A stretch of 42,525 nt of DNA, from positions 1-42,525 of the forward strand of contig WFXO01000009.1 of NCBI GenBank assembly GCA_015490555.1. The letters are read 5' to 3'. The stretch is from Caldifarciminota bacterium. GTDB taxonomy: Bacteria; Hydrothermota; Hydrothermia; WGAB01. The position numbers and the translations under genes were made by a program. Positions within the stretch are counted from its first letter, which is position 1. Each line of letters opens with the position of its first letter. Below the pieces are notes generated by a model. The model saw only the letters and a program-made list of their open reading frames with translations, did not search any database and was not told the DNA's origin. Of this stretch, positions 1-42,525 are shown piece by piece.

Positions 1-128
1 ACATAAGGGGGCTCCAAGTCCCGAGCCACTTGTTCCGCTTCTTCCGGCGTGTAAGCCAGTTTCCCAGGTTTTACCGGGATCCCATAGCGTTCAAAGACCT
101 GTCGGGATGCATATTCCAAAAGTTTCAT
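1..128 (-). CDS. sucC: Succinate-CoA ligase (ADP-forming) beta subunit, N-terminal fragment
   Basis: Partial gene running off the left edge; about 42 residues are visible. The translation begins MKLLEYASRQVFERYGIPV and continues with KPGKLAYTPEEAEQVARDL, which is the opening of the ATP-grasp domain of SucC (family pattern MKLxEYQxKxLxxxYGIPV). SucC with SucD interconverts succinate plus CoA and succinyl-CoA with nucleotide phosphorylation in the TCA cycle. The ATG at 128 is preceded by a strong AAAGGAGG Shine-Dalgarno, and a good promoter lies upstream at 202-230. Only the N-terminus is seen, so a related ATP-grasp acyl-CoA ligase cannot be excluded. Confidence 0.75.
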   Translation of the reverse strand, partial: MKLLEYASRQVFERYGIPVKPGKLAYTPEEAEQVARDLEPPY

Positions 129-201
129 CGGTTTGAACCTCCTTTTCTCCTGGAACAGAGTCGGGATTCCCTTGTAAAGAACCGTAAACCACGATGGCCA
201 T

Positions 202-230
202 TTTATACACTCAAACCCCCAGACGGTCAA
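202..230 (-). promoter_or_regulatory. Sigma-70-like promoter of the sucC-like gene
   Basis: Read on the minus strand: -35 TTGACC (225-230), 17-base spacer, -10 TATAAA (202-207). Transcription would start near 195, leaving a leader of about 67 bases before the sucC Shine-Dalgarno. Confidence 0.7.
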
Positions 231-292
231 CCTGCCGAAAAAAGAACCTACGGAGCACCGGTTAACTGAGACGCCGCATCGGTCTTTCCCCA

Positions 293-321
293 TTGACAGA
301 TTCCGGGAATTCCTGGATATT
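293..321 (+). promoter_or_regulatory. Probable promoter of tRNA-Glu/queA
   Basis: A perfect -35 TTGACA (293-298) is followed after 17 bases by a weak -10 GATATT (316-321); an AT-rich TATATA at 322-327 lies just beyond. The tRNA starts at 339, so transcription starting near 328 would give a short 5' trailer. The -10 is only a 4/6 match. Confidence 0.5.
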
Positions 322-338
322 TATATACCCCAACACAT

Positions 339-410
339 GGCCCCATCGTCTAATGGCTAGGACACTGCTCTTTCAAGGCAGCGGCGGGGGTTCGAATCCC
401 CCTGGGGCCA
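339..410 (+). tRNA. tRNA-Glu (anticodon TTC)
   Basis: A 72-base cloverleaf. Acceptor stem GGCCCCA (339-345) pairs with TGGGGCC (403-409), discriminator A at 410. Anticodon stem CTGCT (365-369) pairs with GGCAG (377-381) around loop CTTTCAA, giving anticodon TTC at 372-374. The T arm is GGGGG-TTCGAAT-CCCCC. The terminal GCCA looks like an encoded CCA, but those bases are used in the acceptor stem, so CCA must be added after transcription. The queA start codon follows after 9 bases. Confidence 0.93.
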
Positions 411-419
411 TTTCTTTTT

Positions 420-1445
420 ATGACCTTTCGGCTCCAGGATTATCTCTTTGAACTTCCCAAAGATCTCATTGCACAGGAACCGGTCCGACCCAGAGATTCG
501 GCTCGACTCTTTGTTATTCACCGGAAGCCTCTCCATTTTGAACATCGGATCTTCCGTGAACTTCCCCAAATCCTCGACGACCGTTATGTTTTGGTTCTCA
601 ACGAAACACGCGTGATTCCCGCGCGTGTGTATGGTGTGCGGCGGAAAACCGGTGGCAAAGTAGAACTCCTGTTTGTTCGATTTTTGCCCAAGGAGAACCG
701 TGCAGAAACCATGGTCCGAAGCCGTGGCCGCCTCCAACCGGATGAATGGATCGACGCGGGAAGCGCAGCGTTCCGACTCCTGGAACGCACACCCGAAGGA
801 CGATGGCACGTGGAGTATCTTGGAGAGACCGACCTTTTGACCTATCTCCAACGCCAAGGTACGATGCCCCTCCCACCCTATATCAAACGTCCCCCACGCC
901 GAGAGGATCGAACCTGGTACCAGACGGTGTATGCGAGAAAACCCGGCGCCATCGCTGCCCCAACCGCAGGCCTTCACTTCACCCCCCGAGTCCTGAAACG
1001 GCTCCGGGAACGTGGGGTCCAGATCCTTTCCCTGGTGTTGCATGTAGGCATCGGGACCTTCCGCCCGATCAAAACCGAGGACATACGCCAACACAAGATG
1101 GACGCAGAGGCCTATGAAATTCCCGATGCTGTTGCAGAGGCACTCCTCCACGCCCGTGATGAAGGGAAAAAGATCCTCGCGTGTGGAACGACGGTCACGC
1201 GGGCGTTGGAAACATGGGCATGGGACCAAGGATCTCGAAAGGGATGGACAGAACTTTTTATTTATCCACCCTTCCGGTTTCAAGTGGTGGATGCTCTACT
1301 CACCAATTTCCACTTACCCGGAGGGACTCCCGTCCTTCTGGTTTCTGCATTTGTAGGAAGGGAAACCTTACTCACCGCCTACCAAGAAGCCATTCGACTC
1401 CGTTACCGGTTTTTCAGTTATGGAGACGCGATGTTGATCCTATAA
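420..1445 (+). CDS. queA: S-adenosylmethionine:tRNA ribosyltransferase-isomerase QueA
   Basis: 341 residues, normal family length. QueA transfers and rearranges the ribosyl part of SAM onto preQ1 at position 34 of tRNAs for Asp, Asn, His and Tyr, making epoxyqueuosine. Family motifs are clear: N-terminal FELPKDLIAQEP, the central GAIAAPTAGLHFT followed by LHVGIGTFRPI, and the C-terminal NFHLPGGTPVLLVSAF with the FFSYGDAMLI end. The ATG at 420 matches the usual QueA N-terminus, but there is no Shine-Dalgarno: the start codon lies 9 bases after the 3' end of tRNA-Glu. The gene is therefore probably co-transcribed with the tRNA, and processing of the tRNA 3' end would leave a nearly leaderless mRNA. 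tRNA-Glu(UUC) is not itself a QueA substrate. Confidence 0.95.
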   Translation: MTFRLQDYLFELPKDLIAQEPVRPRDSARLFVIHRKPLHFEHRIFRELPQILDDRYVLVLNETRVIPARVYGVRRKTGGKVELLFVRFLPKENRAETMVRSRGRLQPDEWIDAGSAAFRLLERTPEGRWHVEYLGETDLLTYLQRQGTMPLPPYIKRPPRREDRTWYQTVYARKPGAIAAPTAGLHFTPRVLKRLRERGVQILSLVLHVGIGTFRPIKTEDIRQHKMDAEAYEIPDAVAEALLHARDEGKKILACGTTVTRALETWAWDQGSRKGWTELFIYPPFRFQVVDALLTNFHLPGGTPVLLVSAFVGRETLLTAYQEAIRLRYRFFSYGDAMLIL

Positions 1446-1460
1446 CGGGGCCACGAAGAT

Positions 1461-1489
1461 TTGACATATCTTCATCTACCATATAAACT
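1461..1489 (+). promoter_or_regulatory. Probable promoter of the cstA operon
   Basis: -35 TTGACA (1461-1466). The -10 is either TAAACT (1484-1489, 17-base spacer) or TATAAA (1482-1487, 15-base spacer). It lies between the queA stop and the cstA Shine-Dalgarno GGAGG (1518-1522). Confidence 0.6.
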
Positions 1490-1528
1490 TTGTGTAGTTT
1501 TCCGTTTTTCTGACCCTGGAGGTGTGTG

Positions 1529-3283
1529 ATGAATACGTTATGGATCGTGGGTATTGGGTTCCTCCTCTATGTTATTTTGTACCATACCTGGGGCAAGCGT
1601 CTGGCCCAAAGTCTCTTAAAGGTAAGTGATGAAAACCCCACACCTTCACAACTCAAACAAGATGGAATTGACTACGTCCCAACCCCCCGTACCGTTCTAT
1701 TCGGCCATCACTTTGCAAGTATTGCTGGAGCGGCTCCAATTGTTGGACCGGTGATTGCACTTGCCTGGGGTTGGGTTCCTGCGTTACTCTGGGTTTGGTT
1801 CGGCAATGTTCTCATTGGGGCGACGCATGACTACCTCTCCTTGATGGCTTCGGTCCGACACGAAGGACGGTCTATTGAATGGATTGCTGGCGGATTGATC
1901 TCTCGTCGGACCAGTCTCATGTTTCGCGTGTTCATTCTTTTTACCCTGATTTTGATCATTGGGGCATTTTCCGCCATCATCGCGGCAATTTTTGCCAAAA
2001 ATCCAGCGGTGGGCTCCGCCTCTTTTTTCTTCATTTTAGCTGCTGTGATTACCGGGTTCCTGTTATACCGGGTCCGCGTCCAACTATGGCTCGGGACCGT
2101 CATCGGCCTCTTCCTGGTGATCTTGGGAATTCTCGCTGGAATTGAGTTGCCCCTCAGGTTCTCTTTGAATCAATGGCTCCTCCTCCTGTTAATTTATATG
2201 ACCATTGCAGCATCTTTGCCCGTGTGGGCCTTGCTGCAGCCCCGTGACTACCTGAACGCCTTCTTGTTATGGGGAGGACTGATTCTTGGAGGAATTGCAT
2301 TGATGGTTGTCCACGCGGGTTTGAACTTACCCACCTTCACAACCTGGAGTGCCCCGACCATCGGCGGCGTCCCTTCCCCCTTCTGGCCGACGATTCCCTT
2401 GGTGATTGCCTGTGGGGCCCTGTCAGGCTTCCATTCCCTGGTCGCTTCCGGAACAACCTCGAAACAACTGGCGCGGGAAAGTGATGCTTTATTCGTGGGA
2501 ATGGGGGGAATGTTCACCGAAGGATTCCTCTCGACCGTGGTGATCGCATCTGTCGGGGCCTTTGGCTTGACGGTGCTTCAACAACATGGGGTAAGTGCCC
2601 AGGACTCTCTGCAGTTTGCTCGAGATTACGGGGCTGTGTTAAAAGAAGTCGGAGGCCCGGTTGGCCTCTTCTCTTTAAGTTTTGCTGAGGTTGTTTCCCG
2701 TATGATCCCTCTGTCAAAACAGATTATCGCCGTCTTCGCTTCCTTGTGGGTTTCGGCCTTTGCGCTCACGACCCTGGACACCACGACGCGGATTGGACGG
2801 TTCACCCTCAACGAGGTCCTGGATCCTGTGCGCGATCGTGTCCCTGGCCTGGTTTCCTTCCTGACGCAGAACTGGGTCGCGTCCTTCTTGGTGTCCTTGG
2901 CCGGTGTGCTGCTGGCATGGGGCGCTCTCTGGCGGCTCCTCTGGCCTGCGTTTGGCGGGGCCAACCAGATGCTGGCGTCCATTGCCTTGATGACGGTGAC
3001 CGTCTGGGTCTTTCTGACCATGCGACATGCAGGCTTCCTATATCGGCTGGCTGTCTTGCTCCCTACCCTTTTCCTCTGGATTACGATTACTTCTGCTCTC
3101 ATCTGGTACCTTGTGGTGCCCCTTAAGAAGTTCTTCTCGACAAATCCGGTTCAAGCGGTCGTTCTGGGAATCATTGTGTCGGTTGAAATCGTCTTGAACA
3201 TTGTTCTCTTCTGGGACGCATTTCGGACTATCGTGGCACACCGAGCGATCCAAAAGGAGCCCGGACCAGCCCCAACCGCATGA
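1529..3283 (+). CDS. cstA: Carbon starvation protein A family transporter
   Basis: 584 residues, shorter than E. coli CstA/BtsT (about 700). The family hallmark GHHFASIAGAAPIVGP is present around residues 60-76, followed by GATHDYLSLM and about 13-15 hydrophobic segments to the C-terminus. Characterised members take up peptides (CstA) or pyruvate by proton symport (BtsT). A GTG at 1526 directly precedes the ATG; the ATG at 1529 is chosen because GGAGG ends 6 bases before it. The stop overlaps the start of the EnvC-like gene (ATGA), so the two are probably translationally coupled. Substrate is unknown; pyruvate would fit the pyruvate:ferredoxin oxidoreductase nearby, but that is inference. Confidence 0.9.
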   Translation: MNTLWIVGIGFLLYVILYHTWGKRLAQSLLKVSDENPTPSQLKQDGIDYVPTPRTVLFGHHFASIAGAAPIVGPVIALAWGWVPALLWVWFGNVLIGATHDYLSLMASVRHEGRSIEWIAGGLISRRTSLMFRVFILFTLILIIGAFSAIIAAIFAKNPAVGSASFFFILAAVITGFLLYRVRVQLWLGTVIGLFLVILGILAGIELPLRFSLNQWLLLLLIYMTIAASLPVWALLQPRDYLNAFLLWGGLILGGIALMVVHAGLNLPTFTTWSAPTIGGVPSPFWPTIPLVIACGALSGFHSLVASGTTSKQLARESDALFVGMGGMFTEGFLSTVVIASVGAFGLTVLQQHGVSAQDSLQFARDYGAVLKEVGGPVGLFSLSFAEVVSRMIPLSKQIIAVFASLWVSAFALTTLDTTTRIGRFTLNEVLDPVRDRVPGLVSFLTQNWVASFLVSLAGVLLAWGALWRLLWPAFGGANQMLASIALMTVTVWVFLTMRHAGFLYRLAVLLPTLFLWITITSALIWYLVVPLKKFFSTNPVQAVVLGIIVSVEIVLNIVLFWDAFRTIVAHRAIQKEPGPAPTA

Positions 3284-4365
3284 TGGGACTCTCTGTGTTC
3301 CTCTCCGCGGTTTTGCTTGTCGTTGCCACAGAGTCGGAGTATCGTGCAAAGTTACAGGAATTGGAAGCCAAACTCAAAGCCACTCGTCAAAAACTTCAAC
3401 AACTGGAGACACAAGAGAAGGATTTAGAACGCCAACTCCGCCTTTTAGATGAAGAGCGAAAGACCCTCCAGCAGATGATTCGGACGACCCGACAGGAAGA
3501 GCGGCGTGTACGGCGCCGTTTAGATCTCCTTAACCGACGGATTCAGGAGGGACACCGTCGGCTGGGGATCTGGTTAGAAGCCTTAAAGGTGTCGGCTCAG
3601 GACGCCGCCATTGAACATGTGTGGCCTGAAGATGACCCTGTGCTCTCCCTGGTCGCAACTCAAATGACCCACATTGCGAAAAGCAACCTTGAAAGATATC
3701 GTTCCGAGGTCCAGCAACTCCGGGTATGGAAAAAGGATCGAGAGAAGGCCTGGCAAGCGATCCGTTCACTTCGCAAGCGCTTAGAAAAGGATGAACAGAC
3801 TCTGGCAGCGGTTGAACGAAAACGAAGAGCCCTCTTAAAGAAAGTTCAGCAGCAAAAGAAACAGACCAAAACTCGAGAGCAAGAGATTTTAGAAGACAAG
3901 CGAAAGTTGGAGGCCCTGCTTCGTGAACTCGCACAAAAATCTAAGGCCAAAAGGGAGGCGCAGGGTGTCCCAACACGACCTTTAAAACGTGGGCTTCTCT
4001 CCTGGCCAGTACACGGACAGGTCATCGCGGAATTTGGAATGATGAAGGACCCGAAGTATGGAACCAAGGTCAAGAATAACGGGATCGATATCCTTTCTGC
4101 CCCTGGGAGCGAGATCCGTGCAGCAGCCGATGGAGAGGTGGTTTTTGCCGGACCCTTTTTGAGTTATCGAAACATGGTGATTCTCGATCACCACGGCTTT
4201 CTCACGGTTTATGCCTATCTGGATGTCCTTTATGTCCAAGTGGGAGATCAGGTGGATCGTGGAACACCCATTGGCCGATTGGGGGACCAGCAGCCCATCC
4301 TCCACTTCGAAGTTCGACGAGAGGGGAAGGCCGTCAACCCCCTTCGATACCTTGGATCGTCATAG
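3280..4365 (+). CDS. EnvC-like M23-family murein hydrolase activator, catalytically degenerate
   Basis: 361 residues: a short signal peptide (about 1-18), a long charged coiled coil (about 20-230) and a C-terminal LytM/M23 domain (about 243-358). This is the layout of EnvC/NlpD-type proteins that activate cell-wall amidases during division. Zinc-site residues of active M23 peptidases are mostly missing: the first His of HxxxD is Asn266 (NNGID, Asp270 kept), the His of the YAHL motif is Tyr313 (YAYL), and the first His of HxH is Ile340 (ILH, His342 kept). It is therefore predicted to be a non-enzymatic activator. The ATG at 3280 overlaps the cstA stop; a second ATG at 3283 is equally possible. 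No amidase partner lies in the window. Confidence 0.85.
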   Translation: MMGLSVFLSAVLLVVATESEYRAKLQELEAKLKATRQKLQQLETQEKDLERQLRLLDEERKTLQQMIRTTRQEERRVRRRLDLLNRRIQEGHRRLGIWLEALKVSAQDAAIEHVWPEDDPVLSLVATQMTHIAKSNLERYRSEVQQLRVWKKDREKAWQAIRSLRKRLEKDEQTLAAVERKRRALLKKVQQQKKQTKTREQEILEDKRKLEALLRELAQKSKAKREAQGVPTRPLKRGLLSWPVHGQVIAEFGMMKDPKYGTKVKNNGIDILSAPGSEIRAAADGEVVFAGPFLSYRNMVILDHHGFLTVYAYLDVLYVQVGDQVDRGTPIGRLGDQQPILHFEVRREGKAVNPLRYLGSS

Positions 4366-4366
4366 G

Positions 4367-5074
4367 ATGGGACACCAGGTTCGGCTTCAAAGTCCCTCCA
4401 CTCCGGTTCGGAGAGGAGATCCGATCCAGCACATGTTTGATCGGTTGGTCACCGTCTATGAGCGGATGAATCACATCCTGTCACTGCAAATCGACCGATA
4501 CTGGCGGTTCCGAGCCAGTCGATGGGTCCGTGGCCGTGTGCTGGATCTGTGTTCTGGATCTGGCGAGATGGGTGCAGCCCTTCGACGCGTCTCACCCCAC
4601 CAGGTCATTGGCGTAGACTTTTCTCGCCCTATGTTGGAACGTGCACGGTCCTTCCATCGCCTTTCGTGGGTGGTCCAGGCCGATGCCGAAGCCCTGCCAT
4701 TTCCCGATCACACCTTTGATACCGTGACTTGTGCCTTTGGATTAAGAAACCTGAAAGACCCTCTCCGGTGTTTTCAAGAAGTTTTTCGAGTCTTGCTTCC
4801 AGGGGGACAGTTCGTCATTCTGGAGATGGCCCTTCCCCATATTCCCTTTCGGTGGGGCTATGCTGTATATTTAACCCAGGTTCTCCCAAAAGTCGGAGGT
4901 TTCGTGACGTCAGATTACTCTGCATATCGCTATTTAGCACAGTCCATTCTTCGTTTTGATTTAAAAAAAGGAGTCGTGAGAGAGGAACTCCATTGCGTGG
5001 GGTTTCATTCCGTAGAGGTTGTCCCCCTGGTGGGTGGTACAGCGTGGGTTTTCATTGCAAAAAAGGAGAAGTGA
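4367..5074 (+). CDS. ubiE: UbiE/MenG-type demethylmenaquinone (or ubiquinone-pathway) C-methyltransferase
   Basis: 235 residues, the usual length. UbiE/MenG performs the SAM-dependent C-methylation that completes menaquinone, or a step of ubiquinone synthesis. Visible: the N-terminal MFDRLVTVYERMNHILSL motif, SAM-binding motif I VLDLCSGSGEMG, motif II-like CAFGLRNLKDP, and the LLPGGQFVILEM strand. The open frame extends into the EnvC-like gene; ATG 4367 is chosen because it lies just after that gene's stop (4365) and gives the normal N-terminal length. The quinone would serve the cytochrome b/c module at 19818-23757. In an anaerobe menaquinone is more likely, but sequence alone cannot decide. 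Confidence 0.88.
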   Translation: MGHQVRLQSPSTPVRRGDPIQHMFDRLVTVYERMNHILSLQIDRYWRFRASRWVRGRVLDLCSGSGEMGAALRRVSPHQVIGVDFSRPMLERARSFHRLSWVVQADAEALPFPDHTFDTVTCAFGLRNLKDPLRCFQEVFRVLLPGGQFVILEMALPHIPFRWGYAVYLTQVLPKVGGFVTSDYSAYRYLAQSILRFDLKKGVVREELHCVGFHSVEVVPLVGGTAWVFIAKKEK

Positions 5075-5080
5075 GGAACC

Positions 5081-5467
5081 ATGACACACGAACATCCAGA
5101 GGTCGAACGGGAAAACCCGATTATCAAGACGATCGAAGAAGAAGAAACGCGGGCCTTGGAGGAACTGGAACGGGCCCGGGAGGAAGCCGAGGCGATGGTA
5201 GAACGGGCAAGAGCCGAAGCCGAACAGGCAATCCAAAGGGCCTATGAAGAGGCGGAACAGATGGCGGAAGTACGACGGTTAGAGATCCTGCGGGATATTC
5301 GGATCGAGGTGGAACGGATCCTCAAGGATGGGGAAGAGCGCGCCCAAAAAATCGAGAAACAGGGGCTTCAAAATATCGAGAAAGGAGTGGAGATCTTGTA
5401 CCGTATGGTGGTTGGAAACGGGGAGCCATCTGCGTCTCCTGAGGGGGAATTAGGCGTCAAAGAATAG
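5081..5467 (+). CDS. Coiled-coil protein resembling A/V-type ATPase peripheral-stalk subunit H (G)
   Basis: 128 residues, nearly all charged helix (about 15-110) rich in Glu, Ala and Arg, ending in IEKGVEILYRMVVG. This matches the shape of A/V-type ATPase subunit H/G and of F-type b subunits: a long right-handed coiled coil then a short hydrophobic helix. No rotary ATPase genes lie near it, so the assignment rests on composition and shape only; a free-standing stalk-like or scaffold protein is possible. There is no signal peptide or membrane segment. It starts 6 bases after ubiE with a GAGG upstream, and the FadL-like gene follows after 30 bases, so it belongs to the same operon. Confidence 0.5.
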   Translation: MTHEHPEVERENPIIKTIEEEETRALEELERAREEAEAMVERARAEAEQAIQRAYEEAEQMAEVRRLEILRDIRIEVERILKDGEERAQKIEKQGLQNIEKGVEILYRMVVGNGEPSASPEGELGVKE

Positions 5468-5497
5468 CAAAGAACCAATTTCAAACAAGGAGGTCCT

Positions 5498-6865
5498 ATG
5501 AAGCGGTATGGTGCAGTCTTGCTGTTGCTCGCAGCCCCGAGTCTCGTGATGGCGGGGGGCTTCGCGCTCTCCGGGGTTGGCATTCGGGGGCTCCATCTGG
5601 GAGGCGCTGCGCGTGCCCTCTTTGGGGACCCGTATGCCATCTTCTGGAACCCTGGAGGGCTGGCCTTTAGCACATCCAAAACTCTGGGGCTCTATGTCGC
5701 GACCGTCATGCCAGAGAGTCGATATCAGCCGAGCACAGGGCTCGTCGGCTACGATGGAGGCTATTCCAACCGGTTGGATATCTACGCAGAGGCGCAGACC
5801 TTCAATATTCCCGGCTTCTCCATCGCGATCCCCAGCCCGATGGCAACCTTTGGCCTTGGGGTCTTTGTCCCCTTTGGCCTAGGATCGTCCTGGGATCTCT
5901 ACGAATACCCCATTGGCTGGCGGAACCCGGTGCCGTTCCCGAAGGATGACTGGACGAGCAATCTCCAAGTGATCAGCACCTATGTGGGAATTGCGAAAAA
6001 GATTGGCGAAAATCTGGCGGTTGGGATCAGCGGAGGCCTCAACTTCGGGAAGGTCGAACTCAGTAAAGTCAACCTGGTCCCGGCAGATGCCAATGATCCC
6101 GGTTCTATTCCTTTGCCCTTCTCCTATATCCCGGTCACTGCAGATATGAGCGGGAAAGGGACGGGCTATGGAGCCATCCTGGGGATTGCGTATCGTGCGT
6201 CCGAGAAACTCGACCTGGGATTCGTAGCACGCTACTATAGCCCCATTCCTCTGGAAGGAACCACAGACATTACGGCCTATTTCCCGGATTCAGCAACCAT
6301 GGGAGCCTGGACTGCAAGCACCCAGGCGACAACCACCGCAGACTTCCCACTCCCTCACAATATCGGCTTCGGGATGGCATATCGGTCATCTCCAGATCTC
6401 ACCTTCTATTTTGACCTGGACTACACGCTCTGGAGCGTGGTGGATGTGATCACCCTAAAAATGGAAGGCACAGATTTCTTCGGACAGCCCTTGGAGGATG
6501 AGTATCTGGCCAAACAATGGGAGAACACGGCCCGTGCATCCTTCGGTTTGGAATACCATTACACGCCGGAAATCGCCCTCCGGCTGGGTGTCTACTACGA
6601 CCAATCTCCAATTCCTGAAGGTTCCCAAGACCCGCTCATTCCGGATATCGGCGATAAACTCTCCTTTAATGGTGGGTTCTCCTACACCAAAGACCTTGGG
6701 TTGGGCAAGATTACCTTCTATCTGGGCGGCGAATATGTGACGGCTCCTGACCGTACCGTCTACGAGTTTCAAGATATCAATGCAGACGGCCATCCGGATA
6801 ACATGCCCGGCATCTATTCCATGCAGGTAGGAGCAGTAAACTTCGGGTTCACCTTGTCCTATTGA
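5498..6865 (+). CDS. OMPP1/FadL/TodX-family outer membrane transport protein
   Basis: 455 residues with an N-terminal signal peptide (about 1-19, ending LVMAGG). The mature N-terminus has the family signature: GFALSGVGIRG, a GGAARA segment and the FWNPGGLAF motif, all typical of FadL hatch domains. The rest alternates polar and hydrophobic residues as in a 14-strand barrel and ends in VNFGFTLSY, with the aromatic last residue used for barrel insertion. FadL proteins pass long-chain fatty acids or other hydrophobic molecules across the outer membrane. A strong AGGAGG precedes the ATG. It is followed by a lipoprotein esterase with overlapping signals, so uptake and hydrolysis of a hydrophobic ester may be linked (inference). 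Confidence 0.87.
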   Translation: MKRYGAVLLLLAAPSLVMAGGFALSGVGIRGLHLGGAARALFGDPYAIFWNPGGLAFSTSKTLGLYVATVMPESRYQPSTGLVGYDGGYSNRLDIYAEAQTFNIPGFSIAIPSPMATFGLGVFVPFGLGSSWDLYEYPIGWRNPVPFPKDDWTSNLQVISTYVGIAKKIGENLAVGISGGLNFGKVELSKVNLVPADANDPGSIPLPFSYIPVTADMSGKGTGYGAILGIAYRASEKLDLGFVARYYSPIPLEGTTDITAYFPDSATMGAWTASTQATTTADFPLPHNIGFGMAYRSSPDLTFYFDLDYTLWSVVDVITLKMEGTDFFGQPLEDEYLAKQWENTARASFGLEYHYTPEIALRLGVYYDQSPIPEGSQDPLIPDIGDKLSFNGGFSYTKDLGLGKITFYLGGEYVTAPDRTVYEFQDINADGHPDNMPGIYSMQVGAVNFGFTLSY

Positions 6866-6876
6866 GGAGGACAGTC

Positions 6877-8076
6877 ATGAAAAGATTGGGAATCGCACTG
6901 ATTTTGACTGCTTGGGTCCTCTCCGGGTGTACCCGGAAGTCTGGCCCTCAGGAGTTTGAGATCTTCCAAGGGACTATCGAGGAGATCTCCGTCCCGGCTC
7001 CGAGTTACATGAATCCCCTGGCCCCCACCATCAATGTGATGGTGTACACTCCCCAGGGATATTATGCAGAGGATACCACGACAGGGTATCCGGTCCTTTA
7101 CCTGCTCCACGGGTTCGGCGGAGATGATTCCACGTATCAGAAGTTTTTTGACATCGCAAGCATTGCCGACTACCTGATCAGTACGGGCCTCATCCCCCCT
7201 ATGATCATCGTGATGCCAGACGCATCAAACGACTTTGGTGGGACATTCTACGCAAATTCTGAGATGATTCCAGGGGTGCCTCAGACCACCGTCTTTGGAC
7301 GCTACGAGGACTTTTTCGTCAATGACCTAATCCCCTACATCGACAACAACTACAACACCATTGCGGACGCGCAGCACCGGATGTTGACAGGACTCTCCAT
7401 GGGGGGCTATGGCGCGATGCGGTTGGCAATTAAGCACCCTGATCTCTTCGGCTCTGCGGCCTCCCATTCGGGTCCACTGGATTTCCCCACGTTCCTTTCG
7501 CAGACCCCTTCCCTCATCCAGATCCTCCAGTTGGAAAACCCGAACGGCTTTGATCCTGCTGCGGTCGCTGCCGATCCAGAAGGCCACCCCTTCTCGACCT
7601 TTGCCTTGGCCATGGCAGCCATGTTCTCCCCGAAGGTTGACACAATCACCAATTTTGATCTCACAAGAAATGAGTTCCCACTGGCACCTGTAACCCCGGA
7701 CTCTGTGGTTTGGGCGGGCGTACGCATGCCCTTTGACGCCCAATGGAATATCCTGCCAGAGATCTGGGACAGCCTGTGGGTCCAGTACAACAGCCCGACC
7801 CAACTCCTCGAACAGAACGCCCAAAACATCTTGGACAACGGGACGGTGTTTTACTTCGACTGTGGCGACCAGGATGAACTGTTCCTCCAGAATGGGATTG
7901 ACCCCTTCAAGAGCAAGATGGACGAGTTGGGCATCCCATACGACTCCAACAGCGGGATCTATGATCACGATGGTGGGTATAATCCCGACGAACTCCGTGC
8001 TGGCCATGTCACCTACTTCTACCTCCGGCTCAAGCGGTCGTTCCTCTTCCATGCACAGCATCTGATGGGCAGTTAA
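6877..8076 (+). CDS. Lipoprotein esterase (esterase D/antigen 85-like alpha/beta hydrolase)
   Basis: 399 residues. The start is ATG 6877, 12 bases after the FadL-like stop and preceded by GAGGAGG. The N-terminus is a lipoprotein signal (MKRLGIALILTAWVLSGC, lipobox LSGC). The rest is a putative-esterase (PF00756-type) alpha/beta hydrolase: oxyanion region YLLHGFGGDD, nucleophile motif GLSMGG with Ser174, acid Asp331 or Asp333 in CGDQDE, and His377 in RAGHVTYFYL. The family hydrolyses carboxyl esters such as S-formylglutathione, mycolyl or feruloyl esters; the substrate here cannot be told. It would be anchored in the periplasm or on the surface. Last gene of the cstA-to-esterase operon, with a hairpin just after it. 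Confidence 0.87.
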   Translation: MKRLGIALILTAWVLSGCTRKSGPQEFEIFQGTIEEISVPAPSYMNPLAPTINVMVYTPQGYYAEDTTTGYPVLYLLHGFGGDDSTYQKFFDIASIADYLISTGLIPPMIIVMPDASNDFGGTFYANSEMIPGVPQTTVFGRYEDFFVNDLIPYIDNNYNTIADAQHRMLTGLSMGGYGAMRLAIKHPDLFGSAASHSGPLDFPTFLSQTPSLIQILQLENPNGFDPAAVAADPEGHPFSTFALAMAAMFSPKVDTITNFDLTRNEFPLAPVTPDSVVWAGVRMPFDAQWNILPEIWDSLWVQYNSPTQLLEQNAQNILDNGTVFYFDCGDQDELFLQNGIDPFKSKMDELGIPYDSNSGIYDHDGGYNPDELRAGHVTYFYLRLKRSFLFHAQHLMGS

Positions 8077-8106
8077 AGGCATCGGTTAAGAGAATTGTGT
8101 CAATAG

Positions 8107-8134
8107 AGAGGCCCCCTCCACGGAGGGGGCCTCT
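8107..8134. terminator. Terminator-like inverted repeat between convergent operons
   Basis: A near-perfect GC-rich inverted repeat, AGAGGCCCCCTCC (8107-8119) and GGAGGGGGCCTCT (8122-8134), forms a 12-base-pair stem with a CACG loop. It lies between the esterase stop (8076) and the convergent oxidoreductase stop (8158). There is only a short U-rich stretch on either side, so termination strength is uncertain; it may work in both directions. Confidence 0.7.
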
Positions 8135-8157
8135 TCTGATCAGGATAGGGGGAGTTT

Positions 8158-9891
8158 TTAGGATTCTTTCCGACGAATGCCGGCCAGTTCCTGGAGCAAC
8201 CGCCAGTTTTGGAGGCGGTCCTCTTGGGCCTTCAAGAGGAACTCGGACGGATTGCCGTTCTCGTCAAAATGCTTTTTAAACCGGCCTTCTTCCCGTGCGA
8301 ACGTAATGAAATCGATGACTTCACCCGTTCGAGGATTCACGTACCAGTCCTTATCTACTGCGGGATTCCCTTCCAGTGAGAGTCGTTCCTGGATGGTCCG
8401 GCCTTTTCGAGGATCGTAGATAAAGAGCGGAAAGGCGCGGGAGTAAACAGCCATTTTGGCTCGGTAGAAAGCCACATCGTCCGCAACCCCGTGTTCCGGT
8501 TGGCAGGTGTTATAGGTGATGACCACAGCAGGGCCCGGGAACTCGTTGGCGGCCATGATGACCTTATAAAAGTGGTTGACATGGTAGGGCGTAGTTTGGG
8601 CAACGAAGGTCTCGGGATGCATCATGATGATCCGGCCGATCTCTTTCCGGCGTTCGACTTTTCCGGGGATCGCAGATCCAAATGCAGCCATCTTGGCGTC
8701 TTGACCCATGAACGATGCGGTCGAGGCCTGACCCCCGGTGTTCGAATACACCTGGGTGTCCAAAACCAGGACCTTGATATCCATGCCTGATGCCAGCATA
8801 CGGGACAGGGCTTGGAATCCAATGTCATACATCGCGCCATCGCCGCCGAGGACCCAAAGGCGCTTTTTGTGCCAGCCCTGTTGGTCCCATCGAAGGCGAA
8901 TGCCCATGGCCACCGTCGGGGCGTTCTCGAATAACGAGTTGATCCAGCCCACACGGAAGGGGTTGTATGGGTACGTGGAACCGTAGACCGTGTTGCATCC
9001 CGTTGCCGCGACGATCGCGATATTCTCACGGCCATACTTGAACCCGGTGGCTGCCAACATCATCCGAATCGCTGTAGCTTCCCCACAGCCTGCGCAGGAT
9101 CCCGCACCGCCCACGTAAAGCAAGGATTTCCCCAGGAGCATGATGTCGGCTAAGGCCTTGTCCGGAACATATTCTGGGGGAGTGTCGGGTAGGCTCTTAA
9201 AGAAATGGAAGGCTTTTCGATACTTGGGGACCGTGTCCTCTTTTTTCTGAATCATGGAGAGCGCGTCGTAGCCGAGATCATGACAAACCGCGACGCATTC
9301 CGCACAGCCCTTGCACTTCGTTGGATCAATGAAGATGGAAAAGAGGCCGGGCTCCAGACCTCGCTTTTGGGGGAGTTCGTAAAATTTCTTCGTCTTTGCG
9401 AAGTGCTTCTCGATAAACGGACGGTCTTCAGGGGGGAGTTCTGCGAGTCTTTTTTGCAGTTCGGATTCTGGAGTCACCTTCGCAAGGATCGCCGTATCCG
9501 GACACTCGGTAACACAACGCATACACGCGACGCATTTTTCTCGGTGGTATTCTGGGATCTCGAGGGCGATATAGGAGAAGTCTCGCAGGGCGCCGGTCCC
9601 GGGCGGGATGATACTGCGTGCAACCCCGATATCCGCAGGCAATTCCGTATCCCCGACCCCCTCGTTATAGGCACCAATGACCTTTTCGTTGAAGTCGGCA
9701 ACGTACTCCTCGACGTCCAAGAGCCCGAGGGCAGACAGTCGGGCCTCGTGGAGTTCTTTCGGCTCACCCGGCAGTTTTGTTCCCGGGGTGCTGGATAAAA
9801 ACTCTTCTGCTAAATGTTCATGATGAGGAGGGACCGGTGCTTTCTCCGGGGTCCCCCCTTCTTTTTCTACAGAGCGATCTTGATCTGCCAT
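8158..9891 (-). CDS. NifJ-type pyruvate:ferredoxin oxidoreductase, C-terminal half (ferredoxin and thiamine-diphosphate domains)
   Basis: 577 residues. Two 4Fe-4S motifs, CVACMRCVTECP and CKGCAECVAVCH, are followed by the thiamine-diphosphate half: GSCAGCGEATAI, ATGCNTVYGS, GDGAMYDIGFQAL and the NTGGQAS strand. Order and detail match domains IV-VI of single-chain pyruvate:ferredoxin oxidoreductase (NifJ), which converts pyruvate and CoA to acetyl-CoA and CO2 and reduces ferredoxin. The first 90 residues are an extra acidic extension. ATG 9891 has AAAGGAG 10 bases upstream; an in-frame GTG at 9900 would give a GTGA overlap with the CBS gene. It works with the 661-residue chain (10292-12277). 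Substrate could be another 2-oxoacid. Confidence 0.92.
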   Translation of the reverse strand: MADQDRSVEKEGGTPEKAPVPPHHEHLAEEFLSSTPGTKLPGEPKELHEARLSALGLLDVEEYVADFNEKVIGAYNEGVGDTELPADIGVARSIIPPGTGALRDFSYIALEIPEYHREKCVACMRCVTECPDTAILAKVTPESELQKRLAELPPEDRPFIEKHFAKTKKFYELPQKRGLEPGLFSIFIDPTKCKGCAECVAVCHDLGYDALSMIQKKEDTVPKYRKAFHFFKSLPDTPPEYVPDKALADIMLLGKSLLYVGGAGSCAGCGEATAIRMMLAATGFKYGRENIAIVAATGCNTVYGSTYPYNPFRVGWINSLFENAPTVAMGIRLRWDQQGWHKKRLWVLGGDGAMYDIGFQALSRMLASGMDIKVLVLDTQVYSNTGGQASTASFMGQDAKMAAFGSAIPGKVERRKEIGRIIMMHPETFVAQTTPYHVNHFYKVIMAANEFPGPAVVITYNTCQPEHGVADDVAFYRAKMAVYSRAFPLFIYDPRKGRTIQERLSLEGNPAVDKDWYVNPRTGEVIDFITFAREEGRFKKHFDENGNPSEFLLKAQEDRLQNWRLLQELAGIRRKES

Positions 9892-9896
9892 GGGTC

Positions 9897-10295
9897 TCAC
9901 TCTCCTTTAGCCATTTCTCGAACAATGTCCGTCATGGACACAATGCCGATCGGAATCTCTTTTCCCTGTTGTTCCTGGATGACCACCAGTCGGTGGATGC
10001 CGTGGGTTTTCATCAGTCTGGCGGCCTCCTCGATGGAGGCTTCCGGAGAAATGGTCACGACATCTTTTGTCATGATGTGTTTCGCCGAAAGTCCCTGCCA
10101 ATGTTCCCAGTAGTCTTCATGGACGCGGATGTTTACGAGGTCGGTTTGAGAGACGACCCCAGCCAGGGCTCCCTCCTCGTCGAGCACGACCAGGGCCGAG
10201 ATCCCCTTCTCTGCCATGATTCGGGCCACCTGCTGAATGGGCGTATATAGCCCACAGGAGATGACCCCATGTGTCATGATTTCTTTGACCTTCAA
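9897..10295 (-). CDS. Two-CBS-domain protein inserted in the pyruvate:ferredoxin oxidoreductase operon
   Basis: 132 residues made only of two CBS domains: about 1-60 (VKEIMTHGVISC... ALVVLDEEGALAGVVSQTDL) and 70-132 (AKHIMTKDVVTISPEASIEE... HRLVVI... GIVSMTDIVREM). Such Bateman pairs usually bind AMP, ATP or SAM and regulate an attached or partner protein. The start is TTG at 10295, supported by GGAGGT 5 bases upstream; it overlaps the stop of the 661-residue chain (TTGA). Its own stop overlaps a possible GTG start of the 577-residue chain. It thus lies between the two halves of the enzyme and is likely made in step with them, which suggests a regulatory subunit that senses adenylate charge (inference). 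Confidence 0.9.
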   Translation of the reverse strand: MKVKEIMTHGVISCGLYTPIQQVARIMAEKGISALVVLDEEGALAGVVSQTDLVNIRVHEDYWEHWQGLSAKHIMTKDVVTISPEASIEEAARLMKTHGIHRLVVIQEQQGKEIPIGIVSMTDIVREMAKGE

Positions 10296-12277
10296 GATCG
10301 ACCTCCTGGTGCCACGGGTTCCTCGGCCTCCTCCATGATGGACCGAGGAATCTCAAAGACCTCCGTATATCCACGTCGGATCGCCTCCATGTTGGCTTGG
10401 ACGACGGCCTCGCCGCGTTTCCCAAAGAAGCGGCGGACAGACCGCTCCACAGCCGCTAAAACCTCCTCCTGACTCAAATTCCGCTCCTGAACAAAGGGTA
10501 CAAAACGGAGAAAGACTCCTAAAAGAACAATGCCCTGCATCCGGACCTCTAAGTCGGGAGTTGGAGCAGTCTCCTTCGCAATCTTGGCTGTGTCTAAAGC
10601 CAGCACCCGAATATTTTTTTCTCGGATGGTCTTCCGGAAGGGCCAGGGGATGCTCATCCAGACCCGGTGAGGATCGGTTTCCGTGGTGTTGATGAAGATC
10701 ATACCTCCGGGCTTCAGTCCTTTTAAGGGGTTCCCGAGATTGAAAGCGTTGACGTTGTTGATGGGCACGAAATCGATCTCGGCTAACATATTGTGCGTGC
10801 GGATGGGTTCATTGGCGGCAATCAGGTAGTAAGTTGTTGGTAGCCCTTTCTTTTCGGCACCGTATTGAGGATAGGCTTGCACATACAGGCCAAAGAGGTC
10901 TCCCACGATGGTGGCAATGACTTTGTTGGTTGTGACCGAGCCCATCCCGCCCACAGAATGACCACGCATGGTAAAGGATCCGGCGGGAAGGCAGTCTGGA
11001 TCCTCCTTTCGTTCCAGTGCCAGAGGGTGCTTGATGTTGAGGGCAAAGTACCGCTGAGGGTGCTCTGCCATCATGTGTTCAAAGACTGCGATGAAATCCC
11101 CTGGACGTACGTCTCGACCACCGAGGCCCGCGGATCCATAGTAAACTTTGGGGATCCGATCGATTTTGGGATACGCCTCCGGATAGCCTTCCGCTCCCAT
11201 GAACGCTTCAGCAAACGCGGCCTTGATTTCACGGGCCAGGGGGTTCGACTGTGCCAAAGGCACGTCGAGCCGTTCGACCACCGCAAAGGCCTTTACGTTT
11301 TTCAAGGCCTCTACGATTTCTGGGCCCGGGAACGGACGGTATACCCGTGGATTCACAACCCCAACTTTCCATCCCTTGGTCTGACGGAGATAATCTACGG
11401 TCGCCATCGCCGTTTCAGCCATGGTGCCCAAGGCCACGATCGCATAGTCCGCATCTTCCATTCGGTAGGTTTCGATGAGATCATAGGGGCGTCCGGTGAG
11501 TGCAGTGTACTCCTGCATTGCGCGTCGGAGGAAGGGCTTGACATTGTCATAGAAGTACCGCTGTGCAATTTTGCCCTTCATGTAACTGTCCTGGTTCTGG
11601 ACCACGCCGATCATCAGGGGCTGCTCAGGGTTTACAAAGTTATTGAGTTTTTCTCGAGGATCTCCTACGAACTCTTTCATTAATTCTGGTTCAGGGAGCC
11701 GGAGGGTCTCAATGGTATGAGTGGTCAGAAAGCCGTCTTGCACCACAAGGAAGGGGGTTTGGGAGTCTTCGGCAGTCCGCCGGGCGATGAGGGCTAAGTC
11801 AGCGGCTTCCTGCGCGTTCTTCGCAAAGACGATCCCCCATCCGATATCCTCCACACCGAAGACGTCGTCATGGCCCGCATGAACATTCAGGGCTTGACTG
11901 GTCAGGGCACGGGCACCGATATGGAAGACGACAGGAAGCCGTTTTCCGGAGATCACATAGAGGACCTCTTTCATGAGGATGAGGCCCTGCCCAGACGTGA
12001 AGTTTACGACTCGGCCACCTGCCGCAGCGAAGCCCTCGGCCGCTGAGGCGGAACTGTGTTCCGATTCGGCTTCTAAAAATCTGAGCGGGGTTCCCCAAAG
12101 GTTCTTTTTCCCTTTGGAAACTTCGATCTGGAATCCAACCCCCATCGGGGTTGAGGAAGTGATCGGATAAGCGCAGGCGGCTTCTGAAATATGGGTTTCA
12201 ACCCATACGACGGCTCCCGCACCATCCGCCGTCGTCCGAATCCCAGGATATCGAATCGTTTGTTCATGCTCTGCCAA
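10292..12277 (-). CDS. NifJ-type pyruvate:ferredoxin oxidoreductase, N-terminal half (domains I-III, alpha plus gamma)
   Basis: 661 residues. The N-terminal domain I has the AAYPITSSTPM-like motif (ACAYPITSSTPMG), the GGRVVNFTSGQGLILMKE strand and the FLVVQDGFLTTHTIE segment typical of NifJ, then domain II (residues about 270-400), then a gamma domain (about 430-640) with RGHSVGGMGSVTTNKV. This equals domains I-III of single-chain pyruvate:ferredoxin oxidoreductase. The start is TTG at 12277 with GGAGGT 8 bases upstream. A promoter lies at 12308-12335. The CBS gene and the catalytic C-terminal half follow with 4-base overlaps, so the three probably form one complex. Confidence 0.92.
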   Translation of the reverse strand: MAEHEQTIRYPGIRTTADGAGAVVWVETHISEAACAYPITSSTPMGVGFQIEVSKGKKNLWGTPLRFLEAESEHSSASAAEGFAAAGGRVVNFTSGQGLILMKEVLYVISGKRLPVVFHIGARALTSQALNVHAGHDDVFGVEDIGWGIVFAKNAQEAADLALIARRTAEDSQTPFLVVQDGFLTTHTIETLRLPEPELMKEFVGDPREKLNNFVNPEQPLMIGVVQNQDSYMKGKIAQRYFYDNVKPFLRRAMQEYTALTGRPYDLIETYRMEDADYAIVALGTMAETAMATVDYLRQTKGWKVGVVNPRVYRPFPGPEIVEALKNVKAFAVVERLDVPLAQSNPLAREIKAAFAEAFMGAEGYPEAYPKIDRIPKVYYGSAGLGGRDVRPGDFIAVFEHMMAEHPQRYFALNIKHPLALERKEDPDCLPAGSFTMRGHSVGGMGSVTTNKVIATIVGDLFGLYVQAYPQYGAEKKGLPTTYYLIAANEPIRTHNMLAEIDFVPINNVNAFNLGNPLKGLKPGGMIFINTTETDPHRVWMSIPWPFRKTIREKNIRVLALDTAKIAKETAPTPDLEVRMQGIVLLGVFLRFVPFVQERNLSQEEVLAAVERSVRRFFGKRGEAVVQANMEAIRRGYTEVFEIPRSIMEEAEEPVAPGGRS

Positions 12278-12307
12278 GGTTACTCACCTCCTTACAGGGT
12301 TTTCGTA

Positions 12308-12335
12308 ATTATAACTCAGGCTCATCGAAAATCAA
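12308..12335 (-). promoter_or_regulatory. Promoter of the pyruvate:ferredoxin oxidoreductase operon
   Basis: Minus strand: -35 TTGATT (12330-12335), 16-base spacer, -10 TATAAT (12308-12313). Transcription should start near 12301, about 25 bases before the TTG start and just ahead of the GGAGGT ribosome-binding site. Confidence 0.7.
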
Positions 12336-12382
12336 GAAAAATCAAGCAAATCATAACCTCTGGAGACTAAATTCCTTCCGGG

Positions 12383-12411
12383 TTGACAAACGGGGTGTTA
12401 TAGTGTACTAT
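12383..12411 (+). promoter_or_regulatory. Promoter of the GntR/ABC/envelope operon
   Basis: -35 TTGACA (12383-12388), 17-base spacer, -10 TACTAT (12406-12411). The -10 box lies inside the left arm of the palindrome at 12404-12423, so a bound repressor would block RNA polymerase directly. Transcription is expected near 12418. Confidence 0.8.
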
Positions 12412-12423
12412 TTAGATAGTACA
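12404..12423. promoter_or_regulatory. Palindromic operator, probably bound by the adjacent YtrA-type GntR regulator
   Basis: Perfect inverted repeat TGTACTAT-TTAG-ATAGTACA: 8-base arms and a 4-base spacer. It covers the -10 box and start site of the operon promoter. GntR-family dimers bind this kind of short symmetric site, and YtrA-type regulators usually control their own ABC-transporter operon. The site is seen directly; the partner is inferred from position. Confidence 0.75.
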
Positions 12424-12480
12424 GTTCGATGGAGAGGCGATGGATGAAGAACACCCAAAAACTCACAAGGAAGGACGCTT

Positions 12481-12849
12481 ATGGGATTCCCCTTTGATCC
12501 AACAAGACCGATCTATCTCCAGATTATGGAGGAGATCAAAAAGCGGGCCGTGAGAGGCGAAATCCCCCCAGGGGGACAAATCCCTTCGGTTCGTGACCTG
12601 GCCAAGGAAATGGGGGTGAATCCGAACACCGTGGCACGGGCGTACCTCGAATTGGAAAGGGAAGGGTTTGTCTTTACCAAACGTGGACAAGGGACCTATG
12701 TCACCCAAGATTTTGCAAGAATCGAGCAGGAAAGGGAAAGACTCGCAGAGTCCGCACGACAAAGGTTTTTAAAAGAGATCGAATCTTTGGGGCTTAATGA
12801 GGACCAAAAAGCGGAATTGTTGAGGAAAATCGAGGAGGATTGGTCATGA
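12481..12849 (+). CDS. GntR-family transcriptional regulator, YtrA subfamily
   Basis: 122 residues, the short length of YtrA-type regulators. The winged helix-turn-helix covers about residues 8-76: PIYLQIMEEIKKRAVRGEIP, GGQIPSVRDLAKEMGVNPNT, VARAYLELEREGFVFTKRGQG. Instead of a large ligand domain there is only a charged helical tail (about 77-122). YtrA proteins are autoregulators of ABC-transporter operons, often responding to cell-wall-active compounds. Start ATG 12481 has AAGGAAGG upstream. Its stop overlaps the ABC ATPase start (ATGA). The palindrome at 12404-12423 is the likely binding site, predicting self-repression of the six-gene operon. Confidence 0.92.
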   Translation: MGFPFDPTRPIYLQIMEEIKKRAVRGEIPPGGQIPSVRDLAKEMGVNPNTVARAYLELEREGFVFTKRGQGTYVTQDFARIEQERERLAESARQRFLKEIESLGLNEDQKAELLRKIEEDWS

Positions 12850-13538
12850 TCATTGAAGTTGAAGGGCTTTGGAAACGATATCCCGGCACTTGGGCACTTC
12901 GGGATCTGTCGTTTACCGCCAAAAAAGGCCGAGTGCTGGGAATCCTTGGAGAAAATGGAAGCGGAAAAAGCACCCTTTTCCGGATCTTGGCAGGCATCAC
13001 CCGGCCCACTCGCGGAAAGGTCCGGATCTTCGGAACTCCGATCACGCCCACTGTGAAGGCCAGGATTGCCTACTTGCCCGAAGTCCAACCCTATTACCCC
13101 TGGATGACCGTTCGGGAACTTTTAGAGTTCTTGGCTCCGTTCTATCCCGGGTGGGATCCGCAGAAGGCTTTGAATCTGGTCGACTTTATGCAACTCCCTT
13201 TGGAGAAGAAAGTTGGAGATCTCTCTAAAGGACAAAAGGGACGACTAAAGGTCGTTGTCGCCTTTTCATGGCCCAGTGAGATTGTTTTGATGGATGAGCC
13301 TCTGGGTGGGATTGATCCTCCTTCACGGAAACGGATTCTCGGAGCCCTCTTTTCAGAATTCCGATATGGGGAACAAACCATCCTGATTTCCACGCATTTG
13401 GTATCCGAAGTAGAAGAGTTCATCGAAGATGTGATCTATCTCAAGGACGGAAGTATCGTCCTCTCTGGCCATGCAGATCAACTCCGCGAAGAACGAGGAA
13501 AATCATTGAGCGAACTCTTTGAGGAGGTGGCCACATGA
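12846..13538 (+). CDS. ABC transporter ATP-binding protein
   Basis: 230 residues, a single ABC domain. Walker A GENGSGKST (residues 35-43), Q-loop region EVQPYYPW, signature LSKGQKGRL (instead of LSGGQ), Walker B IVLMDEPLGGID and H-loop STHLV. It couples ATP hydrolysis to the permease encoded next. ATG 12846 is chosen over TTG 12840 because it overlaps the regulator stop (ATGA) and has GGAGG at good distance. The replaced Gly in the signature (SKGQ) is common in ABC-2 export ATPases of the YtrB/EcsA type. Substrate unknown; the YtrA regulator and the exported partner proteins suggest an envelope role. Confidence 0.93.
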   Translation: MIIEVEGLWKRYPGTWALRDLSFTAKKGRVLGILGENGSGKSTLFRILAGITRPTRGKVRIFGTPITPTVKARIAYLPEVQPYYPWMTVRELLEFLAPFYPGWDPQKALNLVDFMQLPLEKKVGDLSKGQKGRLKVVVAFSWPSEIVLMDEPLGGIDPPSRKRILGALFSEFRYGEQTILISTHLVSEVEEFIEDVIYLKDGSIVLSGHADQLREERGKSLSELFEEVAT

Positions 13539-14254
13539 AACCGATCGTCACTCTTTTTAAAAAGGAATTCAAGGAACACCGACTGATCTTATTCTTCTTG
13601 GTGGTGGCCACTGTCGTGTTGGATCTTTATCTGTTGCTGACCGGTTCATCGGATTCGGCCAAACCCTTATGGGTTTTGGCCCCCTACAGTGGTACTTTAA
13701 TCATCCTCCCGTTTCTCCTCGCACATGCCTTTACCAGTGAGTGGAAAAGTGACACTGCGTATGTCCTCTTGGCTCTCCCAATCCGGCCCTTCTGGATCCC
13801 TGTTTTGAAGTTTCTTGCCCTCCTGTGTTATGCGGGGATTCTATTTGGGATTTCTACCCTCGGAGGCTACCTCGTCTATGTCCGTTTTTATGCGAACCAT
13901 GTTTCCATCTCGACCGCTGATTTCTGGCTCTTGTCCGCTCTGTTCTATTTCTCCTGGACCCTCCTCTTTTTCTCCTTGGTGACCCTCATGGAGGCAGCGA
14001 AATTCAGTGTTCATCGGTACCGTGGATTGTTAGGGACGGCTGTGTTTTTCGGGACTCTCTTCTTTTGGGTGCGGCTCAGTGATCCCGCGGTTCGTTGGCT
14101 CGATCGGATTGGCCATTATACCCTCACGCTCCGAATCGAGGGGGAACTCATAACCCAAACCATCCGTTTTGGTGAACCCCTTTGGATTGCCATCACCGGG
14201 GCCGTGCTCCTTGGGTTGGCAGTCCTGCTCTTTGAAACCAAAGTGGAAGTATAG
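13535..14254 (+). CDS. ABC-2 type transporter permease
   Basis: 239 residues with about six hydrophobic segments (near 17-36, 48-66, 87-108, 122-145, 165-178 and 212-233) and the cytoplasmic start MKPIVTLFKKEFKEHR seen in ABC-2 permeases. Its start overlaps the ATPase stop (ATGA), so the two form one exporter, probably as a 2+2 complex. There is no extracellular loop of the MacB kind. It has no clear family name beyond ABC-2. The next gene follows after 10 bases with AGGAGG. Confidence 0.85.
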   Translation: MKPIVTLFKKEFKEHRLILFFLVVATVVLDLYLLLTGSSDSAKPLWVLAPYSGTLIILPFLLAHAFTSEWKSDTAYVLLALPIRPFWIPVLKFLALLCYAGILFGISTLGGYLVYVRFYANHVSISTADFWLLSALFYFSWTLLFFSLVTLMEAAKFSVHRYRGLLGTAVFFGTLFFWVRLSDPAVRWLDRIGHYTLTLRIEGELITQTIRFGEPLWIAITGAVLLGLAVLLFETKVEV

Positions 14255-14264
14255 GAGGTGTGTC

Positions 14265-15968
14265 ATGTGGATGGTTCTCTTGACATTCATTGGAACCCTT
14301 AAATTTGCAACCACGAGTGGCGACTTAACGGTTCGCATCGTGCCAGACTCCCTGGCACCTACTGTGGTTCACTCAAAGACCGTTCAGAACGAAGACTTAG
14401 AACTTGTAGTAGGGGGCGTGGAATCTCTGCAACTGCGGAGTGTGTCCGGGAACGTAGAGATAGAGAATACACGCACCCAAGCACCGTTCCCCCAGGCGAT
14501 TGAGGTGAAGACCATCAGTGGCGATATCTGGTTCCAAAATCTCCTTCCTTGTGATGTGAAGGTCAAAACAATCAGTGGGGATGTCCGAATCAGAGGGTTC
14601 GTCACCGGAGTCGGGCAGGAGGGATCCCTCCATGTCCAAACCGTTTCCGGTGATGTCCGGGTGGAACTTCCTCCCTTCCCTGTAAATATTTCTTCTGTCA
14701 GTGGAGACATCCGTCTTGAGATCCCCGATGAGGCCATCCAGAGCCCTGTCACGGATACGTTATCGAGTTTTTCCGGGGAAATTACCGTCCGTTGGGATGA
14801 TGAGGAAATCGAAGTAGAGGCAGATACGGTTCTCACTCTTGGGCAGCGTACACTGGTCGTTCAAACACAATCGGTGGGGTGGAAGAAGGAGAAGGAAGCA
14901 GAAGCACAGTCCATTCCGAATCTGTTTCTCTTCCAGCCCCACCCGATGCAATCGGCGTGGGGAGATGTGGGGAAAATCCCCGGATTTGCCCTCGACTACA
15001 ATCGAGTGGATGGGGTCAAACTCATCACTCACTTTTTCCACTTTGACTATTCGAAGAGCAGGGACAACCGGGGGGTGTTCAGTGAAGGCGACGTAACCCT
15101 CTCCTGGGCCTTTGGACGCCAACCGGCAGGAGTGTCATCCCCATGGCACCGGCTTGGCGCATCCGCAGAGTTTGAAATCGGAGGGTTTGTGGGGCCCTCG
15201 AAGGGTCAAGGGGTCTGGGCCAGCATTGTGGGAGAATACTGGAATTCAGAAACGTCGACCCACGACCTCTGGCGTGTCCCCGATGATGAGAACACCCTTG
15301 CCGCGTTCTTCTTCAAACGGGATTTCTATGACTACTTCCTCATGGATGGCATCGGAGTCGGCATCCGGCTGGGTGTCAAGCGACTTTGGACATTCCACAT
15401 GGGATACCGAAAGTACGAGCTCTCCTCCCTTCCGGTCACCCAACGGTTCTCCGTTTTCCACAGGCAGGACCCGTTCCGAGAGAACCCTACGGTCGGTGTT
15501 CCTGCTACCCAGGGGTGGGAACTCCTTGGGGCTTGGCAAACGGACCACTTGGAAGGAGGATACCGTGTCTATTGGGGTCTGGATACCTTCCAGATTCGGT
15601 ACGCTGTAGCTTATAGCCGCGTGCAACTCGACACAGATGTAGGCAATGTACGCTCTCGATGGGTATTGGGGTGGACCAATGCACCCTTCCCCTTCAACTT
15701 TCGGTTGGGGGGTGCAGGGACATTACCGGCCTTCCCGGATCGGTCCATTTCCACGACGCGATATGTGCTGTGGAATACGGATTACCTCTTATCGGGTGGG
15801 GTGCTCACCGGCATTTTGTTCTGGGATTTCGCACGCGTCGAAGGACCCCAATACCTGGCCGATATGGGAATCGGTGTCGCGATCAACGGTCTTTCTCTCC
15901 GGGTTGCCAAGAGACTTACCGAAGAAGGGCCTCCGGTCATCTACCTGCGGTTCAAGGAGCGGTTTTAA
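14265..15968 (+). CDS. Exported protein: DUF4097-like SGD-repeat domain followed by a predicted outer-membrane barrel
   Basis: 567 residues. A short signal peptide (about 1-15) is followed by repeated strand motifs S-G-(D/N/E) at residues 18, 61, 85, 104, 128, 146 and 170 (such as VKTISGDI, VQTVSGDV, ISSVSGDI), the pattern of DUF4097 'toastrack/adhesin' domains that fold as a stacked beta solenoid. From about residue 215 to 567 the sequence becomes long amphipathic strands rich in Trp, Tyr and Gly, ending in IYLRFKERF with an aromatic last residue, like an outer-membrane barrel. A solenoid joined to a barrel is unusual. ATG 14265 has AGGAGG just upstream. Expressed from the GntR-controlled operon. 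The barrel part is judged from pattern only. Confidence 0.7.
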   Translation: MWMVLLTFIGTLKFATTSGDLTVRIVPDSLAPTVVHSKTVQNEDLELVVGGVESLQLRSVSGNVEIENTRTQAPFPQAIEVKTISGDIWFQNLLPCDVKVKTISGDVRIRGFVTGVGQEGSLHVQTVSGDVRVELPPFPVNISSVSGDIRLEIPDEAIQSPVTDTLSSFSGEITVRWDDEEIEVEADTVLTLGQRTLVVQTQSVGWKKEKEAEAQSIPNLFLFQPHPMQSAWGDVGKIPGFALDYNRVDGVKLITHFFHFDYSKSRDNRGVFSEGDVTLSWAFGRQPAGVSSPWHRLGASAEFEIGGFVGPSKGQGVWASIVGEYWNSETSTHDLWRVPDDENTLAAFFFKRDFYDYFLMDGIGVGIRLGVKRLWTFHMGYRKYELSSLPVTQRFSVFHRQDPFRENPTVGVPATQGWELLGAWQTDHLEGGYRVYWGLDTFQIRYAVAYSRVQLDTDVGNVRSRWVLGWTNAPFPFNFRLGGAGTLPAFPDRSISTTRYVLWNTDYLLSGGVLTGILFWDFARVEGPQYLADMGIGVAINGLSLRVAKRLTEEGPPVIYLRFKERF

Positions 15969-15969
15969 A

Positions 15970-16686
15970 ATGACCCTCTGGGGACTTTGTCTCCTCAGTA
16001 TGATCCTCCAGTCACCACGGGTCTTGAAGATCCGTGTTGATTTGGAAGGATATGCCTTTTACCTCAGAGGTACACCAGAGGATGAAGTTCGAATCAGCGG
16101 GGTCCCTGTGGACTCAAGTTGGACGGGAGATACCCTGGTCCTGAGTCTTCGGGGAACAACCCGAGGGATCCTGTCTCTCTTTGGCATCGCCACGCGATCT
16201 GTGACGGTAAAAGTCCCAGAATTTTGGCCCCTTGATTTAGATTTGACGCTTCGAGGCGGGAGGGCGGAATTACGTCTGGAAGAGGTCGCTTTACGACATC
16301 TCTCCGTCCAGGCCTCTCGTGCACGAATTTGGATGCGAATGGGGCCCTCTCCTTTTGATACGTTGCTCTGGTCCGGGGATCTCACGGTTTCCCTTGGGAA
16401 ACTTGAGATTGAAGGACTCGGAGGCCATGTCCCTAAAGACTTGTGGATCTCTCTGTCTGCATCGAAGGCTACCCTCAAATGGGGAACCTATCCGACCCCT
16501 TCTCCCAAATTCCCTTTAAGCATCCAAGCAACATTTTCTACTGTGGAACTTTTCCCGGGCTCTGTGCCCATCCGAGTCCTTCGATGGGGAATTGGAGCCT
16601 GGGTTTCCGCCGGATCCCCCACTGTCACCGAAGGGTCTACCGTTCTTTTTCATGGCACATTATCCCGGCTCATTGTGAAACCTTAG
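15970..16686 (+). CDS. Exported beta-rich protein of unknown function
   Basis: 238 residues. A short hydrophobic N-terminus (MTLWGLCLLSMILQSPRV) suggests a signal peptide; the rest is made of short alternating strands (for example VTVKVPEF, LDLDLTLRGGRAELRLEEVA) without catalytic motifs. The general texture resembles the DUF4097/LiaF-like neighbours but I cannot assign a family. ATG 15970 lies one base after the previous stop with AAGGAG about 10 bases upstream. Located between two DUF4097/LiaF-like genes, it likely acts with them at the cell envelope. Confidence 0.6.
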   Translation: MTLWGLCLLSMILQSPRVLKIRVDLEGYAFYLRGTPEDEVRISGVPVDSSWTGDTLVLSLRGTTRGILSLFGIATRSVTVKVPEFWPLDLDLTLRGGRAELRLEEVALRHLSVQASRARIWMRMGPSPFDTLLWSGDLTVSLGKLEIEGLGGHVPKDLWISLSASKATLKWGTYPTPSPKFPLSIQATFSTVELFPGSVPIRVLRWGIGAWVSAGSPTVTEGSTVLFHGTLSRLIVKP

Positions 16687-16697
16687 GGAGGTGTATC

Positions 16698-17513
16698 ATG
16701 TGGGCTATATGGCTCTTGTTTTCGTTGCTGTCCATTGACCAGCAGGTGAGGGTGGAGGGATTTCAGGAAGTCCAACTCCACCTAAAAATAGGTGCGTTTC
16801 GAGTCCATTTCTTACCGACGGAGGGTTCCCAGTTAACCCTTCAGGGAACCTATTGGCCAGAACTGATTGATACCCCACGGGTGGAGGTCGAACCTGAAGG
16901 AGAAGAAGTCCTTAGGGTCGTTATTGAACTGGGGACCCAGAAGAAGCGGACGTTGAAATGGAGATCCGGGTTCCTGGATAGCAATCAAGTCATCATCCGT
17001 GTTCCTCGAGAGGTGACGTATACGCTCGACCTCGAATTGGGAGCCGTGGATGCAGAAATCGATGTAGGAGGAATTCCTGTAAAAAACCTGGATTTCGAGG
17101 GGGGCGCAGCACGCGCTTTGCTGCGATTTAGTGCTCCCAACCCGTGGATCGGTGGGGCCTGTGAGATCGATGTGGGTGCCGCAAAACTGGTCCTCGAACA
17201 GTTAGGCAACGGAAATTTCAAAACCATCGAAGTCAACGGAGGTGTTGCTGCCCAAGACCTGGACCTCAGAGGTTCGTGGCGTGTTCCTGCAACCCTCAAA
17301 ATCAATGCCGGCATGAGTAAGTTCGAAATCAAAGTTCCCCGGGATGTAGGGATTCGCGTTCGTTATCGCGGATTCTTGTCTTATCCGAACTGGGAACATT
17401 TTGAAAAAGTGGGAGATTTCTACCAGACCGAAAATTATGGCTCAACAGAGAAAAATGTAGACCTCCTTTTAGAAGGGGCCTTCAGTCTCATTGATTTTGA
17501 CTTTCTCGAGTAA
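16698..17513 (+). CDS. Exported toastrack/LiaF C-terminal-like protein
   Basis: 271 residues. A short signal-like N-terminus (MWAIWLLFSLLSID) is followed by a beta-solenoid protein. The segment DLELGAVDAEIDVGGIPVKN, then VNGGVAAQDLDLRGSW, INAGMSKFEIKVPRDVGIRV, resembles the C-terminal domain of LiaF and related DUF2154/toastrack proteins, which in Firmicutes sense cell-wall stress for the LiaRS system. No LiaRS genes are near. The ribosome-binding region and first codons (GGAGGTGTATCATGTGG) are almost identical to those of the 567-residue gene at 14265, suggesting a duplicated gene start. Last gene of the GntR operon. Confidence 0.65.
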   Translation: MWAIWLLFSLLSIDQQVRVEGFQEVQLHLKIGAFRVHFLPTEGSQLTLQGTYWPELIDTPRVEVEPEGEEVLRVVIELGTQKKRTLKWRSGFLDSNQVIIRVPREVTYTLDLELGAVDAEIDVGGIPVKNLDFEGGAARALLRFSAPNPWIGGACEIDVGAAKLVLEQLGNGNFKTIEVNGGVAAQDLDLRGSWRVPATLKINAGMSKFEIKVPRDVGIRVRYRGFLSYPNWEHFEKVGDFYQTENYGSTEKNVDLLLEGAFSLIDFDFLE

Positions 17514-17530
17514 ATCGGTCCTGTGGCTCA

Positions 17531-17559
17531 TTGCCTTTCCCCTCCGGCCCATCTAAAAT
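17531..17559 (+). promoter_or_regulatory. Promoter of rimO-mazG, predicting a near-leaderless mRNA
   Basis: -35 TTGCCT (17531-17536), 17-base spacer, -10 TAAAAT (17554-17559). The rimO ATG begins at 17570, only 10 bases after the -10 box, so the leader would be about 0-4 bases. No Shine-Dalgarno is present. Confidence 0.65.
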
Positions 17560-17569
17560 ATGGGCCACG

Positions 17570-18913
17570 ATGAATCCCGGGCCTGAGGAGATTCGTGTTG
17601 CAGTCTTAACCTTAGGGTGCCCCAAGAACCAGGTCGATTCAGAGATCCTGATGGGGTACCTGCAAAGGGGAGGGATTTCCGTGGTCGAAGACCTGGAAGA
17701 GGCGACCCATGTCATTGTGAACACCTGTTCCTTTATTTCGCCCGCAGTCCAGGAATCCCTCGGGGAGATTCAAGAACTCCTAGAAAGAAAAGCAAAAGGA
17801 GAACTCCGGTATGTGGGGGTCACGGGATGTCTGATCGAACGGTTCAGGGAACGCCTACCTCCAATCCTGAAGCATGTTGATGCCGTTTTTGGCTTTGATG
17901 AGTTTCCGCAAGTCCTGGTGTATCTCCGAACCGGTCAAAAACGAGCCCCATCTCGACCTCCTCGATTCCTTGGTGACCATCGAACCCCTCGGATTTCTCC
18001 TCGAGGACTCTCCTACCGGTACATCAAAGTCTCTGAAGGCTGTGATAAGGCTTGTTCCTTTTGTGTCATCCCTAAAATTCGCGGCTCCCATCGATCCCGA
18101 CCGATCGAGGACGTCGTAACGGAAGTTCGGGAAGCCTTAGAGGAAGGAGTAAAGGAGATCATCTTGGTCTCTCAGGATATCGGGATGTATGGATATGACC
18201 TCTACGGGCCGGGAGAGCACTGGATCCGACTGCTTCGAACTTTAGACCACCTCCCCGGGAAGTTCTGGCTTCGGTTCCTTTACCTTCACCCCTTCCATGT
18301 GACCGAGGGGGCCGTAGCCTTTTTAAAGGATGCAGAACATCTTGTTCCGTATTTAGAAGTCCCGATCCAGCATATTTCTGACCGCATTTTGAGGCTCATG
18401 AATCGCTCCGGAGGTCAACGGGCTGTGGTCCATGCGATGGAGCAAATTCGGAAACACCTCCCGACTTGGTACCTTCGGACCGAGGTGATTGTTGGATTTC
18501 CTACCGAAACCAACGAAGAGTTCACAGAACTTTTGAACTTCTTGCAAGATGTTGGATTTGAACGGATCGGGGTGTTCCCATTCTATGCGGAACCGGAGGC
18601 TCCTGCCTCCCGACTGCCAGGCATCCTCTCCCCCGAAGTTGTTGAGGACCGAGTCACGGTTGCGGAACAGGTTGCCTATGAACTGGTTACAGATGCCCAA
18701 CGGCGGCTTCTTGGCCATCCTCTTGAGGTTCTGGTCGAACACCAAGAGGATGGGGTTTGGCTGGGGCGGTCCCCATATGACGCCCCCGATGTTGATCTGC
18801 GGGTCCAAATCCCTGCAGCAGAACCTGTCCCACAGGGGACATGGCTTTTGGGGAAGGTACAGAACGTTTTGGAGAATCTGGACTTGGAGGTTCATCCAGA
18901 TGAAAGCCTTTGA
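17570..18913 (+). CDS. rimO: Ribosomal protein uS12 methylthiotransferase RimO
   Basis: 447 residues. RimO is a radical-SAM enzyme with two iron-sulfur clusters that methylthiolates Asp88 of ribosomal protein S12. N-terminal UPF0004 domain with LGCPKNQVDSE, VNTCSFI and TGCLIE cysteines; radical-SAM motif CDKACSFC with the SEGC and IPKIRGSHRSR surroundings typical of RimO rather than MiaB; conserved VSQDIGMYGYDLYG; C-terminal TRAM-like domain (about 380-445). The open frame extends to TTG 17531, but that TTG is the -35 box, so ATG 17570 is chosen. No Shine-Dalgarno. The mazG start lies within its last codons. Confidence 0.9.
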   Translation: MNPGPEEIRVAVLTLGCPKNQVDSEILMGYLQRGGISVVEDLEEATHVIVNTCSFISPAVQESLGEIQELLERKAKGELRYVGVTGCLIERFRERLPPILKHVDAVFGFDEFPQVLVYLRTGQKRAPSRPPRFLGDHRTPRISPRGLSYRYIKVSEGCDKACSFCVIPKIRGSHRSRPIEDVVTEVREALEEGVKEIILVSQDIGMYGYDLYGPGEHWIRLLRTLDHLPGKFWLRFLYLHPFHVTEGAVAFLKDAEHLVPYLEVPIQHISDRILRLMNRSGGQRAVVHAMEQIRKHLPTWYLRTEVIVGFPTETNEEFTELLNFLQDVGFERIGVFPFYAEPEAPASRLPGILSPEVVEDRVTVAEQVAYELVTDAQRRLLGHPLEVLVEHQEDGVWLGRSPYDAPDVDLRVQIPAAEPVPQGTWLLGKVQNVLENLDLEVHPDESL

Positions 18914-19664
18914 TCGGGTGTGGGAGATCATTCGGCGTCTACGGGCACCGGGTGGATGTCCCTGGGACCGGCAGCAGACCAACGAGTCCCTGAAATACAA
19001 TCTGGTGGAAGAGGCTTATGAGGTCCTGGATGCCATCGACCGAGGCGATCCACAAAGCCTGAAAGAAGAATTGGGAGACATTCTTTTGGTGACCTTGATG
19101 CACATTCTCATCCAAGAAGAAAAGGGCAACTTTACGTTAGAGGAAGTCCTAAACCACCTGGCTGAGAAGTTGATCCATCGTCACCCCCATGTCTTTGGGA
19201 ATCAAGAGTTTCAAACGCAAGAGGAACTCCTGGCGAACTGGGAGCGAGCCAAAAGGAAGGGGATTTTCGAAAGGCTTCCCCGATCGCTCCCTGCATTGTT
19301 ACTTGCGCAAAAGGTTCAAAAACGGGCCGCTCGCTTAGGGTTTGACTGGGACGACCCTTCAGGCCCCTTGGAGAAGGTGGCTGAGGAAGTTCAGGAGATT
19401 CGTCAAGCCATGGACGCTCACCAGAGGGAGAAAGTGGCGGAAGAGATCGGAGATCTGCTTTTTGCTGTCGTCAATTTGGCCCGGCATTTGGGCCTGGAGG
19501 CTGAGGAGTTGGCACGGCAAGCCGTACAGAAATTCATGGACCGGTTCGAGGCGATCGAGGCCAAAGCACAGGCCATGGGCCGGTCGCTCAACGAAATGAC
19601 CCTGGAAGAGATGGATCAACTTTGGGACGAAACCAAGAAACCTCCGAGGTCTGTTTCAGATTAA
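18900..19664 (+). CDS. mazG: Nucleoside triphosphate pyrophosphohydrolase MazG
   Basis: 254 residues, the normal length of two-domain MazG. It hydrolyses NTPs and dNTPs to monophosphates and pyrophosphate, a house-cleaning role. The N-terminal domain has CPWDRQQTNESLKYNLVEEA and the metal motif EEAYE...EELGD; the C-terminal domain repeats EEVQEI...EEIGDLLFAVVN. ATG 18900 lies inside the end of rimO (14-base overlap) with GGAGG ending 9 bases upstream. The open frame reaches far into rimO, but only this start gives the family N-terminus. Confidence 0.93.
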   Translation: MKAFDRVWEIIRRLRAPGGCPWDRQQTNESLKYNLVEEAYEVLDAIDRGDPQSLKEELGDILLVTLMHILIQEEKGNFTLEEVLNHLAEKLIHRHPHVFGNQEFQTQEELLANWERAKRKGIFERLPRSLPALLLAQKVQKRAARLGFDWDDPSGPLEKVAEEVQEIRQAMDAHQREKVAEEIGDLLFAVVNLARHLGLEAEELARQAVQKFMDRFEAIEAKAQAMGRSLNEMTLEEMDQLWDETKKPPRSVSD

Positions 19665-19817
19665 TACACCTTCCGATCGACGTGGTTCGTTTTTGAACAG
19701 TCTTGCTTGACCCTTCAGGGATTTCACAGGTTCTTTTCCCGGATTCTCCCAGTTGGCATTCAATTTGCATACGCTCCACGGGAGGGTGGGGTGATTCTTT
19801 TTAAAGGAAGGAGGCTT

Positions 19818-20885
19818 ATGACGTCTCGGTGTCTGGCTTATTTGATGTGGGGAATATGGCTTTTTGGGGGCATCCCGGGGTCTTTGTGGGCACAAAGCCC
19901 CAAGGACCCCAATCAACGATGCCAGGTCTGCCACGGCAAGCCCGATCTCAAGGTGGAGGTGCGACCAGGGGTATTCCGGACCCTCTTCATTGATTACGAG
20001 AAGTTCAAATCCTCCGTTCACCATAAGTTCCAGTGCGTCGATTGTCATACCGATGTGGTCTCCATTCCCCATCGACGGATGCCGAAGAAAATCTATTGTT
20101 TACAGTGTCATTTCGAAGGTAATGTGGTCGGTGCACCGGTTCAGCGAATGCCGGAGAAGTACAAGGAAAGTGTGCACGGGAAAGCACGCCTTGCCGGCAA
20201 CCCAGAGGCTCCAGATTGTCAGGACTGTCATACGACCCATAACGTCCGACCGCCTGGAGATCCCCAATCCTCCGTATACAAAACCAACGTGATCCAAACC
20301 TGTGGCAAGTGCCACATTCAGCAACTCCAGGACTACACCGAAGGTATCCACGGCCAGGCATTAAAGCAGGGAGATCTTGCGGCTCCTGCGTGTAACGATT
20401 GCCACCAAGAACACGACGTTCTCCCACCTGAAGACCCTAAGTCCTCCATCAATCCGAAAAATGTGGTTCAGACCTGTGCCAAGTGTCACGAGAACGAGCG
20501 GTTGATGACCCAACGCGGGGTGCCTGTGGAGCAAGTGGAAACGTACAAGGAAAGTTTCCATGGAATTGCATTAGAGTTTGGGATGAAAACCGCTGCAAAC
20601 TGTGTCAGTTGTCATGGGTACCACCGGATTCTGCCCCAAAAGGACCCTCGTTCCCCCATCAACCCTGCTAATCTGGCCAAGACCTGTGGCAAGTGTCATC
20701 CACGGGCCACAGAGACCGTGGCAAAGGGAAGTTTCCACATTAATCCCAAGGAACCTTCAGCGGGGATCGTCTATGCCATCAGCACTTTCTTCAAGTGGTT
20801 TACCTATTCTGTGATCGCTGGGTTAATTCTCCACATCCTTTTGGATCTTTTCGGACGGGTGCGTCGGAAAAGGAGGGCCTTGTGA
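19818..20885 (+). CDS. Nine-heme c-type cytochrome with C-terminal membrane anchor
   Basis: 355 residues. Signal peptide (about 1-25, ending SLWAQS), nine CxxCH heme-binding motifs (CQVCH, CVDCH, CLQCH, CQDCH, CGKCH, CNDCH, CAKCH, CVSCH, CGKCH), then one membrane helix near residues 320-345 and a basic tail (RVRRKRRAL). Residues about 110-310 hold three similar units with HG, CxxCH, DP and TCGKCH elements. It would sit on the outer face of the inner membrane and pass electrons between cytochrome b and partners. ATG 19818 has AAGGAGG upstream. The 153 bases before it (19665-19817) show no clear promoter. First gene of a three-gene electron-transfer operon. Confidence 0.9.
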   Translation: MTSRCLAYLMWGIWLFGGIPGSLWAQSPKDPNQRCQVCHGKPDLKVEVRPGVFRTLFIDYEKFKSSVHHKFQCVDCHTDVVSIPHRRMPKKIYCLQCHFEGNVVGAPVQRMPEKYKESVHGKARLAGNPEAPDCQDCHTTHNVRPPGDPQSSVYKTNVIQTCGKCHIQQLQDYTEGIHGQALKQGDLAAPACNDCHQEHDVLPPEDPKSSINPKNVVQTCAKCHENERLMTQRGVPVEQVETYKESFHGIALEFGMKTAANCVSCHGYHRILPQKDPRSPINPANLAKTCGKCHPRATETVAKGSFHINPKEPSAGIVYAISTFFKWFTYSVIAGLILHILLDLFGRVRRKRRAL

Positions 20886-21790
20886 TGCCCCAGCATAATG
20901 ATCCCACCCGATTGGAAAAATGGGTCCAATCGTTAGAGAAAGAATTGGGGTTTCCCCTTACCCCGGAGGCCAAAGCAAAGATTCTGGCCATCTTGAGTGA
21001 ACAACAAATTCGCGCACAGACTTCTCAAAGTGAGCCAAAACCCAAGAAACAAGAAGAAGAGTTCGTGCGATTCAGCCTGAATATTCGTATTCAGCATGCG
21101 GTTCTCGCGGTTTCTGTGCTACTCCTGATCTTCACCGGACTACCCTTGAAGTATCACGAAGCAGCGTGGGCAGAGTTTGTCATGAGACTTTTCGGCGGGA
21201 TCTCGGTCACCCGAGTACTTCATCGAATTGCCGCTGCTCTTTTAACAGGTGTAGGAATCTACCACCTCTTTTGGATTCTCGGCACTCGGGCGGGACGACG
21301 GGAGTTGTGGTACTTACTTCCTCGATGGAAGGACTTTAAGGACTTTTACCAAAATATTCGCTACTTCTTGGGATTCACCGAGGAGCGCCCCAAGTTTGAC
21401 CGATACAGTTACATTGAAAAGTTCGATTACTGGGCTGTCTATTGGGGGATGGTCATCATGATTGGTTCCGGCATCATCCTTTCCTTTTTCCCTTATCTCG
21501 TCCAGGTCTTGCCAAAATATGTGTTTGATATTGCGCGGGAGATGCATTCCGACGAGGCCCTTTTGGCCACATTGGCCATCGTGATCTGGCACTGGTATAA
21601 CGCACACTTCAATCCAGATGTTTTCCCTATGAACTTCACGATCTTCACCGGGAAAATCCCCAAAGAAAGGATGATCCACGAACACTACTGGGAGTACGTT
21701 CGCATCCTTCAGCAAAGAGAACGTCAACAATCGTCAACTACAAATCTCCAAGACCAAACTCTTTCAATGGAAAAAGGAGCTGACTCATGA
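20885..21790 (+). CDS. Membrane b-type cytochrome (formate dehydrogenase gamma/cytochrome b561-like)
   Basis: 301 residues. A soluble, charged N-terminal part (about 1-60) precedes four to five membrane segments. Likely heme-b histidines lie in RIQHAVLAV, VLHRIAAALLTGVGIYHLFW and IVIWHWYNAHFNP. This is the pattern of the gamma/cytochrome b subunits of formate dehydrogenase, hydrogenase and quinone-linked cytochrome modules, which move electrons to or from quinone. Its start shares a base with the preceding cytochrome stop (TGATG), with GGAGG upstream, and its stop overlaps the 18-heme gene. It is therefore the quinone-facing subunit of this complex. Confidence 0.85.
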   Translation: MPQHNDPTRLEKWVQSLEKELGFPLTPEAKAKILAILSEQQIRAQTSQSEPKPKKQEEEFVRFSLNIRIQHAVLAVSVLLLIFTGLPLKYHEAAWAEFVMRLFGGISVTRVLHRIAAALLTGVGIYHLFWILGTRAGRRELWYLLPRWKDFKDFYQNIRYFLGFTEERPKFDRYSYIEKFDYWAVYWGMVIMIGSGIILSFFPYLVQVLPKYVFDIAREMHSDEALLATLAIVIWHWYNAHFNPDVFPMNFTIFTGKIPKERMIHEHYWEYVRILQQRERQQSSTTNLQDQTLSMEKGADS

Positions 21791-23757
21791 GGAGAGGGAT
21801 TCTATTGGGCGTTCTCGGTGTCATCCTCATTGCAGGCCTTGCAAGTTTCCACGTACTGACTGATCGGCCCTCTTTTTGTCGATCCTGCCACTTCATGGTC
21901 CCCTTCGTAGAGAACTGGGAGACATCTACCCATAAGGATGTGAACTGTAAGGATTGTCACTGGAGTCCAGGTCTTTCGGCCTATCTGGTAGGGAAACTCA
22001 AACTCGGTGCCGAAATGCTGCGGTATGCCGTAGGAGCACAGAACCCTTTGGTTCGGAGTCAGATCCGTGATGGGGCCTGCCTGAAGTGCCATCCCTTGTC
22101 GTCCCTGCCGGATACGGTGTGGTATCAAGAACGGATTCCCTTTCAGCACCGCATTCACTATGGACAGAGCATTCGGGGCATCCGGACGACTTGTACGACC
22201 TGCCACTACCAACTTGTGCAGGGGAATCACCTGTTGGTGGCGCAAGAAGCCTGTATCCAATGTCATTTTGTAGGTCGCCCGGAAGGTCAACCCGTCCAAG
22301 ACTGCTATACCTGTCACGGTCCACCAAGGGATGCCATCCAGGTTGGTGGCTTTACGTTCTCCCACTCCAAATACTTGAAAGCAGGGGTGGAGTGTACGAG
22401 TTGTCACATCCACGTGACCAAGGGTCGTGGAGATGTGCGTCGAACTGCTTGCAAAGCGTGCCATGTCCAAGAATTTGAAACTTTTGGAGATTCTTTGGCC
22501 ATCCATGAGATCCATGTCACCCAACGACACTACAAGTGTGAGGATTGCCACGAACATATCCAGCACCGCAAAGTAGAGATCTCCCAGGCCATTGCACCAG
22601 AGTGTCAGACATGCCACCCACCGGGCCATTCCACACAGGAGATGATGTACTTAGGGACTGGCGGAAAAGGGGTTTCTCCCATGCCCGATCCGATGTTTCT
22701 CTCCCGTGTGGCCTGTTTCGGTTGTCATACCGGAGGGATTGCTTTAAGGGACAGCCAGATTCCTGGCCGGAGGTGGAGACCACGGGCCTCCGGGAAGACG
22801 TGCGAGGCGTGTCATGGCAAAGGCTATGCCCGTCTCATGAACCAATGGCAGAGAACGGTTACACAGACCCTCACACGATTGGAGGACCGTGTCCCATGGC
22901 TTGAACCCTTAGCACGCCAGGGGAAAGAATTCCGTAAATCCCTGGAAGACGTGGAAGGAAATCTACTATTTGTTCGTCAAGACGGAAGTTTTGGCGCCCA
23001 TAACATTCGGTACACCGTGGCCCTCTTAAAGTGGTCAGAGGCGGCCCTTAAAGAGATCGAAAAGGCGTTTCTCGAGGGAAGACCCATCAGATCTCCTACC
23101 GTCCATATAGAGGAAGCGGATACCAGCTGCGAGCGCTGCCATGCGTGTGTAGCAGAACTGACAGTGGAGGTCGACTCGTTGCAGTTCCCCCATGGTCCTC
23201 ATACCCAAAACTTTACCTGTTCAACATGTCACTCAACCCAAAAACATGGTCTGACCCTCCAGCGGGATTGTAACACCTGCCATCACGAAAAATATGCGAA
23301 AAATAAAGAATGTTCAGACTGTCATAAGATTCAAAGCCGTCTCTATCACGGGACCCTGGCGGGCCTGGATCAGCCCGATGTCATGGCCGATGCAGAGGTC
23401 GCTTGTGAAGACTGCCATGGGTCTGATCATGGCCCGGTCCGACCAACCTCCGAAGTCTGCGTGGATTGTCACGATGAGACTTATGCAGAAACACTCCAAG
23501 AATGGCAAGAGGAATTTCGCGAAGAAATGGCCAGTCTTGAAGAGGTTCTCACACCTCAGATTGCGGAACAATTACAGAAGTTGCCACGAAAGGCATTTCT
23601 CCGAGTGTACCGCGAAGTCTTAAAGGCAAAGGCACTCTTTGATACCCTTCAACAGGACGGGAGCCAGGGAGTCCACAATCCAGAGTTGATCCAAGAACTT
23701 GTGAGTCGGATTCGTTCGCGACTGATGGAGAATCCTATGGGAACGGACAGCCCGTGA
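21787..23757 (+). CDS. Eighteen-heme c-type cytochrome with NapC/NrfH-like anchor
   Basis: 656 residues. An N-terminal uncleaved membrane helix (about 3-24) followed at once by FCRSCHFM is typical of NapC/NrfH-type cytochromes. Eighteen CxxCH motifs occur: twelve between residues about 30 and 345, a heme-free helical spacer (about 350-450), and six more between about 450 and 565; the last 90 residues are helical without hemes. No CxxCK motif is present, so it is not an NrfA nitrite reductase. With the nine-heme cytochrome and cytochrome b it gives 27 c hemes, a possible wire from quinol to a periplasmic or extracellular acceptor (inference). ATG 21787 overlaps the cytochrome b stop. Confidence 0.9.
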   Translation: MRRGILLGVLGVILIAGLASFHVLTDRPSFCRSCHFMVPFVENWETSTHKDVNCKDCHWSPGLSAYLVGKLKLGAEMLRYAVGAQNPLVRSQIRDGACLKCHPLSSLPDTVWYQERIPFQHRIHYGQSIRGIRTTCTTCHYQLVQGNHLLVAQEACIQCHFVGRPEGQPVQDCYTCHGPPRDAIQVGGFTFSHSKYLKAGVECTSCHIHVTKGRGDVRRTACKACHVQEFETFGDSLAIHEIHVTQRHYKCEDCHEHIQHRKVEISQAIAPECQTCHPPGHSTQEMMYLGTGGKGVSPMPDPMFLSRVACFGCHTGGIALRDSQIPGRRWRPRASGKTCEACHGKGYARLMNQWQRTVTQTLTRLEDRVPWLEPLARQGKEFRKSLEDVEGNLLFVRQDGSFGAHNIRYTVALLKWSEAALKEIEKAFLEGRPIRSPTVHIEEADTSCERCHACVAELTVEVDSLQFPHGPHTQNFTCSTCHSTQKHGLTLQRDCNTCHHEKYAKNKECSDCHKIQSRLYHGTLAGLDQPDVMADAEVACEDCHGSDHGPVRPTSEVCVDCHDETYAETLQEWQEEFREEMASLEEVLTPQIAEQLQKLPRKAFLRVYREVLKAKALFDTLQQDGSQGVHNPELIQELVSRIRSRLMENPMGTDSP

Positions 23758-24202
23758 GGGTATGAAGCATTTTTAACAACCTCCCAATGCCCTGTAGGTT
23801 CTGGTACGGTGCACCGGAATATTCGGGGTAGCCGTGGAAAATCAGGGCCGGGGTCCGGCTTTTTGGGTCGATCCATTCTCCTTCTAATGGGACCAGAAGG
23901 CGTGTGGGATGGAGCGTTTCCCCATTGAAAGCAACAACCAGGGTGACTGGAGCAGGGTAGAGGAGTTCCACCGCACGACCTCGAGTTTTTAACGAGTCCA
24001 AAAGTTTTGGCGGGGGAACCCATCGCAAGACCCCCGACGCGTGAACGAGGAGTGATTCAACCTTCTGGATGATCAGGGAACCCTTTGGGTGAGCGGAGGA
24101 GTACTCTCGAATTTCTCCCCTTTGATACAGGATGAGTTTCACTGGTCTTGGAGCCTCTCTTGTCTGATGAGGGGCAGGTCCACATGTCATCAGTCCTCCC
24201 AT
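23735..24202 (-). CDS. Small putative lipoprotein of unknown function; start uncertain
   Basis: At least 155 residues from ATG 24202. The sequence upstream in frame, SRPVLLLVLMGGLMTC, reads as a lipoprotein signal with lipobox LMTC (Cys codon 24182-24184), but no standard start codon lies directly before it: choices are ATG 24202 or TTG 24205 (signal too short), ATG 24190, or ATG 24289 inside the end of the preceding gene. The last gives a complete signal peptide but has no Shine-Dalgarno. A terminator-like hairpin (24214-24244) covers the start region. The body is beta-rich with VKLILYQRGEI, VTLVVAFNGET and ALIFHGYPEY; no family recognised. Its 3' end overlaps the convergent 18-heme gene by 23 bases. 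Confidence 0.5.
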   Translation of the reverse strand: MGGLMTCGPAPHQTREAPRPVKLILYQRGEIREYSSAHPKGSLIIQKVESLLVHASGVLRWVPPPKLLDSLKTRGRAVELLYPAPVTLVVAFNGETLHPTRLLVPLEGEWIDPKSRTPALIFHGYPEYSGAPYQNLQGIGRLLKMLHTLTGCPFP

Positions 24203-24213
24203 CAAGACAAGAA

Positions 24214-24244
24214 GGAGGACCGGTCGAGAAAGACCCGGTCCTCC
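24214..24244 (-). terminator. Hairpin after the caspase-like lipoprotein gene: terminator or start-site structure
   Basis: Arms GGAGGACCGG (24235-24244 read on the minus strand) and CCGGTCCTCC (24214-24223) form 10 base pairs with an 11-base loop, followed on the minus strand by a T-rich stretch. It lies 26 bases after the stop of the 755-residue gene, fitting a rho-independent terminator. It also overlaps the start region of the following small gene, and its left arm holds a GGAGG. Confidence 0.55.
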
Positions 24245-24269
24245 CTTTGTTTGCTCTTGAAGTGAGGGA

Positions 24270-26537
24270 TCATTCCAGACGGATCGCATCGACCAGGACC
24301 GCGGTATCAAAAATGCTATCCCCAATGTCACCGGTCGTGAAAGTAATCGTGACACCGCCCTGGCCAGCATACGCTGAAATGTCCACAGAAAAAGTAATCC
24401 AGCCGGTCATGTAGACATCTCCCTGGTCAAAGGAGACGGGAGCCGGGACCACGTTCTCACAAAGGTCGTCGATGGTCAAATGTAGGAGGGTCACCGTTCC
24501 ATCCGGGGTTTCTAAGGTCACGTCGAAATAGTCTTGGTACTGAGAGCCACACCACTCAAGGAATTCCTCGGAGAGGAAATTATACTTGAAGGTGAGCGTG
24601 GTGGTCCCTTCTGGAATACAGAAGGTCTGGCGGATGGCACCCGACGACGTGGTAAACCCCAATCCCGTGGAAATGATGGCCATGTAATCACCTTCTTGTG
24701 GCGTGATGGGACCCAACTGGGGGATGACACGGCCGTCGCCCATACGACTCCATCCCGTCAAGTCTCCACGTTCAAAACCGGCATTGGTGAGGCTACTTCC
24801 GTAAACCATTTGGTTGTTTCCGGTCATCGTAAAGGTTGCATGGGGTGCCCCTGGATCCACCTGTCCGGGGGTAAAGGCATCTCCTGTCGATTTCCCGTCA
24901 TTGACCATTTTCTGGAAGAGATCCTGTGAGACCGTCTGGGCAAAGTTGGAATTGACGACACGAGTGAAGCCGAAATACGTTTTCGCTCCCTTGCCAAGGA
25001 ACGCGTTTGCCATCGTTGCGTTGGCGGAACTTTCGCAAGACCCGTTGTAGATAATAGATTGGGGGAACGTACCGGAGAGACCGGAGATATAAGAAGGTAG
25101 CACGCCGAAATAGTGAGTTCCAGAAATCGTGACGATCGTTAAGCGTTGAAGAAGTAGGTCAATCACATGCTGTTGGAAGTTTTGTGCGTTCACGGCTTCG
25201 CGCGTCATGAATAGGACCTGTCCGTTATGTCGTCCCCCATGGGTGACCAGGATAATGGTCCCATACTGTGGGAACGTTTGCACAGCGCTGAGATCACTTT
25301 CGTCATCGATGAGATAGGTGATATCGAAGTTCGGGCAATCTGAGTTGTTAAAGAGATCTTTTAAGAACGGTCCCTCGTCATGCGGGGCAAATTGGGAGTT
25401 ATAAGCGTCGAAAATCAAGACGGTTCGGCTTCCTACTGTGTCCCCATTGGCAAAGGTTTCCCAAACCACGGGAGTATTTTCCAGAATCAAGCCGCCCCGA
25501 GGGCTGCGGCCAGCCACCGTAGTAGAAGTTTCCATCTGCGAGGTTCCACGGGGCTCCATCGTGCCACCCCCGCGGGTCCCTTCTGGGTTGAGCAAGAGAT
25601 CTCCTCCGATCCCGGAAGCATACTGAATCCAAATGTTGTAGCCGTCCTCGGAGAGACCGGCGGTATCCACATCCGGCTGCTCCAAGAGCCAGTCGACTGT
25701 TAACTGCTTGGCTTCTTCTTCCGTGTGGCCTTGGAGGAACTGCTGATATTGCTGCTCTGCATTGGTTTGTGTGCTCGTGACAACATCAAGGTCCGCTTGT
25801 GTGGTTTGGGGCAGGATCGGGAGTTTCAAGATCGGAGACAATGCGGGGACATCCCCTTCGGCCTCATGCGTAATGGCCAGGATCCGAAGATGTAACGTCC
25901 CAGGGGTGGTTTCCATAAAGGTCTGAAGCGTGCTGAACACCCCGTCTCCTTGGATGTCGTCACCGTTGTTAAGGTTTCCGTCGTCGGTAAGTAGATTGAG
26001 GGTTTCGACAATTGTGTTCTGATCATTGAGCCGGACCAAGCGGACGGTGGTAGGGTCAAAGTTCGGGGTGGATGCAATCGGGATGGTGATCCGGACATCC
26101 TGGGTTTGGTTGGCGATCAGGGCGGGTGGTTGTGCACGGGGGTTGTCCAGAAATAGGAGATAAGGGTTGTACGTCACGATGAGAATATCTGAGCCGGTGA
26201 GACCTTCGGTGGTCTGGGCCGTCACAGTGATTTTGTTGTCACCCGTCTCTAACGGGATATTCGAGGCCGTCCAGTTCTCGGTTCCGGACGCCGTTCCTTC
26301 TCCGTCCCGGTCGTTGCTCCACATAACCCGATCCACAGGCTGTTCCGAGGACACGATGCCTGACAATGTGATCGTGGCAGTCGCCGTAGGATAGGTGGAT
26401 TCCCCTGTAGGGGAAAGGATCGTGACAGTTGGGGGATTCCCTCCTGAACCTTCGGGGCCGGCGGTCTTTTTACAAGTACTCAAAGCCAGAACCGATAAGA
26501 TCAGGAGGAGCCCTCCAAAGAGTTTTTTGAAGTCCAT
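24270..26537 (-). CDS. Lipoprotein with caspase-like (clan CD) peptidase domain and Ig-like and jelly-roll domains
   Basis: 755 residues. Lipoprotein signal (LLLILSVLALSTC), a Gly/Pro linker, then an Ig-like domain (about 35-125, PPTVTILSPTGESTYP start), a beta-rich region, and a central alpha/beta domain (about 350-560). In the latter a strand ends in ILVTHGGRHNG (His433) and another in SIIYNGSCESSA (Cys501), followed by ANAFLGKGAKTYFGFT. This His-Gly/Cys arrangement is that of clan CD cysteine peptidases (caspase, gingipain C25, CHAT). The C-terminal domain (about 590-755; FLSEEFLEWCGSQYQDYFDV) resembles adhesive 'choice-of-anchor' beta sandwiches. ATG 26537 has GGAGGA upstream. Protease activity is inferred, not certain. 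Confidence 0.65.
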   Translation of the reverse strand: MDFKKLFGGLLLILSVLALSTCKKTAGPEGSGGNPPTVTILSPTGESTYPTATATITLSGIVSSEQPVDRVMWSNDRDGEGTASGTENWTASNIPLETGDNKITVTAQTTEGLTGSDILIVTYNPYLLFLDNPRAQPPALIANQTQDVRITIPIASTPNFDPTTVRLVRLNDQNTIVETLNLLTDDGNLNNGDDIQGDGVFSTLQTFMETTPGTLHLRILAITHEAEGDVPALSPILKLPILPQTTQADLDVVTSTQTNAEQQYQQFLQGHTEEEAKQLTVDWLLEQPDVDTAGLSEDGYNIWIQYASGIGGDLLLNPEGTRGGGTMEPRGTSQMETSTTVAGRSPRGGLILENTPVVWETFANGDTVGSRTVLIFDAYNSQFAPHDEGPFLKDLFNNSDCPNFDITYLIDDESDLSAVQTFPQYGTIILVTHGGRHNGQVLFMTREAVNAQNFQQHVIDLLLQRLTIVTISGTHYFGVLPSYISGLSGTFPQSIIYNGSCESSANATMANAFLGKGAKTYFGFTRVVNSNFAQTVSQDLFQKMVNDGKSTGDAFTPGQVDPGAPHATFTMTGNNQMVYGSSLTNAGFERGDLTGWSRMGDGRVIPQLGPITPQEGDYMAIISTGLGFTTSSGAIRQTFCIPEGTTTLTFKYNFLSEEFLEWCGSQYQDYFDVTLETPDGTVTLLHLTIDDLCENVVPAPVSFDQGDVYMTGWITFSVDISAYAGQGGVTITFTTGDIGDSIFDTAVLVDAIRLE

Positions 26538-26569
26538 GGACTCCTCCTTTTAGAATGGATTGTAGAGCC

Positions 26570-26598
26570 ATTATACACATCCTGGATCACTTGGTCAA
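26570..26598 (-). promoter_or_regulatory. Promoter of the caspase-like lipoprotein gene
   Basis: Minus strand: -35 TTGACC (26593-26598), 17-base spacer, -10 TATAAT (26570-26575). Transcription should start near 26563, about 25 bases before the ATG at 26537, with AAAAGGAGGA in the leader. Confidence 0.85.
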
Positions 26599-26648
26599 CA
26601 ATCTTAAATTTGAGCAAAAAATTGATGAAGGGAAAAATATGGGCCTGA

Positions 26649-28010
26649 TCAGACCAAGACTTGCCCGTAATGGCGAAGGAGATCCAATTGGTGGACCAGG
26701 TTCTCCAAGAATGTGCGTGGGTCGATGGCACTCAGGTTCCGCAGGAGACGGTTCCGGACTTTTGCCATTTCCTCCTTGGACGGAACAAAGTCTGGAAAGG
26801 CCCTTTGATAAACACGAACGGTAGCATCAAACATCTCTTCATAGGCCTGGGAGGATAAAGGTTGAAGCGTCAGCCAATGTTTTGAGGGGATCTCCTGAAG
26901 CATCGAGAGATACGTTTCCTGCATGAGAGGGGTAAAGGCCGCGACGACAAAAAGGTGAGAAGGCAGGTGATAGGCATAGGGCATTGGGCGAACACCCGAA
27001 TGAACTCGACCCCAGGCATCCCGCTTCCCTACGGGATAGAATGTTTCTCCGGTGAGATCCAGTGTTTGGGTTTCTGGAGCATTGAGGGCCGTGGCCAGGA
27101 GCCCTTTGAGGAACATTAAGGCCATGATCCATCGGTCGTAATGGGTCACATAGGTGAAAAAGACTCCCTCTCCTTCATCGAACAGAAGGGCCAGACCTGG
27201 ATGTCCCAGTTGTTGAAGTAAAAAGCCGTAAGCCGTCAGTAGATTCACATAGATATCTGCGGCGGAACTGTGGTCAAGCAGAACTGGCAGCCGCCAGTGA
27301 TGTAAATGGTCGAGGTAGTCACGATCCAGAGGCTCCCCTTGAATGTAGGCCCACAAATAGGGATCGTCGGGGTTCTTACGGAGTGCCCGAAAAAGAGGAC
27401 TGAGGAAGGGATGGGGCTTGGGGAGTTGGGTGGATTCGATGGATTCTCCCAGGAAATCACGGAATGTGCCGTTCTTTCCGTTGGGAAGCCGGACCTGGAA
27501 GTTCCGGCAGATCTCCCGGTAGATGTGTTTTGGCCGGGTTGGGGTGCCGGCCATCGGATGCAGTTCGATCATGGAGACCGCAAAGCCATCTTCCAGGAAC
27601 TGTTCCCGTAGGTAGTCCAAAAAGTGGGTTTTACCGGATCCATAAGGACCCTCTAAAAGGAGCACCTGGCCGTGGGTTTGGTGGTACTCCTGGAGGAGAG
27701 TGTGAAAGACACGGAGTTCAGAATCCCGGCCAAAGGTGAACTCACGGATGGCGAAGCGCGGAACGATCCCCAAACGGAAGGCTTCGATCATCCGTCGAGC
27801 CTGAAAATCCCCACCTCGTGAAGGCCTGGATTGGAGCGGCCGAGGGGCGGTTGTTGTGGGAGGCGGTGGGGTTCCGTCCAACAGCGTCACTTCTTCGCTT
27901 TTGATCCACAGGACAAGGTTTCGGTCTTCAAATCGAACCAGATATTCCATCCCCATCCACCGTTCACGGAGCACCTCGCCGATCCCAAACACGGGATGTC
28001 GGACCTTCAT
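26649..28010 (-). CDS. P-loop ATPase with N-terminal UvrD/CarD-like Tudor domain (second ATPase of a three-gene cassette)
   Basis: 453 residues. The first 45 residues (VRHPVFGIGEVLRERW, then EYLVRFEDRNLVLWIKSEEV) match the small SH3/Tudor-like domain found at the C-terminus of PcrA/UvrD and in CarD/Mfd-type RNA-polymerase-binding domains (HPxFGxGxV). A Pro/Thr-rich linker follows (about 48-65). Then an AAA/STAND-type ATPase: Walker A GPYGSGKT (121-128, Lys127), Walker B LALLFDEGEG (Asp278, Glu279), and a sensor-like FVVAAFTP. The layout resembles the next gene and BrxC/BrxD-type DUF2791 proteins. The start shares a base with the upstream stop (TGATG). Function unknown; a nucleic-acid or RNA-polymerase link is inferred from the Tudor-like domain. 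Confidence 0.7.
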   Translation of the reverse strand: MKVRHPVFGIGEVLRERWMGMEYLVRFEDRNLVLWIKSEEVTLLDGTPPPPTTTAPRPLQSRPSRGGDFQARRMIEAFRLGIVPRFAIREFTFGRDSELRVFHTLLQEYHQTHGQVLLLEGPYGSGKTHFLDYLREQFLEDGFAVSMIELHPMAGTPTRPKHIYREICRNFQVRLPNGKNGTFRDFLGESIESTQLPKPHPFLSPLFRALRKNPDDPYLWAYIQGEPLDRDYLDHLHHWRLPVLLDHSSAADIYVNLLTAYGFLLQQLGHPGLALLFDEGEGVFFTYVTHYDRWIMALMFLKGLLATALNAPETQTLDLTGETFYPVGKRDAWGRVHSGVRPMPYAYHLPSHLFVVAAFTPLMQETYLSMLQEIPSKHWLTLQPLSSQAYEEMFDATVRVYQRAFPDFVPSKEEMAKVRNRLLRNLSAIDPRTFLENLVHQLDLLRHYGQVLV

Positions 28011-29281
28011 CAGAACTCTTGAGATTCTGCGGATTCCAATGGAGCCTGTTCCAGTGCCTGGACCTCCTCCATGAGGAGACGCTGGATGCGGGGGCGGTCA
28101 GGCACCCATTGTGGGTCTAATCGCAGGGCATGAAAGGCGTGCAAGATGCCTTTCACAAAAATCCGACGATATCCGATATCCGCGCCTCGAAACTGGTAGG
28201 CTTCTTGAGCGGTGATCAGCAATGTTTTCTGAAGAGCCTCCTCATCGAAGGTGTAGGAATAAGCAATGGAGTAGAGGTTTGCCAATTTTTTCCCGAGTTC
28301 TTGCAGGAAGGTCAAAGGGTCCATCCCCAGGTTTTCGAGGTCGATCTTGACGCCCGACGGATTTGTGGGGCCCAGGACACCCGCCAGCCGCTGGCGAAGC
28401 GCTTCATAGGTCTCCAGACGTTCATCCAGGAGTGCACGGACATCTGGCACCGCGTAAAAGATCATGACTCCCGGAAGCCTGGAGTTCCCGCATTCATCAA
28501 TCATCTGACGGAGGTTATCCAGGGCCATCCGTTTCTCACGGGAAGATGCAATGCTCATCCCACGTTCTGCCTCGTCAAAAAGGAGGATCAACCCGGCATA
28601 GCCCAGGGTTCGAATCCATTGAGCAAGGGAACGGATGAGACGGGAGGCGGTAGACCGATCAAGTCGTTCGGTGATCCCGAACCGATTTCGGGTTTCTCGG
28701 TCGATCTCTTCCCCCTTCAACCATTGCAGGATCCTCTGATACGTCTCGTCGTCCCCCTCGGCCAATGCGCGGAAAGCCGCCCGCACCGCGTTCGTGAAAC
28801 TGGAACTTTCCATCCCGGAGATCCCCTGCAGGTAGAGGTCGATGTGTTCCTTTTCAAGGCGTTGACTTTGCTCCAAATACCATGCTCGAAGGAATGCGTC
28901 GATCCCCAGTTCATAAGGTTGCCAGGGTCTGGCGGCCGATTTCGGATGAGCCAGGCCGGACATGATGGCCCGGTACACCAACTCGAGTTTATTGAAGGGA
29001 CACTCCTGGGGAGAAAGGGCGACATAACTGGTCACATACCCTAACCGCCAAGCGAGGTTCTTGACCGTGTAAAGAAAGTGGGTTTTGCCCCCACCGTAGG
29101 TCCCTACCACCAATTTAAAGGCGGACCCACCCTGTCGAATGAAGTCCTGGAGATATTCCTCTTCGATCACGCGCAGGAAGGGATCGAGTCCTACGGTATA
29201 ATGCTCCAGGCCGTGTTCCGGGGGAGTCCCGGTCTCTGCAATCCGATGCAAAATCATTCGGGCTTCAGTGGGTTTCAGCAT
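28010..29281 (-). CDS. BrxD/DUF2791-like ATP-binding protein
   Basis: 423 residues. The opening (EARMILHRIAETGTPPEHG, a GLDPFLRVIEEEYLQDFI helix) leads to Walker A VVGTYGGGKTHF (Gly60-Thr67) and SYVALSPQECPFNKLELVY, a pattern strongly recalling the 'BREX system ATP-binding' DUF2791 family (BrxD, and PglY/BrxC-like proteins). Walker B is LILLFDEAERG (Asp236, Glu237), with a later GVMIFYAVPDV sensor strand. Known BrxD works in phage defence, but no other BREX gene (methylase PglX, PglZ, BrxL) is here. It overlaps the coiled-coil gene upstream by 17 bases and the second ATPase downstream by 1 base. Confidence 0.75.
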   Translation of the reverse strand: MLKPTEARMILHRIAETGTPPEHGLEHYTVGLDPFLRVIEEEYLQDFIRQGGSAFKLVVGTYGGGKTHFLYTVKNLAWRLGYVTSYVALSPQECPFNKLELVYRAIMSGLAHPKSAARPWQPYELGIDAFLRAWYLEQSQRLEKEHIDLYLQGISGMESSSFTNAVRAAFRALAEGDDETYQRILQWLKGEEIDRETRNRFGITERLDRSTASRLIRSLAQWIRTLGYAGLILLFDEAERGMSIASSREKRMALDNLRQMIDECGNSRLPGVMIFYAVPDVRALLDERLETYEALRQRLAGVLGPTNPSGVKIDLENLGMDPLTFLQELGKKLANLYSIAYSYTFDEEALQKTLLITAQEAYQFRGADIGYRRIFVKGILHAFHALRLDPQWVPDRPRIQRLLMEEVQALEQAPLESAESQEF

Positions 29282-30107
29282 TTTGGATCACCAGATAAGC
29301 ATAGCGAGTCCCTTTCTCGGGACCATCCGGGATAAACAGGGCTTGCTGAGGATCCCGGGTTTGGTCGAAGGTCGCCACCACGAGTTGAATCCTGTTACCG
29401 TATCGAGAACGACGGAGCCTGTAGAGGTCATAGGCAAATTGGATACGTGTGTACTCTCGGAAATGCCGTTTCGAGGGATCGGCCCAAAAGGCCGAGGGTT
29501 GGCGGAGAAGGACCAGATGCCGAAGGATTTGTAAGAGAGGGGCACGCCCTTGGGAAGAAGGAGAATCCTGGAGCACACGTCGATATGCCTTCAGAAGTTG
29601 CTGGAAGAACTCCTCAGCCTGGAACGGGGTGTTGAGACGTTGTTCAAAAGACCGGAGGGTCTGGACCACCCGCTCCGGCTCCAAAGGGGTCTGGCCAATC
29701 TCTTCAGGCCCCCAAAAGATCCGTAGTGTCCCTCGCTCGAAATTTGGTCGGAAGGTGTAGAGTCCTGCATAGAAGGTAGGATCTTGCCCGGTGAGGTTGA
29801 GTGGGAGGGATTGGAGGGCCTTCTGTAGGCGTTGAAAATACGTCCACCGATACCGCTGTTTGAGGGGCTCAAGCAGGGCACGTTCCTGGGTGATCCACTG
29901 GCGGATGGTCCGTTTCAAATCGGATGCCCCCTCAATCTTTTCCGCCGCCCTTTCAATTTTTTTGAGCGCTTGTTCTAACACAAATGGATTGGCTTCCTCC
30001 TTCTCAGCCTGTTTCAAGTACACCTTCAGGTGTTTCCCCAATTGCGTCACCTGCCTGGATAACGTTTGGAGATTTTTCAGGATCTCCTTCAACCGTTCGG
30101 TTTCCAT
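29265..30107 (-). CDS. Unknown protein with N-terminal coiled coil; first gene of the ATPase cassette
   Basis: 280 residues. Residues 1-95 are charged helix (METERLKEILKNLQTLSRQ, then a heptad-rich region) likely to form a coiled coil; the rest is a mixed alpha/beta domain with GLYTFRPNFERGTLRIFWG near 115-135 and ending in RIQLVVATFDQT and YAYLVIQNAETH. No signal peptide or membrane helix, so it is cytoplasmic. I do not recognise a family. The start is ATG 30107 without a Shine-Dalgarno; a promoter with its -10 box only 9 bases before the ATG predicts a leaderless mRNA. It is translated into the BrxD-like gene by a 17-base overlap, so its product probably works with the two ATPases. Confidence 0.7.
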   Translation of the reverse strand: METERLKEILKNLQTLSRQVTQLGKHLKVYLKQAEKEEANPFVLEQALKKIERAAEKIEGASDLKRTIRQWITQERALLEPLKQRYRWTYFQRLQKALQSLPLNLTGQDPTFYAGLYTFRPNFERGTLRIFWGPEEIGQTPLEPERVVQTLRSFEQRLNTPFQAEEFFQQLLKAYRRVLQDSPSSQGRAPLLQILRHLVLLRQPSAFWADPSKRHFREYTRIQFAYDLYRLRRSRYGNRIQLVVATFDQTRDPQQALFIPDGPEKGTRYAYLVIQNAETH

Positions 30108-30116
30108 GGCGGGCGT

Positions 30117-30145
30117 ATTCTAAAGAGGTCCTACGGAAACTGCAA
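30117..30145 (-). promoter_or_regulatory. Promoter of the three-gene ATPase cassette (leaderless)
   Basis: Minus strand: -35 TTGCAG (30140-30145), 17-base spacer, -10 TAGAAT (30117-30122), 9 bases before the ATG at 30107. It is divergent from the ftsK promoter at 30243-30271; the two share a 171-base intergenic region. Confidence 0.65.
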
Positions 30146-30242
30146 GACTCCGAAATCTTTACGGAGATCAACGAACGGTACATCCTGAGTTTCTGACCTT
30201 TTCGATTTTGAATCCCGAGAACCTTGTTTTTCCCGCGTCTTA

Positions 30243-30271
30243 TTGACCGTTGGAAATCGGAAACGTATAAT
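30243..30271 (+). promoter_or_regulatory. Promoter of ftsK (leaderless)
   Basis: -35 TTGACC (30243-30248), 17-base spacer, perfect -10 TATAAT (30266-30271). The ftsK ATG begins at 30279, 7 bases after the -10 box, which places the expected transcription start on the start codon itself. Confidence 0.88.
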
Positions 30272-30278
30272 TGACCCG

Positions 30279-32681
30279 ATGGAATTCATTGTCTCTCTTG
30301 TTCTCCTCTTGGGATTCCTGGCACTTTTTGTCTGGATGGCCGGGATTCCCGTGGATCGCTTCTGGCGCTACGCCTATCAAGTTTCTCTCTTTGCCTTGAG
30401 TGTTCTGGTCACCCTCAGTCTTGTTTCTTATCACCTTGGAACCCATCCGAACTGGGCTGGGATCTGGGGGCATTGGGTTGCGGGACGCCTGGTTCGAGTC
30501 CTTGGATATGGCCCCGCGTACGCATTGGTTTTGTTGGGATTGATCTTGAGTGTTTTAGGGATGGGACGGCCTCGTCGCCTTTACGTACGCTGGGTCAGTG
30601 GCTATTTAATGGTTTTTTTCCTCTTGACCCTTGTGCCCTTGTGGGGATACCGGGGCCCCTGGATCGGAATTCTTCCGTACCAACTTTCTGCCTGGACACG
30701 GGCCTTTTTGGGGCCTTATGGGGGGACCGTCTTCCTGGCTTTGTGGATTACGTTGTTTGGGCTCCTCGCGATCCCGGTGGAGCGACTCAAGATCCCTCTC
30801 CGGTGGCCGAAACTTTCAAAAAAAAAGGCACCAGCCCAACAACGCACCCAAAGACCTAAAGTCGCCCTGAAGAAGAAATCGGTTGAGAAACCGGAGGCCC
30901 CAACCCCTTCTTCCACGCAGACTTCCTCGACCTTTTCACGGACAGAAGAATCCGAGACTTCCTTGACACGGGGAGAGCAATCTGACTTTTGGAAAGAAGA
31001 CACGATCCCTGGGGGCGATGCGCTGCTCCCCTTGTTGAATGAACCGGTGGTCGAGAGTACCGTAGATGAACAGGAGTGCGAAGAGAACGCACGATTGATC
31101 GAGCAGAAGCTGCAGGAATTTAAGGCGACTGGCCGAGTGGTTGCGTATCATCCCGGCCCCGTCGTGACCCGGTATGAGTATGAGCCGGATCCTGGAGTGA
31201 AATTGTCCAAGGTTGTGAATCTGGCGGATGATTTAGCGTTACGGATGAAAACCAGTAAGGTTCGGATTGTGGCCCCTTTGCCGGACAAAGGGCGTATCGG
31301 CATCGAAATTCCCAATAAGAAGCGTCGGATTGTCTATTTCCGTGAGTTGGCTGGCCATCCAAAATTCAAGGAACTCCCTTCCAAATTGGGATTTGCATTG
31401 GGTGTGGATACCGCGGGCCATCCGGTATTTGCGGATCTGACACGGATGCCCCATTTGCTGATTGCCGGCGCGACAGGGTCCGGGAAATCGGTCTGTATCA
31501 ATACCATCATTTTGTCCATCCTGTTCCGGGCTCAACCCTCGGACGTCCGGTTCATCCTGATTGACCCGAAGCGAATCGAACTTTCTTATTACGAGGGCAT
31601 CCCGCATCTTTTGTTGCCTGTGGTAAAAGATCGGGAAGAGGCGGTGGAAGCCCTCCAACAAGTCGTCCGGTGGATGGATCTGCGGTATAAACACTTTGCA
31701 AAGGATGGGGTCCGAGATATTGAGAACCATAACCTGAACGCTCGAAAACGCAAGGACACCCCGATCCCCTACATCGTGGTGGTGATCGATGAGTTTGCAG
31801 ATCTCATCCTTTCCGTTGGGAAGAAAGTTGAGGAACCCCTGGCTCGCCTTGCTCAGATGGCACGAGCCGTCGGCATCCATCTGGTGGTCGCAACGCAACG
31901 GCCTTCGGTAGATGTGATCACCGGGCTCATCAAAGCAAACTTCCCGGTCCGCATTGCCTTCAAGGTCGCCTCCAGAGTGGATTCTCGGACCATTTTAGAC
32001 GAAATTGGAGCAGAGAAACTCTTAGGCAGAGGAGACATGCTCTTTTTGCCTCCGGGTTCCTCAGAGCCCAAACGGATTCATGGACCCTTTGTTTCCGAAG
32101 AAGAGACGAAACGAATTACCCGAGAATTGACCCGGACGTATCTCAAAAAGAAACTCACGGATGTATTCGGGCCACGTCCCTGGGATCATGTGGTGGAAGA
32201 GATCCTTGATGGCGGCTATCTAAGTGCTTTAACCCGTTCGGATGAACCTGGCTCCGAGGAACGGTTGCATCGCGTTGCGACCCATATTCTTTCCCGAGTC
32301 CTCCGCATTCCGACGGAGGAAATTGTCGACGGCTTGGAGGCTTTACGAGAGGAATACTATGAGCCAATTGAAGAAATGATCGAGGCCCCAATTATCCTCG
32401 GGAGTGAAAAGGGAGAAGAGGAGGCGTTCGTGCTCCCGGGAGAGGGCTGGGATCCCCTGGTCATCGAAGCGGCACGGCTTGCCGTGACACGACGGACCCT
32501 CTCTGCAACGCTGCTCCAGAGGAGATTTCAAATCGGGTTTGCTCGTGCTGCACGGATCCTGGATCAGTTGGAAAGGTTGGAAATCGTGGGACCTCAGGAA
32601 GGCGCAAAACCCCGAAAAGTCCTGATGACCTGGGAAGAGTTTGAACGGAGGTTCCGTAAGAGGGGGGAATCGGGGGAATGA
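30279..32681 (+). CDS. ftsK: DNA translocase FtsK/SpoIIIE
   Basis: 800 residues. FtsK pumps chromosomal DNA at the division septum and activates dimer resolution. Four membrane segments lie in residues 1-165, then a Lys/Pro/Ser-rich linker (about 185-245), the alpha domain (about 250-370), the RecA-like motor with Walker A GATGSGKS (397-404) and Walker B YIVVVIDEFADL, and the winged-helix gamma domain (about 720-795, AARILDQLERLEIVGPQ). The open frame reaches TTG 30243, but that triplet is the -35 box, so ATG 30279 is used. No Shine-Dalgarno; the mRNA is predicted leaderless. Its stop overlaps the barrel gene start. Confidence 0.95.
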   Translation: MEFIVSLVLLLGFLALFVWMAGIPVDRFWRYAYQVSLFALSVLVTLSLVSYHLGTHPNWAGIWGHWVAGRLVRVLGYGPAYALVLLGLILSVLGMGRPRRLYVRWVSGYLMVFFLLTLVPLWGYRGPWIGILPYQLSAWTRAFLGPYGGTVFLALWITLFGLLAIPVERLKIPLRWPKLSKKKAPAQQRTQRPKVALKKKSVEKPEAPTPSSTQTSSTFSRTEESETSLTRGEQSDFWKEDTIPGGDALLPLLNEPVVESTVDEQECEENARLIEQKLQEFKATGRVVAYHPGPVVTRYEYEPDPGVKLSKVVNLADDLALRMKTSKVRIVAPLPDKGRIGIEIPNKKRRIVYFRELAGHPKFKELPSKLGFALGVDTAGHPVFADLTRMPHLLIAGATGSGKSVCINTIILSILFRAQPSDVRFILIDPKRIELSYYEGIPHLLLPVVKDREEAVEALQQVVRWMDLRYKHFAKDGVRDIENHNLNARKRKDTPIPYIVVVIDEFADLILSVGKKVEEPLARLAQMARAVGIHLVVATQRPSVDVITGLIKANFPVRIAFKVASRVDSRTILDEIGAEKLLGRGDMLFLPPGSSEPKRIHGPFVSEEETKRITRELTRTYLKKKLTDVFGPRPWDHVVEEILDGGYLSALTRSDEPGSEERLHRVATHILSRVLRIPTEEIVDGLEALREEYYEPIEEMIEAPIILGSEKGEEEAFVLPGEGWDPLVIEAARLAVTRRTLSATLLQRRFQIGFARAARILDQLERLEIVGPQEGAKPRKVLMTWEEFERRFRKRGESGE

Positions 32682-33997
32682 TCGGACCTTCGACCCTCGC
32701 TTTGATGACGCTCTTTGCTGGATTCGTCCAACCTCTGGAATTAACAGATCCGTTCCAGGTTCTGTGGGTCCGATCCATGGATGACATGGACGGCCCGGTC
32801 TATTTCCCCTGGTACCCTGGCGTTACGGTTGATGGCCTGTCCTTCCCTTGGATTCCGGATCTCTCTTTTTTGCACGGTACCTTCTGGCTTACCAACTCGA
32901 GTTCCCCTCACCTGACATTTTTCCAGCCAGATGACACCACGCGCCCCATGACCTACCTCTTTTCCCAACGGGGGACAGGCACGTACTCCCATGTAGGCGC
33001 CTTCTTTGGAAGGGATCTGGGGAGACTCCGGATCCATGGGGGCGCGGATTTCAAGGCCTATCAACACGACTTTATGACCGTTACGTCCCATAACGCCTGG
33101 CTCTTGACCCGGATCCGGTGGTATGGTGCCCCCACACTCACGCTATTTCGGGCGGATCAGAGTCGGGAGCAAGAACGGGCCTGGAGGTTCATTCAACTGC
33201 GTTGGAATCCTTCATGGGCCCATGGAAGAGTGGTTCGCTGGGACGCGGAAGAGACGGGGTGGACCATTCAGGTACGCCGGTTCCTTGGAATCGCAGAGAT
33301 GACGGCGACGACCTTTCCCTCACGCCTTCGGAAACCTTTTTTCTCTTTTCAGATTCGAGTGCCTCATTTCCCCTTGTTCCTCGGTGTGGCTACTTTGGAA
33401 AATCAGTGGTTTCCTGTGGGGCACTTCACCTTTGGAAACCCCTCCTGTTGGTTGGAAATCTATTCTGAAGCCCATTCCTTGTGGGTTGCAGAAGACTCTG
33501 TCCATCCCCTGACCATGCCTCGTCAGGTGGGGATTCGTGGGGCGTGGTCCTCACGCGTGCTCCGGGCCTATGCCCAGATCCAAAGTGCTTGGGATCAGTG
33601 GGTTTTCCAAACAGATCGGTATCAATATCGTGCGGCCCTCCAGGAGGCTTTTCTGCATATGCAGGCGTTTCAATCCCTGGGGGCCTTAGAAGGGAAACTC
33701 TTTGGGAACACCTATCTCTGGCGAGATTCCGTGGGGGTGTATGAATCTTCCATTGTTGGGGTGGAGGTTCATGGACGGATGCAATGGCGAGACGGCCGGA
33801 TCACAGCTCTCCCGGGGGTCCAGATGGCCTGGCTGACAGATCCAGAGCGTCTGTTTCGAGTTGACATTCTGGCCACCCTGACCTTTTTCGAATCCGTGAG
33901 AGTGCATGCCCGAATTGCACATGTGTGGGAAACTCCCACCCCTCTGGTGTCTCGTCGCCGGTATACCGTCTTGATCGCGGTTCGACTCCCGGACTAA
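32678..33997 (+). CDS. Predicted outer-membrane barrel protein of unknown function
   Basis: 439 residues. Signal peptide (about 1-20, LALMTLFAGFVQPLELT), then Trp- and Tyr-rich amphipathic strands throughout (for example WLLTRIRWYGAPTLTLF, TGWTIQVRRFLG, VLIAVRLPD at the end), as in a large barrel without a plug domain. No family recognised; it could be a PorP/SprF- or DUF-type barrel of the FCB group. ATG 32678 overlaps the ftsK stop (ATGA), an unusual pairing. Its TAA shares bases with the TAG of the convergent PanE-like gene (33994-33997). Confidence 0.6.
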   Translation: MIGPSTLALMTLFAGFVQPLELTDPFQVLWVRSMDDMDGPVYFPWYPGVTVDGLSFPWIPDLSFLHGTFWLTNSSSPHLTFFQPDDTTRPMTYLFSQRGTGTYSHVGAFFGRDLGRLRIHGGADFKAYQHDFMTVTSHNAWLLTRIRWYGAPTLTLFRADQSREQERAWRFIQLRWNPSWAHGRVVRWDAEETGWTIQVRRFLGIAEMTATTFPSRLRKPFFSFQIRVPHFPLFLGVATLENQWFPVGHFTFGNPSCWLEIYSEAHSLWVAEDSVHPLTMPRQVGIRGAWSSRVLRAYAQIQSAWDQWVFQTDRYQYRAALQEAFLHMQAFQSLGALEGKLFGNTYLWRDSVGVYESSIVGVEVHGRMQWRDGRITALPGVQMAWLTDPERLFRVDILATLTFFESVRVHARIAHVWETPTPLVSRRRYTVLIAVRLPD

Positions 33998-34923
33998 AAG
34001 AGTTCAAGGTGTCCGTGTTTTCGTTCAAGGCCCTTAACGATGCGGTATACCGTCTCGTTATATGGAACCTCGATCCCCTGTCGTTTTGCCAGACCTAAGA
34101 GATATCCGGTGATCCAGTCAATTTCAGTCAGGGCTCCCCGGTCTAAGTCCTGGAGCATAGAGGATCGATTCTGGGCGGTTTGCTGAAGAACGGAGATCAC
34201 GAGGGACTCTATTTCCTCTTGGTTGAAATGCCACCCCTCTGCCGCCAAAACTTCCAGTCCTTCTCGTAAAATCGCGCGACCTAAGGTCAAATCCGGGTCG
34301 ACTCGAGTGAGGTCCCCATTGGGAACACCAAAGATCGTCGTGAGTGGGTTAATCACAAGGTTTACAAGAAATTTTCGCATCACCCAGGGTTGAATGTCCT
34401 CGACGAGTCGGACCTGGAACCCGGCTTTTTGTAAGATCGCCGCAGGCTCTAAAAATTTCTCTTCCATCCAGATTTCCCCATCCCCGCGATATTCTACTTG
34501 CCAAGGCTTTGTACGGGTAACGCCAAAGGTGACCACCAGACGGACGAACTGCCCAGAAAGGGCAGGCTTTAAGGAACGTTCAAAACCCGCGCCATTTTGG
34601 GGAAAGAGAAAAAAACAAGCCTGCAAACGCTGTAAAAAAGTGGAGACTGTTTGGAGATGGCGGGCCTTGACGGTGACGATGACGAGTGAAAATGACCCAA
34701 ATTGGTGTAGCAGTTCTGAAGGCGCGTAAATCGGTAAGGTGAGGGTTTCTGTTTGGCCTTTCCCACGGACCAGGACAGACACTTCTCGACTTTCTGGAAC
34801 CTTGCTAAGTTTATGTCCTAACACCACAGGATATCCCGCCTGGTGTAATCGAGCGGCGAAGTAGAGCCCTAACGCCCCCGGACCAAAGATGAGGAGGGGG
34901 CTATTCTGGGATGTGGGTTTCAT
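33994..34923 (-). CDS. panE: Ketopantoate reductase family protein (PanE/ApbA-like)
   Basis: 309 residues, family length. Rossmann NAD(P)-binding motif IFGPGALGLYFA (GxGxxG, about 12-23), central FPQNGAGFE, the catalytic-Lys region MRKFLVNLVINPLTTIFGVP and the C-terminal SSMLQDLDRGALTEIDWITG, all typical of 2-dehydropantoate 2-reductase, which makes pantoate for CoA. Paralogues with other substrates exist, so the exact reaction is probable rather than sure. ATG 34923 lies inside the end of cutA (23-base overlap) with no own Shine-Dalgarno, pointing to translational coupling. Confidence 0.85.
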   Translation of the reverse strand: MKPTSQNSPLLIFGPGALGLYFAARLHQAGYPVVLGHKLSKVPESREVSVLVRGKGQTETLTLPIYAPSELLHQFGSFSLVIVTVKARHLQTVSTFLQRLQACFFLFPQNGAGFERSLKPALSGQFVRLVVTFGVTRTKPWQVEYRGDGEIWMEEKFLEPAAILQKAGFQVRLVEDIQPWVMRKFLVNLVINPLTTIFGVPNGDLTRVDPDLTLGRAILREGLEVLAAEGWHFNQEEIESLVISVLQQTAQNRSSMLQDLDRGALTEIDWITGYLLGLAKRQGIEVPYNETVYRIVKGLERKHGHLELF

Positions 34924-35230
34924 GAGTAAGCCACTGGGCGTATTTTTGCGTGATGTACACTGTGGGGAGAACCACGAATTCAGGGACCTGATAGGGGTGA
35001 TGCTTCAGGATCCATTCCTCCAATTTTTGGATTTTGTCGTGCGTCGTTTTGATCACCAGGAGGAACTCTTGGTCGGCCTCCAAGTTCCCTTGCCACCAGT
35101 ACCTGGAGTTTACAGGCATCATATTGATGCAAGCGGCAAGACGTGCTTCTAAGATCCCTTGGATAAAGTCCTGAACATCATTTTCTGTGTTTTGTGGATA
35201 TGTGACAAACGCCACCACGCCTTCATTCAT
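34901..35230 (-). CDS. cutA: Divalent cation tolerance protein CutA1
   Basis: 109 residues, the normal length of this trimeric PII-like protein. Motifs: VAFVTYPQNTENDVQDFI, ILEARLAACINMMPVNSRYW, EFLLVIKTT and HHPYQVPEFVVLP. ATG 35230 has CGGAGGG 5 bases upstream; a longer reading from TTG 35260 has no such support. A TATAAT at 35261-35266 may be its -10 box, but no clear -35 is seen. The role of CutA is unsettled (metal tolerance, signalling). It overlaps the PanE-like gene. Confidence 0.95.
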   Translation of the reverse strand: MNEGVVAFVTYPQNTENDVQDFIQGILEARLAACINMMPVNSRYWWQGNLEADQEFLLVIKTTHDKIQKLEEWILKHHPYQVPEFVVLPTVYITQKYAQWLTHETHIPE

Positions 35231-35263
35231 AACTTCCCTCCGTTGTTGGGTGTGGTCCAAATT

Positions 35264-35300
35264 ATAAAAGAAACGGGGGAGTCAAACCTGACTCCCCCGT
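35264..35300 (-). terminator. Rho-independent terminator of the sorting-domain protein gene
   Basis: Minus strand: perfect 12-base arms ACGGGGGAGTCA (35289-35300) and TGACTCCCCCGT (35273-35284) with a 4-base loop, followed by a run TTCTTTTA (35264-35272). It lies 27 bases after the stop of the 645-residue gene and just before the possible cutA -10 box. Confidence 0.88.
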
Positions 35301-35326
35301 AAGGTTTTCCGTTTGTCGTGGCTGAC

Positions 35327-37264
35327 TTACTGGACGATGAGGAGTTTCTTCGTCAGAGTCCGCTGGTTGGCCTGGAGTTTGTAGAAGTAGACACCTGCCG
35401 TAACCTTGCCGTTGGTGTTCCAGGTCACCCTGTGGATCCCGGCATTGAGTTGGCCGTTGACAAGGGTGGTTACGAGTCGACCGGAGGCGTCGTAAACAGA
35501 GAGGTTGACATCCATGGCTTGTGGCAGTCCAAATTCAATGGTTGTCTGTCGAGTTGCCGGATTCGGATAGGCATCGGCCAGGAAGAGTCGGAGACCGGGC
35601 TGAATCCCTGTTTCTTCAACATCTGTGAGCAGGCCAAAGAACTGAGCGATGTAGAGAACAATCGAATCTGCAGGCGGGCTCTGGATGCCCATTAGCGGGC
35701 TCACTCCACCCATTTCAAAGGACTGACCAAAGGTTTTGAAGGTTCCCTGGTCGTACGCAACCCCACAGTTATAGCCGATGCTGGGATTGTACCACACGGC
35801 TTCCGCAGTTCCGCCCATCGTTGGGCCAGGAGTCAAGCGGTCAATCCAGTTGTTTTCACCTGTGTAAAGGAAGTTTTGGGTGCTATTGATGTCGGGGATC
35901 AAAGTATTGTCTAATCCCTGAAAGAGAGCAAGATCTGCAGATCCATCTTCTGCGTAAACGATTCCGGTCCACGGCAGGATGTTCCAGGCCCCGGTACCAG
36001 GATCCCAGCCCCACAAGTCACTGCCTTCGAAGTAGGCAGTACCACCGGCCTGGAGGAAGGCTTCGATCAGGGAGCCGGAGTTCGGATCGATCTGGGTGTT
36101 GTTGGGGAAGATGCCGGCGATGAACCATAAAGATTTGTAAATCCCTAAGGTATTTAGATCTCCTATGCTGGTGGAGTAGGTCCCAACGAGGCCGGCACCG
36201 CTGAGGACGTTGTCAATGAAGGGACCAGAGAGGGGTGTGGGATCGACGTCAATGATGAGATAATCCAGTTGGCCAGCATAAACGTCACAGGTAGCTGAGG
36301 TAGAGTCGTTGTTCGGGTTTTGATCCCCTGCCAAGACCGTCCAGGCCCAGGAGGTGTAAGTCCCTTCGGCTCCGAAGGTATAGGAGGGGAAGATGACATC
36401 CTGGACATCCCCTGGGTTCAGGCTCAGCTGGGTACTTTCACGGTAGACCTCAGCATCCAGCGTTTGATCATAGATAGCGAAATACGCCCAGAAGGTTTCT
36501 GCATTGGCCCCGATATTTCGGAAGGTTGCGGTGGGATCGACCACATCACCAACGAAGTAGATCCCCACAGGAGCGGAGATGTTGGTTGCTGCCACATCGT
36601 GATCGGGTGGAGGTCCGGTCTGGACGATCGCCAAGATATCCCAGTTATAAGGAAGGCCGTAGTCATTCAGTTCTGCCCAACCGCCACCGGCAAACCAGAC
36701 CCAGTCTCCTTTGCCAATCACTGGCGGTCCCGCGTCCACAGCGATGGGATATTCACCAGCCTGGTGGGTGATCTCTACGGCAACCCACATATCGTTGGCA
36801 CCATCAATCACGACCGGAACTGTCAGATCTACTCGATACCACCCTGTCCCCGTGACCGTGTACGGTTCTGTGGAGAGAGTGTCCCCAGGCATATTGGGAG
36901 CTCCGGGACCATATACAACGATTCGGCCGGAGTGTGTTCCGGGCTCCCAGTGATAGAATGCGACAGAGATGAGAGTATTCCCATCGTACAGCCCTAACTC
37001 ATCTGGTGTGAATCGGGCGGCGGCCTGGTAGGTGCCTCCATTGGTCAACCCAATGGCGTCACTGGCGACTGTATTGGGATCGTCAAAGCGGAGGGTCTCT
37101 TCGGGTTGAGGGGTAGCGAGATGCGGGTTGATGGCTTTCACGATTTGTTGGATCGAGGCTCCCTGGGACCGGGCATTGGTGAGGATCGGGCTTGACTTTT
37201 GGACCTTCGTAGCTCCTGATAGACTCCCTATCAGGAGTGCGACGACTACGCTATAGCGCCACAT
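35327..37264 (-). CDS. Secreted multidomain protein with C-terminal Por/T9SS type A-like sorting domain
   Basis: 645 residues. Signal peptide (about 1-18, VVVALLIGSLSGA). An N-terminal jelly-roll-like region (about 60-205), a CARDB-like beta sandwich (about 215-325, HDVAATNISAPVGIYFVGD), an alpha/beta domain (about 330-470, LDYLIIDVDPTPLSG), and a C-terminal sorting domain (about 565-645) with AYPNPATRQTTIEFGLP, VYDASGRLVTTL and the basic end TLTKKLLIVQ. That end is the type A signal of the type IX secretion system, or the related FlgD-like fold. Strong AAAAAAGGAGG precedes ATG 37264. No T9SS machinery is in the window. No enzyme motif seen; perhaps a surface or extracellular structural protein. 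Confidence 0.8.
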   Translation of the reverse strand: MWRYSVVVALLIGSLSGATKVQKSSPILTNARSQGASIQQIVKAINPHLATPQPEETLRFDDPNTVASDAIGLTNGGTYQAAARFTPDELGLYDGNTLISVAFYHWEPGTHSGRIVVYGPGAPNMPGDTLSTEPYTVTGTGWYRVDLTVPVVIDGANDMWVAVEITHQAGEYPIAVDAGPPVIGKGDWVWFAGGGWAELNDYGLPYNWDILAIVQTGPPPDHDVAATNISAPVGIYFVGDVVDPTATFRNIGANAETFWAYFAIYDQTLDAEVYRESTQLSLNPGDVQDVIFPSYTFGAEGTYTSWAWTVLAGDQNPNNDSTSATCDVYAGQLDYLIIDVDPTPLSGPFIDNVLSGAGLVGTYSTSIGDLNTLGIYKSLWFIAGIFPNNTQIDPNSGSLIEAFLQAGGTAYFEGSDLWGWDPGTGAWNILPWTGIVYAEDGSADLALFQGLDNTLIPDINSTQNFLYTGENNWIDRLTPGPTMGGTAEAVWYNPSIGYNCGVAYDQGTFKTFGQSFEMGGVSPLMGIQSPPADSIVLYIAQFFGLLTDVEETGIQPGLRLFLADAYPNPATRQTTIEFGLPQAMDVNLSVYDASGRLVTTLVNGQLNAGIHRVTWNTNGKVTAGVYFYKLQANQRTLTKKLLIVQ

Positions 37265-37301
37265 AACAACCTCCTTTTTTGAACCAAACAGTTAGGCGTT
37301 A

Positions 37302-37330
37302 AATCTAAGGGAGACCCCTGGAATTGTCAA
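37302..37330 (-). promoter_or_regulatory. Promoter of the sorting-domain protein gene
   Basis: Minus strand: perfect -35 TTGACA (37325-37330), 17-base spacer, -10 TAGATT (37302-37307). Start near 37295, about 30 bases before ATG 37264. The rest of the gap to 37421 shows no gene. Confidence 0.8.
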
Positions 37331-37421
37331 GCATCCAGATCTTTCAAGGGTAGCCTTTGTCACTTTCTTAAGTCACTCAAATATCGAGACATACCGTTTT
37401 TAGTTATTGCAAGTCCTTGAA

Positions 37422-38324
37422 TTACAAAAGAATAGGGAGGACACTCCTTGTCGGGTAAATTTTAAGAGTACGGGTTCGGCCCAAAAGTTCTCCATCTGCC
37501 TGGACCGGTAGGGCCTGCTCCGAGGAAACCTCGATTTCCGAAACCTGAAAATAATGGACTTCGGGTTCTTCTAAGTGCTCACCCCGGTAAACTTTGGGGA
37601 GTTTCCTTAAAAAAGATGGGATCGATAGTCTGTCCACCACAGTAACGTCCAGTTGTGCGTCGTCAAGCCGGGCCTTGGGAAAGAGATGGAACCCACCGCC
37701 CAAGAATTGTCCATTTCCTACCGAGAACAGTAGAATCTCTCCTTCGTACAGTGTGTGACCTTGGGATGTGGCTCTCATCCGCGGCGGGTGATACCGGGGG
37801 AAGGTATAGAGGACCCCCACCAAATACAATAGGTCTCCGGTTAGGTAGCGAAACTTCGGTAGATTTTCGACCACGGCGGCATCAAATCCCATCCCGATGC
37901 CGTTCACGAAAATGCTTTTTTCTCCTTCTATATCCACCATCCCTACATCGACGTATGCTAATTTGGGGTGGAGAAGGGCTCTTTCTAAAACCTGGTACCA
38001 GGGTTCATTGGAAAATACCGTCTTATAAAAGTCGTTCCCAGTCCCTAAAGGAATCAGGAGCAAAGGCATAGGTTGAGGGAAAATCCCCATCACAACTTCA
38101 CGGATTGTTCCATCGCCTCCCAATACCGCGATCGCATCCCACTTTCTTTCTTCTCCGATGCAGTGAGCGATTTCCGTCGCATGGCCTGGGTACTCTGTAC
38201 AAAACACATCGTAGTCAATGTTCCGGGATTCAAGGAATTCAACAACCTTCCGGATGAAATGTTTTGGACGCCCCCGTCCTGCCACTGGGTTGACGATTAA
38301 CGCACATCGACGGATGGGTTCCAT
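37422..38324 (-). CDS. Diacylglycerol/lipid kinase family protein (YegS/DgkB-like)
   Basis: 300 residues, family length. Motifs: LIVNPVAGRG near the start, the nucleotide-binding AVLGGDGTIREVV, IPLGTGNDFYKT, NGIGMGFDAAVV and the C-terminal LPVQADGELLG. Members phosphorylate diacylglycerol, sphingosine-like or other lipid alcohols. ATG 38324 is chosen because GGAGG lies 7 bases upstream and it gives the standard N-terminus; the open frame extends 39 codons further but without a family match. It overlaps the end of the deacetylase-like gene by 28 bases, and the isoprenoid-kinase-like gene lies two genes upstream, so this operon holds two lipid-alcohol kinases. Confidence 0.9.
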   Translation of the reverse strand: MEPIRRCALIVNPVAGRGRPKHFIRKVVEFLESRNIDYDVFCTEYPGHATEIAHCIGEERKWDAIAVLGGDGTIREVVMGIFPQPMPLLLIPLGTGNDFYKTVFSNEPWYQVLERALLHPKLAYVDVGMVDIEGEKSIFVNGIGMGFDAAVVENLPKFRYLTGDLLYLVGVLYTFPRYHPPRMRATSQGHTLYEGEILLFSVGNGQFLGGGFHLFPKARLDDAQLDVTVVDRLSIPSFLRKLPKVYRGEHLEEPEVHYFQVSEIEVSSEQALPVQADGELLGRTRTLKIYPTRSVLPILL

Positions 38325-39235
38325 GGGGCAACCTCCAACACATCTTGGGCCACTTTGGCCGTCTGGACATGGATGGCCACGGTATCTTCTACGTTCCAAG
38401 CATAGCCACCCCCTAAGGTCACGACAACCGGGACTTTCCACCTGTTGAGTGCATACTCAAACACCAACTGGTCTCTTTGTTTTAGTCCGTTCATGCTCAG
38501 GCGAAGACCTCCCAGTTGATCATCTTCGTATGGATCTGCCCCCGCCTGATAAAAGACGATTTCGGGGGTAAAGGACTGCGAAATCAACTCTAACGCCTGC
38601 CGAAGTCGATCGAGATATTCCTCATCCCCGATGCCTATGGGGAGTCCAATGTCCAGATCGCTCTTTTCTTTCGGGATCGGATACAATTGCTCCTGATGGA
38701 TCGAAAACGTGAACACCGTCGAATCGTTTTGGAAAATGCGGGCGGTCCCATTTCCCTGGTGAACATCACAGTCGATCACGATCGCTTTTTGGAATTTCCC
38801 TTCCCGTTGTCCCTTCCGGATTGCGTAGGCAAGGTCGTTGATGTAGCAAAAGCCTTCCGCATGATCCGGATAGGCATGATGAAATCCTCCCCCAATGTGA
38901 TAGCCGACCCCATACTGAAGCGCCAATTCGGTGGCTTTCCAAGTCCCCCCTGCCATCCATCTGAAACCTTCCACAATTTCTTGAGTGAGGGGAAGTTCTG
39001 ACCATAGGGTCCGGGGAGTCCGCCGCAATTCCTGTAAGTCGCGGAGGTATTCTTCGTCATGAACGAGTTGGAGGTCTTCAAAGGGAGGGAGGGTGGGATG
39101 AAAGAAATCCTCTGGTGTCGCAAGTCCTTCATCTACAATTCGTTGGTAAACGAGCCGGTACTTCTCTGTGGGAAAGACATGAGGTCCCAGGTCCATTTCA
39201 TATTTAGGTGAGTATACGAATTTCAATTTGCTCAT
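38297..39235 (-). CDS. Histone deacetylase/AcuC family zinc deacetylase
   Basis: 312 residues, family length. Conserved blocks: VHDEEYLRDL, GYHIGGGFHHAYPDHAEGF with the catalytic His pair, IDCDVHQGNGTA with zinc ligands Asp and His, AGADPYEDDQLGG with the third ligand Asp, and VTLGGGYA. Bacterial members deacetylate acetyl-lysine or small acetylated molecules such as polyamines; the substrate here is unknown. ATG 39235 follows the upstream stop by one base with GGGTGAG before it. It lies in an operon with lipid kinases, which is not a known functional link. Confidence 0.93.
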   Translation of the reverse strand: MSKLKFVYSPKYEMDLGPHVFPTEKYRLVYQRIVDEGLATPEDFFHPTLPPFEDLQLVHDEEYLRDLQELRRTPRTLWSELPLTQEIVEGFRWMAGGTWKATELALQYGVGYHIGGGFHHAYPDHAEGFCYINDLAYAIRKGQREGKFQKAIVIDCDVHQGNGTARIFQNDSTVFTFSIHQEQLYPIPKEKSDLDIGLPIGIGDEEYLDRLRQALELISQSFTPEIVFYQAGADPYEDDQLGGLRLSMNGLKQRDQLVFEYALNRWKVPVVVTLGGGYAWNVEDTVAIHVQTAKVAQDVLEVAPWNPSVDVR

Positions 39236-39236
39236 C

Positions 39237-40646
39237 TCACCCGATGAGGAGCACCGCGAGGATGGCTAAAGCCCCTCCCGCTAAACTCGCGGAGAAGTTG
39301 ACCCAGTTGTTGTTGAACCAGCGGAGCCCACCAGAAAAGACCGTGGGGAGATTGCAGTGGACTTCTACATCAAAAAGGCCTCCACACTCTTGACATCGAT
39401 ATCGTACCTCAACGGTCGCACCTAAGACACTATCCAAAAGATTGCCCAAGACCCCCACCACCGTCACGATCAAGATGGTTGACCACGGATACCCGTATCC
39501 TAAACCGACCGTTGCGATGAGAAAACTTCCCAGGATTCCTCCCAAGGTGCCGATCAAAGAGATGGCACCGGACGTCCCCTTTGGAACTTTGCGGAAGAGC
39601 AAGATGGACCGAGGATCTGTCCGAGAGAGACTCCCGATTTCGGTCGACCATGTGTCAGAATTTACGACTGCTAAGACCGCCAAATAGATGGGATACAAGT
39701 CAATGGGTACGATTTTCAGATAGGAGAGCACCACGATCAACGACGCGAGGCCTCCGTTGGCCAACACCTGGAAACCGTCCCTGGATTCCCCTGCTTTGAC
39801 GTTGCTTTTCCCGTGGATAAGTTTGGTCAGGAGGCTGGAGGTGCCAAAGAAGACCAAAATGGGGAGAAGGTATTGGACGCCCCCGAGCCCCAAGATGAGC
39901 ATGCCCATGACCCCGGTGATCAACGCACCATCAAGGGTCAAGGCTTTGGTTTGATACGCCAACCCTGCGATTAGAAGTGACCATCCCGCCGCTTCCAGCA
40001 TGGGGATCAGCCCTATCCCCCGGTCAAAGGCTGTGAGCCAGATGCCAGCCAGGAGAGGGATGATCCAGTTATCAAACCCACCGGAAAGCCCCAATTCTGC
40101 CATAGCCAGGACTCCGGCGAGAAAGATCATCATGAGGGGGAGGTGTCCCCGAAACAGAAATCCCCACAAAATCCAAGTAGAGGCGATGAAAGTCAGCGTA
40201 CCTCCCAGGGACTTTCCAAGAGATCGGAACCGGATCCAGGGATAAGACTTTCCAACAATGGCGGCAAGGGCGTCGGAGAAGAACATGGGGATCAGCGAGG
40301 CGGACAAAATCGTTCTGCTGGTCCCAAATAGCCATGTATTGGTCAGGACCGCAAGCGGGAAAAATACGGTTCCCCAAGTTTGTCGTTCAACCTCGTGGAT
40401 GCCCCGGAATATGCCCGTTACCAACGCCGCAGCATTGAGAACGACAAAAAGCGCCGAGAGAATCATCAGAGGTTTGAGGTCATGGAATGCCTGAATTGCA
40501 ATCAGAATCAAAATTCCAACACCGACGTGGACCAGTTTCCGTGTAAATTCACGGGTAAGGAGTTCGAAATGGGCGAGGATCTCACTCACCCCTACAAAAC
40601 CCATGATCGCCCCAAAAAAGATCCAGAACAGAAGTGTGTCACTCAT
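39237..40646 (-). CDS. Fused isoprenoid-alcohol kinase-like and DUF92 membrane protein (VTE5-VTE6-like)
   Basis: 469 residues, about 12 or more membrane segments. The N-terminal half (about 1-215) looks like the phytol/dolichol kinase (VTE5, CTP-dependent) family: REFTRKLVHVGVGI, FFPLAVLTNTWLF, MFFSDALAAIVGK and LGKSLGGTL. The C-terminal half (about 220-469) is DUF92, the family of plant VTE6 phytyl-phosphate kinase: LTLDGALITGVMGMLI, ANGGLASLIVVLSY, NSDTWSTEIGSLS and the Cys-rich YRCQECGGLFDVEVHCNLPT. Together these would phosphorylate an isoprenoid alcohol twice to a diphosphate, a salvage route for quinones or lipids. The assignment of the order of steps is inference. ATG 40646 overlaps the upstream stop. 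Confidence 0.8.
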   Translation of the reverse strand: MSDTLLFWIFFGAIMGFVGVSEILAHFELLTREFTRKLVHVGVGILILIAIQAFHDLKPLMILSALFVVLNAAALVTGIFRGIHEVERQTWGTVFFPLAVLTNTWLFGTSRTILSASLIPMFFSDALAAIVGKSYPWIRFRSLGKSLGGTLTFIASTWILWGFLFRGHLPLMMIFLAGVLAMAELGLSGGFDNWIIPLLAGIWLTAFDRGIGLIPMLEAAGWSLLIAGLAYQTKALTLDGALITGVMGMLILGLGGVQYLLPILVFFGTSSLLTKLIHGKSNVKAGESRDGFQVLANGGLASLIVVLSYLKIVPIDLYPIYLAVLAVVNSDTWSTEIGSLSRTDPRSILLFRKVPKGTSGAISLIGTLGGILGSFLIATVGLGYGYPWSTILIVTVVGVLGNLLDSVLGATVEVRYRCQECGGLFDVEVHCNLPTVFSGGLRWFNNNWVNFSASLAGGALAILAVLLIG

Positions 40647-41029
40647 TCTTGAACCTCATACGGAACGGGAAGAAGGTAAATGGCTACTAATGTACGGTCC
40701 GAGTTGAAAACAAATTGGGTGTGTATGCCCGCATATTCCGGATGTTTGACCGGAAGAAAGAATCTTACGATGACTTTTTTATGTGGAACGTCCGTTGCCA
40801 CGGAGAGAAAACGAAGGGTGTCCTGGACCGTCAAGCCCCATCGGTGCTGGATTTCTTTTTTAAGAGTTTCTTGGTAGGAATGTACAATCCGGACCCATCT
40901 TTGAAGGGGTACGAGATTAAGGGAAGGTTGTGTGGGATAAGGATACCGACCTTGGTAGATGGGGACGGAAGGAGAAGAGGTACACACAGCCATCATCGTT
41001 CCTACAACGGCGATCCCAGGGAAACGCAT
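40643..41029 (-). CDS. Small putative lipoprotein of unknown function
   Basis: 128 residues. The N-terminus MRFPGIAVVGTMMAVCTSSP has a lipobox-like MAVC, though the signal is short. The remainder has two or three strands (KKVIVRFFLPV, TQFVFNSDRTLVAIYLLPV). No family recognised. The start ATG 41029 has no Shine-Dalgarno; a TAAAAT (41036-41041) ends 6 bases before it. It is downstream of tRNA-Ile on the same strand, and its stop overlaps the fused kinase start (ATGA), so it opens the lipid-kinase operon. Confidence 0.6.
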   Translation of the reverse strand: MRFPGIAVVGTMMAVCTSSPSVPIYQGRYPYPTQPSLNLVPLQRWVRIVHSYQETLKKEIQHRWGLTVQDTLRFLSVATDVPHKKVIVRFFLPVKHPEYAGIHTQFVFNSDRTLVAIYLLPVPYEVQE

Positions 41030-41035
41030 GGCTAT

Positions 41036-41062
41036 ATTTTAAGGGTGTCCCTAAGAGGACAA
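41036..41062 (-). promoter_or_regulatory. Possible leaderless promoter of the small lipoprotein gene
   Basis: Minus strand: -10 TAAAAT (41036-41041), 6 bases before the ATG; -35 candidate TTGTCC (41057-41062) at a short 15-base spacing. The -35 is weak, so transcription may instead read in from tRNA-Ile. Confidence 0.4.
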
Positions 41063-41071
41063 AAAGAAAAG

Positions 41072-41145
41072 TGGGCCCAAGTGGATTCGAACCACCGACC
41101 TCGCGCTTATCAGGCGCGCGCTCTAACCAACTGAGCTATGGGCCC
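41072..41145 (-). tRNA. tRNA-Ile (anticodon GAT)
   Basis: A 74-base cloverleaf on the minus strand. Acceptor GGGCCCA (41139-41145) pairs with TGGGCCC (41073-41079), discriminator A at 41072, no encoded CCA. Anticodon stem CGCGC-CTGATAA-GCGCG, anticodon GAT at 41109-41111. The T arm contains GGTTCGAATCC. A T-rich stretch (CTTTTCTTTTTG) follows the 3' end. Confidence 0.95.
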
Positions 41146-41159
41146 ACTTGCGGTGGAAA

Positions 41160-41188
41160 ATTATAAGCAGGTCAAGTCGGGGATGCAA
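41160..41188 (-). promoter_or_regulatory. Promoter of tRNA-Ile
   Basis: Minus strand: -10 TATAAT (41160-41165), 17-base spacer, weak -35 TTGCAT (41183-41188). Start near 41153, 8 bases before the mature tRNA. Confidence 0.6.
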
Positions 41189-41217
41189 TGCTTCCATGAA
41201 CAGGATCATAAAGTTGC

Positions 41218-41246
41218 TTGCGAACAAGAAAGATTCGAAGGATAAT
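41218..41246 (+). promoter_or_regulatory. Probable promoter of the metal-transport ATPase gene
   Basis: -35 TTGCGA (41218-41223), 17-base spacer, -10 GATAAT (41241-41246). Start near 41253, about 16 bases before ATG 41269, with GGAGG in the leader. No metal-regulator palindrome was recognised around it. Confidence 0.55.
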
Positions 41247-41268
41247 TCTATTTCTTCACGGAGGCTAC

Positions 41269-42525
41269 ATGAAGAAATACCGTTTAAAGAATTTACACTG
41301 CGCCAATTGTGCTGCCAACATCGAGGAGACCTTGCGGGACCTCGATTCGGTGCGATTTGTGGTCCTGAACTTTGCGACGGGGACGCTTCACATCGACACC
41401 GATGACCTTTCCACCGTGCAAGAAAAGATTCGTACCGTTGACCCCCAGGTCGAACTCGAAGAAATCGAATCTTCGGACCACGACACCCACGAGCACGCCC
41501 ATGGGCTGGACCTGGAGAACAAACGGGAACTCTTTCTGATCGGCCTCTCTGCATTCTTTTTTGTTCTCGGTCTCATCTTTCGTTCAACGTTGCACCATAC
41601 GCCTTTCAGTTGGGCCGAGTACGTTGTCTTTCTTGTAGCTTATGTAGCGAGTGGTGCCCGCATTTTGTGGACAGCTGCCCGGAACCTCCGACACGGCCAG
41701 GTCTTTGATGAAAACTTCTTGATGTCGATCGCAACGCTGGGCGCCATTGCCATCCACGAACTTCCAGAAGCTGTGGGGGTGATGCTCTTCTTTAAGGTCG
41801 GCGAGTTCTTCCAAGATCTCGCCGTTCAACGATCCAGAAAATCTATTCGGGCCCTGTTGGCCATCCGACCGGAATATGCGTACCGGAAAGTGGATGGGGA
41901 GTGGCAAAAAGTCGATCCTTCGGCCGTTCAAGTCGGAGACTTGATTTTGGTAAGACCCGGCGAGAAGATCCCGTTAGATGGGGTCGTCATTGAAGGAAAC
42001 TCTTTTGTAGACACCTCGCCCCTGACCGGAGAGCCCGTCCCGAGATCCGTGGGACCCCAAGATGAAGTTCTCGCAGGGATGATCAATCAGCAGGGCATGC
42101 TTACAATCCGTGTGACACGCCCCTTTGGAGAATCTTCTGTATCCAAAATCCTGGATCTCGTTGAAAACGCCAGCAATAAGAAGGCCGAGACAGAGAAATT
42201 CATGACGAAATTTGCGCGCTATTACACCCCAGTTGTGGTCTTTGGCGCTTTGCTTATTGCCGTTGTTCCTCCCCTCGTCATCCCGGGCGCATCTTTTTAT
42301 GACTGGATCTATCGGGCCTTGGTCTTGCTGGTGATTTCTTGCCCCTGTGCTTTGGTGATCAGCATTCCCCTTGGATACTTTGGAGGGATAGGAGGGGCAT
42401 CCCGACGGGGGATTTTGGTGAAAGGCTCGAACTTTCTCGACGTCTTAGCCCAAACCACCACAGTCGTTTTTGACAAAACAGGGACCTTGACCAAAGGGGT
42501 CTTTCGGGTCACCAAGGTGGTCCCC
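41269..42525 (+). CDS. Heavy-metal P1B-type ATPase, probably Zn/Cd/Pb exporting; 3' end outside the window
   Basis: 419 residues are visible; the family length is about 700. An N-terminal heavy-metal-associated domain (LHCANCAANIEE, Cys11 and Cys14), a His-rich linker (DHDTHEHAHG), four membrane segments, the actuator domain with SPLTGEPVP, the CPC ion motif (SCPCAL, Cys358-Pro-Cys360) and the phosphorylation motif DKTGT (Asp402) near the right edge. It uses ATP to expel soft metals. The CANCA form of the metal-binding motif and the His-rich linker favour Zn/Cd/Pb over copper; the deciding last membrane helices lie outside the window. ATG 41269 has GGAGG 6 bases upstream. Confidence 0.92.
   Translation, partial: MKKYRLKNLHCANCAANIEETLRDLDSVRFVVLNFATGTLHIDTDDLSTVQEKIRTVDPQVELEEIESSDHDTHEHAHGLDLENKRELFLIGLSAFFFVLGLIFRSTLHHTPFSWAEYVVFLVAYVASGARILWTAARNLRHGQVFDENFLMSIATLGAIAIHELPEAVGVMLFFKVGEFFQDLAVQRSRKSIRALLAIRPEYAYRKVDGEWQKVDPSAVQVGDLILVRPGEKIPLDGVVIEGNSFVDTSPLTGEPVPRSVGPQDEVLAGMINQQGMLTIRVTRPFGESSVSKILDLVENASNKKAETEKFMTKFARYYTPVVVFGALLIAVVPPLVIPGASFYDWIYRALVLLVISCPCALVISIPLGYFGGIGGASRRGILVKGSNFLDVLAQTTTVVFDKTGTLTKGVFRVTKVVP

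Follow-up and report, generated by a model that had tools for sequence, protein, structure and literature searches.

The stretch of DNA analysed here (the window, 42,525 nucleotides from a genome of candidate division WOR-3) contains three minus-strand genes, A, B, and C, which had been predicted to form a cassette of an unknown coiled-coil protein and two BrxD-like ATPases. This locus raises the question of whether the three genes amount to a complete system and what such a system might do. ORF coordinates bear out the compact arrangement that had been described, with an overlap of 17 bases between A (29265..30107) and B (28010..29281) and of 1 base between B and C (26649..28010). The single promoter proposed for the three genes found no support, as a scan with the sigma-70 consensus gave no site upstream of A.

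Gene products of the A-B-C locus

Gene B encodes a BrxD-like AAA+ ATPase of 423 aa that belongs to the Pfam family PF10923 (BrxC_BrxD; 9.8e-52, 176.7 bits, gathering cut-off 22.2), and gene C encodes a protein of 453 aa in which a Tudor domain precedes a second BrxD-like ATPase domain of the ORC/Cdc6 type, matching the N-terminal part of the same family (3.1e-21, 76.2 bits, same cut-off). These matches support the presence of two BrxD-like ATPases in the cassette. The Walker motifs that had been read from both proteins are also present, namely GTYGGGKT (29081..29104) and LFDEAERG (28559..28582) in B, and GPYGSGKT (27627..27650) and LFDEGEGV (27162..27185) in C, all encoded on the minus strand, and relatives keep them invariant or nearly so: YGGGKTHFL and FDEAE are invariant in eight relatives of B, and G121, Y123, G124, G126, and K127 of Walker A as well as D278, E279, and E281 of Walker B are invariant across 57 aligned rows of C. 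The AlphaFold2 model of C (pLDDT 91.1) had ORC1, Orc4, Cdc6/Orc1, and BrxC as its best Foldseek matches, including Drosophila ORC (3.4e-4) and Saccharomyces cerevisiae ORC (3.9e-4), with a probability of 1.00 but TM-scores of only 0.34-0.41; as modelled, C has the AAA+ fold of the ORC/Cdc6 clade.

The Tudor domain occupies approximately residues 1-46 of C (27873..28010), with predicted strands at residues 2-5, 9-17, 22-27, and 32-37 in the AlphaFold2 model. In profile searches its best solved relatives were all Tudor domains of UvrD/PcrA (7egt at 6e-4, then 7egs, 6yi2, and 4c2t), and only three of 30 C Tudor members reached PF21196 at E<=1. The assignment of the HPVFGIGEV segment to an RNA-polymerase-type Tudor domain is therefore upheld by this kinship, and the segment is kept in most C proteins; in five C proteins no Tudor motif was seen. 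Residues H681, W684, K712, and L714 of PcrA are needed for its contact with RNA polymerase (PMC5397179). In our alignment the conserved histidine and aromatic residue of the H-P-x-F motif of C match RNA polymerase-binding residues of PcrA, but K712 has no conserved counterpart. The two domains also differ in position, since that of PcrA/UvrD is C-terminal and that of C sits at the N-terminus of an AAA+ ATPase. N-terminal Tudor domains are likewise found in defence-type ATP-driven systems, in BrxHII and the BR-system helicases of type-3 BREX and its relatives, and in RapA (PMC12839542), where they are carried by a Swi2/Snf2 helicase and not, as in C, by an ORC/Cdc6-type ATPase.

Gene A encodes a protein of 280 aa without a Pfam match. 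Its earlier description as an unknown protein with a long coiled coil fell short: long helices fill only the N-terminal part (residues 2-98), and the C-terminal two thirds form a confidently predicted alpha/beta domain (AlphaFold2 mean pLDDT of the protein 95.7). Foldseek searches against the PDB and a viral library gave no match at E<=0.001; although the fold of protein A is predicted with confidence, solved structures include no clear relative. Scattered matches to ORC subunits at E ~0.6-3 were disregarded.

A helicase gene completes the conserved unit

By scanning contigs with an alignment query (a single-sequence query matched nothing), we found 82 loci containing B in ~14 bacterial phyla and in methanogenic/ANME archaea. 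The homologues are far from rarely adjacent, a point on which the original prediction had staked its proposal: C adjoins B in 79 of the 82 loci, and an A homologue lies immediately upstream of B in 64. In most relatives C is followed by a further gene, D, which encodes a BrxHI-like SF2 helicase, and all four genes are contiguous in 47 of the loci, in the order A-B-C-D and with median gaps of 0-4 bp. In the window's genome D lies on a separate contig, unlinked to A-B-C, and for this reason it had been missed. The cassette thus stands as a conserved unit, but the A-B-C trio had to be rejected as a complete system because D follows C in most relatives and is present, unlinked, in this genome. Among 147 genomes of the WOR-3 phylum, the sets that carry A, B, and D are nearly identical, and this holds also where the genes are unlinked (Fisher p = 8e-38 for A and B, 9e-30 for B and D).

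BrxHI or SngC, the helicase of the Shango system, was the best PADLOC match of D, with 205-295 bits for BrxHI and 206-241 bits for SngC in three WOR-3 cases, and Lhr-type models scored lower (184-191 bits in two of the three). Phylogenetic analysis places D in a supported clade apart from both BrxHI and SngC. Similarly, profile comparison relates B to BrxD and to the Shango ATPase SngB (99.8% each), but B forms a supported clade of its own outside the two. The active-site motifs of the ATPases and the helicase are intact, without decay. A-B-C-D is one four-gene system, related to yet distinct from BREX and Shango. We found no published description of it in the literature, in agreement with the original view that the system is undescribed.

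Possible roles in surveillance or chromosomal housekeeping

With about even odds (roughly 0.5), we propose that A-B-C and the D encoded elsewhere in the genome constitute one four-part ATP-driven machine for handling DNA, most likely engaged in surveillance. BrxD and BrxHI are closely coupled as a dyad, to which a helicase-loading function has been ascribed as a proposal (PMC12839542), SngC, BrxHI, DruE, and DpdJ form an SF2 clade that may be immune-specific (PMC12278908), and Shango restricts phages (PMC10250203). The proposed machine would represent a third branch of AAA+ ATPase and SF2 helicase modules, beside BrxD-BrxHI and SngB-SngC. B and C might come together in a mixed AAA+ complex of the ORC/Cdc6 type, which would recognise DNA or close around it and load or license helicase D; D would then translocate and unwind. 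The Tudor domain of C may tether the complex, the simplest partners being RNA polymerase or some other nucleoprotein, and A may act as an adaptor or sensor in place of the TerB protein of Shango. The surveillance would be directed against foreign or abnormal DNA, and in most of the WOR-3 families with the system it would have become fixed in the chromosome.

Several observations count against surveillance in defence. A-B-C-D encodes neither a nuclease nor any other evident effector, B was not found in viral or phage records, and the neighbours of the WOR-3 loci are housekeeping genes. The distances of B correlate with those of FtsK (Mantel r 0.90; mean distance 0.40 for B vs 0.36), and the WOR-3 copies are inherited vertically at an FtsK-like pace. 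An association with defence genes, which would favour surveillance, was seen in part: outside WOR-3, some loci are close to OLD/AAA_15, GmrSD, Mrr, HNH, and methyltransferase-like genes, and Desulfomonile tiedjei has a divergent copy near AbiE genes on plasmid pDESTI.01, but none of this was observed within WOR-3. The contrast in defence neighbours (~8 of 35 loci vs 1 of 32, p ~0.03) is post hoc and weak.

The features of the WOR-3 loci would suit the same machine in a housekeeping capacity, which we regard as a real, if tentative, possibility. The sites at which B and C would load D are then R-loops, damaged DNA, or RNA polymerases that have stalled; the Tudor domain would bind RNA polymerase, like its counterparts in PcrA/UvrD, Mfd, and CarD, and the machine would resolve conflicts between transcription and replication or support repair. 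Besides the neighbours and the inheritance in WOR-3, this is favoured by the system being near-universal and mostly single-copy in several WOR-3 families, by the retention of a UvrD/PcrA-type Tudor domain in most C proteins, by three archaeal loci near ileS, and by three genomes that retain D away from the operon. On the other hand, of the relatives studied by experiment the nearest act against phages, and both the lack of a conserved counterpart of PcrA K712 and the C proteins in which no Tudor motif was seen count against this role. Furthermore, the window's own class almost lacks the system and its distribution elsewhere is patchy, so that it is not essential. The divergent arrangement with ftsK, previously taken as a hint of chromosome maintenance, does not recur in relatives; it was rejected as a functional link and, being incidental, provides no evidence for such a role. 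An in-frame TAG noticed in ftsK of one family proved to be a normal stop.

A more far-reaching reading, which we consider doubtful, is that the two ORC-like ATPases act as a heteromeric pair that the Tudor domain tethers to RNA polymerase; steered by A, a protein of new fold, they would load the immune-type helicase D on transcribed foreign or damaged DNA. The system would then be a widespread, undescribed one of bacteria and archaea and a permanent chromosomal part in whole lineages. If the proposed four-part machine is right, one core of AAA+ loader and helicase has at least three branches, two of them BrxD-BrxHI and Shango and the third a widespread stand-alone form mostly outside known defence loci. 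The helicase-loader model of BrxD would also become directly testable in a minimal system of four proteins, and the system would exemplify an immune-type machine retained like a core gene.

Comparison with BREX, Shango, and replication modules

Considering the homology of B and D to BrxD/BrxHI and SngB/SngC, the genes might alternatively be a remnant or divergent form of type-2 BREX or Shango whose other parts have been lost and whose function, if there is any, is that of those systems, but we find this very improbable. Type-2 BREX likewise has an ATPase gene upstream of the helicase gene and an ORC/Cdc6-type AAA+ fold, and in most relatives of the window's locus B and D share one operon. However, where the BrxD-BrxHI dyad has a single ATPase, the present system has a pair, of which C bears a Tudor domain, and it also includes gene A; both ATPases score below the cut-off of 350 of the curated BrxD model NF033438 (B 149 bits, C 64 bits). 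B and C are the only PF10923 matches in the window's whole genome, which thus has no BrxC. Its sole PglZ-domain protein was rejected as a trace of BREX, since it starts with a response-regulator receiver sequence and, read from its sequence, is not a BREX PglZ. The earlier statement that no BREX surrounds the cassette is upheld.

Shango (TerB protein SngA, ATPase SngB, and helicase SngC) resembles the system in that the genes of a helper protein, of a PF10923-type ATPase, and of a DEAD helicase follow one another in a small operon that stands alone, but it has no counterpart of the Tudor ATPase C. We rejected A as a diverged SngA/TerB protein, the profile probability being only 0.2%. B, C, and D each fall in a deep clade of their own, and their four-gene order is fixed across many phyla; a remnant is already largely refuted by the trees and the conservation of the operon, to which the intact active-site motifs may be added. 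Finally, the ORC/Cdc6 fold of C with its helicase partner and the divergent copy on the Desulfomonile plasmid, where a ParA gene also lies, could point to a DNA-uptake, plasmid-maintenance, or replication-control module of ORC-like initiator and helicase, neither defence nor repair, but we judge this the most improbable reading, as all but a few copies lie on chromosomes, without conserved genes of mobile elements beside them, and D resembles immune SF2 helicases rather than replicative ones.

A four-gene module and its distribution

Three overlapping minus-strand genes lie in the window, namely gene A (280 aa, 30107-29265), gene B (423 aa, 29281-28010), and gene C (453 aa, 28010-26649), with overlaps of 17 bases (A/B) and 1 base (B/C). 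The Pfam family BrxC_BrxD was matched by B along its entire length (9.8e-52) and by C mainly in the first third of the profile (3.1e-21), and a Pfam search with A gave no significant match and hence no family. Upstream of A no consensus sigma-70 site was found, and the gene next downstream of the trio has a strong consensus site of its own; the single promoter proposed for A-B-C is therefore no more than plausible. The window neighbors are housekeeping genes, encoding FtsK, ketopantoate reductase, a Por-type secreted protein, multihaem cytochromes, pyruvate:ferredoxin oxidoreductase, and a radical-SAM/TRAM protein.

A B profile run against 84,980 species identified 163 relatives, the best 80 of which come from approximately 14 bacterial phyla as well as methanogenic and ANME archaea. 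At the 82 loci containing B, the gene immediately after B is C in 79 and the gene immediately before it is A in 64, with median gaps of 0 to 4 bases between genes of the set, in agreement with the prediction that the trio is conserved as a unit. As a complete system, however, the trio falls short, because in relatives of the same phylum (candidate division WOR-3) a DEAD/DEAH helicase (D, BrxHI-like) comes next, which in the window's genome is located on a separate contig (G000:C103:16-1911, minus strand). A-B-C-D are contiguous in 47 of the 82 loci, some of the remainder being interrupted by contig ends. All helicase motifs of D are intact (SPAASGKTEA, DEIH, SAT, and QRIGRGNRR). The unlinked D adjoins a gene reading as a POTRA/outer-membrane-assembly protein both in the window's genome and in its nearest relative (G001); in another genome (G041) D is likewise apart, yet adjoins the glycosyltransferase gene that comes after D in family f22.

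A, B, and D also tend to occur in the same genomes. Across 147 WOR-3 genomes, B was detected in 61, A in 58 (one marginal match dropped), D in 56, and all three in 51 (Fisher p = 8e-38 for A and B and 9e-30 for B and D, shared ancestry uncorrected). This joint retention extends to family f17 and to the window's own family, in which linkage of the genes is incomplete.

Protein architecture and kinship with BREX and Shango

B aligns equally certainly with BrxD (type-2 BREX) and SngB (Shango), yet in a tree of 89 ATPase sequences it falls into a separate clade of 62 members (support 100); C likewise has a clade to itself, and BrxD and SngB group apart, although long branches caution against further reading of the deep order. 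The window's B groups with Aminicenantes and two other bacteria rather than with most WOR-3, implying some transfer in WOR-3 too. Similarly, 43 D sequences separate from BrxHI and SngC (support 100), whose profiles nevertheless score highest against WOR-3 D proteins (205-295 bits, compared with 184-191 bits for Lhr-type models). In the literature, SngC, BrxHI, DruE, and DpdJ are described as a possibly immune-specific SF2 clade (PMC12278908), and BrxD and BrxHI as a closely linked dyad with BrxD as a possible loader of the helicase (PMC12839542). No description of the four-gene set was found in the searched passages of these two papers or in text searches of the open-access literature. The module is real, conserved, and apparently undescribed, as originally predicted; it is larger and better supported than the original reading had it, and is built from known kinds of parts.

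Walker A and Walker B motifs are retained in both B and C across aligned relatives. The model of C is confident (pLDDT 91), and the solved structures that match it best are those of ORC1, Orc4, archaeal Cdc6/Orc1, and BrxC. The full-length TM-scores (0.34-0.41) are modest, in keeping with a remote AAA+ relationship and the presence of an additional domain. This N-terminal region of 46 residues is conserved in most members (P6, G9, G11, F27, and W35 do not vary among 30), and among solved structures its profile is closest to the Tudor domains of UvrD and PcrA, in line with the RNA-polymerase-type Tudor domain originally assigned to the second ATPase. RNA polymerase binding by PcrA requires H681, W684, K712, and L714 (PMC5397179); a histidine and an aromatic residue recur in C, but the lysine does not. 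In three Methanosarcinales loci (L092, L094, and L100), where the operon lies near ileS, the domain is replaced by a low-complexity N-terminal extension of ~450-650 residues. The model of A (pLDDT 95.7) comprises three long helices and, after them, an alpha/beta domain whose sheet is small, and no match at E<=0.001 was obtained against the PDB and a viral fold library. By profile comparison, A is not the TerB protein of Shango.

Defence or housekeeping

A role in surveillance or defence has a probability of about 0.5. It is supported by the relatives of the set, which are defence systems, and by the OLD/AAA_15-type, GmrSD, Mrr, HNH, or methyltransferase-like genes near some sporadic copies (defence-type neighbors at about 8 of 35 sporadic loci but at 1 of 32 WOR-3 loci; post hoc p about 0.03). 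Further support comes from a DNA methylase gene after D in genome G003 and from plasmid pDESTI.01 of cultured Desulfomonile tiedjei, which carries A-B-C-D in diverged yet identifiable form (A, 33.7 bits) near AbiE genes. A housekeeping function is less probable but deserves serious weight: the genes flanking the set in WOR-3 are housekeeping and syntenic, the set is nearly uniformly present within several families, and B distances track those of FtsK in 29 genomes (Mantel r 0.90, 0/2000 permutations) at a similar pace of divergence (0.40 versus 0.36). If the module does serve defence, it would either act on DNA itself, by blocking or unwinding it, or rely on a nuclease from elsewhere, since the set contains no recognised nuclease domain. 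The parts and their joint inheritance are established; from them we propose a loader-helicase machine, in which D would be loaded or gated on DNA by a mixed ORC/Cdc6-type assembly of B and C, A would be the adaptor, and the Tudor domain of C may tether the machine to a partner, conceivably RNA polymerase.

Other observations in the window and related genomes

CRISPR-array-like repeats (L192, about 1400-3300; G001:C86) occur ~3 kb from the unlinked D of the nearest relative genome. In a Candidatus Stahlbacteria locus (L054), the genes just downstream of C, at the usual place of D, are probably those of a type III restriction-modification system. A further possible free-standing relative of the BrxD-BrxHI dyad is found on a Deinococcus psychrotolerans plasmid (L158), where a BrxD-like ATPase is paired with a helicase and accompanied by a leucine-rich-repeat-variant protein, a TPR-like protein, and an HNH gene.

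Within the window, at 30243-30283, a strong promoter-like site (TTGACC, 17 nt, TATAAT ending at 30271) coincides with the listed TTG start of ftsK (30243), so the promoter probably belongs to ftsK, and translation of that gene probably begins at the next ATG, a short way downstream. A cytochrome b561-type protein flanked by two multihaem cytochromes (19707-23757) resembles a module for electron transfer in the periplasm or outside the cell. The protein at 35327-37264 has a Por secretion sorting tail, and a response-regulator-like protein carrying a PglZ domain is encoded elsewhere in the same genome (G000:C75; L194:2314-3771); the latter would fit PorX of a type IX secretion system.
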